Below, piece after piece: positions 1 to 43,154 of a stretch of 43,154 nucleotides of DNA. Location of the stretch: the NCBI GenBank assembly GCA_030041985.1, contig JASIAM010000283.1, positions 1 to 43,154 of the forward strand, in the 5' to 3' direction. The notes under the pieces were generated by a model, which was given only the letters and a program-made list of their open reading frames with translations, was not told where the DNA came from and made no database searches. This stretch comes from Bryobacteraceae bacterium. GTDB lineage: Bacteria > Acidobacteriota > Terriglobia > Bryobacterales > Bryobacteraceae. Made by a program: the position numbers and the translations under genes. Position 1 is the stretch's first letter. Every line of letters starts with the position of its first letter.

Positions 1-1084
1 CCAGAGCGTGCAGCATCGCGAGGACCGGCGTCGCTCCGATTCCCGCACTCAGGAGCACCACCGGCCGCTCGCGGGTCTGCAGAATGAAGCTTCCGCGCGG
101 CGAACTGACTTCGAGAGTAGCGCCCACGCGCACATGTTCGCGCAGGTAGGTTCCGGCCGCTCCATTCGGTTCGATCTTCACGCTGATTCGATAGCGCTCC
201 GTCGAGACAGGTCCCGAGAGCGAGTAGCTGCGAATGAGTGGAGTTCCCTCGGACGTTTGAAGACGCAAGACGACGTATTGGCCCGGCAGAGCAGTGGCAA
301 GCGGCCGGCCATCCCGGCTCTGCATCGTCAGCGACAGGACGTCTGCGGATTTCTGATCGATCGCCGTGACGGCGAGCCGCCGAAACCCTGGTGTAGCCGG
401 ATGCGCGGCTGCTTCGGGCACAAGCCCCGCGTTTCCCTTTGATGGGCTTCTGAGCAGCGCCTCGAAAGAGCCACGCCATCCAGGCGAAAGCGCTTCGATT
501 CGTAATGCGTGTTCCAGGCGATCGCGCGTATGGCCGGACGAATAGAGGAGCGCGTTGATCTCCGCGACTGTCATTCGCTCCTTTGCTTCTCCGACCTTCA
601 CGATTTCATCGCCGGCGCCGACCTCACCTTCCTGCAGCACGCGGAAATAGAATCCCGGCAGTCCACTCGATGTGAGCAGCGCAGGCATTCGGGGTTCATT
701 CATCCGAATGCCGACGCGATAGCAGGTAACGCGAGGCTGGGTGATCTCGAACACCGCGCTGCCGATCTGATAACGGTCTCCGATGCATACGGATTCGTCG
801 GGCAATCCTTCGATCGTGAAGTTTTCACCAAACTGTCCGTGGACAAGATCGGCCCTGTTCAGATGTTCCCGCCAATAGCTATACGACTCGATCTGGTAGA
901 CAAAGACGGCGCGCTGCTCGCCTCCGTGCCCCGCGAGATCGCCTTGGCCGTCTCCGTCGAGATTCCACCGGCGAACGCGGCAGCGGCCACGCACCGGATA
1001 CTTCCAGATCCCGGTGTGCACAGTGCGGCCCTTCCATTCGATGTCGCGGGGAAGTCCGACGTTGACCGATAGCAATCGAGCCAT
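1..1084 (-). CDS. MOSC domain / ferredoxin-reductase-like fusion protein (C-terminus beyond window)
   Basis: Reading from ATG at 1084 to the left edge gives 361 codons without a stop, so the 3' end lies outside the window. Residues about 1-170 form a MOSC domain with the conserved cysteine at about residue 121 (motif QPRVTCYRVG), the residue that binds sulfur or molybdenum cofactor in this superfamily. A short alpha-helical linker leads into a flavodoxin-reductase-like module from about residue 230. This shows the FAD-binding RSYSLSG motif, a GTYLREHVRVG segment and the nucleotide-binding LLSAGIGATPVLAML segment. Relatives usually end in a 2Fe-2S ferredoxin domain, which would be off the edge. 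The likely role is electron transfer from NAD(P)H to a MOSC-type molybdenum-sulfur centre, possibly for reduction of N-hydroxylated or similar compounds; the substrate is unknown. It starts 9 bp after the DUF427 gene, so it is probably co-transcribed. The domain call is firm; the physiological role is inference. Confidence 0.85.
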   Translation of the reverse strand, partial: MARLLSVNVGLPRDIEWKGRTVHTGIWKYPVRGRCRVRRWNLDGDGQGDLAGHGGEQRAVFVYQIESYSYWREHLNRADLVHGQFGENFTIEGLPDESVCIGDRYQIGSAVFEITQPRVTCYRVGIRMNEPRMPALLTSSGLPGFYFRVLQEGEVGAGDEIVKVGEAKERMTVAEINALLYSSGHTRDRLEHALRIEALSPGWRGSFEALLRSPSKGNAGLVPEAAAHPATPGFRRLAVTAIDQKSADVLSLTMQSRDGRPLATALPGQYVVLRLQTSEGTPLIRSYSLSGPVSTERYRISVKIEPNGAAGTYLREHVRVGATLEVSSPRGSFILQTRERPVVLLSAGIGATPVLAMLHAL

Positions 1085-1093
1085 GGCGCTCGT

Positions 1094-1960
1094 CTAAGGC
1101 TGCTTGGCCGTCCCCGCTGGAACGTCAAGGTCACGATCGGGGCCATGCGGAATCACTGTCTGACCCGGCGCGAGATGGAGTTCGACGCCATCCAGTTGTA
1201 CCGGGACAATGTCCGGCTCGAACGAGACGAAATCGTTGATCCGGCCTACCTCGGCGTAGGCCTCCCGGTACGACCACGCTGCCAGGCGCGCCTCACCGAT
1301 GTTGTAATAACTGCAAAGTCCTTTGTACGGACAGAAGGTCCGATGTTCCACCGGAGTGAGCGCAGACTCATCAATGTCGGCGCGAGGGACGTACCACCGC
1401 GCAGCAAAGCCCGACTCGTAAAGAGCCAACGGCCGCTTTGTATCGGCGATGATGCGGCCGCGATACTGAACGACGAGATTGCGGGACGACGCGCGGATGT
1501 CGATGCGGTGATAGCTGTCGGCGGCATGGCCCATGATGCGCTCGTCTTCTTCAAAAAAAGCATCCATGGCAGGCCATGCAAACGCAACGCGTCCCTGTAG
1601 CTCTTGCGCGTAAACGGGCAGGCCGACGTGCTGCCACGCTCCGCGCGCGGCACTCTTTTCGCCCGAGCGCACGGTGTACCAGGACGTGGGACCAAGATCG
1701 GCGTGCCTGGTCGTATGACCGGAGATTTCCAGCGTGCCTGGGATGACGTCGGTTTCCTTGAAATATGCCATGGGATAGCGGCCGGGTTCGAAAAGCAGGA
1801 TGACGTCTTCAGTATCGGCGATCCAGTTTCCGCCGAAGCGTACGCGCATGCGCCGCCGTAGCGGCTCGGCGTACAACAGCCGCTTGGGCAACGGCTCTGG
1901 CACGAGAAACCGGCCTATTGCACCTGGTGAGAGCGGACCTTGTTGCCACGAGAGTCCCAT
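1094..1960 (-). CDS. Double DUF427 domain protein
   Basis: The 288-aa protein has two copies of DUF427. The first spans about residues 35-130 and starts RVRFGGNWIADTEDVILLFE. The second spans about 150-260 and carries the family hallmark HRTFCPYKGLCSYYNI together with a DFVSFEPD segment. There is no signal peptide or membrane segment, so it should be cytoplasmic. DUF427 proteins have no established biochemical role, although they often lie beside redox and detoxification genes, as here. The gene follows the VOC gene after 21 bp and precedes the MOSC/reductase gene by 9 bp, which suggests one transcript read VOC, DUF427, MOSC. The family assignment is confident and the function is unknown. Confidence 0.85.
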   Translation of the reverse strand: MGLSWQQGPLSPGAIGRFLVPEPLPKRLLYAEPLRRRMRVRFGGNWIADTEDVILLFEPGRYPMAYFKETDVIPGTLEISGHTTRHADLGPTSWYTVRSGEKSAARGAWQHVGLPVYAQELQGRVAFAWPAMDAFFEEDERIMGHAADSYHRIDIRASSRNLVVQYRGRIIADTKRPLALYESGFAARWYVPRADIDESALTPVEHRTFCPYKGLCSYYNIGEARLAAWSYREAYAEVGRINDFVSFEPDIVPVQLDGVELHLAPGQTVIPHGPDRDLDVPAGTAKQP

Positions 1961-1981
1961 TTATTCCCTCCTCATACGGCG

Positions 1982-2422
1982 TCACACATTGCGGTAGCCT
2001 CGTTCCTGTAGCACCCAGGTGTTGCCATCCGGATCGGAGAACCTGGCGAAGCTGGCATAATCCCCGCGTGCCGAGTCGAGGCCTGCTGCAAAACTTCCAT
2101 CCCACGCTCCAATCGGCATCTTATGCCGGATCTCACCGACCTCGACCCCGCGTTCCAGCAGGCGGCTCCGCGCGGCCTCGATATCCGTGACTACAAGATA
2201 GATATTGCGAAATGAACCAGGAGGCGCGTCGGTGAGTCCTTTGCCGACTTGGATGGAACAACTGGAGCCCGGAGGAGTGAGTTGAACGACACGGAGCGCG
2301 CCGTTGGGTGCGTAGTCGACGTCGAGCGTGAAGCCGAGCTGATCGACATAAAACCGCAGGGATCGGCCGATATCGTTCACCGGTAGCGTAATCACTTCGA
2401 TTGAAAGACTTGGCGTTTTCAT
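1982..2422 (-). CDS. VOC (glyoxalase/bleomycin-resistance fold) family protein
   Basis: This 146-aa protein has the paired beta-alpha-beta-beta-beta modules of the vicinal oxygen chelate fold. The N-terminal module contains VNDIGRSLRFYVDQLGF, and the C-terminal module ends with the typical FSDPDGNTWVLQE. The glutamate of that last motif is the usual C-terminal metal ligand. The first-strand position where glyoxalase I has histidine is not obviously a metal ligand, so activity as a metalloenzyme is uncertain. It is the first gene of the leftmost minus-strand cluster. It could be a dioxygenase-like, isomerase-like or binding protein; the sequence alone does not decide. Confidence 0.8.
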   Translation of the reverse strand: MKTPSLSIEVITLPVNDIGRSLRFYVDQLGFTLDVDYAPNGALRVVQLTPPGSSCSIQVGKGLTDAPPGSFRNIYLVVTDIEAARSRLLERGVEVGEIRHKMPIGAWDGSFAAGLDSARGDYASFARFSDPDGNTWVLQERGYRNV

Positions 2423-2725
2423 GTTTGCGCGCTGTTGCCCAAATATCCAAACGCAACCATAGGGCCACAGGAGAAGGCGTTCCCATCACGCGGAACGCCG
2501 CGACCTAACCGATTCTCCTGCCTGATGATAGTTCAGGTAAGGTGGTGTTGTCCCTCCCAAACTTTGCGAGCCGAAATTGTGACTGATATCCGACACTGAC
2601 GGATTGCAGCCGCGGCTCCGGGCAACCGGCGTTGCGGTGCAAGATCCGGCATCACCCGCAATTGCGTGGGACTCGTCCCGCCGAAGATCGTGGAGAAATC
2701 GACAGTCACCGGCACTATCCACCTG
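2423..2725. other. Intergenic stretch, nothing recognised
   Basis: This stretch lies between the VOC gene start and the next plausible plus-strand gene. Open frames exist on both strands, but none resembles a known protein. It should carry the promoter of the VOC-DUF427-MOSC cluster, although I cannot point to convincing -35 and -10 boxes. Confidence 0.3.
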
Positions 2726-3169
2726 ATGACCCGCCCGGACGAGAATCCCGGCAGTTCCTCGCAGCTGGGCTACTCCGGACGCGCAGGATTCCGGGAATGG
2801 AGAATCGCGCTGGCATTCCGATCTCTGTTTGCACACGTTAATCACGCGACTTCGAGAGCCGATCAAGATACCCCTATCGCAAACCAGCCAGCGGATTTGG
2901 CCGTCGCGGAAGGTTCACACCCAGCAGCCCGCAATCCGGCCGAAACGGAGTTCACCTGGAATCGCGAGAGCCTTCTCCGTGAAGCAGTATTTCAACTTGG
3001 CAAGATGACACCGGAAGAGCGTGCTGCCGTGCTGCTACGCGATAGGCAAAATTTGTCCCTGGACGCGGTCGCCCGAACTCTCGGCTGGTCGCAGAAAGCG
3101 ACGCGCGCTCACCTTGCGGCCGCGCGCATCAAGCTCCGCGCGGGGACTTCACGAGTGCTGGTCTACTGA
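2726..3169 (+). CDS. Sigma-70 region 4-like helix-turn-helix protein lacking region 2
   Basis: From ATG 2726 the frame encodes 147 aa. The frame is also open upstream to a GTG at 2666. The last 70 residues look like an ECF sigma factor region 4: a MTPEERAAVLLRD segment, then NLSLDAVARTLGWSQKATRAHL as the helix-turn-helix, then AARIKLR. No region 2 (core-binding and -10 recognition) is visible upstream in this or another frame. The N-terminal half is low in recognisable structure, so the true start may be further in. Possible readings are a decayed ECF sigma factor that lost its 5' half, or a small DNA-binding regulator that reuses the sigma-4 fold. The domain is likely real; the gene's integrity is doubtful. 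Confidence 0.5.
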   Translation: MTRPDENPGSSSQLGYSGRAGFREWRIALAFRSLFAHVNHATSRADQDTPIANQPADLAVAEGSHPAARNPAETEFTWNRESLLREAVFQLGKMTPEERAAVLLRDRQNLSLDAVARTLGWSQKATRAHLAAARIKLRAGTSRVLVY

Positions 3170-3546
3170 AGTTTTGGCGGCTCCACTTTTTTCACTCACG
3201 GAACTGCGAGCGCTCCCGAAGTTCCGGACTCAAGGAACCGACAAGGACGGTTTGTAGCGGTCGGCGATGACCGCTCGGAACACTCTCCGCGCTGCTGGTC
3301 AGCCGCAACTCGATTGCCTCGAACTCGCTATTTCAAGTTGATGGCGTCAAGGTGCGCAACCCACTGTAGACATCATTGTTATCTACCGGGATGTTCTCCC
3401 GCCTAGCCAACCGGATTTCTCAAATTGAGTCCCCGTGTGGCGGGGGCGTTCGAGGCTTAGCGGCGGATTTGTTTGTGGTCCTGTCTGGCATCGAACCCGC
3501 AGTCAAACTGGCACTCAATAGCGGATCTTCTTTTCCCGCAGTGGTC
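3170..3546. other. Intergenic region with a 7-bp inverted repeat
   Basis: This is 377 bp without a convincing gene. Just after the sigma-4-like gene there is an inverted repeat CGGAACT (3199-3205) / AGTTCCG (3220-3226) with a 14-nt spacer. It has no T-tract, so it is at best a weak terminator or a protein site. The rest shows nothing I recognise. Confidence 0.3.
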
Positions 3547-5373
3547 TCAGTTTTCGGTAGGCCTCTCGATGTGATCGATCACTAACAGGTCCACGGGACC
3601 CCTGGCCGACACCAGTTTCAAGCCGAGTTGTTCCTGAATGGCTTGAAATATGCCGGGAGCGTCCGGCCCCCCTACGGCAGCAGGCGCGCCAGGCGCAACC
3701 GCGGCCCCTTGAGGCGACGTAAATTCGTCGGGCGAAAACTCGAGGCGGATCGCAAATAAATCCGTGATACCGGTTTTGTCGATCACGGGGCGGTCGAGAA
3801 TCATGCCCAGCAAGCCGGCAAACATCGTGAGTGTGCCGCCCTCAAAGTTGACCCCTCGCGGATTTGCCATATTCCTGCAAAGCCTCTGGTCGGGGCCCAG
3901 TTGCGGGAGGGGACGGCCTATGGCCGGAGGTGTGCAGCTTCCTTCCTGGAGCGATTTCAACTTTGGAGAGCCTTTGCCCAAAGCGAGTTCATAAACAGGT
4001 CCTTGCCGGGTCTCGCGATGAATTTTAAGATGGAACCTATCCTCCAGAACAGCTTGCATCATGGGGCCTTCCATCATCAATATGCTGGGGCGACCGTCCG
4101 ATTCGGCGTCGATTTCGAACCTTTCCGAATGGATCCAATCCGGGACGCCCTCGATGGGAATCACTCGAAAGGAACTCAGATAGCCGCCCGCATACCTGTT
4201 GTACGCGACCTGAATCATGCCGGTGTTATCGGTGTCGGCCAGAATCCCACAGCCGATCCTCAGCCTTCCCGGCGATGATCCTGCTTCCGGAGGCCCATCA
4301 GCGCCGAGGCCTTTCGTGGCGCCCGGCTTACATGGTTTGATCGAGACGACTTCGAACTTCGGGAATGGTCCTAGGGCGGATTGAGGCGATGGAGATTGTG
4401 CTCGGATCGCCGCCGTGCTCATAATGCCGGCTACAATAGGCAGCCCCAGAGTCGCTATCCCTCCAGCGGCCAAGATCGCTTTCTTCACAAGGCTCAGTCT
4501 AGCCGCAATCCGGTTAGTCATGATGTCCTCGATTCTCTTCCGGAGATTTGCTCCCGTCACTCCAGACACGCACGGCAATGGTGATTCCAGGCAAAGCTCG
4601 CAGACATTGAGAATGCTCTCGGCGTATACTTCGGGCGCGCTGCCCATCAGCAGCACTTCCTCATCGCAGGCGCACTCCCGTTCTTCCATCAGGCGCGCTC
4701 CCAGCCACCACACCAGGGGATGAAACCAGAACAGAGCTTCGACGCTCATGTGAATTGCGGTAGCCAGATTGTCGCGTCGCCGGACGTGACACATTTCGTG
4801 TGCCACAATCATCTCCAACTGCGCCGGCGTAAGGCGATCCGTGACACCTGTGGGCAGCAGCAGGATAGGCTGCCAAACGCCGAATACGCCGGGTTCCGGA
4901 AACGCGGGTGAGGCCAACGCTTTGATGCCGATGGCCAGATCGATGGGCGAAGCAGCGCGTAGCGCCAACCGAAGACCACGCCATCGCCGCCACCAGGAGC
5001 AGATCACCGTAGAGAAGCCAATCGCCCAGATGGCGTATAGCAGGGCTGGGACCCAAACTACGAGCGAACTCAGCGACCCTGCCGTTGTCGTGGCCAGCGG
5101 AGTTGGAACAGAGAATGGTTGGCTCGCCTGCTCAATTACGTACGATAAGGCCGGTGGCGTAATCGTGGGCGCCGCATGCCGTCCCCAATGGCTTCCAACG
5201 TCCACCAGCAGAGAAAAGGGAATGAGAAATTTCACGGAAGCCGCCAGCCAGAGCCAGTAGCGCGCTTGCGCCCGATTCTTCCGCAGCGCCAACGTCAGGA
5301 GACCCGCGAGGGCTGCAAACAGCGTCGATTGCCACAGGTGGTTCGCCAGAGGCTGAAGTTGACTCGGGATCAT
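3547..5373 (-). CDS. BlaR1-like M56 family membrane peptidase fused to a TIGR03435 soil-associated domain
   Basis: This 608-aa protein starts at ATG 5373, whose A is the last base of the blaI-like stop codon (TAATG). A longer open frame upstream is rejected because it overlaps the repressor gene. The N-terminus has several membrane helices (about residues 15-30, 40-58, 104-126). The zinc-peptidase motif HEMCH follows at 192-196, with the downstream EERECACDEE segment that supplies the third ligand in M56 peptidases. A further hydrophobic segment at about 298-320 precedes a TIGR03435 domain from about residue 337 to the end (FEVVSIKPCKPG, ERFEIDAES, EDRFHLKIHRETRQGPVYELALGKG, RPVIDKTGITDLF, VDLLVIDHIERPTEN). 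The beta-lactam-binding sensor domain of classical BlaR1 is replaced by this domain. By analogy the protein senses an extracytoplasmic signal and cleaves the adjacent BlaI-type repressor. The ligand is unknown. Confidence 0.88.
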   Translation of the reverse strand: MIPSQLQPLANHLWQSTLFAALAGLLTLALRKNRAQARYWLWLAASVKFLIPFSLLVDVGSHWGRHAAPTITPPALSYVIEQASQPFSVPTPLATTTAGSLSSLVVWVPALLYAIWAIGFSTVICSWWRRWRGLRLALRAASPIDLAIGIKALASPAFPEPGVFGVWQPILLLPTGVTDRLTPAQLEMIVAHEMCHVRRRDNLATAIHMSVEALFWFHPLVWWLGARLMEERECACDEEVLLMGSAPEVYAESILNVCELCLESPLPCVSGVTGANLRKRIEDIMTNRIAARLSLVKKAILAAGGIATLGLPIVAGIMSTAAIRAQSPSPQSALGPFPKFEVVSIKPCKPGATKGLGADGPPEAGSSPGRLRIGCGILADTDNTGMIQVAYNRYAGGYLSSFRVIPIEGVPDWIHSERFEIDAESDGRPSILMMEGPMMQAVLEDRFHLKIHRETRQGPVYELALGKGSPKLKSLQEGSCTPPAIGRPLPQLGPDQRLCRNMANPRGVNFEGGTLTMFAGLLGMILDRPVIDKTGITDLFAIRLEFSPDEFTSPQGAAVAPGAPAAVGGPDAPGIFQAIQEQLGLKLVSARGPVDLLVIDHIERPTEN

Positions 5374-5756
5374 TAATTCGTGTCCTTTCTCGCAAGATCG
5401 CGCAGCGCTTTCTGCGCTTCGCGCACCTCTTCGCGTGTTAGCTTGCCGGAGTCGATCAGGTGCGTGACGATGGGGAGGGCCCGGCCGCCAAATAGGCCGA
5501 CCAACTCGTCGATCATCCTGTGTTGTACCGCGTTGCGGGAGATCAGAGGTTCGAACACGTGGGCGTTGCTGACCTTTTTGGCGCGCCGCACGGCCTTTTT
5601 CCACTCCAGTCGGTAGACGACAGTCTGCACGGTTGTATAAGCCGGCCTTTGCTTTTCTGGGAAGGCTTCCTGCAGTTCACGGATTGAAGACGGCCCCTTG
5701 CTCCAGAGCGTCTCCATGATCCGAAGCTCCAACCTGCTTAGTTTCGGCGAGGGCAT
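5373..5756 (-). CDS. BlaI/MecI/CopY-family transcriptional repressor
   Basis: This 127-aa winged-helix protein has the BlaI signature: KLSRLELRIMETLWSKGPSSIRELQEAF, then the recognition helix region AYTTVQTVVYRLEWKKAV. A SNAHVFEP segment follows, near the site where BlaI/MecI proteins are cleaved by their partner protease. The C-terminal helices (about 80-125) match the dimerisation part. It overlaps the downstream peptidase gene by one base (TAATG), so translation is probably coupled. A perfect palindrome 16 bp upstream of the start codon (5772-5791) is a good candidate for autoregulation. In family members, proteolysis by the BlaR1-type partner relieves repression. The targets beyond its own operon are unknown. 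Confidence 0.9.
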   Translation of the reverse strand: MPSPKLSRLELRIMETLWSKGPSSIRELQEAFPEKQRPAYTTVQTVVYRLEWKKAVRRAKKVSNAHVFEPLISRNAVQHRMIDELVGLFGGRALPIVTHLIDSGKLTREEVREAQKALRDLARKDTN

Positions 5757-5771
5757 AGAGAAATTCTACAC

Positions 5772-5791
5772 TACTACATGATGCTGTAGTA
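5772..5791. promoter_or_regulatory. Probable BlaI-type operator palindrome
   Basis: TACTACA, a 6-nt spacer, then TGTAGTA form a perfect inverted repeat just upstream of the BlaI-like gene. BlaI/MecI operators are TACA/TGTA dyads, and this one contains TACA and TGTA as the inner half-sites. Position and symmetry support autorepression of the blaI-blaR1-like pair. No second copy was noticed elsewhere in the window. Confidence 0.75.
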
Positions 5792-5902
5792 TGCAAGAAG
5801 GCCATCACCGGGGAGGCTCATTGAACCCGAAGGCTGGAAGGGTATTGCGATGGGAGGGATCTCACGGGCGTCGTGGTGCAGGCCAATATACGTGGGCTGC
5901 AC

Positions 5903-5953
5903 AAAAAAGCGGCCAGCCTTGTTAGGAGGGATTTTGCACCGCAGGCTGGCCGC
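5903..5953 (-). terminator. Rho-independent terminator for the VWFA/PQQ unit
   Basis: The arms GCGGCCAGCCT (5909-5919) and AGGCTGGCCGC (5943-5953) are perfectly complementary over 11 bp with a 23-nt loop. Read on the minus strand, the stem is followed by six T (plus-strand A run 5903-5908). It sits downstream of the VWFA gene stop at 6041. The loop is longer than usual for an intrinsic terminator, but stem and T-tract are convincing. Confidence 0.75.
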
Positions 5954-6040
5954 CGAGATTACGGCGTGCTTCTTGCACGCCGGACGACCAATCTCATGTT
6001 AGAAGACGCGGCCGAACCGCGCGGAGTATCTTTCGTCCAA

Positions 6041-6994
6041 TCAGGGACTGGCGCTGGCCCAATACCTCTGCCGCGCTTCCACGACCAGGTTCTTTTGCGT
6101 GGTTGTCAAACGGATGGCGCGAAACTCCGAGATGGTAGCCGGTTTGTCCGATACGTAGCCCAGGCTGTACTGCGTGCGCAACTCCTGCTCTAAGATCTCG
6201 AAAGCCTGATCGACGGTTTGCTTCTTCGAAATCTCAAAAAAGCTCCCCCCGGTTTCCTTGGCCAGGCGCTGGAGGACGCCTTTGCCGTCATGACCTCCCC
6301 CGAAAGGTCCGTAATATCCCGAATCGGAATACAGCATGGAATAAACAAGGGTATCGGCGCGCAGAGCCTTATCAACGGCGTCGTCGAGCGCCAGGGTGCT
6401 ACCAAAGTCCACGCCATCGGAGAGCACAATCAAAGCCTTGCGCCCGGTAAGCTTCTGCATGATATCGTCGGACGCCTGGGCTACGGCATCGTAGAGCAGA
6501 GTGCCGCCGCCGCCCCGCAGCCGCAACTGGCGCGTGGTTTCGGAATCCACGTACGCTAGCGCATCATCCAGTTTGCCCACCGAAGAAGTGAGCGGCTGGC
6601 GGATCTGGACGGCGCTATCGAACTGCATGATGAACACGTGATCCTTCTTTTCGCGGACCACCTGGTCGAGAAAGCGGAGGCAAGCGCCGCGTTCTGCATC
6701 CAGCACCCGGCCCTGGCTACCGCTGGTGTCCACCAGCAGGCCAAGAGTCAAAGGGAGGTCCGTGTCGCGGGCGAAATACCGAATGGTTTGTGGACGGCCA
6801 TCTTCGGACAACAGAAAATCGTCCTGATTCAGATTACTGATCAAGGAACCGGTCTTGTTGCGCACGGTTGCCAAAACGTTCACCACCTTCACTTCGGTGG
6901 AGAAGACCGCGTCGTCCTGAGCGAGCAGTGAACGCACCGGGCATAGAGCGCCGCAAAGTTTTAGAAGGCCGCGTCTGGTGAAACCAAGGGGCAT
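6041..6994 (-). CDS. Exported VWFA domain protein, acidobacterial TIGR03436 type
   Basis: This 317-aa protein has an N-terminal export signal (FTRRGLLKLCGALCPV, with a twin arginine followed by a hydrophobic stretch) ending near LLAQ. A short beta-rich segment typical of the acidobacterial VWFA family comes next (VVNVLATVRNKTGSLISNL, FLLSEDGRPQTIRYF). The von Willebrand A domain has a metal-ion-dependent adhesion site starting at Asp89 (DTSGS), then LLYDAV and LIVLSDGVD. Such proteins bind protein partners in the periplasm or at the surface; no specific role is established for this family. It lies 120 bp downstream of the PQQ-type gene on the same strand and is followed by a terminator hairpin, so the two may share a transcript. 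Confidence 0.85.
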   Translation of the reverse strand: MPLGFTRRGLLKLCGALCPVRSLLAQDDAVFSTEVKVVNVLATVRNKTGSLISNLNQDDFLLSEDGRPQTIRYFARDTDLPLTLGLLVDTSGSQGRVLDAERGACLRFLDQVVREKKDHVFIMQFDSAVQIRQPLTSSVGKLDDALAYVDSETTRQLRLRGGGGTLLYDAVAQASDDIMQKLTGRKALIVLSDGVDFGSTLALDDAVDKALRADTLVYSMLYSDSGYYGPFGGGHDGKGVLQRLAKETGGSFFEISKKQTVDQAFEILEQELRTQYSLGYVSDKPATISEFRAIRLTTTQKNLVVEARQRYWASASP

Positions 6995-7114
6995 GGCATG
7001 ACAATTGCGCCCGGCGGAGGCCCTTCTGCGAACGCAACCTTTTCATTTTAGCCGCAGGGAAACCCGATGGGGCCGCCCGCGAGCGGAACCCAGGCCAGAC
7101 TGTTGTTACTGCAT

Positions 7115-8704
7115 CTACTCCGCTGCGAATGCCAGCAAAACGTTTCCGTTGCGGCCGTTCTGAACTCCCGGATATCCTGCTCCTGCAAAAACCATGCCTC
7201 CAGCCACAGTGGGGCCGGATGATCCCATTGAGCCGCCTCTCGCAGGAACACCGTTGACCGTTTGGAAATCCTTCATCATGTCGAACGTCCACAGAATCTT
7301 TCCATCGGCCGTAGAGAGTGCTCGCAGGATTCCGTCCCAACCACCCGAGAAAAGCACGCCCGGAATGGTGGAGACGGCAGCATCGTGCCCGCCATGGCGG
7401 CCGGAATCCGGTTGAATATCGGTGAACCACAGCCGCTCGCCATTGGTGAGACTGAGTGCGACGACGCCCCCGCTATCTAAGCCGAAGTAAGCGTTGCGTT
7501 CGTCCGCACTGCCACCGAAATTGATCTGGCCTTGTGGTCCCGGCTGCTTGGACGCTACAGAGGTCTTCCAAATCACGGCACCTTTCCGGTCCGGATCATG
7601 TGCCCAGACAATTCCACTTTTCTGGCCGGCGACCAATATGACCTTGCCGTTTGGCAATGTCCTCAAGATCGGCGAAGCTCCAAAGTCGAAATCGGGGCCC
7701 GCGTTTTTGGGGCAATTGTCCGGCGTCCCGCGGCCATCGATGCAACTCACTACCCAGGCATCGCCGGCCAAGTCCTGCACCGACCAGAGGACTTTGCCAG
7801 TCGCGAGGTCGAGCGCCAGGACGGAATCGGTGGTTTTGGCCGCGGGCTGCGTATACCCGTCTCCGGTTCCCACGTAGAGCGCGTGGCGCTGCGGGTCAAT
7901 CGTTGGTGAATTCCAAACGCCGCCGCCGGCCGGGCCGAATTGCTGCGTTCCTTTGGCGTTCTTGCCGGCCGTTTTAGGAGTCTCCGGAATGATGTACGTC
8001 TTCCAGATCTGGCGTCCGGTGAAAGCGTCGAGTGCAATCACGCTGCCGCGAAACGTGCAGCACTGGTAGGTAGCGTCCACCGCCGCGGCTTCTTCGCCGG
8101 AAGCCACTGGGACATACAGGCGGTTCTGGTAAAGCTGCGGCGCTCCCGTGATCTTCGCTTCCGCATGCGGATCGGCCTGCATCTTCCAGATCTGTTCGCC
8201 GGTGGCGGCGTTGAGCGCGTAGACGTTCGCTTTCAAGTCTCCGAAATAGGCCAGGTATTCGCCGGGCGTTCTCCCCGGACCAATGCTGATGGCCGAGCGG
8301 ACAGGACCCGAAGCCTGAAACGACCAGTACGAGCATCCGGTAACCGCGTCGATCGAATAGACCGACCCGGTGTCCACGCCCAGGAAGACCCGGCCGGCAA
8401 TCACAGTGGGCTGTCCATACACCGCCTTGGCACCGGGGAACCCGAAGGCCCACTTCAACTGGAGCCGGGACACCTGCTCCAGTGCGAGTTGCGCCCCAGC
8501 GGCATTCTGGAATCGGGCATTCGCCAGACCGGCGCCCCACCCGTTCCATGATGGTTTTCCGCTCCAGTTACCGAGACCTGAATTGACGGCACATCGATTG
8601 GACGACCCTTGTGCGGTGCTCGTGCCGGACGAAACAGTTTGGGCTAGCAAAGGCGCTGCAGCAAAGCCGGCAGCCACTGCCAGAAGACCCGAGAGGATTC
8701 TCAT
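7115..8704 (-). CDS. Secreted PQQ-type beta-propeller protein (polyvinyl-alcohol-dehydrogenase-like)
   Basis: The 529-aa protein begins with a Sec signal peptide (MRILSGLLAVAAGFAAAPLLAQ). Repeated propeller blades follow, with the sequence pattern ALDAxTGxxIWK (VYALNAATGEQIWK, VIALDAFTGRQIWK, VLALDLATGKVLWS). The YQCCTF vicinal cysteine pair recalls the disulfide of quinoprotein alcohol dehydrogenases, and WNGWGAGLANARFQ and LKWAFGFPG match the polyvinyl-alcohol dehydrogenase branch. Members of that branch often carry a fused cytochrome c; here only a lone cysteine (NRCAVN) precedes the propeller and no CxxCH is present. It would need a separate electron acceptor if active. The substrate is unknown, and a non-catalytic propeller role cannot be excluded. 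Confidence 0.82.
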   Translation of the reverse strand: MRILSGLLAVAAGFAAAPLLAQTVSSGTSTAQGSSNRCAVNSGLGNWSGKPSWNGWGAGLANARFQNAAGAQLALEQVSRLQLKWAFGFPGAKAVYGQPTVIAGRVFLGVDTGSVYSIDAVTGCSYWSFQASGPVRSAISIGPGRTPGEYLAYFGDLKANVYALNAATGEQIWKMQADPHAEAKITGAPQLYQNRLYVPVASGEEAAAVDATYQCCTFRGSVIALDAFTGRQIWKTYIIPETPKTAGKNAKGTQQFGPAGGGVWNSPTIDPQRHALYVGTGDGYTQPAAKTTDSVLALDLATGKVLWSVQDLAGDAWVVSCIDGRGTPDNCPKNAGPDFDFGASPILRTLPNGKVILVAGQKSGIVWAHDPDRKGAVIWKTSVASKQPGPQGQINFGGSADERNAYFGLDSGGVVALSLTNGERLWFTDIQPDSGRHGGHDAAVSTIPGVLFSGGWDGILRALSTADGKILWTFDMMKDFQTVNGVPARGGSMGSSGPTVAGGMVFAGAGYPGVQNGRNGNVLLAFAAE

Positions 8705-8919
8705 GATCGGACATTCTACATGGTTTGCCAGCCAGAAGTACTACCGGTTTTGCTGGAAAAGATCAGGGTAGGCTAGCAATACTCGTGAGTTCGGTCCATT
8801 TACGCCAGTCTCCTGTTGTGTCTACGATACCGGAAGTAGCCGGGATTACCCCGGTCAGCGTGTACGTGACAATAGATTCTCAACTCGCGAAAGATGGTTC
8901 GGGATTTCCGGAGCCGGAT

Positions 8920-9108
8920 ATGAGCCGAATCCAAAGATTGGTCGAGGCATTATTGCCTGATCTCGAACCCGAAGCGGCTCTCACCGTGGAGCGGCTACTG
9001 CAATTCGCCTATTTGAGAGGTCGGCAGGATCTTTGCGTGTATCTCCAACTAGCCGATCTTGAAATTCAAGAGGAGATTCGTGCCATCGAGAAGCCCGATC
9101 CCCGTTGA
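8920..9108 (+). CDS. Small hypothetical protein
   Basis: ATG 8920 is preceded by GGAG at suitable distance and opens a 62-aa frame (MSRIQRLVEALLPDLEPEAA to AIEKPDPR). It is rich in Leu and Glu and should be mainly helical. The frame is also open upstream to a TTG at 8725, so a longer form is possible. Its stop abuts the stop of the convergent pseudokinase gene. I do not recognise a family. Amino-acid composition is protein-like rather than that of a reverse-strand artefact. Confidence 0.4.
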   Translation: MSRIQRLVEALLPDLEPEAALTVERLLQFAYLRGRQDLCVYLQLADLEIQEEIRAIEKPDPR

Positions 9109-10230
9109 CTAACGCGCATAATTCTGGATGTAGATGTCCCGGGGGAGGCCCTTGCCGCGCGCCATTTTGAGGAGCCGGACGGCAGCGTCATGTGTCATTC
9201 GGCCGCCCAACGCAACCAGGAACGGGGCCCTGCCGGCGTTCGGGCTGAAACACTCCGCTTCGGCGCTTGGCCATTTTTCATTGATACTATCGACGCGCTT
9301 CTGAGCCTCCTGGCGGCGGGAGTACGTGTACGCGATGACTCGCCAGAACTCGCGCCCGCTCGCCGAAACGGGCGAAGAGAGCGGCGAAGCAGCATCCGCG
9401 GCGGGCGGCTGAACTGGAGCAGCGGGCCGGACTGGAGTGACAGGATGGACTGGAGCAGCGGGCAGGGGGCGTACTACCAGTGGTGCAGAGATGGAAGAGA
9501 CCGGACGAACCGGAAGCGGCGGCCCGGATTTGGGCAGCAACAGATAGCCGACAATTCCGAGCACCAACACTATCCCGCCATAGGCCCACTTTGGCAATGA
9601 AGGCAGAGAAGCGGTCCGGATGGCATCAGCAACAGGAGCAGGCGATTCCGGCCGAGGCACAGGCCCGAGTATGCGGTCGAGCGCAGCCAGGTCCTCGGCC
9701 TTCTCCCAGTCGAGTGAGGACGGAGTGAGCGTGTCGGTTGCGAGTTTCACCTGATTCCCCACCGCGACGATGTGTCCCGGGTCAACTGCCGTATGCACCA
9801 GCCCTTGTGAGTGGAGATAGTCGAGAGCGCCCGACACGGACTCCCGGATTTCCCGCGCTTCTGCCTCGCTCAGAGGCCCATTCCCGAGAGCCGTAGCGAG
9901 CGTTTCCTCCGGAAATTCGAAGACGGTGTACAGAAAGGAATCGTCCCCGTGCTCGGCACGCCCCCAATCCAGCAAACGTAATAAGTTGGGGTGAGAAAGG
10001 CGGCCGATGCGATTCCACAACTCCAGCGTCTGGTCGAGATTCTCAGGGGCCGCCGGGATCAGTTTCAGGATTGCGGGCTGGGCTTCGCTTTGAGATCCGC
10101 CGCGCGGACCGTAGTTCGTCTTAAAAAAGGCTGCGTTGTCCGATTCTCCCAGCCACTCCAGGAGGCCGTAGTCTCCGGCCAGACGAACACCTTCGAAACG
10201 AATCCAATCCTTTGAGTGAGTTGAAGACAT
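9109..10230 (-). CDS. Pseudokinase-transmembrane-SPOR domain protein
   Basis: The 373-aa protein starts with a Ser/Thr-kinase-like domain (about residues 15-190). It keeps the AILK lysine (Lys56), the LSHPNLLRLLDWG segment and the DYLHSQGLVH helix. The catalytic loop reads HTAVDPGHI where active kinases have HRDLKPxN, the glycine loop is degenerate, and the DFG position reads ATD, so it should be catalytically dead. A single membrane helix (about 215-233) leads to a Pro/Val/Ala-rich linker (about 237-285). The C-terminal domain (about 292-373, FWRVIAYTYSRRQEAQKRV to DIYIQNY) resembles a SPOR peptidoglycan-binding domain. Topology would place the pseudokinase in the cytoplasm and SPOR in the periplasm, where SPOR domains bind denuded septal glycan. 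It diverges from a bactofilin gene. A link to cell shape or division is inference. Confidence 0.72.
   Translation of the reverse strand: MSSTHSKDWIRFEGVRLAGDYGLLEWLGESDNAAFFKTNYGPRGGSQSEAQPAILKLIPAAPENLDQTLELWNRIGRLSHPNLLRLLDWGRAEHGDDSFLYTVFEFPEETLATALGNGPLSEAEAREIRESVSGALDYLHSQGLVHTAVDPGHIVAVGNQVKLATDTLTPSSLDWEKAEDLAALDRILGPVPRPESPAPVADAIRTASLPSLPKWAYGGIVLVLGIVGYLLLPKSGPPLPVRPVSSISAPLVVRPLPAAPVHPVTPVRPAAPVQPPAADAASPLSSPVSASGREFWRVIAYTYSRRQEAQKRVDSINEKWPSAEAECFSPNAGRAPFLVALGGRMTHDAAVRLLKMARGKGLPRDIYIQNYAR
9413..9463. repeat. Two-copy 36-bp-spaced repeat in the Pro/Ala-rich linker
   Basis: ACTGGAGCAGCGGGC occurs at 9413-9427 and again at 9449-9463. The 36-bp period equals 12 codons and encodes repeated Pro-Ala-Ala-Pro-Val units in the periplasmic linker of the pseudokinase-SPOR protein. 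It is probably a local duplication that changes linker length. Confidence 0.6.
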
Positions 10231-10416
10231 AAAATTCCACCGGGTTCCTGTAGCTTGCGCAAACCGAGCTTTAATTTCTCATCGTAAGGCAAAGTTGGAA
10301 AAATGACGCAGGTAAATTTTGCGCGAACTGGATGGAATACCACAACAAAATCGATACAAGATGTTTTTGACTGATTTGCTCCAACGCTGGCACTCGAAAT
10401 GCAAACACGGTCCGCT

Positions 10417-10929
10417 ATGTGGAATAAGCGAACTGATGAATTGTCTAATACGACGAGACGCCAGGGAGAGCCGGAAACAAATCCGGCCGTAAGTTATACG
10501 GCGCCTCCTGCCATACGGCCGAGTCAACCGGGACCGGCGGCCACCCAGAGCAGGCAGGTTGCTGTGATCGGGCCATCTATGAACATCAAAGGCGATATCC
10601 ACGCCGCCGAAGAACTGTTCGTGGATGGTGAAGTGGAAGGCTCCTTAGAATCACAGAGCCTGCTGACCGTGGGCACGAACGGAAAAGTGAAAGCCAACAT
10701 CAAAGCGAAAGAAGTGGTGGTGTTCGGTTCCGTGCGCGGCAACATCGAAGTGACGGAAAAGATCGCGATCCGCGATGATGGCAGTGTAATCGGAGATATC
10801 AAGACCTCCGGCATCAGCATAGATGACGGAGCGTACTTCAAGGGCAATATCGACATCAGCCGCCCCGAGCCCAAGTCAGTGCCCAAAGCTCCAAAGGCGG
10901 AGACTCCGATCCGGGCCGCGGTCGGCTAG
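10417..10929 (+). CDS. Bactofilin (polymer-forming cytoskeletal protein)
   Basis: From ATG 10417 (MWNKRTDE) the protein has 170 aa; an in-frame ATG 18 bp earlier is less likely. A disordered Pro/Gln/Thr-rich N-terminus of about 50 residues precedes the bactofilin beta-helix. That core runs from VIGPSMNIKGDIHAAEELFVDG through repeated short strands (GEVEGSL, GKVKANIKAKEVVV, GSVRGNIEV, GSVIGDIKTSGISI, GAYFKGNIDI). A charged proline/lysine tail follows. Bactofilins polymerise without nucleotides and scaffold envelope enzymes such as peptidoglycan synthases or hydrolases. The divergent neighbour encodes a membrane protein with a SPOR domain, a plausible partner. The shared 186-bp upstream region should hold both promoters. 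Confidence 0.93.
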   Translation: MWNKRTDELSNTTRRQGEPETNPAVSYTAPPAIRPSQPGPAATQSRQVAVIGPSMNIKGDIHAAEELFVDGEVEGSLESQSLLTVGTNGKVKANIKAKEVVVFGSVRGNIEVTEKIAIRDDGSVIGDIKTSGISIDDGAYFKGNIDISRPEPKSVPKAPKAETPIRAAVG

Positions 10930-10933
10930 CCGG

Positions 10934-11122
10934 TCACTCTCGGAAAGGTCGCGCATAGGGAAGCACGGCCCCAAGATGTTTCCAGCGGCCCGGTAATGCC
11001 AATGTGCCCAATTGCACATTGCACTGCCGCCGGGCCGCCGCAATTTTTTCGGCTACGGGCAGGTCGCTCAAGTCTTGCCAATCCCACCATAAACGCTGCT
11101 GGTTTGTTCGCAACCCCTCCAC
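10934..11122 (-). CDS. Possible small ORF, unknown
   Basis: A GTG-initiated frame of 62 codons (VEGLRTNQQRLWWDWQDLSD, then PVAEKIAAARRQCNVQL, ending PYARPFRE) stops 4 bp from the bactofilin stop on the other strand. Its Trp- and Arg-rich composition is unusual but not obviously random. No ribosome binding site or family is recognisable. It could be a chance frame or the remnant of a longer gene, because an in-frame stop lies only a few codons upstream of the GTG. Confidence 0.2.
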   Translation of the reverse strand: MEGLRTNQQRLWWDWQDLSDLPVAEKIAAARRQCNVQLGTLALPGRWKHLGAVLPYARPFRE

Positions 11123-11262
11123 ACCGCTGAATCCTATTGCCTACCTCGATTTCGACGCGCGACAGGTGATAATTGTGGGTGTCTGGCCGGTTCCTGCGGA
11201 GATCCGGGACGGCGTTTACCCGGCTCTGTGAATCCGGCGGGACTCAGAAAGGGGTAGACCTC

Positions 11263-12543
11263 ATGATTGGTCTCAGTGGAGAAAAGCCGCTCATCTCCGA
11301 AATATGGCGGAGAATATCACGGCGCAATTTCTTCGGCGCTGCACCCGGCGCGTTGGCGACAGCCACGCTGGCGAGTTTGACGGCCAACGCCCAACAACAA
11401 GACAACACGGCCCGGGCAGAAGGCGACCATTCCTCAAGCAATCCGGGGCCGGCGAATCGTGCGCTGGTGGATGAAAATCACAGCAGCAGCACGCCGCCCC
11501 CAACCGATCACGGTGACATCGGACCCATTTGGTATTCCTTCGACCTCGCGCGCAAACGCGTCGAGGAAGGCGGCTGGACGCATGAGGTGACCGAGCGGGA
11601 GCTTCCTCCGTCCAAAGATCTCGCCGGTGTCAATATGCGGCTGACGGCCGGAAGTTTCCGCGAGCTGCATTGGCACACCGCTGACGAGTGGGCGTATATG
11701 GAATACGGCAACGCCCGCGTCAGCGTCATGAACCCGGATGGAACCATGTTCCTCGACGATGTAGGCGAAGGCGACTTATGGTTCTTTCCCGCTGGATTCC
11801 CGCACTCCATTCAGGGTCTGGGACCGGATGGATGCCAGTTCCTGCTGGTTTTCAACGACGGCATGTTTTCCGAGGACAATACCTTTCTGCTCTCGGAATT
11901 CGTGGCCCATATTCCGCCGGAAGTGTTAACCAAGAACTCGCGTCTCACGCCGGGCGATATTGCGAAGCTTCCGAAGGAGCAGTTGTATATCTTTCCGGCG
12001 GCACTGCCGCAGTCCCTCGGCGCCGACCGGGCCGCCATTGGAGGCAACAGTGTTGCGGCGAAACAACAGTACACGTTCAAAATGGGATCGATGACTCCCA
12101 CGGTGAAGACCGCGGGCGGCGAGGTGCGGATTGTCGATTCGCGGAATTTCCCGGTCAACACCAGCATCGCCGCCGGGCTGGTCCGTCTCAAGCCCGGCGC
12201 AATACGAGAACTGCACTGGCATCCGAATGCTTCGGAGTGGCAATTCTGGCTGGCCGGAAAAGGCCGCATGACGGTCGTGATGCCCGAGGGAAGAGCCCGG
12301 ACAATGGATTTCAACGCCAATGATGTCGGTTTTGTGCCGGCAGTGGCCGGACACTACATCGAGAATACCGGGAACACCGATGTGGTCTTTCTCGAAATGT
12401 TCAAGTCTTCGCAGTTCGTGGACTTCTCTTTAAACAATTGGATCGGCCGCATGCCGCCGGAGATGGCTACGGCACACCTGAATCTCAGCGAGGACGCCCT
12501 GAAAAGGATCCCCGCTGAGAAACAGCCGATCATCGGCGGATGA
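11263..12543 (+). CDS. Bicupin of the oxalate decarboxylase family, Tat-exported
   Basis: ATG 11263 is chosen because AAAGGGG lies about 10 bp upstream and the N-terminus then shows a twin-arginine signal (SRRNFFGAAPGALATATLAS). The 426-aa protein has two cupin domains with complete manganese ligand sets. Cupin 1 has His136, His138, Glu142 and His181; cupin 2 has His318, His320, Glu325 and His364. The N-terminal active-site lid, SENST in Bacillus OxdC, reads SEDNT here (203-207), retaining the glutamate (204) needed for proton transfer in decarboxylation. The flanking FNDGMF and LLSEFVAHIPPEVL also match OxdC. It likely converts oxalate to formate and CO2 in the periplasm. Oxidase activity is possible because lid sequence tunes the outcome. 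The gene stands alone, with a convergent PEP-CTERM gene downstream. Confidence 0.87.
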   Translation: MIGLSGEKPLISEIWRRISRRNFFGAAPGALATATLASLTANAQQQDNTARAEGDHSSSNPGPANRALVDENHSSSTPPPTDHGDIGPIWYSFDLARKRVEEGGWTHEVTERELPPSKDLAGVNMRLTAGSFRELHWHTADEWAYMEYGNARVSVMNPDGTMFLDDVGEGDLWFFPAGFPHSIQGLGPDGCQFLLVFNDGMFSEDNTFLLSEFVAHIPPEVLTKNSRLTPGDIAKLPKEQLYIFPAALPQSLGADRAAIGGNSVAAKQQYTFKMGSMTPTVKTAGGEVRIVDSRNFPVNTSIAAGLVRLKPGAIRELHWHPNASEWQFWLAGKGRMTVVMPEGRARTMDFNANDVGFVPAVAGHYIENTGNTDVVFLEMFKSSQFVDFSLNNWIGRMPPEMATAHLNLSEDALKRIPAEKQPIIGG

Positions 12544-12557
12544 TTTCTCCGCCGCTC

Positions 12558-12570
12558 CCGACTCAGTCGG
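12558..12570. terminator. Short palindrome between convergent genes
   Basis: CCGAC, TCA, GTCGG form a 5-bp stem with a 3-nt loop in the 30-bp gap between the convergent bicupin and PEP-CTERM genes. It lacks a T-tract, so intrinsic termination is only suggested by position. Confidence 0.3.
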
Positions 12571-12573
12571 CAA

Positions 12574-13452
12574 CTATACCGTTGCCTGCGCTCCTTTCCG
12601 CTTGCGCCGCGCCGCCCACAACACGCCCGCCAAAGCCACCGCCAGCACCGCATAAAAGCGGGGTTCCGGAACCGGGTCCACGGTCAGAAACTCCTGGATG
12701 CCCACCTGGGTCGGGTTGGCGCTGCCGGCGATTTGTGCATCGCTGACGATGCGGAATTGGCTTAGCAACTGCTCACCAGCGGCGGTGTTGGCGTCCTGGG
12801 AAAGCCAGTCAGCCGCATTGGTCAGCCATAGGATAAGGTTTCCGCTGTCGCTCCGGCTGCTGGGAGGCAGGTACAGATCGCTGGTGGGATCCAAAATGGC
12901 CCAGATGGCGCTCTGTATGCCCCGATTGGTGGCGTCGCTGTAATAGCTATCCGAACTGGGGGACGCCTGGCTGAAAAATCTATAGTTGGAGACCAGGTAA
13001 GCGGCCATTTCATATCTCTGCAGCGCGGTGGCGTCGTTGATGATATTCTCCACGCTCGTGCTCAAGGTGAGGCCGCCCGGCAAATAGTCCTGGACCGGCC
13101 GCCAACTGGTGACATCGCCGAACCGCGTGTCATCGGTGAATTGCGTTCCCGCGGCGATCGGGGTTACGTTGACCGAGTTCGTGGAGGGAAGACTCACGTC
13201 GTTCGAAAAATCCACGCAGAACAGCTCCGCCAGATAGCTCTGGTTCGTGGCGTTGTTGACGATGGTGCCTGCAAAGCCGCCGCCATATCCCGAAACCGTT
13301 GGCTCGTTCGAGTGGGGAGCGCCGGAAATCGTAAATGTGCCCACGAAATTGGCGTTGCCGTTCAGATCGAGAGTGTCCGCGCCGGGATAAGCCGCGGCTA
13401 GTCCCGCCACGAAGACAAACAGTGCCGTTTGTTTGAAAAGAGAATTAATCAT
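12574..13452 (-). CDS. PEP-CTERM sorted exported protein
   Basis: The 292-aa product has an N-terminal signal peptide (NSLFKQTALFVFVAGLAAA). The middle is a Ser/Thr/Asn/Gly-rich, low-charge domain with a lone LFCVDFSND and a GIQSAIWAI motif. The C-terminus is a classic PEP-CTERM tripartite signal: VPEP, then the hydrophobic FYAVLAVALAGVLWAA, then RRKRKG. Such proteins are processed by an exosortase and released or anchored at the surface, often in connection with exopolysaccharide. A good GAGGT ribosome site precedes the ATG. It lies 71 bp downstream of the TPR lipoprotein gene on the same strand. No exosortase gene is in the window. The biochemical function of the middle domain is unknown. 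Confidence 0.85.
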   Translation of the reverse strand: MINSLFKQTALFVFVAGLAAAYPGADTLDLNGNANFVGTFTISGAPHSNEPTVSGYGGGFAGTIVNNATNQSYLAELFCVDFSNDVSLPSTNSVNVTPIAAGTQFTDDTRFGDVTSWRPVQDYLPGGLTLSTSVENIINDATALQRYEMAAYLVSNYRFFSQASPSSDSYYSDATNRGIQSAIWAILDPTSDLYLPPSSRSDSGNLILWLTNAADWLSQDANTAAGEQLLSQFRIVSDAQIAGSANPTQVGIQEFLTVDPVPEPRFYAVLAVALAGVLWAARRKRKGAQATV

Positions 13453-13523
13453 AAAAATACCTCATAGTTCGATAGTCGTTTTTTCCGGAAACGCTCACAA
13501 GGTCTGTGTGTACCGGTACGAGC

Positions 13524-15851
13524 TTATTTACTGGCCAGCAATTCCCGCGCGGCCTGCTGGCCGGGACCGGCAAGACCGGTTTCCAAGGCCGCGCGCAGTT
13601 CCCCATCGCCGCGGGCGCGGTCGCCCACTTGCCGTAGAACCAGGCCGTAGTGATAGTGCAGCATGGGATTGCGGGGGTTCTGTGCCGCCAGCGTAGAAAA
13701 CAACTGCCGGGCGCTCTCCAGGTGGTTCTGCCGGAGATAGATCCAGCCCAGCGTATCGCCGGATTCCGGATTGTTTCCCTCCGCCCGCACGGCTTGCTGC
13801 GCCAGGCTCAAAGCTTCGTCCAGGCGATCCGCACGCGCGCCGCCGTTCTCCGCCAGCAGGAATGCCAGGTTATTGAGAGCTTCCGGATAATCCGGATTCA
13901 GGCGCAGACACAGCCGGTACGCCGCTTCCGATTCTGCGGGCTTGCCGGTCATCTGGTAGGCATAACCCAGCAGAAACGGCGCACGCCAATCGGTGGGGCG
14001 CAGGCTCCGGGCGTGTTCCAGTACGGCAATGGCGCGCGGGAAATCGCCCGCATGCCGGTAGGCATCGCCCAATGCCAGCAGAATGCCGGCATCCTCGGGC
14101 GCGCGCGCCTGTAGCCGTTCGTACTCGTGAATGGCCGTGCCCCATTGGCCAGCCCGCCCGGCGGCGCTCGCCCGCATCCCCGCCAGCTCCACCGAATTCG
14201 GGTAACTGGCCGCCTGCGTGTCCAGCAAAGTGAACGCCTTCTCCGGGTGCCCTTCAGCAAAATACAAGGCAATCAGGCCTTCGAGTGCGCGAAAATCCCC
14301 GTGCGCCGGGTCGTAATACTCGTGGAATTCTTTTTCCGCGGCGGCGTATTGGCCCTCTACCACGTCGAGCAGCGCGTGCTGCAGCCGCGCCTCGCGGTAG
14401 CCGGGGTTTTGGCGAATAAGCTGATCGTATTCCTTGCGGGCTTGGGTGAGCTGTCCCAACCCCACCAGTGCGCTGGCCCGCAGCAGACGCGCGCTCGCGA
14501 GCGAGCTATCGCGCACCAGGGCCTGTTCCGCGTATCGCTGGCAGGCGGCGAAATCGAGCATGCGGCAGCTCACTTCCGCTAGCGCCAGCCAGGCCTGGGT
14601 GTGAGTGGGCTGCTGTTTCACCACGATTTCCAGTTCGCGCCGCGCCTGCTCGTTGCGCGCTATGCCGGTGGCAACGCCGGCCGCATAGGCCCGCCCCAAC
14701 TGAAAGTGCCACGCCGTATTCCGGGGAGCCTTGCGCACCAGTTCCTCCAGATCCTGAATCGCCAGTTTGTGATCCGATTCGAGCGTGCTGGCTGTCAGCA
14801 GGCCGGCCCGCGTGCTCTTTAACTCGTCCGCTTCCGGACCCGCGCCGCCCTCCTTTAGCAGCGCAGTGATCCGCTCGAGCGCTTGCTCCTTATAGCCGCC
14901 CAGGATTAGCGATTCAATAGCGCGCTGCTCATAAGCCGCCTTCTCGCCGGGATGCGCGGCCGCCCCCTCTGCAAACGCGCGCACCGCCTCATCCTGCGCG
15001 CCCGCCCGCTGGTAAAACTCGCCGATCTGCAGGTACGCTTGCGGAAACGCCTTCGGGTTCTCCAATAAACTCCGGATGGTTTGCGCGGCCTCGGCGGGCT
15101 GGTGATGCTGCCAATAATGTTCCGCCAATTGCGTTACCGGAAAAGGATCGGTAGGGTTGTTCTTCACTTTGGCGGCGAGCACCTGCTCCGCCTCGTTGAG
15201 ATTTCCGGCGGCGGCATAGTAGTGGTATAGCGTGTCGTAAACGGGGCCTGCATCCGGATGAGCTTTTATCAGGCTGCGGCCCAGCTCGAGACCCTCCGGA
15301 ATCCGCCCTTCCACCAGCAGAGTCTGGGTCAGAGCGATCGCCACATCCGCCTGTAGCGGCTGGATACGATTCGCCTGGCTGAAGAAATCCAGCGCCTGAT
15401 CGGGTTTTCCATCGGCTACCGCCAGATAGCCTTTGAGGCGCAGCGCCGCGAATGACCGCGGATTGCGCGCCAGGAGCCGCGCGCAAATGGCGTTCAGCTT
15501 TTCGTATGCCGGGGCATCCCGGTCCACCTGGTAGCGCAGCAGATACAGTTCGCCGAGCCGCGCGGCCGCATCGTCGTTTTCCGGCATGAGATCGGCCGCC
15601 CGGCTGAGCGCCGCAAGCGATTGCGGAATATGGCCGAGCTTCCCTTCGGCCATCCCCAGCCGGTAGTACGCTTCCCCGAAATTCGGATCGCTGGCCAGTG
15701 CCTTGCGGTAATCGATGGAAGCCTCGGCGTACCGGCCCTGCTGGTAAGCATGATTTCCCTTAGCCAGGTATTTTTCACGGTGCGCCCCGCCGCATGCCAA
15801 AGCCGCCGCGGCTACTAGAACGACAACGCCCTTTTTGAGAATCTCTTGCAT
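13524..15851 (-). CDS. TPR-repeat lipoprotein (PrsT-like)
   Basis: Starting at ATG 15851 gives 775 aa with a lipoprotein signal: MQEILKKGVVVLVAAAALAC, with the lipobox cysteine at position 20. An upstream in-frame ATG would put charged residues before the signal and is less likely. The rest is an almost continuous array of tetratricopeptide repeats, for example GNHAYQQGRYAEASIDYRKAL, AYYRLGMAEGKLGHIPQSLAAL and ALGDAYRHAGDFPRAIAVLEHA. The size and architecture resemble PEP-CTERM system TPR lipoproteins of the PrsT type, and the next gene encodes a PEP-CTERM protein, which supports that link. It probably sits at the periplasmic face of a membrane as a protein-protein scaffold for exopolysaccharide or surface-protein export. 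Confidence 0.83.
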   Translation of the reverse strand: MQEILKKGVVVLVAAAALACGGAHREKYLAKGNHAYQQGRYAEASIDYRKALASDPNFGEAYYRLGMAEGKLGHIPQSLAALSRAADLMPENDDAAARLGELYLLRYQVDRDAPAYEKLNAICARLLARNPRSFAALRLKGYLAVADGKPDQALDFFSQANRIQPLQADVAIALTQTLLVEGRIPEGLELGRSLIKAHPDAGPVYDTLYHYYAAAGNLNEAEQVLAAKVKNNPTDPFPVTQLAEHYWQHHQPAEAAQTIRSLLENPKAFPQAYLQIGEFYQRAGAQDEAVRAFAEGAAAHPGEKAAYEQRAIESLILGGYKEQALERITALLKEGGAGPEADELKSTRAGLLTASTLESDHKLAIQDLEELVRKAPRNTAWHFQLGRAYAAGVATGIARNEQARRELEIVVKQQPTHTQAWLALAEVSCRMLDFAACQRYAEQALVRDSSLASARLLRASALVGLGQLTQARKEYDQLIRQNPGYREARLQHALLDVVEGQYAAAEKEFHEYYDPAHGDFRALEGLIALYFAEGHPEKAFTLLDTQAASYPNSVELAGMRASAAGRAGQWGTAIHEYERLQARAPEDAGILLALGDAYRHAGDFPRAIAVLEHARSLRPTDWRAPFLLGYAYQMTGKPAESEAAYRLCLRLNPDYPEALNNLAFLLAENGGARADRLDEALSLAQQAVRAEGNNPESGDTLGWIYLRQNHLESARQLFSTLAAQNPRNPMLHYHYGLVLRQVGDRARGDGELRAALETGLAGPGQQAARELLASK

Positions 15852-16034
15852 AGGATTGGTATCTGGTTTGATTCCAACACCCATTTCCACGCCGGTAAGT
15901 ACGTTGCGTACTGGGCCGGAAGGGAGATCCGGTTCCAGTAAGGAATGACTATTCCCTTCTGAGGGGGTGTAACAGCGGGCGCGGGATTTAGAATGTGGGA
16001 TTCTCCGCCAATTGAGAGAATCCTAGTAGCGATC
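15852..16034. other. Upstream region of the TPR lipoprotein gene
   Basis: No gene is visible. The stretch should contain the promoter of the TPR-PEP-CTERM unit, but no strong -10/-35 pair stands out. It ends at the first REP-like repeat copy. Confidence 0.3.
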
Positions 16035-16067
16035 GGAACCGCTCCCTCACGGTCGCGTCTCTGTTCC
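16035..16067 (+). repeat. REP-like element, outlying copy
   Basis: The core ACCGCTCCCTCACGGTCGCG from 16038 matches the REP copies flanking the RAYT gene with only a few substitutions. Here it is enclosed by a GGAAC (16035-16039) / GTTCC (16063-16067) inverted repeat. Orientation is the same as the copy at 16782 and opposite to the one at 16234. It is a probable non-autonomous product or footprint of the neighbouring transposase. Confidence 0.65.
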
Positions 16068-16175
16068 AAGGCTCTTTTGCAGATAACTTCCGCAGCCCCG
16101 CCATTGTCGGTTTCGCGGGTGGTAGGTTCAGCGCCAGCCATACGCAAATTTTTCCGCTTCGCGGGTGTGCTGAAA

Positions 16176-16191
16176 CCCGTGCTGGCACGGG
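16176..16191. repeat. Perfect 7-bp stem hairpin
   Basis: CCCGTGC, TG, GCACGGG is a perfect inverted repeat in the spacer between the outlying REP-like copy and the left REP copy. It may be part of a larger REP-type structural cluster. Confidence 0.5.
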
Positions 16192-16233
16192 CCTTCGCGA
16201 TTTTGTAACACTGTAATACCAGCGTTGACGTAC

Positions 16234-16271
16234 TTCGGAGCCGCGACCGTAAGGGAGCGGTCCGCCGGCTC
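16234..16271 (-). repeat. REP-like element, left flank of RAYT
   Basis: Positions 16234-16261 are the exact reverse complement of 16782-16809 (28 bp). The element also folds on itself: GAGCCG (16238-16243) pairs with CGGCTC (16266-16271), and inner ACCG pairs with CGGT around a TAAGGGAG loop. It is therefore an imperfect hairpin of REP type. It ends 6 bp before the RAYT start codon and may influence its expression. Confidence 0.8.
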
Positions 16272-16277
16272 AAGGGC

Positions 16278-16772
16278 ATGACCTATCTGATCACCTTTGC
16301 TTGCTATGGGCAGCACCTGCACGGCGGCGAGTCGGGTTCCGTCGACCGCCAGCACAACGTCCCGCGAACCTCAATCCTGGGAGTGAATTCCGCCCGGGTT
16401 GCGGCCGAGAGGGAGCTGATGGATCAGCCTCCTTACGAGTTGGACCAGATTCGTCGCGACGCCGTGTTGGACGCGATTCAGAAGGTGTGTGCGCATCGCG
16501 GCTGGAGTTTGCTGGCAGCACACGTGCGCAGCAATCACATACATACTGTAGTGGAAGCGGAAATACCTCCGGAGCGGGTTATGAACGATTTCAAAGTCTA
16601 TGCCAGCCGCAGCCTGAATCGGATGGGGCTAGATCAGCCAGCCCGGAAGCGCTGGTCCCGCCATGGCAGCACACGATGGTTGTGGAAGCCACAGCATGTG
16701 TCCGCCGCCATTCAGTATGTGGTGCGCGAACAGGGCGATGCCATGTCGGTGTTCGAATCGGGAGAGCACTGA
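16278..16772 (+). CDS. REP-associated tyrosine transposase (RAYT, Y1_Tnp/IS200-like)
   Basis: The 164-aa protein starts with the family opening MTYLITFACYGQHLHGG. It carries the metal-binding HUH motif SNHIH (His87, His89) and the catalytic tyrosine candidate Tyr108 in the helix VMNDFKVYASRSLNR. A Trp/Arg-rich C-terminus (KRWSRHGSTRWLWKP) is typical for RAYTs and is used to bind REP hairpins. The gene is bracketed by a perfect 28-bp inverted REP repeat, and a third copy lies 190 bp upstream. RAYTs are single-copy domesticated relatives of IS200/IS605 transposases that process REP sequences. The frame is intact and the key residues are present, so it may be active. Confidence 0.88.
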   Translation: MTYLITFACYGQHLHGGESGSVDRQHNVPRTSILGVNSARVAAERELMDQPPYELDQIRRDAVLDAIQKVCAHRGWSLLAAHVRSNHIHTVVEAEIPPERVMNDFKVYASRSLNRMGLDQPARKRWSRHGSTRWLWKPQHVSAAIQYVVREQGDAMSVFESGEH

Positions 16773-16781
16773 CCGAGGCAA

Positions 16782-16809
16782 ACCGCTCCCTTACGGTCGC
16801 GGCTCCGAA
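16782..16809 (+). repeat. REP-like element, right flank of RAYT
   Basis: This 28-bp sequence is a perfect inverted copy of 16234-16261. It begins 9 bp after the RAYT stop codon and contains ACCG/CGGT half-sites around an 8-nt loop. Together with the left copy it brackets the transposase gene like the ends of a mobile unit. Confidence 0.8.
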
Positions 16810-16831
16810 CCGGATGCCGGCTCACGATTCG

Positions 16832-17032
16832 CTAATCCTGCCCCGCTGCCCTGGACCGCTCCCGCAACGCCCCCGCCACCACCGCGCAAGCTAATTCATC
16901 CGCCGGCAAATCTGCGAATTGGGGCGCACACAGGCGCAGAATGGCGACATCAGCGGGATCGGGATTGGTATTCGCGTTGATCGCCGTCAGCACTCGCAAA
17001 CCGATCTCCAAGACACCCCCCGTTGCATCCAT
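16832..17032 (-). CDS. Possible small hypothetical protein
   Basis: The ATG-started 66-aa frame begins MDATGGVLEIGLRVLTAINA and ends LRERSRAAGQD. It has an even, protein-like composition with two probable helices. No family is recognised. It would be transcribed toward the RAYT gene and lies in an otherwise empty interval before the large kinase. It may be a genuine small gene or a chance frame in high-GC DNA. Confidence 0.4.
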   Translation of the reverse strand: MDATGGVLEIGLRVLTAINANTNPDPADVAILRLCAPQFADLPADELACAVVAGALRERSRAAGQD

Positions 17033-17287
17033 CAGAGTTATACTGCACTAAACCCTCCCGGAACGCATCGGGCAAATATCCAGAAAGTGGCTAGGCCCTG
17101 ATGCCCGAGCGGTGTTGGACTGTTTAGGACGCCAGAACTAAGATGGATATGGGGCTTTTGACCGATGACTTAGACGCCCTTGGTAACGAGAATGTAAAGT
17201 AACGCGAGCGCCCGGTTGCATCACGGCCCGAGTTCCCGCACTTCGGTGGTCGAGTCCCCTCCGCGGCACGCGAGGAGTAAACAAGCA
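17033..17287. other. Upstream region of the CheB-CheR kinase gene
   Basis: No gene is recognised. GAGGAG at about 17270 is the ribosome binding site that fixes ATG 17288 as the kinase start. The segment around 17245-17272 vaguely resembles a tRNA T-arm but has no matching acceptor or D-arm. Confidence 0.3.
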
Positions 17288-20200
17288 ATGTCAGAGGATT
17301 CCGATACTCCCAGGGAGCAAGCCGATTCCGGGGAAGAGCCAACGCCACAGCAAATCGGAGCTGCGCCTTTTAGCTCCTCCGCCGCGGAGCCACCAACGCC
17401 AACCGGCGCTGAACCGGTAGTGGTTGCCGACGAGTCCGAAGAGACGGACGGAACGAGCCCCCTTCCTTACCTGGTAGTGGGTATCGGCGCTTCCGCCGGC
17501 GGAGTGGAGGCCTATATCGAACTGTTCCGCAGCCTCGCTCCCAATACAGGCATGGCTTTTGTAGTGATTCCGCATTTGTTGGCCACACAGAAGAGCCACC
17601 TGGTCGATATCCTGCAGCGGGCCACTTCGATGCCGGTGCAAGAAATAATCGATGGGACCCATCCTGAGCCGGATCACGTCTACATCATTCCCCCCAACAC
17701 ACGCGTGCGCATCGAAAAGGGGTCCCTGCGGCTGGATATGCGCGCCGTGGACCGTGTTCCCCGCCCCATCGATTACTTCTTCCGTTCCTTAGGGGCCGAT
17801 CAGAAAACCCACGCCATTGGGGTGGTGCTTTCGGGAACCGATGCCGATGGCGCGCTCGGCCTGAAAGCGATCAAAGGCGAAGGCGGAATCGCCATTGTAC
17901 AGAGTCCCGAATCGGCGCGCTTTTCGGAAATGCCTTTAAGCAGCATTTCCATCGATCATGTGGACCGCATCCTGCCGCCCGGCCAGATCGCCAGCGAACT
18001 GGCGCAACTGGCCGAACGCATCCACGAACCGGTTTTGCGTACCCTCGAAGCGGGCGCTGCTCCATCCTCTGACGAGCAGCAGTTTTTCCGCATCCTCAAT
18101 CTGATGCGCGGCGTTTCCGGCATTGATTTCCGCCTCTACAAGCCCACCACCATTCGCCGGCGCATCGCCCGCCGCATGCTGCTGCATCCCGTCCACACCA
18201 TGGCCGACTACGCCAACATGCTGCAGGTGAGCCCTAAGGAGTTGCGGGAATTGCTGGAAGACGCTCTCATCGATGTCACCCGCTTTTTCCGCGACCCGCC
18301 GGTTTTCGAAGCTCTGAAACGGGTCATTTTCCCGCGCATTTTCGAGGAGCGCGAACCGGATCAACAGGTGCGGATCTGGGTGGCGGGCTGTTCCTCGGGC
18401 GAAGAGGCGTATTCCATCGCCATGGTGTTGCTGGAGTATCTGTCGGGCAGGCCTTTCGAGCCGCCCATCCAGATTTTCGGCACCGACGCCAGCGAAAACA
18501 ATATACAGAAGGCCCGCACCGGCATCTATCCCGAATCCATCGTCAGCGAGGTCTCCCCGGAGCGTTTGCGGCGTTTCTTCGTGAAGATCGATAAGGGTTA
18601 CCAGGTGGCCAAGCGAGTGCGCGATATGTGCATCTTCGCGCGCCAGAACCTGTGCCACGATCCGCCCTTCTCCAAGATGGACCTGATCAGTTGCCGCAAC
18701 GTTCTCATCTACATGGGAACGGAGTTGCAGAAGCAAGTGCTGCCCACCTTCCATTATTCCCTGCGGCCAAACGGATTTCTCCTGCTCGGCACTTCGGAAA
18801 CCATCCGCGAATTTACCGACCTTTTTCAACTGATTGACCGCAAGAACAAGTTCTTCGGCAAAATCGGCAACGGCTCGTCCCGTGCGATGATGACGATCGC
18901 TCCCCGGCTTTTCTTGCCGGATTCGGCGCAGCAAACTCTGCCCGTGCCGTTGGTGGAGAACTGGGGGGAATTGGAGCTGCAGCGAGCTTCTGACCGCATT
19001 GTGCTGGCGCGCTATGGTCCGCCGGGCGTGATCGTCGATGAGAGGCTGGAGATTTTGCAATCGCGCGGCCACACGGCGCCGTTTCTGGAAATGGCACAAG
19101 GGGCCGTGAGCCTGCAATTGACGCGCATGCTGCGGGAGAGCATCGCAGCGCCGGTGACCCAGGGTGTCCGCCGGGCCGTCGAGCAAGACATACCCGTGCG
19201 TATCGAGAGTTTACGTGTCCGCGACGAGGAACAGGAATACAACATTTCTGTCGAAGTGCTGCCGATCCATACCATGGCTCCGCGCTCCCGCTGTTTTCTG
19301 GTCCTGTTTTCGCCGTCGCCGATAGGGGACGTCACGCCTCTCCCGCCAAGCGAACCTGCCGAGTCGGAATCGGGATCCTCCGATTCGGACCTCATCATCC
19401 GGCTGCGGCAGGACCTGGCATCCACCAAGCTTTATCTGCAGACACTGATCGAAGAGCGGGACGCCAAGAACCAGGAGCTCCTCTCGGCCAACGAGGAAAT
19501 TCAGTCGGCCAATGAGGAGATGCAAAGCACCAACGAGGAGCTGGAAACCACCAAGGAGGAACTACAGAGTTCCAACGAAGAACTGCAGACGGTGAATGAC
19601 GAACTGCAGCAGCGCAACTCCAGCCTGACGCAGACGACCAACGATCTTTCCAACCTTTTGAACAGCGTGAATCTGCCGGTGCTCATGCTCAGCAACGAGC
19701 TGACGATTCGCCATTTCACGCCGCCCACCCAGCGCCTGATGAACCTGCGCGCTCCCGATATTGGCCGCCCATTCAGCGATATCCGCTTGAACCTGAACAT
19801 CGACAATCTGGAACCGCTGTTGCTCCAGGTGCTGGAAACGCTGGCCCCCCGCGAGATGGAGGTGCAGGACAAGGAAGGCCACTGGTACCTGCTGCAGGTG
19901 CGCCCCTACCGCACCACCGATAACAAGATCGATGGTGTCGTGGTGGTGCTGCTGGATGTGGACCAGCTTCGCCGCATTCAGCAGGAGCTGCGCGGCGCGC
20001 GCGACTTCGGGCGATCAGTGATTGAAAATGTTCCCTTGCCATTGGCGGTGGTGGACCCGGATTTGCGAATCCACGCCGCTAACGATGCCTTTCGCACGCT
20101 TGCCGGTTTGGGCAAGGAAGACCTGGAGCGCCGCTTCCTTCCGGATCTCGCATCCGCCGCCTGGGGCTTGGAAGAACCGCTACAGTCCGGCCTGGAGGAA

Positions 20201-21112
20201 TTGCGCAGTTCCCGCGAACCTGCCAAGAGTTTCGAATTTCAATTCAAGACTGCGGGCGACAACTCGCGGGAATTCAACGTCCGCGGACGCGTGCTGAAGC
20301 CCGATAGCGCTACCTTCCTGCTGGTCACGATTGAGGACATTACCGCGCATACGCAAGTGGAGCGCACGCTGAGCCTGGAGCGGGAACGCCTGGCCACCCA
20401 GGTAGAATCGACCGCGCGCGAGCTGGGCCGCACCCAGGATGAGCTGCGGGCCTTGGCCGAAAGCTTGTTCACTTCGCAGGAAGACGAGCGCCGCCGCCTC
20501 GCCAGGGAACTGCACGACGATATCAGCCAGAAGCTGGCGGTATTGGAGATCGAAACCGAACAAATCGGGCAGCAGCTCTCTCAAGCTTCCGGCGCCCCTA
20601 TCGGCGATGCCAGCCGCGAATTGGAACGCGTGCGGAGTGCGATTGCCTCCCTCTCCGAAGACGTGCGCCATATTTCGCATGGCTTGCACCCCTCCGTCGT
20701 CGACGATCTCGGCCTGGCAGCGGGCATCCGTTCGCTGATCGAGGATTTTCGCGATCGTGAAAACATGATCGTCACCTTTTCCGCGCAGAATGTTCCGGAT
20801 AATTTGCCGCTTACCATATCCATTGGCCTCTATCGCATTACCCAGGAAGCCCTGCGCAATGTGGCCAAACACGCCGGCAGGACGCACGTCAAAGTGATCC
20901 TCAAGGGCGAGGAAAAAACCGTGCGCTTGGAGGTGGCCGATTCCGGCCAAGGCTTCGACACCCAGCAACGCCGTTCCGGTCTGGGCTTAATCAGCATGGA
21001 AGAACGCGCACGGATGATGGCTGGAAAGTTTGCCATTGAATCCGAACTGGGGAAAGGAACCAGAATTACAGTTGAGGTGCGTTCCCCGCAGTTTGATGGG
21101 GATCGCCCGTAG
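17288..21112 (+). CDS. CheB-CheR-PAS-PAS-histidine kinase hybrid
   Basis: The 1274-aa protein starts at ATG 17288 behind GAGGAG. After an acidic, disordered N-terminus comes a CheB methylesterase domain (about 60-245) with GASAGG (Ser69), IPHLL (His96) and the Asp-containing GTDADGA. A CheR methyltransferase domain (about 265-530) has the SAM motif AGCSSGEEAYS. A long coiled coil rich in repeated SANEE/SSNEE units (about 705-790) follows, then two PAS-like domains (about 790-1040). The C-terminus is a HisKA_3 kinase (ELHDDISQKLAVLEIE, phospho-acceptor His near 1075) with an HATPase domain (VADSGQGFD, GLGLISMEERA). There are no membrane helices, so it is cytoplasmic. Such hybrids may couple methylation-type adaptation to a two-component output. 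It is followed by an orphan helix-turn-helix gene and a NarL-type regulator, its likely partner. Confidence 0.93.
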   Translation: MSEDSDTPREQADSGEEPTPQQIGAAPFSSSAAEPPTPTGAEPVVVADESEETDGTSPLPYLVVGIGASAGGVEAYIELFRSLAPNTGMAFVVIPHLLATQKSHLVDILQRATSMPVQEIIDGTHPEPDHVYIIPPNTRVRIEKGSLRLDMRAVDRVPRPIDYFFRSLGADQKTHAIGVVLSGTDADGALGLKAIKGEGGIAIVQSPESARFSEMPLSSISIDHVDRILPPGQIASELAQLAERIHEPVLRTLEAGAAPSSDEQQFFRILNLMRGVSGIDFRLYKPTTIRRRIARRMLLHPVHTMADYANMLQVSPKELRELLEDALIDVTRFFRDPPVFEALKRVIFPRIFEEREPDQQVRIWVAGCSSGEEAYSIAMVLLEYLSGRPFEPPIQIFGTDASENNIQKARTGIYPESIVSEVSPERLRRFFVKIDKGYQVAKRVRDMCIFARQNLCHDPPFSKMDLISCRNVLIYMGTELQKQVLPTFHYSLRPNGFLLLGTSETIREFTDLFQLIDRKNKFFGKIGNGSSRAMMTIAPRLFLPDSAQQTLPVPLVENWGELELQRASDRIVLARYGPPGVIVDERLEILQSRGHTAPFLEMAQGAVSLQLTRMLRESIAAPVTQGVRRAVEQDIPVRIESLRVRDEEQEYNISVEVLPIHTMAPRSRCFLVLFSPSPIGDVTPLPPSEPAESESGSSDSDLIIRLRQDLASTKLYLQTLIEERDAKNQELLSANEEIQSANEEMQSTNEELETTKEELQSSNEELQTVNDELQQRNSSLTQTTNDLSNLLNSVNLPVLMLSNELTIRHFTPPTQRLMNLRAPDIGRPFSDIRLNLNIDNLEPLLLQVLETLAPREMEVQDKEGHWYLLQVRPYRTTDNKIDGVVVVLLDVDQLRRIQQELRGARDFGRSVIENVPLPLAVVDPDLRIHAANDAFRTLAGLGKEDLERRFLPDLASAAWGLEEPLQSGLEELRSSREPAKSFEFQFKTAGDNSREFNVRGRVLKPDSATFLLVTIEDITAHTQVERTLSLERERLATQVESTARELGRTQDELRALAESLFTSQEDERRRLARELHDDISQKLAVLEIETEQIGQQLSQASGAPIGDASRELERVRSAIASLSEDVRHISHGLHPSVVDDLGLAAGIRSLIEDFRDRENMIVTFSAQNVPDNLPLTISIGLYRITQEALRNVAKHAGRTHVKVILKGEEKTVRLEVADSGQGFDTQQRRSGLGLISMEERARMMAGKFAIESELGKGTRITVEVRSPQFDGDRP

Positions 21113-21163
21113 CCAGCACTCCCTGTGGGGGGGGCGGAATGTCTTAAAACGCACAGGAATTTG

Positions 21164-21186
21164 ATATTCCCTAGGCATATTCCTAG
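21164..21186. promoter_or_regulatory. Tandem direct repeat, possible regulator site
   Basis: ATATTCCCTAG (21164-21174) and ATATTCCTAG (21177-21186) are near-identical direct repeats in the 147-bp gap before the orphan GerE gene. The inner part also forms CTAGG/CCTAG dyad symmetry. Position suggests an operator for a LuxR/NarL-type regulator, perhaps one of the two encoded just downstream. Confidence 0.45.
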
Positions 21187-21259
21187 TTTGTCCCGGCCCC
21201 TTCGCCGTGAGAACTTAGAATTACCTTTAAAAAGGAGATCCGTTCAACCGGAAACAGTC

Positions 21260-21529
21260 ATGCAGATTATCATGAATGCTACAAATGCATCTCTGTCGAG
21301 CGATGCACCGGTCATGCAGGCTGTCGTGCGCTCGATTTTAACGAAGAGGGAAGTGGAAGTTCTCCATCTCATGGCGGATGGCCTTACCACCAAGGCTATC
21401 GGTGCGAGACTGGGTGTCACTTTCAAGACAGCGGCTTGCCACCGCGGGCGGATCCTACAGAAGCTGGGAGTGGATTCCACCGTAACAGCGGTCCGCTGGG
21501 CTATTCGCGAAGGCTTGGTTCAACCGTAA
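21260..21529 (+). CDS. Stand-alone GerE/LuxR-type helix-turn-helix protein
   Basis: The 89-aa product from ATG 21260 consists almost only of a GerE DNA-binding domain: LTKREVEVLHLMADGLTTKAI, GARLGVTFKTAACHRGRI and LQKLGVDSTVTAVRWAIREG. There is no receiver or ligand-binding domain. An AAGGAG at about 21232 is far upstream; the nearer GGAAA before the ATG may serve instead. It lies between the hybrid kinase and the response regulator, 8 bp before the latter, and so probably belongs to one operon. It may bind the same sites as the response regulator, alone or as a mixed dimer; this is inference. Confidence 0.85.
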   Translation: MQIIMNATNASLSSDAPVMQAVVRSILTKREVEVLHLMADGLTTKAIGARLGVTFKTAACHRGRILQKLGVDSTVTAVRWAIREGLVQP

Positions 21530-21537
21530 TCCGAAAC

Positions 21538-22179
21538 ATGAAAAAGGCACGGCTGCTTTTAGCAGACGACCACGAACTGTTTCTCGACGGTCTGCGCAAG
21601 CTGCTGGAGGCCGATTTCGAACTGGCTGGCACGGTGGGCGACGGCCGGGCAGCGGTTGCGGCTTTCAAGGAACTGCGGCCGGATCTCTTGCTCCTGGATA
21701 TCGGCCTTCCGCTGTTGAATGGGATTGAAGCCGCGCGCCAGGTAAAGCAAATCGCACCGGCGGCGGTTATCGTGTTCGTTACCATGCGAACCGATCGCAT
21801 CTATGTGGAGGAGGCGTTCCGCGCCGGCGGATCGGGCTACGTACTCAAACAGGCTGCCGCACGGGAATTGAAAGAGGCGATCCAGGCAGTCCTCGCCGGC
21901 CGGTTCTATGTGAGCCCGCTGATTGCCTCCAAGGCCGGAGCGCTTCCGTTCGATACCTCCAAAACGCCGACCGATCTATTCGGAGGCCAGTTAACCCCGC
22001 GGCAGCGCGAAGTACTACAACTTGTAGCGGAAGGAAAATCGATGAAAGAGATTGCCCTAATCCTCAAAATTTCCGTCCGCACGGTAGAATTTCACAAAAA
22101 CGGCATTATGCAGGAGCTAGGCTGCCGGACGACGGCGGAGCTGACAAGGTACGCGTTAGGGCACGGGATTACGGGGTAA
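21538..22179 (+). CDS. NarL/FixJ-type response regulator
   Basis: The 213-aa protein has a receiver domain (1-120) with acidic residues Asp10/Asp11, phospho-acceptor Asp54 (LLLLDIGLP), the TM switch region and a conserved Lys in GYVLKQ. A GerE helix-turn-helix spans about 150-210 (LTPRQREVLQLVAEGKSMKEIA, then VRTVEFHKNGIMQELG). ATG 21538 follows the previous stop by 8 bp. It is the probable phosphorylation target of the CheB-CheR-type kinase upstream. Target promoters are unknown. Confidence 0.93.
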   Translation: MKKARLLLADDHELFLDGLRKLLEADFELAGTVGDGRAAVAAFKELRPDLLLLDIGLPLLNGIEAARQVKQIAPAAVIVFVTMRTDRIYVEEAFRAGGSGYVLKQAAARELKEAIQAVLAGRFYVSPLIASKAGALPFDTSKTPTDLFGGQLTPRQREVLQLVAEGKSMKEIALILKISVRTVEFHKNGIMQELGCRTTAELTRYALGHGITG

Positions 22180-22183
22180 GAAA

Positions 22184-22217
22184 AGCTGTCAGCTATCAGC
22201 TTTCAGCTTTCAGCTTT
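22184..22217. repeat. AGCTGAT-type heptad array, left copy
   Basis: This is a run of near-identical 7-nt units, read on the plus strand as AGCTGTC, AGCTATC, AGCTTTC, AGCTTTC and AGCTTT. Positions 22191-22208 (AGCTATCAGCTTTCAGCT) are the exact reverse complement of 22614-22631 on the other side of the four-helix-bundle gene. The array overlaps the 3' end of that gene and supplies its last codons and stop. Confidence 0.85.
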
Positions 22218-22588
22218 GCGATCGACAGGCGGGTTTCGGCTTTCAGCTTTTGGAACAAGCCAGTGAGCATGCGTTTTAATTCGGTCGCACGGTCGGATAG
22301 GTCTTCGTAATCCTTCTGCTTCATGAACTTAAGGTCCCTGGCCAACAGCAAGTGATACTCCAACTCGTTTGCTGATCCCATGGCAATTGAACAAAACCGC
22401 GCGAACTCGGCGTCACCATTCCTCCCGCAGCCCTCCGCCAGGTTGGCCGAAATCGAGGCACTCGATCGCCGCAGTTGACTTGTGAGCCCATACAACTCTT
22501 CACGCGGGAAAGTAGCTGTAGCCTGATACACCGCTAAGGTCAAATGATGTGCCTTCTGCCAGACTTGCAACTGATGGAAGTCTTTCAC
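22196..22588 (-). CDS. Four-helix-bundle protein (23S rRNA intervening-sequence / Avd-like family)
   Basis: The 130-aa, GTG-started protein has the family signature: FHQLQVWQKAHHLTLAVYQA, FPREELYGLTSQLRRSSASI, ANLAEGCGR and LEYHLLLARDL. It should fold as four helices and form a pentamer, as known for family members including the Avd protein of diversity-generating retroelements. The role of stand-alone copies is not established; nucleic acid binding is likely. Its C-terminal tail (KLKAETRLSIAKLKAES) is translated from the flanking heptad repeat. Matching inverted arrays stand on both sides. No reverse transcriptase or variable-repeat target is nearby, so it is not part of a typical DGR here. 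Confidence 0.9.
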   Translation of the reverse strand: MKDFHQLQVWQKAHHLTLAVYQATATFPREELYGLTSQLRRSSASISANLAEGCGRNGDAEFARFCSIAMGSANELEYHLLLARDLKFMKQKDYEDLSDRATELKRMLTGLFQKLKAETRLSIAKLKAES

Positions 22589-22606
22589 CGTGCCATCCTG
22601 GATTTA

Positions 22607-22645
22607 AGCTGATAGCTGAAAGCTGATAGCTAGTAGCTGATAGCT
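22607..22645. repeat. AGCTGAT-type heptad array, right copy
   Basis: Plus-strand units AGCTGAT, AGCTGAA, AGCTGAT, AGCTAGT, AGCTGAT and AGCT run in tandem with a 7-nt period. Positions 22614-22631 are the exact inverse of 22191-22208. The array separates the four-helix-bundle start codon from the stop of the upstream sigma factor gene. Confidence 0.85.
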
Positions 22646-22649
22646 TCTT

Positions 22650-23417
22650 TCAAAACGCTGCCGCCGAATGAATCCCCTCCTGCTCCAGCGCATTCGCCAT
22701 CTTCTTCAACGCCGTCTTATGAATCTGCGAAACCCGGCTCTCATTGACTCCCAAAATTTCACCGATTTCTTTCATCGTCATTTCATTGGTGTAGTAAAGG
22801 AACACGACTTTTTGATAACGCGCTGGCAGGTGGCCGATGGCGCGCGCCAGGGTGGATTGCAATTGCCGCCGCGCGCAGACGTGATCCGGCTGGCCCTCCG
22901 GCGCATCGGCGAATTCCTGAATGCGGTCCTTGTCGTCTTCTGAGGTCATCGTGGTGGAAACCAGGCCGACCGTGCGCAGCTCGCCGGCCATTCTCCGCCA
23001 GCGCTCCACATCCACCCCCATCTCGTGAGCGACTTCGCTTTCCGTGGGCGTGCGTCCCAGCTTCGTGGACAAATCGCGCGTCACGGCATCCATCTGCTTC
23101 TGCCGCTTGCGCATGTCCCGCGAAGCCCAATCCTGTTCCCGCAGACTGTCGAGGATCGCGCCTTTGATGCGGTGCTTGGCGTATGCTTGAAACGCTACAT
23201 TTTTGGTGGCATCGAATTTCTCCACGGCATCGAGCAGCCCCAACACTCCCGCGTGCACCAGATCGTCCAGATCAACGTGCACCGGCAGGTTTTCGTGTAC
23301 GCGAATGGCGATTGCTTTCACCAGCGGTAAATGATCGACCACCACCTGGTCGCGCACCTTGCGGGAAATCTTCTGACGCCGCCGTGAAGACACACTTTGC
23401 ACACTTTGCACCTGCAT
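22650..23417 (-). CDS. FliA/WhiG-family alternative sigma factor
   Basis: The 255-aa protein has region 2 (HLPLVKAIAIRVHENLP, DDLVHAGVLGLLDAVEKFD, AFQAYAKHRIKGAILDSLREQDWASR), which is diagnostic of the FliA/WhiG group. Region 3 follows (LGRTPTESEVAHEMGVDVERW). Region 4 is LPARYQKVVFLYYTNEMTMKEIGEILGVNESRVSQIHKTALKKM. An AAGGAAG ribosome site precedes ATG 23417. The N-terminus carries a small in-frame duplication (GTGCAAAGT twice). FliA-type sigmas drive late flagellar and chemotaxis genes in many bacteria, but no flagellar genes are in the window, so the regulon here is open. Confidence 0.92.
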   Translation of the reverse strand: MQVQSVQSVSSRRRQKISRKVRDQVVVDHLPLVKAIAIRVHENLPVHVDLDDLVHAGVLGLLDAVEKFDATKNVAFQAYAKHRIKGAILDSLREQDWASRDMRKRQKQMDAVTRDLSTKLGRTPTESEVAHEMGVDVERWRRMAGELRTVGLVSTTMTSEDDKDRIQEFADAPEGQPDHVCARRQLQSTLARAIGHLPARYQKVVFLYYTNEMTMKEIGEILGVNESRVSQIHKTALKKMANALEQEGIHSAAAF

Positions 23418-23576
23418 CGTTTTCTTCCTTTTTTTCTCTTTTCTGATTACCGGTCCGAATCGTCCCGGCAGTCTCTAAGAGTGCAACCTTAGTTCCGGCA
23501 GTTTTTTGGTATATGGTGCTTATTTTCAATTACTTACGAAATAACGTCGTGACCCGCTTTGGAACGCTGTTTCAGA

Positions 23577-23605
23577 GTGGAACATCGGAAATGTTCCACG
23601 GAACA
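23577..23605. promoter_or_regulatory. Overlapping palindromes upstream of the ADOP permease
   Basis: GTGGAACAT (23577-23585) and ATGTTCCAC (23591-23599) form a perfect 9-bp inverted repeat with a 5-nt spacer. The right arm is shared with a second palindrome, TGTTCC-AC-GGAACA (23592-23605). Three GGAAC half-sites therefore alternate in orientation about 30 bp before the permease start. This suggests a dimeric or multimeric regulator site rather than a terminator, since no T-tract follows. Confidence 0.55.
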
Positions 23606-23634
23606 ACAGGTTGCCAGGCGGTGTCTAAGACTCC

Positions 23635-26112
23635 ATGCCGGCCCTGCTGGAAGGCGTTTTTCAGGATGCGCGCTACGCGATCCGCGGGCTGCGGCGCAAT
23701 CCTCTGTTCGCAGCGGCGGCGATTTTCACCATCGCGCTGGGCATCGGAGCGAGCAGCGCCGTGTTCAGTGCGGTGGACCGAATCCTGTTTCGCCCGCTTC
23801 CGTATGCGGATGAAGACCGGCTGGTCTCGGTCGGCATGATGGCACCGCTCGACACGAACGAATTCCTGCTGGGCGATGGGTATGTGCCGTTGCGGGAATC
23901 AAGTGCGCTCCGCGACCCCGGTCCGTTTCAGGAAGTGACAGCGTTCCAGGCGGGCGGCATCGCCCTCGATCTCACCGAGGGCAATCCCATACGGCTCGAG
24001 GCTTTACGGGTGGAAGCCAATTTCTTGCGCGTGTTTGGCATCCAGCCGCTGGTGGGCCGCGCCTTCACCCGCGAAGAAGACCGGCCGAACGGTCCCGCCG
24101 TCTGCATCATCTCGTATGGGCTTTGGAGGAGCCGTTTCGCGGGGGACCCGCGCGCCGTGGGCCGGACGATCTCGCTCGATGGCTCGCCCGTGGAGATCGT
24201 CGGTGTGCTGCCGAAAGATTTTCTGATGCCGACGCTCGCCACGGCAGATGTATTGTTGCCTCTCGCGCTGAACGAGGCCACCGAACACTCCGGCCGCGCG
24301 TTTCGCGTCTTCGCCCGGCTGAAGCCTGGCATCACCGTGCCGCGGGCCATCGCTCAGTTGCAGCCGCAATTGCAGCGCGCCATGGAGACCGTGCCGCCGC
24401 AATTCCGCAAAGAGGTTTCCTGGCGCGTGCGGCCGGTGCGCGACCGGCAGGTGGGCGATGCGCGCGCGGCGTCGCTGGCGTTATTGGGTGCGGTGCTGGC
24501 AGTGCTCCTCATCGCTTGCGCCAACATCGCGAGCTTGCTGGTGGCGCGCGCCGTGGCCCGCGAGCGGGAACTGGCCATGCGCCTGGCTCTGGGGGCTTCG
24601 CGCCGGCGTTTGCTGCGGCAAGCCCTTACCGAAAGCCTGCTGCTGAGCGTGATGGGCGCGGTGCCGGGATGCCTGTTGGCAGGAGTGCTGTTGCGGGTGT
24701 TCGTTGCTATGGCGCCCGCAACGTTGCCACGCCTGGAAGAGGCCACAATCGATGCGCGCATGCTGCTCTTCACACTGGCAGCGACACTCGCCTCCGGACT
24801 GCTGTTCGGCGCAGCGGGGGCACTGCGCCATTCCGGCTCAGCGTTCCTCGCAGGGTGGCAGACTACACGGCGCGCGCGCGTAGGGCTGCGCTCCGCGCTG
24901 GTGACGCTCGAAATCGCGTTCTCGATGGTGCTCTTGACCGGCGCGGGTTTGCTGCTGCGCAGCTTGTGGAATCTCGAAAGCGTGCCGCTCGGCATCACCA
25001 CCGATCATGTCGTGACCGCGCGGTTCGTGCTGGGCCAGCAGCACTACAGCCAAATGGAACAACAGCTCGCGTTCTTCAACCAACTGGAGCAGCGCCTCGT
25101 GGCCGCGCCCGGAGTGGATCGCGCGGCGATTACCGATTCCATGCCGCCATCGGGAGGCATGCGCGGGCGTCCACTGGCTTCCATCGAAATCGAAGGCGAG
25201 CCCCGGCGGCCTGAAGGCACGGGCGGTATGGCCGGTTGGCGCTTCGTCACGCCGGATTACTTCCGTGTGCTTGGCATTCCCATCGTGCGGGGGCGGCCGT
25301 TTACCGCGCAGGACCGCGCCCCTTCCGCTTTCGTGACGATCCTCAGCCAATCCCTGGCACGGCGCATGTTCCCCACCGAAGATCCCATCAGCAAGCGGCT
25401 CCTGATCTGGGGGCCGCAGGGCGAACACGAGCAGCCGCCGTGGACCACCGTAATCGGCATCGCCCGTGACGTAACCAACCTTGGGGCAACGCGCGAGAGT
25501 TGGCCGGAGTATTACGTTGTGCGCAAGCCTTCGATCGATTTGAATTTCCGCAACGCGGAACCGCCCACCGGTTGGCGATCGGCAGTGGTCGTCGCGCATA
25601 CGGCGATTGATCCCAGAGTCGCCCAGAGATCCCTTCGCGCCGTGCTGGCGTCGCTCGATCCCTCGCTGCCCGTGAAGCTCGAAACCATGCGCGGCCAGCT
25701 CGCGGAAATCGATGCACGGCCGCGCGCGTATGCATTTTTGCTCACGGTATTCGCGGGCATCGGCGTGTTTCTGGCCGCAGTGGGGTTGTTCGGTGTGATG
25801 TCGTTTCTGGTGGCGCAGCGAACGCGCGAGATCGGCGTGCGTATGGCGCTGGGGGCCACGCCCGCCGGCATTCTACGCCTCACACTCCGGTCGGCAGCGG
25901 GCTGGATCGCATGGGGCGTGGTGCTCGGCGCCGCCGCGTCCCTGGCGGCCACGCGCCTCCTGCGATCGCTGCTGTTTCAAGTGCAGCCGGCCGATCCCAC
26001 CGCAATTGCCGCCGCCATCGCCGTGATCTGGGCCGTCGCGCTGCTGTCCGCCGGCTGGCCCGCTCTTCGTGCTTCGCAGCTTGACCCCGTCAAAACTCTG
26101 CGCCAGGAGTGA
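23635..26112 (+). CDS. ADOP-type MacB/FtsX ABC transporter permease
   Basis: The 825-aa protein opens with DARYAIRGLRRNPLFAAAAIF, the typical start of acidobacterial duplicated orphan permeases. It then repeats the same architecture twice: a MacB-type periplasmic domain and an FtsX domain of about three membrane helices. FtsX 1 lies at about 275-395 (SLALLGAVLAVLLIACANIASLLVARA, ELAMRLALGASRRRLLRQAL), and FtsX 2 at about 695-815 (FLVAQRTREIGVRMALGATPAGILRLTL). No ATP-binding subunit is encoded nearby, consistent with the orphan name. The substrate is unknown; MacB relatives act in export or mechanotransmission across the envelope. Overlapping palindromes precede the gene. Confidence 0.92.
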   Translation: MPALLEGVFQDARYAIRGLRRNPLFAAAAIFTIALGIGASSAVFSAVDRILFRPLPYADEDRLVSVGMMAPLDTNEFLLGDGYVPLRESSALRDPGPFQEVTAFQAGGIALDLTEGNPIRLEALRVEANFLRVFGIQPLVGRAFTREEDRPNGPAVCIISYGLWRSRFAGDPRAVGRTISLDGSPVEIVGVLPKDFLMPTLATADVLLPLALNEATEHSGRAFRVFARLKPGITVPRAIAQLQPQLQRAMETVPPQFRKEVSWRVRPVRDRQVGDARAASLALLGAVLAVLLIACANIASLLVARAVARERELAMRLALGASRRRLLRQALTESLLLSVMGAVPGCLLAGVLLRVFVAMAPATLPRLEEATIDARMLLFTLAATLASGLLFGAAGALRHSGSAFLAGWQTTRRARVGLRSALVTLEIAFSMVLLTGAGLLLRSLWNLESVPLGITTDHVVTARFVLGQQHYSQMEQQLAFFNQLEQRLVAAPGVDRAAITDSMPPSGGMRGRPLASIEIEGEPRRPEGTGGMAGWRFVTPDYFRVLGIPIVRGRPFTAQDRAPSAFVTILSQSLARRMFPTEDPISKRLLIWGPQGEHEQPPWTTVIGIARDVTNLGATRESWPEYYVVRKPSIDLNFRNAEPPTGWRSAVVVAHTAIDPRVAQRSLRAVLASLDPSLPVKLETMRGQLAEIDARPRAYAFLLTVFAGIGVFLAAVGLFGVMSFLVAQRTREIGVRMALGATPAGILRLTLRSAAGWIAWGVVLGAAASLAATRLLRSLLFQVQPADPTAIAAAIAVIWAVALLSAGWPALRASQLDPVKTLRQE

Positions 26113-26148
26113 GGTCCCTGGCAGCCCACGTGCTTCGGTTTAACAAGA

Positions 26149-28539
26149 GTGCAAGATTTACCAAAACGGCCGGCAGATCCCGGCGGGCACGGCTTTTTCT
26201 ACCGGAAAGAAGGCAGCATCACCGTGGCTTGTGTGCTGTCTGCGGCCACTATCGCCGTGCTTCTGTTCGGGTTTCACTACTGGAAGCTCTCCCGCATGAT
26301 CGACCGGCGGCTGGCGCGCGGGCCTTTTTCGAGCACGATCGATATTTACTACGCGCCCACTCCCATTTGGGTGGGAGACAATCTCAGCGCGGAGCAGGTT
26401 GCCCGGCGCTTGGGGCGCAGCGGCTATACCACTACGGACGGGAGTCCGATCGGCTGGTACCACCGCAGCGGCGATGCGATCCAAATTTTTCCCGGGCGGG
26501 ATTCGCGAATCGGCGGCGAACCGGCTGTGCTTTATTTTGCAAATGGGCGAATCGCGAAAATTATCTCACTCGATGACAACACCGAACGAAACTCCTACCT
26601 GATGGGGCCGCCACTGATCACCAATCTTTCCGACAATCGCGAAAAACGGCGCTTGGTGCGTTTCGCCGACCTTTCGCCCACCCTCGTCAATGCGGTCGTT
26701 TCGGTAGAGGACAAGCGGTTCTTTTCCCATTCCGGCGTGGACGTTCTGCGCCTGGCCAAGGCGGCCTATGTGGATCTGAAGGATGGACGCAAGGAGCAGG
26801 GTGCATCTACGCTCAGCATGCAACTGGCGCGCGGATTCTGGCTGGCCCCGGACAAAAGCTGGAAGCGCAAATTCGAGGAGATCGCCATCACGTTGCACCT
26901 GGAAGAGAAGCTGAAAAAGCAGCAGATCTTCGAGGACTACGCGAACCAGATTTACCTCGGCCGGCGCGGTCCGTTCGCCATCACCGGATTCGGCGAAGCG
27001 GCTCGCGCATATTTCGGCAAGGATGTAAGCCAGCTAAATACGGCGGAAGCCGCGCTCCTGGCGGGCATGATTCAGCGGCCCAGTTACTATAATCCATACC
27101 GGTATCCAGAGCGCGCGCGGGCGCGGCGCAACCTGGTGCTGGCGTTGATGCACCACAACGGCTACCTCAGCCGGGAGCAGTTTTTGGAGGCCGCGCAACA
27201 GCCGATCACGCTCGCGCCGGAACATTCCGAAGCCCTGGACACTTCTTACTTCCTCGACTTGGTGAACGATGAGATGCAAACCAAGCTGGACGATCATGAG
27301 CGAAGTGCGCGCTACGTGTTTACGACCTTGGACCCGGACCTTCAGGCCGCGGCTGAAGCCGCTGTGCAAACGGGAATGGAATACGTCGACCAGCAATTGC
27401 GGAAGCGGTCCCGTGGGCCAAAAGGCGAGGCCTTCCCCAAAGGCCAGCCGCAGGTGGCGCTCATCGCGCTCGATCCGCACAGCGGGGCCATACGCGCGCT
27501 GGTCGGCGGACGCAACTACGGCGCAAGCCAGCTCAACCACGTATTGGCCATGCGGCAGCCGGGATCGGTGTTCAAGCCATTCGTCTACGCAGCCGCGCTG
27601 AACACGGCCTTAGCCGGAGGAAGGGAAATCTTCACGCCGGCAAGCACCGTAGACGATTCTCCGGCCTCGTTCGTCTTCAACGGAAAAACCTATTCGCCCG
27701 GAAATTTCGATCAGGAATACCTGGGCGACGTGACGCTGCGCGAAGCGCTGGCCCACTCGCTCAACGTAGCCACTGTGAAGCTGGCCGAGCAGGTAGGTTA
27801 TGGGAAGGTAGTGGCGCTGGCGCGGCGCGCGGGGCTGAACGACGAGATCCAGCCAACCCCAGCCGTCGCTCTGGGAGCTTATGATGCGACGCCTCTGGAA
27901 ATGGCCGGGGCCTACACGGTTTTCGCCAATGGCGGCGTGCGGGTCAGCCCCGCGGCGGTGGCCTCGGTACGGTCACGGAGCGGTGCGGTGCTCTATGAGC
28001 GGCAGCCCGATCCGCAGCGCGTTTTAGATCCGCGCGTGAATTATCTGCTGGTGAATATGATGGAGGACGTGCTCAGCGATGGTACGGGCGCGGGCGTGCG
28101 GGCGCGGGGATTCCGCTTGCCGGCCGCCGCCAAAACCGGCACCTCGCACGATGGCTGGTTTGCGGGGTTCACCAGTCAAGTGCTGTGTGTGGTCTGGGTG
28201 GGCTTCGATGACGATCGGCAGTTAGGCCTCGAAGGCGCAAGATCGGCGCTGCCCATTTGGACTGAATTCATGAAACGTGCCGCCCAACTGCGCCCCTATC
28301 GCGACGCCCAGCCTTTCTCGGAGCCGCGCGGGCTGGTCTCGCTGCGGATTTGCGAAGACAGCGGAGAATTGGCCGCGCCCGCGTGCCCGCGCACCAGAAT
28401 GGAAACTTTCATCGAAGGCTCCGAGCCGGTGGTGGAATGTCAAATCCACGCGCCGGGAAGTCAGCCCCCCATTGCAGACCGGAACGCTGGGAACCAGAAC
28501 ACCGCCGAAACAGGCCCCGCGGGGGCCACCCAACCGTAG
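26149..28539 (+). CDS. Class A penicillin-binding protein (PBP1-type)
   Basis: The GTG-started 796-aa protein has one N-terminal membrane helix (about 25-47) and a UB2H-like segment (about 60-110). The GT51 glycosyltransferase domain has its catalytic Glu187 in VEDKRFFSHSGVD and QGASTLSMQLARGF; the latter is usually QGGSTITQQ. The transpeptidase has the SVFK motif (Ser473), SLN and KTGTSHDGWFAGF. The C-terminus is an extended tail with two Cys. It polymerises lipid II and cross-links peptidoglycan in the periplasm. It begins 36 bp after the ADOP permease on the same strand, so read-through is possible. A 6-bp GC hairpin (28513-28527) lies in the last codons and may act in termination. Bifunctional PBP1b-like is the best call. 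Confidence 0.93.
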   Translation: MQDLPKRPADPGGHGFFYRKEGSITVACVLSAATIAVLLFGFHYWKLSRMIDRRLARGPFSSTIDIYYAPTPIWVGDNLSAEQVARRLGRSGYTTTDGSPIGWYHRSGDAIQIFPGRDSRIGGEPAVLYFANGRIAKIISLDDNTERNSYLMGPPLITNLSDNREKRRLVRFADLSPTLVNAVVSVEDKRFFSHSGVDVLRLAKAAYVDLKDGRKEQGASTLSMQLARGFWLAPDKSWKRKFEEIAITLHLEEKLKKQQIFEDYANQIYLGRRGPFAITGFGEAARAYFGKDVSQLNTAEAALLAGMIQRPSYYNPYRYPERARARRNLVLALMHHNGYLSREQFLEAAQQPITLAPEHSEALDTSYFLDLVNDEMQTKLDDHERSARYVFTTLDPDLQAAAEAAVQTGMEYVDQQLRKRSRGPKGEAFPKGQPQVALIALDPHSGAIRALVGGRNYGASQLNHVLAMRQPGSVFKPFVYAAALNTALAGGREIFTPASTVDDSPASFVFNGKTYSPGNFDQEYLGDVTLREALAHSLNVATVKLAEQVGYGKVVALARRAGLNDEIQPTPAVALGAYDATPLEMAGAYTVFANGGVRVSPAAVASVRSRSGAVLYERQPDPQRVLDPRVNYLLVNMMEDVLSDGTGAGVRARGFRLPAAAKTGTSHDGWFAGFTSQVLCVVWVGFDDDRQLGLEGARSALPIWTEFMKRAAQLRPYRDAQPFSEPRGLVSLRICEDSGELAAPACPRTRMETFIEGSEPVVECQIHAPGSQPPIADRNAGNQNTAETGPAGATQP
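28513..28527 (+). terminator. GC-rich hairpin at the end of the PBP gene
   Basis: GGCCCC (28513-28518) and GGGGCC (28522-28527) form a 6-bp stem with a 3-nt loop inside the last few codons. No T-tract follows, so it is a weak terminator candidate. Confidence 0.3.
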
Positions 28540-28556
28540 CTGAGCAGCCGCGCCCT

Positions 28557-28575
28557 TGGAGTACAATCATTCCAC
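28557..28575 (+). promoter_or_regulatory. Promoter-like repeat block, copy 1
   Basis: TGGAGTACAATCATTCCAC is identical to 29085-29103. It contains TACAAT, a good -10 match, and each copy lies in the short gap just before a plus-strand gene (here the SRPBCC gene). A shared promoter or operator is the simplest reading. Confidence 0.55.
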
Positions 28576-28618
28576 GCCCCCAACGCGACTGCGTCTCGGG
28601 CGATGTTTAGGAGACGGA

Positions 28619-29032
28619 ATGCAGCCGAAGAACATTAGCCGATCCATCACCAAATCCGTTGACTTGTGTGTGCGCGTGGAACGGGCTTTTGACTTCCTGA
28701 GCGACCCAGAGAATTGGCCCAAGTGGGCCATCGTCAACATGAGATCTGCGAAACCCGCGGCCGATGGATGGTACGACACCGAGACCCGGCAGGGGAGCGG
28801 GCAATTGAAGATGCTTTCTAATAAGCCGCTCGGTTTGCTGGATCATGTTTGGAAGGACCCGCAGGCATCGTGGACAGTTCCGGCGCGGGTTATTCCAAAC
28901 GGCGACGGCTCTACATTCCTCATGACGTTTTTCCAGCCGCCGGTTCTCGATGATAAAGCATTCGACGCCGCCGCAAAAGAAGTCGATATCGAACTGGCGA
29001 AATTGAAGGAACTTCTCGAACGCGAACCCTGA
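28619..29032 (+). CDS. SRPBCC (START/Bet v1-like) family protein
   Basis: ATG 28619 follows AGGAGACGGA, which fixes the start. The 137-aa protein shows the helix-grip pattern of this superfamily: ITKSVDLCVRVERAFDFLSDPENWPKWAIV at the N-terminus, mid-protein beta strands (DGSTFLMTFFQPP) and a long C-terminal helix (AAKEVDIELAKLKELLE). These proteins bind hydrophobic ligands in a central cavity. No ligand can be inferred. It is cytoplasmic, with no signal peptide. Its upstream block is repeated before the bicupin gene. Confidence 0.8.
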   Translation: MQPKNISRSITKSVDLCVRVERAFDFLSDPENWPKWAIVNMRSAKPAADGWYDTETRQGSGQLKMLSNKPLGLLDHVWKDPQASWTVPARVIPNGDGSTFLMTFFQPPVLDDKAFDAAAKEVDIELAKLKELLEREP

Positions 29033-29084
29033 GGGTATTACTCGCCAGATCTCGCAGGCTGAAGCCGTCTCTTCGCGGCTTGGC

Positions 29085-29103
29085 TGGAGTACAATCATTC
29101 CAC
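29085..29103 (+). promoter_or_regulatory. Promoter-like repeat block, copy 2
   Basis: This is an exact 19-bp copy of 28557-28575, followed by similar bases (AGCCCCAATG here, GCCCCCAACG there). It ends only 7 bp before the bicupin start codon, so a -10 at TACAAT would give a very short leader. Confidence 0.55.
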
Positions 29104-29110
29104 AGCCCCA

Positions 29111-29776
29111 ATGCGCAAAGTTTTACTGGCCATTCTCCTCGCTTCCGCCACGCTGGCGGCGCAAGATCCCGTTCGCGTAAACCCACAGGACTATAAAATC
29201 GAGATCGACAACAGTTGGGTGCGCGTGCTGCGGGTCAAACACGCCCCGCACGCCAAAACCGCGATGCACGAGCATCCGGATGCGGTAGCCGTTTCTCTCA
29301 CGGACGTGCATGAGCGCCTCACGTTTCCCGATGGCACAACGCGGGAGGTTTCCCGCAAGCGTGGCGACGTTGCCTATAACAAAGCCACCCGGCATATTGA
29401 AGAAAATCTGTCGGATGAGCCGTTCGAAGCTGCCCTCATCGAATTGAAGCCGAATGCTCCTAAGGTCAAAGGCTGGCCGGTCACGCTCGACCCTGTCAAA
29501 CTGGACCCCGTGCATCACCTGGTTCCGTTCGAAAACGAACGCGTGCGCGTGCTGCGCACCATTCTCGTGCCGCATGTGAAAAGCCCTCTGCATGAGCATC
29601 CGCATTATGTTGTCGTATATCTAACTGAGTTACACACCACCATGACCTTGGCGGACGGCCGGTCCATCGATAATCCGCGCAAACCGGGCGAAATCGCGTG
29701 GCGCGATCCGCTCAAGCATGTCACCGAAAATCTGGGCGACAAAACCGCGATGGAAATTCAAGTGGAGTTGAAATGA
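29111..29776 (+). CDS. Secreted two-domain cupin protein
   Basis: The 221-aa product has a signal peptide (MRKVLLAILLASATLAA, cleavage before Gln) and two tandem cupin repeats of about 95 residues. The first carries AMHEHPDAVAVSL and the second PLHEHPHYVVVYL, which supply the HxH-type metal ligands. Each repeat is preceded by a WVRVLRV or RVRVLRT strand and followed by a GDVAYNKATRHIEENL or GEIAWRDPLKHVTENL segment. The internal similarity shows an origin by duplication. It overlaps the next gene by 4 bp (ATGA), so the two are translationally coupled. The enzymatic function is unknown. Confidence 0.82.
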   Translation: MRKVLLAILLASATLAAQDPVRVNPQDYKIEIDNSWVRVLRVKHAPHAKTAMHEHPDAVAVSLTDVHERLTFPDGTTREVSRKRGDVAYNKATRHIEENLSDEPFEAALIELKPNAPKVKGWPVTLDPVKLDPVHHLVPFENERVRVLRTILVPHVKSPLHEHPHYVVVYLTELHTTMTLADGRSIDNPRKPGEIAWRDPLKHVTENLGDKTAMEIQVELK

Positions 29777-30861
29777 CCCGAAGGCAAGCTCTTGAAATAT
29801 TGGGAATCAGCGCCGCAGCCGCTGCAGTCCCACGCCGGATAGGCGCGCAGGAACCCACGTTTCCAAAGGGCGCCATCATCCGCACACTCCTAAAAGACTA
29901 CATGCCCGAAGAGTTGGCCGGCGGCGCAACGCTCTTCCATGAGCACTTGCAGTGGGGCCCCGATTTCAACGCGAAATTTGCGGCGGCTACAGCGGCAGCG
30001 CGCGCCGCCAACGGTTTGCCGCCGCTGCCCGCGCGTGGCGGCGCAGGCCGCGGGGGGCCTGCTCGCGGCCCGGATATCATGCACAACGTGGACCTCATGT
30101 CTGCCGAGGTCCTCAAAGCAAAGAGTGAGGGCGTGGCTTGTATTGTCGACGCCGGCCACGCCGAGATGGGACGCAGTGTCGATTTTTTGCGTCAGGTCGC
30201 GATGAAGTCCGGCATGCCGATCGTGGCGGGCGGCGGATTCTACACCCAGCCGTTTTATCCCAAAGAAATCTCCACCATGAGCGAAGAGCAGATCTTGAAG
30301 GCGCTCATCAAACAGGTGGATGACGATACCGTGGGCGTGTTTGGGGAAATCGGCTCATGGGACGAAATCACGGCGGATGAGCGCAAGGTGTTCCGCGCCG
30401 TGGGAAGGGCGCATGTAGCGACGAACCTTTCGATTTTCACGCACACCGGCATTCCCGGCAAATCAGCCATCGAACAGCTCGATATCCTCGAAGACGCCGG
30501 GGTGAAACCGGATCGCGTCGTAATTGGGCACCTGGGAAACCTGGTGGATCCCAACGTGTATGTGCAGAAAGTGATCTGCCGCCGCGGCGCATTTGTAGGC
30601 TTCGACCGGCAGGGCGGCAATAACGATGCGCAGCAGGTTCCGATGGTTATGGCACTCCTGGAGGCAGGTTTTGCCGATCACCTGATGTTCTCCGCCGATA
30701 CTTCGAGTAACTACGGGAAAACGGTGACAGTATTCCTGCCGAAGCTGAAAGCGGCCGGCGTGAGCGACGACGTGCTGCACAAGATCATGGTGGATAACCC
30801 GCGCCGCTTTCTCGCGTTCATTCCGAAACGGCCACGGAAAAAGGTCCCCGCTGCGGCCTGA
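29773..30861 (+). CDS. Tat-exported phosphotriesterase-like amidohydrolase
   Basis: Starting at ATG 29773, inside the stop region of the bicupin gene, the protein has 362 aa. It begins with a twin-arginine-type signal (MTRRQALEILGISAAAAA). The TIM-barrel metal site reads HEH (56 and 58), then VFGEIGSW with Glu where phosphotriesterase has a carbamylated lysine. Next come FTHTG, VIGHLGN and FSADTSSN, the Asp of the last being the fifth ligand. This Glu form matches the PTE-related (PHP/PTER) branch rather than true organophosphate hydrolases. A Gly/Arg/Pro-rich insertion (about 90-105) follows the first ligands. The likely role is hydrolysis of an ester or lactone in the periplasm; the substrate is unknown. 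Confidence 0.85.
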   Translation: MTRRQALEILGISAAAAAVPRRIGAQEPTFPKGAIIRTLLKDYMPEELAGGATLFHEHLQWGPDFNAKFAAATAAARAANGLPPLPARGGAGRGGPARGPDIMHNVDLMSAEVLKAKSEGVACIVDAGHAEMGRSVDFLRQVAMKSGMPIVAGGGFYTQPFYPKEISTMSEEQILKALIKQVDDDTVGVFGEIGSWDEITADERKVFRAVGRAHVATNLSIFTHTGIPGKSAIEQLDILEDAGVKPDRVVIGHLGNLVDPNVYVQKVICRRGAFVGFDRQGGNNDAQQVPMVMALLEAGFADHLMFSADTSSNYGKTVTVFLPKLKAAGVSDDVLHKIMVDNPRRFLAFIPKRPRKKVPAAA

Positions 30862-30880
30862 CCGTGGCGAAGGGATGACT

Positions 30881-32014
30881 TTACCCGCGTCCCGCGACCC
30901 GTTCGAAAAACTGCAGTGACTCGGCAGCGCAGATCTTCCACCGGAATCGTTGCGCACGCGCACGGCCCGCGGCCGCCAGAGAAGAGCGCTGTGCAGGCGA
31001 AGTGAGGAGCCGTTCGAGAGCCGTGCGAACCGCGTCTACGCTGCGCGGGTCCACGAGTTCGGCACTCCCGCCGGTTATTTCCGGCAGAGCGGACACCGCC
31101 GACGTGAGCACCGGCACGCCCGCCGCGAGCGCCTGTGCCACCGGGAAACCGAATCCCTCGTAGAGCGATATATATGCGAAAACCGTTGCGCCGGCAAACA
31201 GCCCGGGCAGGCCGCTCTCCGGAACATATCGTAGGTAGCGCACACCGGCGGAGGGTTGCGCGAGCCGCCGTTTCACATCCTCGGCAGACCAGCCCGCCGG
31301 CCCCGCAATGATCAATTGGAATTCGCGCCGCAGTGCGGGCGCAAGCGTTTCATAGGCGTCCAGCAGCGTGCCGAGGTTCTTGCGCGGTTCGATCGTGCCG
31401 ACACACAGAACATAAGGTTGCTCGAGCCGGTATTGCCGGCGCGCCCGCTCCACCTCGCTTGCATCAGCCTCGAAGTAGCGATCGTCAATGCCGTGATAAA
31501 TCACCTGGATGCGATGTGGATCGAGACCGAGCAGCCGGACCGCATCGTTGCGGGTATTTTCGGAAACCGCTATGAGAGCGTCGGCGCGCTTCCAGATCCG
31601 TTCGGCGAAGCGCTTCTCCGCGGCCACGTTCGTGGACGTGTGCAGTTCCGGCATTAGCCAGCAGGTAAGGTCGTGCAAAGTGGCGGTGAGGCGCGAACGG
31701 CGCGGCGGGTTCAGCAGCTTCACTGCATGGAAGATGTCGTTGCCCGGCGATAGCCAGTCGAGCAGATGATTCGGCCACAGGTTCACGCTGTGCCACAGGG
31801 CAAGCCGGGCGAAAGTGCCGAAAGGACCCACAACCGACCGCTCGTGGTCGAGTTCCCGCGGAACACCCAGGTAAGGAAACAGGCGGATGCGGCTCAAGCC
31901 GGCACTCTGCAAATGGGTGATCCAGTGGTAGAGGTAATTCTTAATGCCCGCGCTGCGGATCAGCAGCGGAAAAGCGTCGATACATAGGCGCAACCCAGAG
32001 CGGCCTTCAGGCAC
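30881..32014 (-). CDS. GT4-family glycosyltransferase (group 1)
   Basis: A GTG at 32014 just before GLRLCIDAFPLLIRSAGI is taken as the start. The frame is open further upstream but would overlap the kinase gene. The 377-aa GT-B protein has an acceptor domain with a Gly-containing loop (SAGIKNYLYHW) and a linker VIYHGIDDRYF. The donor domain has VLCVGTIEPRKNLGTLLDAY, LIIAGPAGW, RYLRYVPESGLPGLFAGATVFAY and the EX7E motif in SLYEGFGFPVAQALAAG. It transfers a nucleotide-activated sugar, probably in envelope or exopolysaccharide synthesis. It lies 29 bp after the Ser/Thr kinase stop on the same strand, so the kinase may control it or share its regulation. Confidence 0.88.
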   Translation of the reverse strand: MPEGRSGLRLCIDAFPLLIRSAGIKNYLYHWITHLQSAGLSRIRLFPYLGVPRELDHERSVVGPFGTFARLALWHSVNLWPNHLLDWLSPGNDIFHAVKLLNPPRRSRLTATLHDLTCWLMPELHTSTNVAAEKRFAERIWKRADALIAVSENTRNDAVRLLGLDPHRIQVIYHGIDDRYFEADASEVERARRQYRLEQPYVLCVGTIEPRKNLGTLLDAYETLAPALRREFQLIIAGPAGWSAEDVKRRLAQPSAGVRYLRYVPESGLPGLFAGATVFAYISLYEGFGFPVAQALAAGVPVLTSAVSALPEITGGSAELVDPRSVDAVRTALERLLTSPAQRSSLAAAGRARAQRFRWKICAAESLQFFERVAGRG

Positions 32015-32043
32015 ATCCGATTGTATCGCCCGCGCCGCTCGCT

Positions 32044-33060
32044 CTAAGCGTTTCGCGCCACCACCAGCATCAGCCCGAACAGCAGCATGGGGATCATGGC
32101 CAGGCCGACATAAAATAGCACCTGCTTGGACAGGCACGCTCGCCACAACCGGAATCCTTCACGCCGCTTCGATGCCTCGCGCGCTTCCGAAGCGCCGCGC
32201 AGTTCTTGATGATCGAGGTCCCAAGCCAGATCGCGCGCGCTCTGATAGCGGTCCTTCGGGTCGCGCGCCATGGCTCTGGCCACGATCTGTTCCAGCGCGA
32301 GCGAGATAGTAGGATCCGTCTCCCGCGGAGAGGGCGCGTCGTGCAGCAGGCGCCCGTTCATTATGGCGAAGAGGTTTTCGCCTTCAAATGGCGCTTTCCC
32401 CGTCAGCATCTCGAATAGCATCACGCCTAACGCATAAACATCCGTACGGGCATCCCCACGCTTGCCTTTAAGCTGTTCCGGAGCGATATAATCCGCCGTG
32501 CCCGCGAGCCGGGAAAACTTTCCGAAGGTCAGGCGGCGTGCGCCTTGTTTGGCCGCAATTCCGAAGTCGATCAGCTTAATCCGGTCCCGGCTATCCAGCA
32601 TCACGTTTTCCGGCTTCAGATCGCGATGCACCACACCATTGCTGTGAACATGCTCCAGCGCGCCGCAAATCTCCACCGCGATGCGCACGGCGCGCTCAGC
32701 CGCGAGGCGCCCCTCCCGGCTCAAAATGTTGCGCAGCAGTTCGCCTTCCACCCATTCGAGCACCAGGTAGACGCGGCTCTTTTTTCCGTCGCCAATCTCT
32801 TTCACTACGCCCGGATGGTCCATCAGCTTTCCAATCTGCTCTTCGCGCTGGAACCGGCTGTAGAAGACCGGGTCGCATTCGGCCTCGGGATGCGGAATCT
32901 TGATCGCCACGCAGCTTCCGTCGCGCACGTCGGTCGCGCGAAAGACGGAAGCCATGCCACCCCGCGCAATCAAACTATCGACGCGGTAATCATCAATCAG
33001 GTCGCCCGGAAAAACGGGAGTCACGTTCGGATCGTAAAAGATCGCTGATGAAAAAGTCAT
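32044..33060 (-). CDS. Membrane-anchored Ser/Thr protein kinase (PknB-like)
   Basis: The 338-aa protein has a full Hanks-type kinase domain (about 25-285). It shows a glycine loop (IARGGMASVF), Lys54 in VAIK, the catalytic loop HRDLKPEN (145-152) with Asp147, DFG (165-167), the AGTADYIAPEQ activation-segment end and DVYALGVMLFEMLTG. A basic linker precedes a C-terminal membrane helix (about 315-335, LFYVGLAMIPMLLFGLMLVV) with only a few residues outside. It has no extracellular sensor domain. All catalytic residues are present, in contrast to the pseudokinase at 9109-10230. The downstream glycosyltransferase is a candidate co-regulated partner. Confidence 0.94.
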   Translation of the reverse strand: MTFSSAIFYDPNVTPVFPGDLIDDYRVDSLIARGGMASVFRATDVRDGSCVAIKIPHPEAECDPVFYSRFQREEQIGKLMDHPGVVKEIGDGKKSRVYLVLEWVEGELLRNILSREGRLAAERAVRIAVEICGALEHVHSNGVVHRDLKPENVMLDSRDRIKLIDFGIAAKQGARRLTFGKFSRLAGTADYIAPEQLKGKRGDARTDVYALGVMLFEMLTGKAPFEGENLFAIMNGRLLHDAPSPRETDPTISLALEQIVARAMARDPKDRYQSARDLAWDLDHQELRGASEAREASKRREGFRLWRACLSKQVLFYVGLAMIPMLLFGLMLVVARNA

Positions 33061-33164
33061 AAAGAAGGCATGAGGATTCTATAGCGGCCGATCTTTATAA
33101 CTTTTTCACGCCTTCTCGATGACTTCTTTAGCCACATATCACTACTCTGAAAACGGAGCCACTT

Positions 33165-33644
33165 ATGGCAGAGTTCAGCCACCTTGCACCAGCGTTCGAA
33201 AAACAGTTGCTTCCCAAGGTACTGCCTCCGGATGGGCAACAGGCCGCGAGCGATGATCAGCGCCTCGCGATTTCGGTGGTGTTTACTTCGCCGGAAGGGG
33301 CGCTGGTAGCCCTCCAGCGCGCGGCCGTGTTCGCCGCCCGGCTTAGCGCGAGGATCACGCTGGTTGTCCCGCAAATCGTGCCTTTCCCGCTGCCGCTTTC
33401 GAGCCCGCCGGTATTGCTCGATTTCCAGGAAGCCCGTCTCCGCGAAATTGCATCAGAATGTCCGGTAGAGACAGTGGTTCGCATTTACTTGTGCCGCGAC
33501 CGCTGGGATGTTCTTGGGGCAGTGCTCCTGCCGCATTCCCTGGTAGTGGTCGGCACGCGCCGCAAGTGGCGGTGGTTTGGGCTGGAGAATCGTGTGGCGC
33601 GCGGGCTGCGGAAGGCTGGTTACGAAGTAGTTATGGCGGACTAG
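33165..33644 (+). CDS. Usp-like small protein at the head of the kdp cluster
   Basis: The 159-aa protein is preceded by GGAG 8 bp before the ATG. The fold hints are Rossmann-like: LAISVVFTSPEGALVALQRAAVFAARLSARITLVVPQ at the front and a VVVGTRRKWRWFGLENRVARGLRKAGYEVVM tail. This resembles universal stress protein domains, including the Usp part of KdpD, but no kinase or KdpD sensor motif is present. It starts the plus-strand unit that continues with the 27-aa peptide 10 bp later, so it is probably co-expressed with the potassium pump. It may sense nucleotides or stress. The family match is moderate. Confidence 0.65.
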   Translation: MAEFSHLAPAFEKQLLPKVLPPDGQQAASDDQRLAISVVFTSPEGALVALQRAAVFAARLSARITLVVPQIVPFPLPLSSPPVLLDFQEARLREIASECPVETVVRIYLCRDRWDVLGAVLLPHSLVVVGTRRKWRWFGLENRVARGLRKAGYEVVMAD

Positions 33645-33654
33645 GAGTGAGTAC

Positions 33655-33738
33655 ATGCTGGATATCTTTTATGTTGCCGTTGGGTGTGTGACCCTGCTGA
33701 TTTTTTGGGCCTTCGCCAAGGGTTGCGACAATCTCTAG
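33655..33738 (+). CDS. 27-aa membrane peptide upstream of kdpF
   Basis: The ATG at 33655 follows AGGAG and opens a 27-residue frame starting MLDIFYVAVGCVTLLIFWAF and ending KGCDNL. It is one membrane helix with a short polar tail. It lies 10 bp after the Usp-like gene, and its stop overlaps the AGGAG site of kdpF. Similar tiny membrane proteins with a GCD(R/N)L-type end sit just before kdpF/kdpA in other bacteria. It is probably an accessory subunit or assembly factor of the Kdp pump. Confidence 0.7.
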   Translation: MLDIFYVAVGCVTLLIFWAFAKGCDNL

Positions 33739-33747
33739 GAGTTTCCA

Positions 33748-33831
33748 ATGGATTATGTGATTGCCGGTCTGGCTTCTTTAGGTTTGTTTATTTACCTGAT
33801 CTATGCATTGCTCCGACCGGAGCGCTTTTAG
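33748..33831 (+). CDS. kdpF: KdpF, potassium-transporting ATPase small subunit
   Basis: The 27-aa single-helix peptide begins MDYVIAGLASLGLFIYLIYA and ends LLRPERF, the characteristic KdpF ending. AGGAG overlaps the stop of the preceding small gene and lies at good distance from ATG 33748. KdpF stabilises the KdpFABC complex in the membrane and helps assembly. An 85-bp gap separates it from kdpA. It is easily missed because of its size. Confidence 0.9.
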   Translation: MDYVIAGLASLGLFIYLIYALLRPERF

Positions 33832-33916
33832 CAATTCTAATCACGGACTGCACGCTTTCGCTGGCCGCCGCGGGCGTGCAACCGGTTGAAAAAGGTTGGC
33901 GGCGGAAAAGGAGTTT

Positions 33917-35707
33917 ATGACTAGCAGCGGAATTCTCCAAATTGCGCTCTTTCTGGGCTTAATTCTCATCTGTGCCAAGCCCCTGGGCGCATATATGGTC
34001 CGCGTATTTGCAGGCGAGCGTACTTTTCTGCACCCCATCCTGCGATGGCTGGAAGTGCTGACGTACCGCATGGCGGGCGTTCGCGAGGATGTCGAACAGC
34101 GCTGGACCCAATACACGGCGGCCTTGCTGAGCTTCACTATTTTCGGTTTTCTGATCGTGTACCTGCTGCAGCGCGCGCAGGCTTATCTTCCCTTCAATCC
34201 GCAACATTTCGGCGCGGGAAATGTGTCTCCCGATCTGTCCTTCAACACCGCGGTAAGTTTCGTCACCAATACGAACTGGCAGGCGTACTCGGGCGAATCA
34301 ACCCTGAGTTACTTCGTACAGATGGCAGGATTGACTGTGCAACAATTCGCTTCGGCGGCGGCTGGCATCGCAATCGCCATCGCGCTGATTCGCGGATTTG
34401 CCCGCCAGGAAGCGCGCACGATCGGAAATTTCTGGGTGGATGTTACCAGGGCCACAGTTTACGTGCTGCTTCCGCTCTCCATAGTGGCCGCGTTGTTGTA
34501 TGTCTCTCAGGGCGCCATTCAAAACTTGTTGCCATACACTGTAGTGACCACCGTAGAAGGCGCGAAACAGACCATCGCGCAGGGTCCGGTTGCGTCCATG
34601 GAAGCGATCAAGCAACTGGGAACCAACGGCGGCGGGTTTTTCGGGGCCAATTCGGCGCATCCATTTGAAAACCCCACGCCGCTCAGCAACCTGCTGGCAA
34701 TGTTTCTGATCTTTCTCATCCCCGGCGCGCTGACATATACGTTCGGCAAGATGGTGAAAGACACGCGCCAGGGATGGGCCATTTTCGGCGCGTTCACGGT
34801 CATGTTTCTGGCCGGGACCCTGACCATTTATCACTTCGAGCAGGCCGGAAACCCGCTCCTCGCCAAGCTGGGACTTGAGACTGCGCAAACCGCAGGCCAG
34901 CCTGGGGGCAACTACGAAGGCAAGGAAGTGCGCTTCGGAATTGCCGCCACGGCCTTATTTGCCAATGTGACGACTGACGCAAGCTGCGGCGCAGTCAATA
35001 GCCAACACGATAGTTTCACGCCCGTCGGCGGCCTGGTGCCTCTGTTCAACATAATGACCGGTGAGGTCATTTTCGGAGGCGTCGGCGCGGGCCTTTATGG
35101 CATTCTGCTCTATTGCATCCTGGCCGTATTCATCGCCGGACTCATGGTGGGCCGCACGCCCGAATACATCGGCAAGAAAATCGAGCAAAAGGAAGTCAAA
35201 ATGGCGATGCTGGCCGTTATCGCTACCGCCGCCAGCGTGCTGTGCTTCAGCGCCTTGAGCGCAGTGATGCAGTTCCACGCAAAAGGCTATTGGAACCCTC
35301 CCGGTGCGCTCACGGCCAACCTCGGAAACAACGGTCCGCACGGATTGAGCGAGATCCTCTACACCTTTGCCAGCACCACCGGCAATAATGGAAGCGCCTT
35401 TGGAGGCCTCACGGTCAACACGCCCTGGTACAACCTGACCACGGGTTTCGCCATGCTGATCGGGCGCTTTCTGTTTCTCATTCCGCTCGTAGCCGCTGCG
35501 GGCAGCCTTGCCGCCAAGAAAAAGGTGCCCATCACCAGCGGCACGTTGCCCACTCACGGCGTTCTGTTTGTGGGGCTGCTCGTAGGCACGGTAATCATCG
35601 TTGGCGCTCTCACATATTTCCCCGCGCTCTCGCTGGGGCCGATTGTGGAGCATTACTTATTACAAGCCGGCAGGCTGTTTTCTATCGTTCTGCCGTTGGG
35701 GAGCTAA
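33917..35707 (+). CDS. kdpA: KdpA, potassium-binding channel-like subunit
   Basis: The 596-aa protein starts at ATG 33917 behind AAGGAG; a TTG further upstream is not needed. It has about ten membrane segments and the four SKT-type pore loops: [59 protein letters not shown] and [14 protein letters not shown]. These form the potassium filter. The length is at the upper end of the family. The stop is 1 bp before the kdpB start, so translation is probably coupled. KdpA takes up K+ from the periplasm at low external concentration. Confidence 0.97.
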
Positions 35708-35708
35708 T

Positions 35709-37838
35709 ATGTCTACAGTGACGGTTGTGCCACCACCGGTTCAGCCTCCTCCGGAAGACGAAACCACGTCGCTCCTTCCGAAAAAGCTGGCTCGCTCGCG
35801 CTCCTTGTTCGATCCAGAAATTGTGCAGCGGGCCACACGCGCCTCGTTCGGCAAGCTCAACCCGGCTCACTTGATGAGGAACCCGGTGATGTTCGTGGTG
35901 GAAGTGGGCGCCGCGCTCACTACGGTTTTTCTGATCCGCGACATTTTCACCGGCGCGGCGGGTAACAGCTTTACTCTGCAAATTACACTTTGGCTGTGGT
36001 TCACCGTGCTGTTCGCAAATTTCGCCGAAGCTATGGCGGAAGCGCGCGGCAAAGCGCAGGCCGACAGTCTCCGTAAAACCAAGACCGACGTGCTTGCGAA
36101 ACGGCTCACCGCCTCGGGAAAAATCGAGGAGGTTTCCGGAACGGCCCTCCGCGCGGGCGACGTGGTGGTTTGCGAAACCGGCAACCTGATTCCCGGCGAC
36201 GGCGAAGTGATCGAAGGCATCGCCACGGTGGATGAATCCGTCATTACGGGTGAATCTGCGCCGGTAATTCGCGAATCGGGCGGTGATCGCAGCGCCGTTA
36301 CGGGCGGCACCAAGGTCCTCTCCGACCAGGTCAAAATCCGCATCACTTCCAATCCCGGGGAAACTTTTCTCGACCGCATGATCGCGCTGGTCGAAGGAGC
36401 GCAGCGGCAGAAAACGCCCAATGAAATCGCGCTCAACATTCTGATAGCCGGCCTCACGCTGATATTCCTGCTAGCCGTAATCACCCTGCAGCCGTACTCC
36501 GTCTTCAGCGTGGCCCAGGCGGGCAGAGGTTCGGTGCCCAGCGTGACGGTTCTGGTTTCGCTGCTCGTATGCCTGATTCCCACCACCATCGGCGGGCTGC
36601 TTTCCGCCATCGGCATCGCCGGCATGGATCGCGTGATGCAGCACAATGTGCTGGCCATGAGCGGCAAGGCGGTGGAGGCCGCCGGCGATGTCAATTCCCT
36701 GCTGCTCGACAAAACCGGAACTATCACTTTGGGCAATCGCCAGGCAGTCGAGTTTCTCACCATCAACGGAGTTACTCCGGAGGAACTGGCGGATGCAGCG
36801 CAGCTATCGAGCCTTGCCGACGAGACCCCGGAAGGCCGCTCGATTGTAGTATTAGCCAAAGAGAAATACGGTCTTCGCGGACGCCACATTCCCGAGCACG
36901 AAGCTACGTTCATCCCCTTCTCCGCCTACACGCGCATGAGCGGCGTGGATGTGGGCGGACGCCAGCTTCGCAAAGGCGCAACCGAGGCCATCTGCCGCTT
37001 CGTCGCCGAACGCGGTGGTGAGGTGCCATCTTATTTCCAGGAGATGAGCGACCGCATTTCCCGCAACGGGGGCACGCCGCTCGCGGTGGCCGATGGCCGC
37101 CGCCTTCTAGGTGTCGTTCACTTGAAAGACATCGTGAAGGGCGGCATGAAGGAACGCATCGCCCAGTTGCGCAAAATGGGTATCCGCAGCGTCATGATCA
37201 CCGGCGATAATCCGCTCACCGCGGCCGCTATTGCCGCCGAAGCGGGCGTAGATGATTTCCTCGCGCAGGCCACACCCAAAGACAAGCTCGAGTACATCAA
37301 GAAAGAGCAGGCCGCCGGACGCCTGGTGGCTATGACAGGCGATGGCACCAACGACGCGCCCGCTCTCGCGCAAGCCGACGTCGGCCTCGCCATGAATACC
37401 GGCACGGTGGCGGCGAAAGAAGCCGGCAACATGGTGGATCTGGACAGCAATCCCACCAAGCTCATCGAAGTGGTGGCCATCGGCAAACAGTTGCTCATCA
37501 CCCGCGGCGCCTTAACCACCTTTTCCATTGCCAATGACGTGGCCAAGTACTTCGCCATTATTCCCGCGATGTTCATGACCATGTACCCGGCGCTGGGCAA
37601 GCTCAACATCATGGGGCTGCACACGCCGCAAAGCGCGGTGCTGGCTGCCGTAATTTTCAATGCACTGATCATCATTGCGCTGGTGCCGCTGGCCTTGAAG
37701 GGCGTCAAATATCGCCCCGTAGGCGCAGCCAGCCTGTTGCGGCGCAACCTGCTCATCTATGGCGCCGGCGGCATCGTCGCGCCCTTCCCTGGCATCTGGG
37801 TGATCGATCAACTGCTGGTGCTGTTGCATCTGGCATAG
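35709..37838 (+). CDS. kdpB: KdpB, P-type ATPase subunit
   Basis: The 709-aa protein has a proline-rich N-terminus and then a P-type ATPase core. It includes the actuator TGES loop (VITGESAPV), the phosphorylation motif DKTGT with Asp334, the nucleotide-binding KGA segment (RKGATEAI), [11 protein letters not shown], and the hinge [16 protein letters not shown]. Membrane segments flank these modules. It hydrolyses ATP to drive K+ transfer from KdpA into the cell. ATG 35709 follows GGGAGCTAAT, which also holds the kdpA stop. It is complete and of usual length. Confidence 0.97.
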
Positions 37839-37849
37839 GAGAAAAGAAT

Positions 37850-38431
37850 ATGTGGGAACAGCTTCTTCCCGGACTCCGCATCAAGATTTTTTTCACCATC
37901 CTTCTCGGGATTGTGTATCCGCTCGCCATTACCGGCATCTCCCATGCACTTTTCCCCCGTCAGGCAGACGGCAGCCTGGTAACAGCCGGCGGCAAAGTGG
38001 TGGGTTCGGAACTCATCGGCCAGAACTTCACCAAGGCGGAATATTTCCATCCCCGCCCTTCCAATGCCGGCAACGATGGATATGATCCGACGGCCTCCGG
38101 CGGCTCGAACCTCGGGCCAACCAACCAGAAACTGATCGACCGCGTAAAAGCATCGGTAGACAAATTCCACAAAGAGAACCCCGACTATCACGGCCCAATC
38201 CCATCCGACCTGTTGACCAGTTCCGGCAGCGGACTCGATCCGCACATCAGTCCGGATTCGGCGCGGGCGCAAGCAGCGCGCGTGGCCAAAGCCCGCGGCG
38301 CTTCCCTGGACGAGGTGAACCAGCTAATCACTCAACTGACCGAACCGCCCACGTTCGGCATCCTGGGCGAGCCGCGAGTCAACGTTTTGCGACTGAATCT
38401 CGCGCTCGACCAGCATTGGGCAAATAGGTAG
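37850..38431 (+). CDS. kdpC: KdpC, potassium-transporting ATPase C subunit
   Basis: The 193-aa protein has one N-terminal membrane helix ([22 protein letters not shown]) and a periplasmic domain. That domain carries the family motifs [53 protein letters not shown] and [21 protein letters not shown] precedes the ATG 11 bp after kdpB. KdpC assists K+ binding and ATP use by the complex. It is the last gene of the operon; kdpD and kdpE are not in the window. Confidence 0.97.
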
Positions 38432-38435
38432 TGGG

Positions 38436-38451
38436 GCCCGGGCTTCCGGGC
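38436..38451. terminator. Hairpin between convergent kdpC and YbjQ genes
   Basis: GCCCGG (38436-38441), GCTT, CCGGGC (38446-38451) form a 6-bp GC stem in the 19-bp gap. It could act on both strands. No T-tract follows on either side, so the call rests mainly on position. Confidence 0.45.
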
Positions 38452-38819
38452 TAAGCCGTCTTCACGGGTTCCACTCTCACCGCAGTCCCATAGCAAAGGA
38501 CTTCGGTTACGCTCTGCATCACCTCGGTCGCGTCGTACCGAACGCCGATCACCGCGTTGGCGCCTTTTTCCGCCGCGTGCGCGACCATGCGCTCAAAGGC
38601 ATGCTGGCGAGTCTCCTCGCACAGCTCGGTGAACAAAGTAATGTCGCCGCCCACCAGCGACTGGAAACTCGCTCCAATCGTGCCAAACACGGATCGCGAC
38701 CGCACGATGATCCCGCGAACAATGCCATAGTTCTTCACGATGCGATAGCCATCCAACGTGAACGCAGTAGTAACCAGAGAGTCGTCAAAAGCGTGGGTAG
38801 CCTGCGGGGATTCGGGCAT
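38451..38819 (-). CDS. YbjQ family (UPF0145) protein
   Basis: The 122-aa protein matches the YbjQ fold: VTTAFTLDGYRIVKNYGIVRGIIVRSRS, a FTELCEETRQHAFERMVAHAAEKGANAVIGVRYDA helix-strand unit and VTEVLCYGTAVRVEPV. The family forms pentamers and is often named heavy-metal-binding, but its role is unproved. It is a single gene, convergent with the kdp operon and divergent from priA. Confidence 0.88.
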   Translation of the reverse strand: MPESPQATHAFDDSLVTTAFTLDGYRIVKNYGIVRGIIVRSRSVFGTIGASFQSLVGGDITLFTELCEETRQHAFERMVAHAAEKGANAVIGVRYDATEVMQSVTEVLCYGTAVRVEPVKTA

Positions 38820-38887
38820 GGCTCCAATGATAGCGCACGCTCCGCCCGCGACCCCGGCCCAGTTCGACCAGCTATGCTGGAGTTTTC

Positions 38888-41344
38888 ATGTCACAGCAAA
38901 GCGAGGGAGGCCAAGGCGAAACCCACCTCTATTGCGATGTCAGCCTGCCGGTGCCGCTCGATCAGCCGTTCACCTATAGCCTGCCGGAGACACTGCAACA
39001 CCGCGCGCGGGCGGGCAGCCGCGTCCTGGTTCCGTTCGGCCCGCGCAAACTGACCGGGATCATCCTTCGCTGTCATGACGAGCAGCCCTCTATGACCGCG
39101 CGGCAGGCGCTGCGCCTGATCGACGAACAACCCGTGTTGAATGCGGAACTGCTCGCGCTCGGCCGCTGGATTGCCAATTACTACTGCGCCCCTTTAGGCG
39201 AAGTCCTGCGCGGCATGCTGCCGCTCGCCGCGGAAATCCGGCGTGGCAAGGTGTGGTCGCTCACCGATGCCGGACGCGATGCCGCGCGGCAACTGGTTCT
39301 CGATGCTTCCCCCGAAGATCCTGCCGCGCAGGTCTTGCGTTTGCTCGAAAAGCGGCCCCTCAATGCAACCTACCTCGCCAAAGCATTGCCACTGGCCGAT
39401 AAAGTCATTCGCACGCTGGAACGTAGAGGGTTCCTTGTGGCCGAGCAGGTTCAAACCGAGCGCGACCCTCTGCGCGCGCCCTCCGATCGATTACGCCTCG
39501 AATTGCCGGCAACCTCGGAAAGTCAAAACCCGCTCCCCAAACTCAACAAATCCGAGCGCGAGTTGCGGGCGTTTCTGGAGCTACACCCGGGATCGCATAA
39601 TCTGAAGGACCTGGAAGGCACGGTGAAGAACGCCAGCATCGCCGCGCGATCTCTGACCCGCAAAGGTCTGGTGATTCTGAGACAGGAGCCGCTTGCCATG
39701 GCGGAAGCTCCGGTGCGCGCGCGGCATACAATGAATCCTCCCCAGCAGGCTGCGTTCGAGCAGATCCGCGCGGCGATCGAACAGAAGCAATTCCAAATCT
39801 TTCTGCTCCACGGCGTGACCGGTTCGGGCAAAACCGAGGTATACCTGAACGCCATCCAAGTGGCCGTCGAGCAGGGCCGCAGCGCCTTACTGCTGGTCCC
39901 CGAGATCGCGCTGACGCCCGCTGTAGCCGGGCAGTTCTTTTCGCGCTTCGGTGACCGGGTGGCCATCCTGCACAGCGCCTTCACGGACGTGGAGCGCTCG
40001 GGGCAATGGCGGCGCATCCGCTCCGGCGCGGCTTCGGTTGTGGTGGGCACGCGTTCCGGCGTGTTCGCCCCCGTGCACAATCTCGGCCTGATCGTGGTGG
40101 ATGAAGAACACGATGGCAGTTATAAGCAGGAGGAAGCGCCACGCTATCACGGGCGCGATGTAGCGGTGGTGCGCGCCCAGGCCGAAGGAGCGTGCGTGGT
40201 GCTCGGCTCGGCCACTCCCAGCCTGGAAAGCCGCTATAACGTGGAGCGCGGCAAATATACGCTGCTGGAACTGCCCGGCCGCATCGAGCAGCGCCCGCTG
40301 CCCTCGGTCCGCCTGATCGATATGCGCCAGGAGTTTCTCGAAACGCGCAAGCAAGCCGTCTTTTCACGTCAGCTCGTCGAGGCGGTGGGCGAGCGTCTTC
40401 AGAATCGGGAGCAAACCATCATCCTGCTGAACCGCCGCGGCTTTGCAAGTTTCGTGGCCTGCCGCGCGTGCGGCGAACGCATTCAGTGCGTCAACTGCTC
40501 CGTCACGCTGACATTTCACAAACGCGATTACCGCCTGCTCTGCCATTACTGCGGTTACGCGCAGAAAGTGCCCGGCGTGTGCGCCAAATGCTCGAGCGAG
40601 CACCTCTATTTTCTGGGTCTCGGTTCTGAACGCGTGGAGGAGGAACTGCATCACGTCTTTGGCGCAGCTCGTATCGCGCGCCTCGACCGCGATACCGTGA
40701 GCGGCAAACGCCAATACGAACAGATCCTGCGCGATTTTCGCGAGGGGAGTTATGACATTCTGGTCGGCACGCAAATGATCGCCAAAGGGCACGATATTCC
40801 CAACGTAACCCTGGTCGGCGTGATTTCCGCGGATATCGGCCTGGGCATGCCGGATTTCCGCGCGGCGGAGCGCACCTTTCAGTTACTCACGCAGGTAGCC
40901 GGGCGCGCGGGGCGCGGCAGTGTTCCCGGCGTGGTTCTGGTGCAAACCGTGAATCCCGATCACTACGCGGTCCGCATGGCGGCGGCCCACGATTACCAGG
41001 CGTTTTATGAAAAAGAACTGGCCTTCCGCCGCGCTTTGCATTATCCGCCGTTCAGCGCCATGGCCAACGTGCTGGTGCGCAGCGAGCAGAAGGAAGCGGC
41101 CCTCCGCATGAGTTCCGAACTGGCTTTGCTGCTCACGCCGGCACCGGAAAAGCTCCGCATTCTGGGTCCTGCCGAAGCACCGGTGGCGCGCCTGAAAAGC
41201 GAATACCGCTATCAATTCCTCGTGAAAGCCGCCAGCCGCAAAGCGTTAAACGAACTGCTCCAGCGCGTTCGCTGTTTTGCCCTGGACCACAAGTGGGGCG
41301 CCACCGCGTTGGTGATCGATGTCGATCCGCTCTCGCTGTTATGA
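38888..41344 (+). CDS. priA: PriA, replication restart helicase
   Basis: The 818-aa protein has the PriA 3'-DNA-binding domain (about 15-110, CDVSLPVPLDQPFTYSLPE, RVLVPFGPRKLTGII) and a winged-helix region. The superfamily 2 helicase follows, with Walker A HGVTGSGKTEVYLNAI, DEEHDGSYKQEEAPRYHGRDVA and LGSATPSLES. A cysteine-rich zinc module (CRACGERIQCVNC, CHYCGY, CAKC) is inserted in the second helicase lobe, ahead of GTQMIAKGHDIPNV and QVAGRAGRG. GGAG lies 9 bp before ATG. PriA reloads the replisome at stalled forks. All helicase motifs are intact. Confidence 0.96.
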   Translation: MSQQSEGGQGETHLYCDVSLPVPLDQPFTYSLPETLQHRARAGSRVLVPFGPRKLTGIILRCHDEQPSMTARQALRLIDEQPVLNAELLALGRWIANYYCAPLGEVLRGMLPLAAEIRRGKVWSLTDAGRDAARQLVLDASPEDPAAQVLRLLEKRPLNATYLAKALPLADKVIRTLERRGFLVAEQVQTERDPLRAPSDRLRLELPATSESQNPLPKLNKSERELRAFLELHPGSHNLKDLEGTVKNASIAARSLTRKGLVILRQEPLAMAEAPVRARHTMNPPQQAAFEQIRAAIEQKQFQIFLLHGVTGSGKTEVYLNAIQVAVEQGRSALLLVPEIALTPAVAGQFFSRFGDRVAILHSAFTDVERSGQWRRIRSGAASVVVGTRSGVFAPVHNLGLIVVDEEHDGSYKQEEAPRYHGRDVAVVRAQAEGACVVLGSATPSLESRYNVERGKYTLLELPGRIEQRPLPSVRLIDMRQEFLETRKQAVFSRQLVEAVGERLQNREQTIILLNRRGFASFVACRACGERIQCVNCSVTLTFHKRDYRLLCHYCGYAQKVPGVCAKCSSEHLYFLGLGSERVEEELHHVFGAARIARLDRDTVSGKRQYEQILRDFREGSYDILVGTQMIAKGHDIPNVTLVGVISADIGLGMPDFRAAERTFQLLTQVAGRAGRGSVPGVVLVQTVNPDHYAVRMAAAHDYQAFYEKELAFRRALHYPPFSAMANVLVRSEQKEAALRMSSELALLLTPAPEKLRILGPAEAPVARLKSEYRYQFLVKAASRKALNELLQRVRCFALDHKWGATALVIDVDPLSLL

Positions 41345-41423
41345 GGCCTTCCCAGTCCCCCGCCCCTAGTCCCTAGTCCCTGTTTTTGTGCTAGCTTAAG
41401 TACTTCACAAAGTTGGAGATCGC

Positions 41424-41705
41424 ATGGATGCCTTGGGCATGATCGAAACGAAAGGTTTGGTGGGCGCCATCGAAGCCGCCGACGCGATGGTGAAAACCGC
41501 CAACGTGGTGCTGACCGGCAAGGAATTCGTTGGCGCAGGCCTGGTGCTGATCACCTGTCGCGGTGATGTGGGCGCAGTCAAAGCTGCCACCGATGCCGGC
41601 GCGGCCGCGGCCCGGCGCGTGGGCGAACTGGTGAGCGTGCATGTCATTCCCCGTCCGCATGAAGAAGTGGAGCGGGTCCTTCCCACGGGCGGCCTCAAGA
41701 AGTAA
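41424..41705 (+). CDS. BMC-domain microcompartment shell protein (PduA/CcmK-like hexamer)
   Basis: The 93-aa protein is a single BMC domain: [29 protein letters not shown], then [49 protein letters not shown]. The length and the absence of duplication or permutation indicate a BMC-H shell hexamer. The usual pore-loop position reads TCRGDVG. GGAG precedes the ATG by about 8 bp. The next gene, 6 bp downstream, encodes an acylating aldehyde dehydrogenase, the signature enzyme of metabolosomes. The upstream gap has a short CCTAGTC tandem repeat but no clear promoter. Confidence 0.95.
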
Positions 41706-41711
41706 GGGCTG

Positions 41712-43154
41712 ATGCTCGCAGACCAAGACCTCCTCTCGATCCAGGAGGTTCGCGCGAAAGTCGAAAAAGCCTGGTCGGCGTGGCAGCAGTACCTTACTTA
41801 TTCGCAGGAAAAGATCGACGCCATTGTGGAACACGCCGCCGCTGCCGCGCGTAGCCACTCCGAGCGGCTTGCCGCCCTGGCCGTCGAAGAAACCGGCTAC
41901 GGCAACGCGCGCGACAAACACCTCAAAAACATGCTGGCCGCGGACGTGCTTCCCCGGCGCATGCGCGGCCTCAAGACCGTGGGTGTCCTGAAGGAACTGC
42001 CGCAGGAGAAAGTCGTCGAGATTGGCGTTCCGGTAGGCGTCGTAGCTGCCATTTTGCCCACCACCAATCCCACCTCGACGGCGATCTACAAAAGCCTCAT
42101 CGCACTCAAGGCAGGCAACGCGATCGTGGTGAGTCCGCACCCGCGCGCCCACCAGTCGACGTGCGCCACGGCGGCGGTGCTCAGCGAAGCCGTCCTCGAA
42201 GCGGGCGCGCCCGAAGGCATTCTGCAGTGCGTCGATATGGCTACGCTAGAGGGCACGCAGGCCCTCATGCGCCACGAGCGCACCGCCGTGATTTTGGCCA
42301 CCGGCGGCATGGGTATCGTCAAAGCCGCATATTCGAGTGGTAAGCCGGCATTCGGCGTCGGCCCCGGCAATGTTCCCGCGTTGATCGATACCTCGGCGGA
42401 TCTCGAAGACGCGGTAGCCAAAGTGGTCGCCGGCAAGTCTTTTGATTACGGCACTGTCTGTTCGAGCGAGCAGGCGATCGTCGCGGAAGAACTGCTGCGC
42501 GGCCGCATCCTGGAAATCCTCAAATCGCTCAAAGCGTATCTGGCCAACGACGCGGAAAAGGCCGCGCTCGGCAAGCTGCTCATCCTTCCCAATTGGACAG
42601 TGAATCCACAATGCGTCGGCCAAGCGCCCCAGAAGATCGCGCAAATGGCCGGCTTCTCGATTCCCGCGGACACTTCCATCATCTGCGCCGAAATCGGCGG
42701 CGTCGGCAAACAGTACCCACTCTCCGCCGAAAAGCTTTCCCCCGTGCTTTCCTTGCATTTCGTGAAAGATTTCAACGCCGCCCTCGATACCTGCCACGCC
42801 TTGCTCCAATTCGGCGGCCTCGGCCACACGGCCGTCATTCATGCACGGTACGAGAAGCGAATCCGCGAATTCGGATTACGCGTGCCCGCCATGCGCGTGC
42901 TGGTGAACACCCCTGCGCCCCATGGCTCCACGGGCATCACTACGAATCTGTTTCCCGCCATGACGCTCGGCTGCGGCGCGGCAGCCGGCAATGCCACGTC
43001 CGATAACATTGGCCCCTTGCATCTCATCAACGTGAAACGCATCGCCTACCAGGTGCGGGAAAACGGAAGTGAATCCGAAGGCCATGTTCTCACGCCCGAT
43101 CGCACGACGATCGCGGCCGCGGTCGAGCGGTACCTTTCTTTACGTGGGTCCTTA
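41712..43154 (+). CDS. CoA-acylating aldehyde dehydrogenase of a microcompartment (PduP/EutE-like, runs off right edge)
   Basis: From ATG 41712 the frame stays open for 481 codons to the edge, about the full length of the family. The N-terminus (LLSIQEVRAKVEKAWSAWQ) is a short amphipathic helix that may act as an encapsulation peptide. The dehydrogenase core has ILPTTNPTST, KAGNAIVVSPHPRA, the nucleotide-binding ATGGMGIVKAAYSSGKPAFGVGPGN and the catalytic cysteine in DYGTVCSSEQAI. GLGHTAVIH and NTPAPHGSTG also match PduP/EutE. It converts an aldehyde, NAD+ and CoA to acyl-CoA and NADH inside the shell. The substrate (acetaldehyde, propionaldehyde, or lactaldehyde-derived) cannot be told from this gene alone. 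Confidence 0.93.
   Translation, partial: MLADQDLLSIQEVRAKVEKAWSAWQQYLTYSQEKIDAIVEHAAAAARSHSERLAALAVEETGYGNARDKHLKNMLAADVLPRRMRGLKTVGVLKELPQEKVVEIGVPVGVVAAILPTTNPTSTAIYKSLIALKAGNAIVVSPHPRAHQSTCATAAVLSEAVLEAGAPEGILQCVDMATLEGTQALMRHERTAVILATGGMGIVKAAYSSGKPAFGVGPGNVPALIDTSADLEDAVAKVVAGKSFDYGTVCSSEQAIVAEELLRGRILEILKSLKAYLANDAEKAALGKLLILPNWTVNPQCVGQAPQKIAQMAGFSIPADTSIICAEIGGVGKQYPLSAEKLSPVLSLHFVKDFNAALDTCHALLQFGGLGHTAVIHARYEKRIREFGLRVPAMRVLVNTPAPHGSTGITTNLFPAMTLGCGAAAGNATSDNIGPLHLINVKRIAYQVRENGSESEGHVLTPDRTTIAAAVERYLSLRGSL

Follow-up and report, generated by a model that had tools for sequence, protein, structure and literature searches.

A small S23 gene unit with heptad ends, a probable transposase-less mobile element

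Why should a single small gene, lying between two unrelated genes, be bracketed by inverted arrays of a 7-nt repeat, one of which also encodes the C terminus of its protein? The locus is in a 43,154-nt stretch of Bryobacteraceae DNA (the window, a contig of a 6.0-Mb assembly that we call G000). A sequence-only reading had described it as a gene for a four-helix-bundle protein of the Avd/23S intervening-sequence family between opposed AGCTGAT/AGCTGAA arrays, and had interpreted it as a minimal single-gene mobile or recombining unit. The observation is correct. The interpretation is supported by the analyses below, which show that such units are present or absent as blocks and that gene-less copies are scattered through the same genomes, which may explain both an orphan protein family and the unexplained heptanucleotide repeats of many bacteria.

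The arrays were recovered by a tandem-repeat search (Table 1). Within them, AGCTATCAGCTTTCAGCT at 22191-22208 is the exact reverse complement of 22614-22631 (18 bp), and an inverted-repeat search extends this match to 33-nt arms that are 88% complementary. Allowing up to 2 mismatches, the window contains 10 heptad doublets, against a mean of 1.37 and a maximum of 6 in shuffled sequence, and 9 of the 10 lie in this unit. The last residues of the protein, KLKAES, and its TGA stop codon are heptad sequence. One refinement is needed, because in the gene-less relatives of this genome only a 5-nt core (TCAGC/GCTGA) is constant and the two spacer letters vary, so that the arms are arrays of a core rather than exact inverted copies.

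Table 1 Features of the window (positions from its first nucleotide)
Position	Strand	Feature
16278-16772	+	RAYT-like Y1_Tnp transposase ORF (PF01797, E 8e-8), the only Y1_Tnp match in this genome; no GCTGA doublets near it
19469-19560		Period-21 DNA repeat inside the 1298-aa ORF, encoding a coiled-coil-like stretch (NEEIQSANEEMQSTNEEL)
to 22179	+	Response regulator gene (end of its stop codon)
22180-22649		Whole unit: everything between the stop codons of the response regulator and sigma factor genes
22184-22217	-	Heptad array at the 3' side of the S23 gene (GCTGANN units; period 7, 4.9 copies); encodes the last codons and stop
22196-22588	-	S23/23S_rRNA_IVP four-helix-bundle protein, 130 aa, GTG start
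22236-22248	-	Degenerate extra heptad pair inside the 3' end of the ORF (1 mismatch)
22607-22645	+	Heptad array at the 5' side of the S23 gene, inverted relative to the other (period 7, 5.6 copies)
from 22650	-	Sigma-70-family gene (end of its stop codon)
41351-41381		Lone array of the other heptad type of this genome (CCCTAGT/GGGACTA), the type that brackets the second S23 gene (ftsW-murG); not part of the unit at 22 kb

The protein belongs to the S23 family in profile searches against PF05635 (E 9e-41, 138.8 bits against a cut-off of 33.8) and TIGR02436 'four helix bundle protein' (E 2.5e-40, 137.1 bits against a cut-off of 24). An AF2 model of residues 6-110 (mean pLDDT 96.1) has 2gsc as its best Foldseek hit (TM 0.93, rmsd 0.8), matching the four-helix bundle of that structure. 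The modelled domain has a conserved face that includes positions 33, 36, 40, 44 and 47. The oligomeric state is assigned only by homology and was not measured here: 2gsc and 2rld each contain five chains, and the Xanthomonas S23p is stated to be a homopentamer (PMC4990558). The sequence-only family assignment is right for the intervening-sequence side, whereas the Avd profiles stay below their cut-offs (bAvd 26.9 against 40; NF033474 23.9 against 80). S23 is the only protein assigned to the unit and has no transposase match. A PADLOC search gave no hit, and phage records gave no match to the window protein at E 1e-5.

The unit is not a local oddity. G000 has a second S23 gene (locus L179, 3069-3434 of contig C269), which lies between ftsW and murG of the cell-wall cluster with all genes in one direction, and is bracketed by a different inverted heptad, GGGACTG. 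By eye, the same position is occupied in genomes G003 and G005 (L034, L047), with diverged heptads on both sides. S23 genes of the same taxonomic family and of 80 records from many phyla (the best 80 of 576 confirmed) show, by eye, the same layout with yet other heptads. For counts we used 103 of 111 loci, leaving out L065 (a duplicate of L033) and L035, L054-L057, L061 and L062, which are divergent, partial or bAvd-like; by eye, L035 does have AAAAGGC arrays, whereas L057, L061 and L062 do not show array pairs. Three-copy period-7 arrays occur upstream in 60 of 103 and downstream in 65 of 96 loci, against 76 of 1636 control windows of the same loci. Periods 4-6 stay at 3-9% (control 3-6%) and periods 10-13 are near zero, whereas periods 8 (8 and 4) and 9 (3 and 2) are rarer than period 7 but above their controls of 0.4% and 0.2%; one S23 gene (L048) is bracketed by inverted arrays of period 9.

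The arrays are inverted relative to each other. In the 97 of 103 loci with enough flank, the upstream flank matches the reverse complement of its own downstream flank with a score of 12 or more in 66, compared with 2.6% of swapped pairs and 11 of 97 in direct orientation. The other 31 loci have a weak own-flank match (score <12), and some loci have one array only. Where a period-7 segment was scored (49 upstream and 53 downstream of 97), its median length is 4.9 and 4.6 units, with a range of 3 to 25. The presence of arrays at homologues had been named in advance as a test of the mobile-unit reading, and came out in its favour.

The heptad differs between loci but follows the protein. We compared the upstream array of one locus with the downstream array of another, so that positional homology could not help, and found that similarity rises with S23 identity (Mantel 0 of 999 permutations; Spearman 0.16 overall). 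Between different phyla, arrays are shared in 10 of 10 pairs at 70% identity or more, 45 of 117 at 60-70%, 23 of 540 at 50-60%, 39 of 2375 at 40-50% and 7 of 758 below 40%, so that the signal sits above about 60% identity. Phylum labels were assigned by hand from record titles and mis-binning of MAGs is possible for L118 and L069, which make up 8 of the 15 pairs inspected at 0.70 or above. Four pairs of different S23 genes from one genome share no array (scores 7-9), although only the G000 and Adhaeribacter pairs are clean, because L063 (genome G016) and L042 and L064 (G037) lack a clear array pair of their own. In Sphaerospermopsis NIES-73 the five S23 loci inspected, of eight matches, each have their own heptad by eye.

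Heptads also occur without a gene. In G000 the heptad doublet (up to 1 mismatch) has 229 places, against 2 for the reversed control. We examined 47 stretches, drawn from 100 of these places (every contig with a perfect match among them plus 14 of the one-mismatch contigs). In these, 34 of 37 array pairs within 600 bp have one polarity (TCAGC left, GCTGA right); 33 have loops of 7-154 bp and the window unit has a loop of 393. Two pairs of opposite polarity (339 and 420 bp) lie between neighbouring elements, one pair is parallel and 19 arrays are unpaired. Counting the truncated outermost unit, the left arm has exactly five units in 24 of 33 hairpins and the right arm in 15 of 33, fewer than half, with both in 12. 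In a second genome of the family, G049, 5 of 8 left and 7 of 8 right arms have 4 full AGTCAG units; of 20 sites taken from each of G049 and G041, strict pairing rules returned 8 and 3 hairpins, so most of those sites gave no pair. The loops of G000 do not derive from S23 genes (1/33 and 2/33 above threshold), although one S23 relic with an internal deletion (L248, read by eye) and one 3'-truncated relic (L338) exist.

It had been stated beforehand that arrays found equally often far from such genes would count against the reading, and within G000 this condition is literally fulfilled. However, the distant arrays are mostly paired as hairpins of one polarity and are associated with the cognate S23, and we therefore read them as relatives of the unit rather than as a refutation. 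Three-unit matches to the GCTGA core within the genus number 196 in G000 and 35 in G001, both of which have a GCTGA-type S23, and 0, 0 and 1 in G002, G003 and G004, which have no cognate S23. In 61 genomes of the family, the 10 with a clade-A S23 (60% identity or more to the window protein, fragments included) have 1-196 matches, whereas of the 51 others 12 are non-zero and 5 have 10 or more (Mann-Whitney p 2e-7); put differently, of the 12 genomes with 10 or more matches 7 have a clade-A S23, against 3 of the 49 others. Clade-B S23 (14 genomes) is associated with GTCAG arrays (p 5e-5), with 4 of the 14 at zero. In cross tests clade A against GTCAG gives p 0.09 and clade B against GCTGA gives p 0.006; five genomes have both clades. 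These tests used 39 S23 sequences, not every weak or partial match, and do not model genome relatedness. The highest GCTGA counts are in G000 and G041 and the highest GTCAG counts in G049 and G024, each with an S23 bracketed by that heptad. There are exceptions: five genomes with 6-65 GCTGA matches have no S23 over the cut-off (G042, G051, G053, G062 and G064, three of them under 90% complete), three of the ten clade-A genomes have fragments only (G025, G027 and G054), and the clade-A S23 of G007, which has 66 GCTGA matches, is itself bracketed by another heptad (L230).

Clade-B S23 genes at L042, L043, L052, L053, L063 and L236 are in a larger conserved unit with a palindrome close to CATATCCCGCAGGGATATC downstream, a different composite element that has a gene-less relative in L020 of G000. 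Two S23 loci of genome G037 (L064 and L232) share a long downstream hairpin (GAGCAGCATAGCCGC ... GCGGCTATGCTGCTC), and L046 of G047 shares the upstream stretch of L232. In Calothrix PCC 7103 (L209, L213, L218, L222, L226 and L229), five near-identical S23 copies and two that are slightly diverged by score, one of which was not retrieved, lie inside a larger repeated unit that looks like an insertion sequence carrying S23 as a passenger.

The sequence-only reading had also proposed to look for empty sites and for variation in repeat number, and both were found. Three elements in a ribosomal-protein operon of G000 (L14, L16, S3, L22, L2, L4) are missing from sister genomes: two sites are empty in 3 of 3 sisters covering them, and at the first site G002, G003 and G004 lack the arrays and G001 has a short remnant-like stretch. 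In Bosea, 3 of 31 genomes carry S23 between nuoC and nuoD. Two others (G072 and G090), with flanks 93-98% identical, have 16 unaligned bp there, five more loci have 24-27 bp, G101 has no gap, and 20 have 306-748 bp of other sequence, which is a GFA-family gene in the one checked. The Bosea element diverges about as much as its flanks, so loss in G072 and G090 is as possible as recent gain; element identities obtained for L262 and L263 in this comparison are gapped chance alignments and were not used. For the window copy itself no clean empty site was obtained, because the neighbours of the sigma gene differ in G001-G003.

The clearest insertions are on Nostocales plasmids. At site A, Trichormus variabilis (two strains, identical over 3318 bp) and Scytonema NIES-4073 carry the unit, whereas the five plasmids retrieved at 97.5-97.9% identity have 13 bp. 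The filled site reads AAAAAGTAAT, then the unit AAATCAG...CTTCTTT, then GTAAT and TAACAAAT, and the empty site reads AAAAAGTAATTAACAAAT, giving a 428-bp insertion with a candidate 5-bp duplication, GTAAT. Site C gives the candidate TTCTA and sites B and D give none clearly; one of the two candidates overlaps heptad-like letters and no duplication could be fixed at the window site, and these observations do not settle whether insertion duplicates its target. At site D the unit replaces the 3' end of the upstream gene. The units at sites A, C and D are homologous (A-C 78% over 419 bp, A-D 82% over 416 bp), with the similarity ending with the unit, whereas the flanking genes give no such match, only short hits of heptad arms, indicating that homologous units occupy three unrelated sites. 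Scytonema has two heptads fewer than Trichormus in its 5' arm, and Nostoc C052 and N. edaphicum have six and five TGTTCCC units in the 3' arm at site B. Nostoc C052 has a truncated copy at site A, and a Brasilonema plasmid has a short gene-less hairpin of the same heptad after the same upstream gene.

S23 is sense to both neighbours in 40 loci, antisense to both in 1 and mixed in 8 of the 49 loci where both could be judged by a longest-ORF rule. Same-strand neighbourhoods are common anyway (39 of 46 control pairs), and S23 agrees with each neighbour about as often as control segments agree (85%), so only the 40:1 excess is informative. This fits a gene living on host transcripts, as in the rRNA intervening sequences, whose ORF is also sense (PMC4990558).

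We consider, with moderate confidence, that the unit is one copy of a very small (about 420-460 bp) mobile element related to the 23S rRNA intervening sequences (IVS), consisting of a 5' heptad array, an S23 gene and an inverted 3' heptad array. In this view relatives are inserted between protein genes, at one site partly inside one, usually sense to both neighbours; here S23 follows the sigma gene in the same direction and faces the response regulator. S23 is, by homology, a homopentameric four-helix-bundle ring, and we propose that each subunit reads the 5-nt core of one heptad, so that a five-unit arm would be one ring's worth of sites, and that each S23 lineage reads its own heptad. A five-unit arm for a five-subunit ring is the simplest reading of the counts, by analogy to RNA-wrapping rings such as TRAP. 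The bound hairpin (DNA or RNA) would then be copied or joined into new sites by host enzymes, and S23 would act in trans, so that gene-less hairpins of two roughly five-unit arms multiply in genomes with the cognate S23.

Our data establish the unit and its occurrence across phyla, the inverted and lineage-linked heptads, block presence and absence, homologous units at unrelated sites, gene-less hairpins of one polarity and their statistical association with the cognate S23. Mobility by some route is very likely. By contrast, heptad binding by S23, the five-to-five match, dependence on host transcription and mobilization in trans are inferences: S23 has no catalytic domain, binding to nucleic acid was not assayed, and neither the DNA-joining enzyme nor the nature of the intermediate (RNA or DNA) was identified. 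The role of S23 as the reader of five heptads is the best supported of these inferences.

If correct, this links two orphans, the function of stand-alone S23/IVP proteins, which have solved structures but no known function, and the origin of bacterial heptamer repeats, for which the papers we read give no established mechanism. It suggests a code by which the heptad could be predicted from an S23 protein; the predicted position of XCC0516 inside GGGAATC arrays was not examined in a Xanthomonas genome. A 420-bp element that carries only a non-catalytic protein would be among the smallest gene-bearing mobile units. It also suggests that S23 genes reported in cas loci (PMC3936711, PMC10910872) may be insertions into cas operons: in a Pseudanabaena galeata plasmid an S23 unit with long AAAAGCT arrays (L330, 1501-1860) lies between cas6 and cas4, strain ABRG5-3 has the two genes without it, and a four helix bundle gene is also listed between cas6 and cas4 of an Anabaena sp. 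90 plasmid. A wider reading is possible, although we consider it somewhat less likely than not: that the heptanucleotide repeats common among long SSRs of bacteria are the ends and gene-less offspring of one class of transposase-less mobile elements, whose S23 ring reads five tandem 5-nt cores, one per subunit, and in which protein and cognate heptad have co-diversified and moved together across phyla, the rRNA IVS being the special case that landed in 23S genes.

Of the alternatives, all of which we consider unlikely, the one that survives best is that the arrays are binding sites of a host regulator, or of S23 acting as a global regulator, spread by ordinary mutation and selection. The sites seen lie, by eye, mostly at or between gene ends, and comparable heptanucleotide elements of Geobacter metallireducens were called putative regulator sites (PMC2700814). 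However, whole units of 60-450 bp are present or absent as blocks between related flanks, homologous units occupy unrelated sites, and one insertion replaces the 3' end of a gene. Slightly less likely still is that the arms are only RNA stems for RNase III processing, as in 23S IVS, with selection on base pairing and an incidental heptad form. The window unit does fold as RNA (z = -4.0), the Coxiella IVS has a 28-bp stem and RNase III excision (PMC4990558), and S23 is usually sense to its neighbours. However, the variable dinucleotides of the two arms of gene-less elements match hardly more than those of random arms (0.20 against 0.16; 16 elements with equal arms), so that pairing at those positions does not seem to be kept, and a stem alone does not explain the 7-nt period, the unit number near five or the cognate heptads elsewhere in the genome.

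A REP/RAYT-like system, in which a Y1 (TnpA-REP) transposase moves the hairpins and S23 is a passenger, is less likely again and is not supported by the Y1_Tnp loci examined. It would be consistent with the hairpin shape and dispersal, which resemble REPINs, and with the Y1_Tnp ORF in the window. However, a profile search found 9 Y1_Tnp hits in 4 of 5 genus genomes; the eight outside the window have no GCTGA doublets in the 1.9-3.3 kb examined for each, in the window the doublets lie only at the S23 unit, and G003 and G004 each have a Y1_Tnp match with 0 and 1 GCTGA arrays. Shared ends were sought for no other transposase. Replication slippage alone, proposed in a survey cited in PMC4679880 that found heptanucleotides the commonest class of long SSR in most genomes, would be consistent with the varying repeat number but is the least likely, as it gives neither inverted pairs of the same unit on both sides of S23 nor protein-linked heptads across phyla.

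Among known systems, the accessory protein Avd of DGRs has the same fold (4dwl and 8ub7 at TM about 0.83, E 0.05), but its profiles match below cut-off here and the three bAvd-like hits inspected by eye (L057, L061 and L062) lack heptad arrays at both sides; the two genes adjacent to the unit are the response regulator and sigma factor genes, and no search for a reverse transcriptase or TR/VR was run. REPIN/RAYT elements and MITEs are likewise short dispersed hairpins thought to be mobilized in trans, with empty sites, but here there is no transposase in the unit, no shared spacer was seen and the ends are tandem 5-nt cores.

Heptameric SSRs share the 7-nt tandem units: GGGAATC in Xanthomonas and GGGGA(C/T)T in Nostoc PCC 7120 (PMC4692102), TAACTGA in Beggiatoaceae (PMC4679880), GGGACCG and MTYCTGA in Geobacter metallireducens (PMC2700814), and the STRR of heterocystous cyanobacteria, which have been used for fingerprinting. 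In Xanthomonas the majority have four units, with 70 and 75 inverted pairs that are mostly intergenic and long arrays that are not at the same genes in two species, and in Geobacter there are four units, or five in 15 of 16 class-3 sites, written as hairpins. By contrast, Nostoc has few inverted pairs and longer arrays, and TAACTGA arrays have 2-6 units with one indirect repeat in the main genome. In what we read, none of these three papers links the repeats to S23 (neither 'S23' nor 'helix bundle' occurs in them), and S23 is described without heptad arrays, apart from the Coxiella heptamers, in PMC3936711, PMC10053308, PMC10910872, PMC11270868, PMC8700078 and PMC5524665. Our literature searches, in which many listed papers were not opened and preprints and most subscription journals were not covered, found no paper joining the two in general.

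The closest system is the 23S rRNA IVS with an S23p ORF, as in Coxiella and Leptospira (PMC4990558). It has S23p as its only gene, a length of about 430 bp, terminal inverted repeats, an ORF sense to the host transcript and, as reported for Coxiella, tandem heptamers upstream of S23p in strain-variable number. The window unit likewise has its S23 ORF between terminal inverted repeats that can form a stem; no RNA data on excision by RNase III were examined. It differs in lying between protein genes rather than inside a 23S rRNA gene, in having arrays on both sides, in its lineage-linked heptads and in the gene-less copies elsewhere in the genome.
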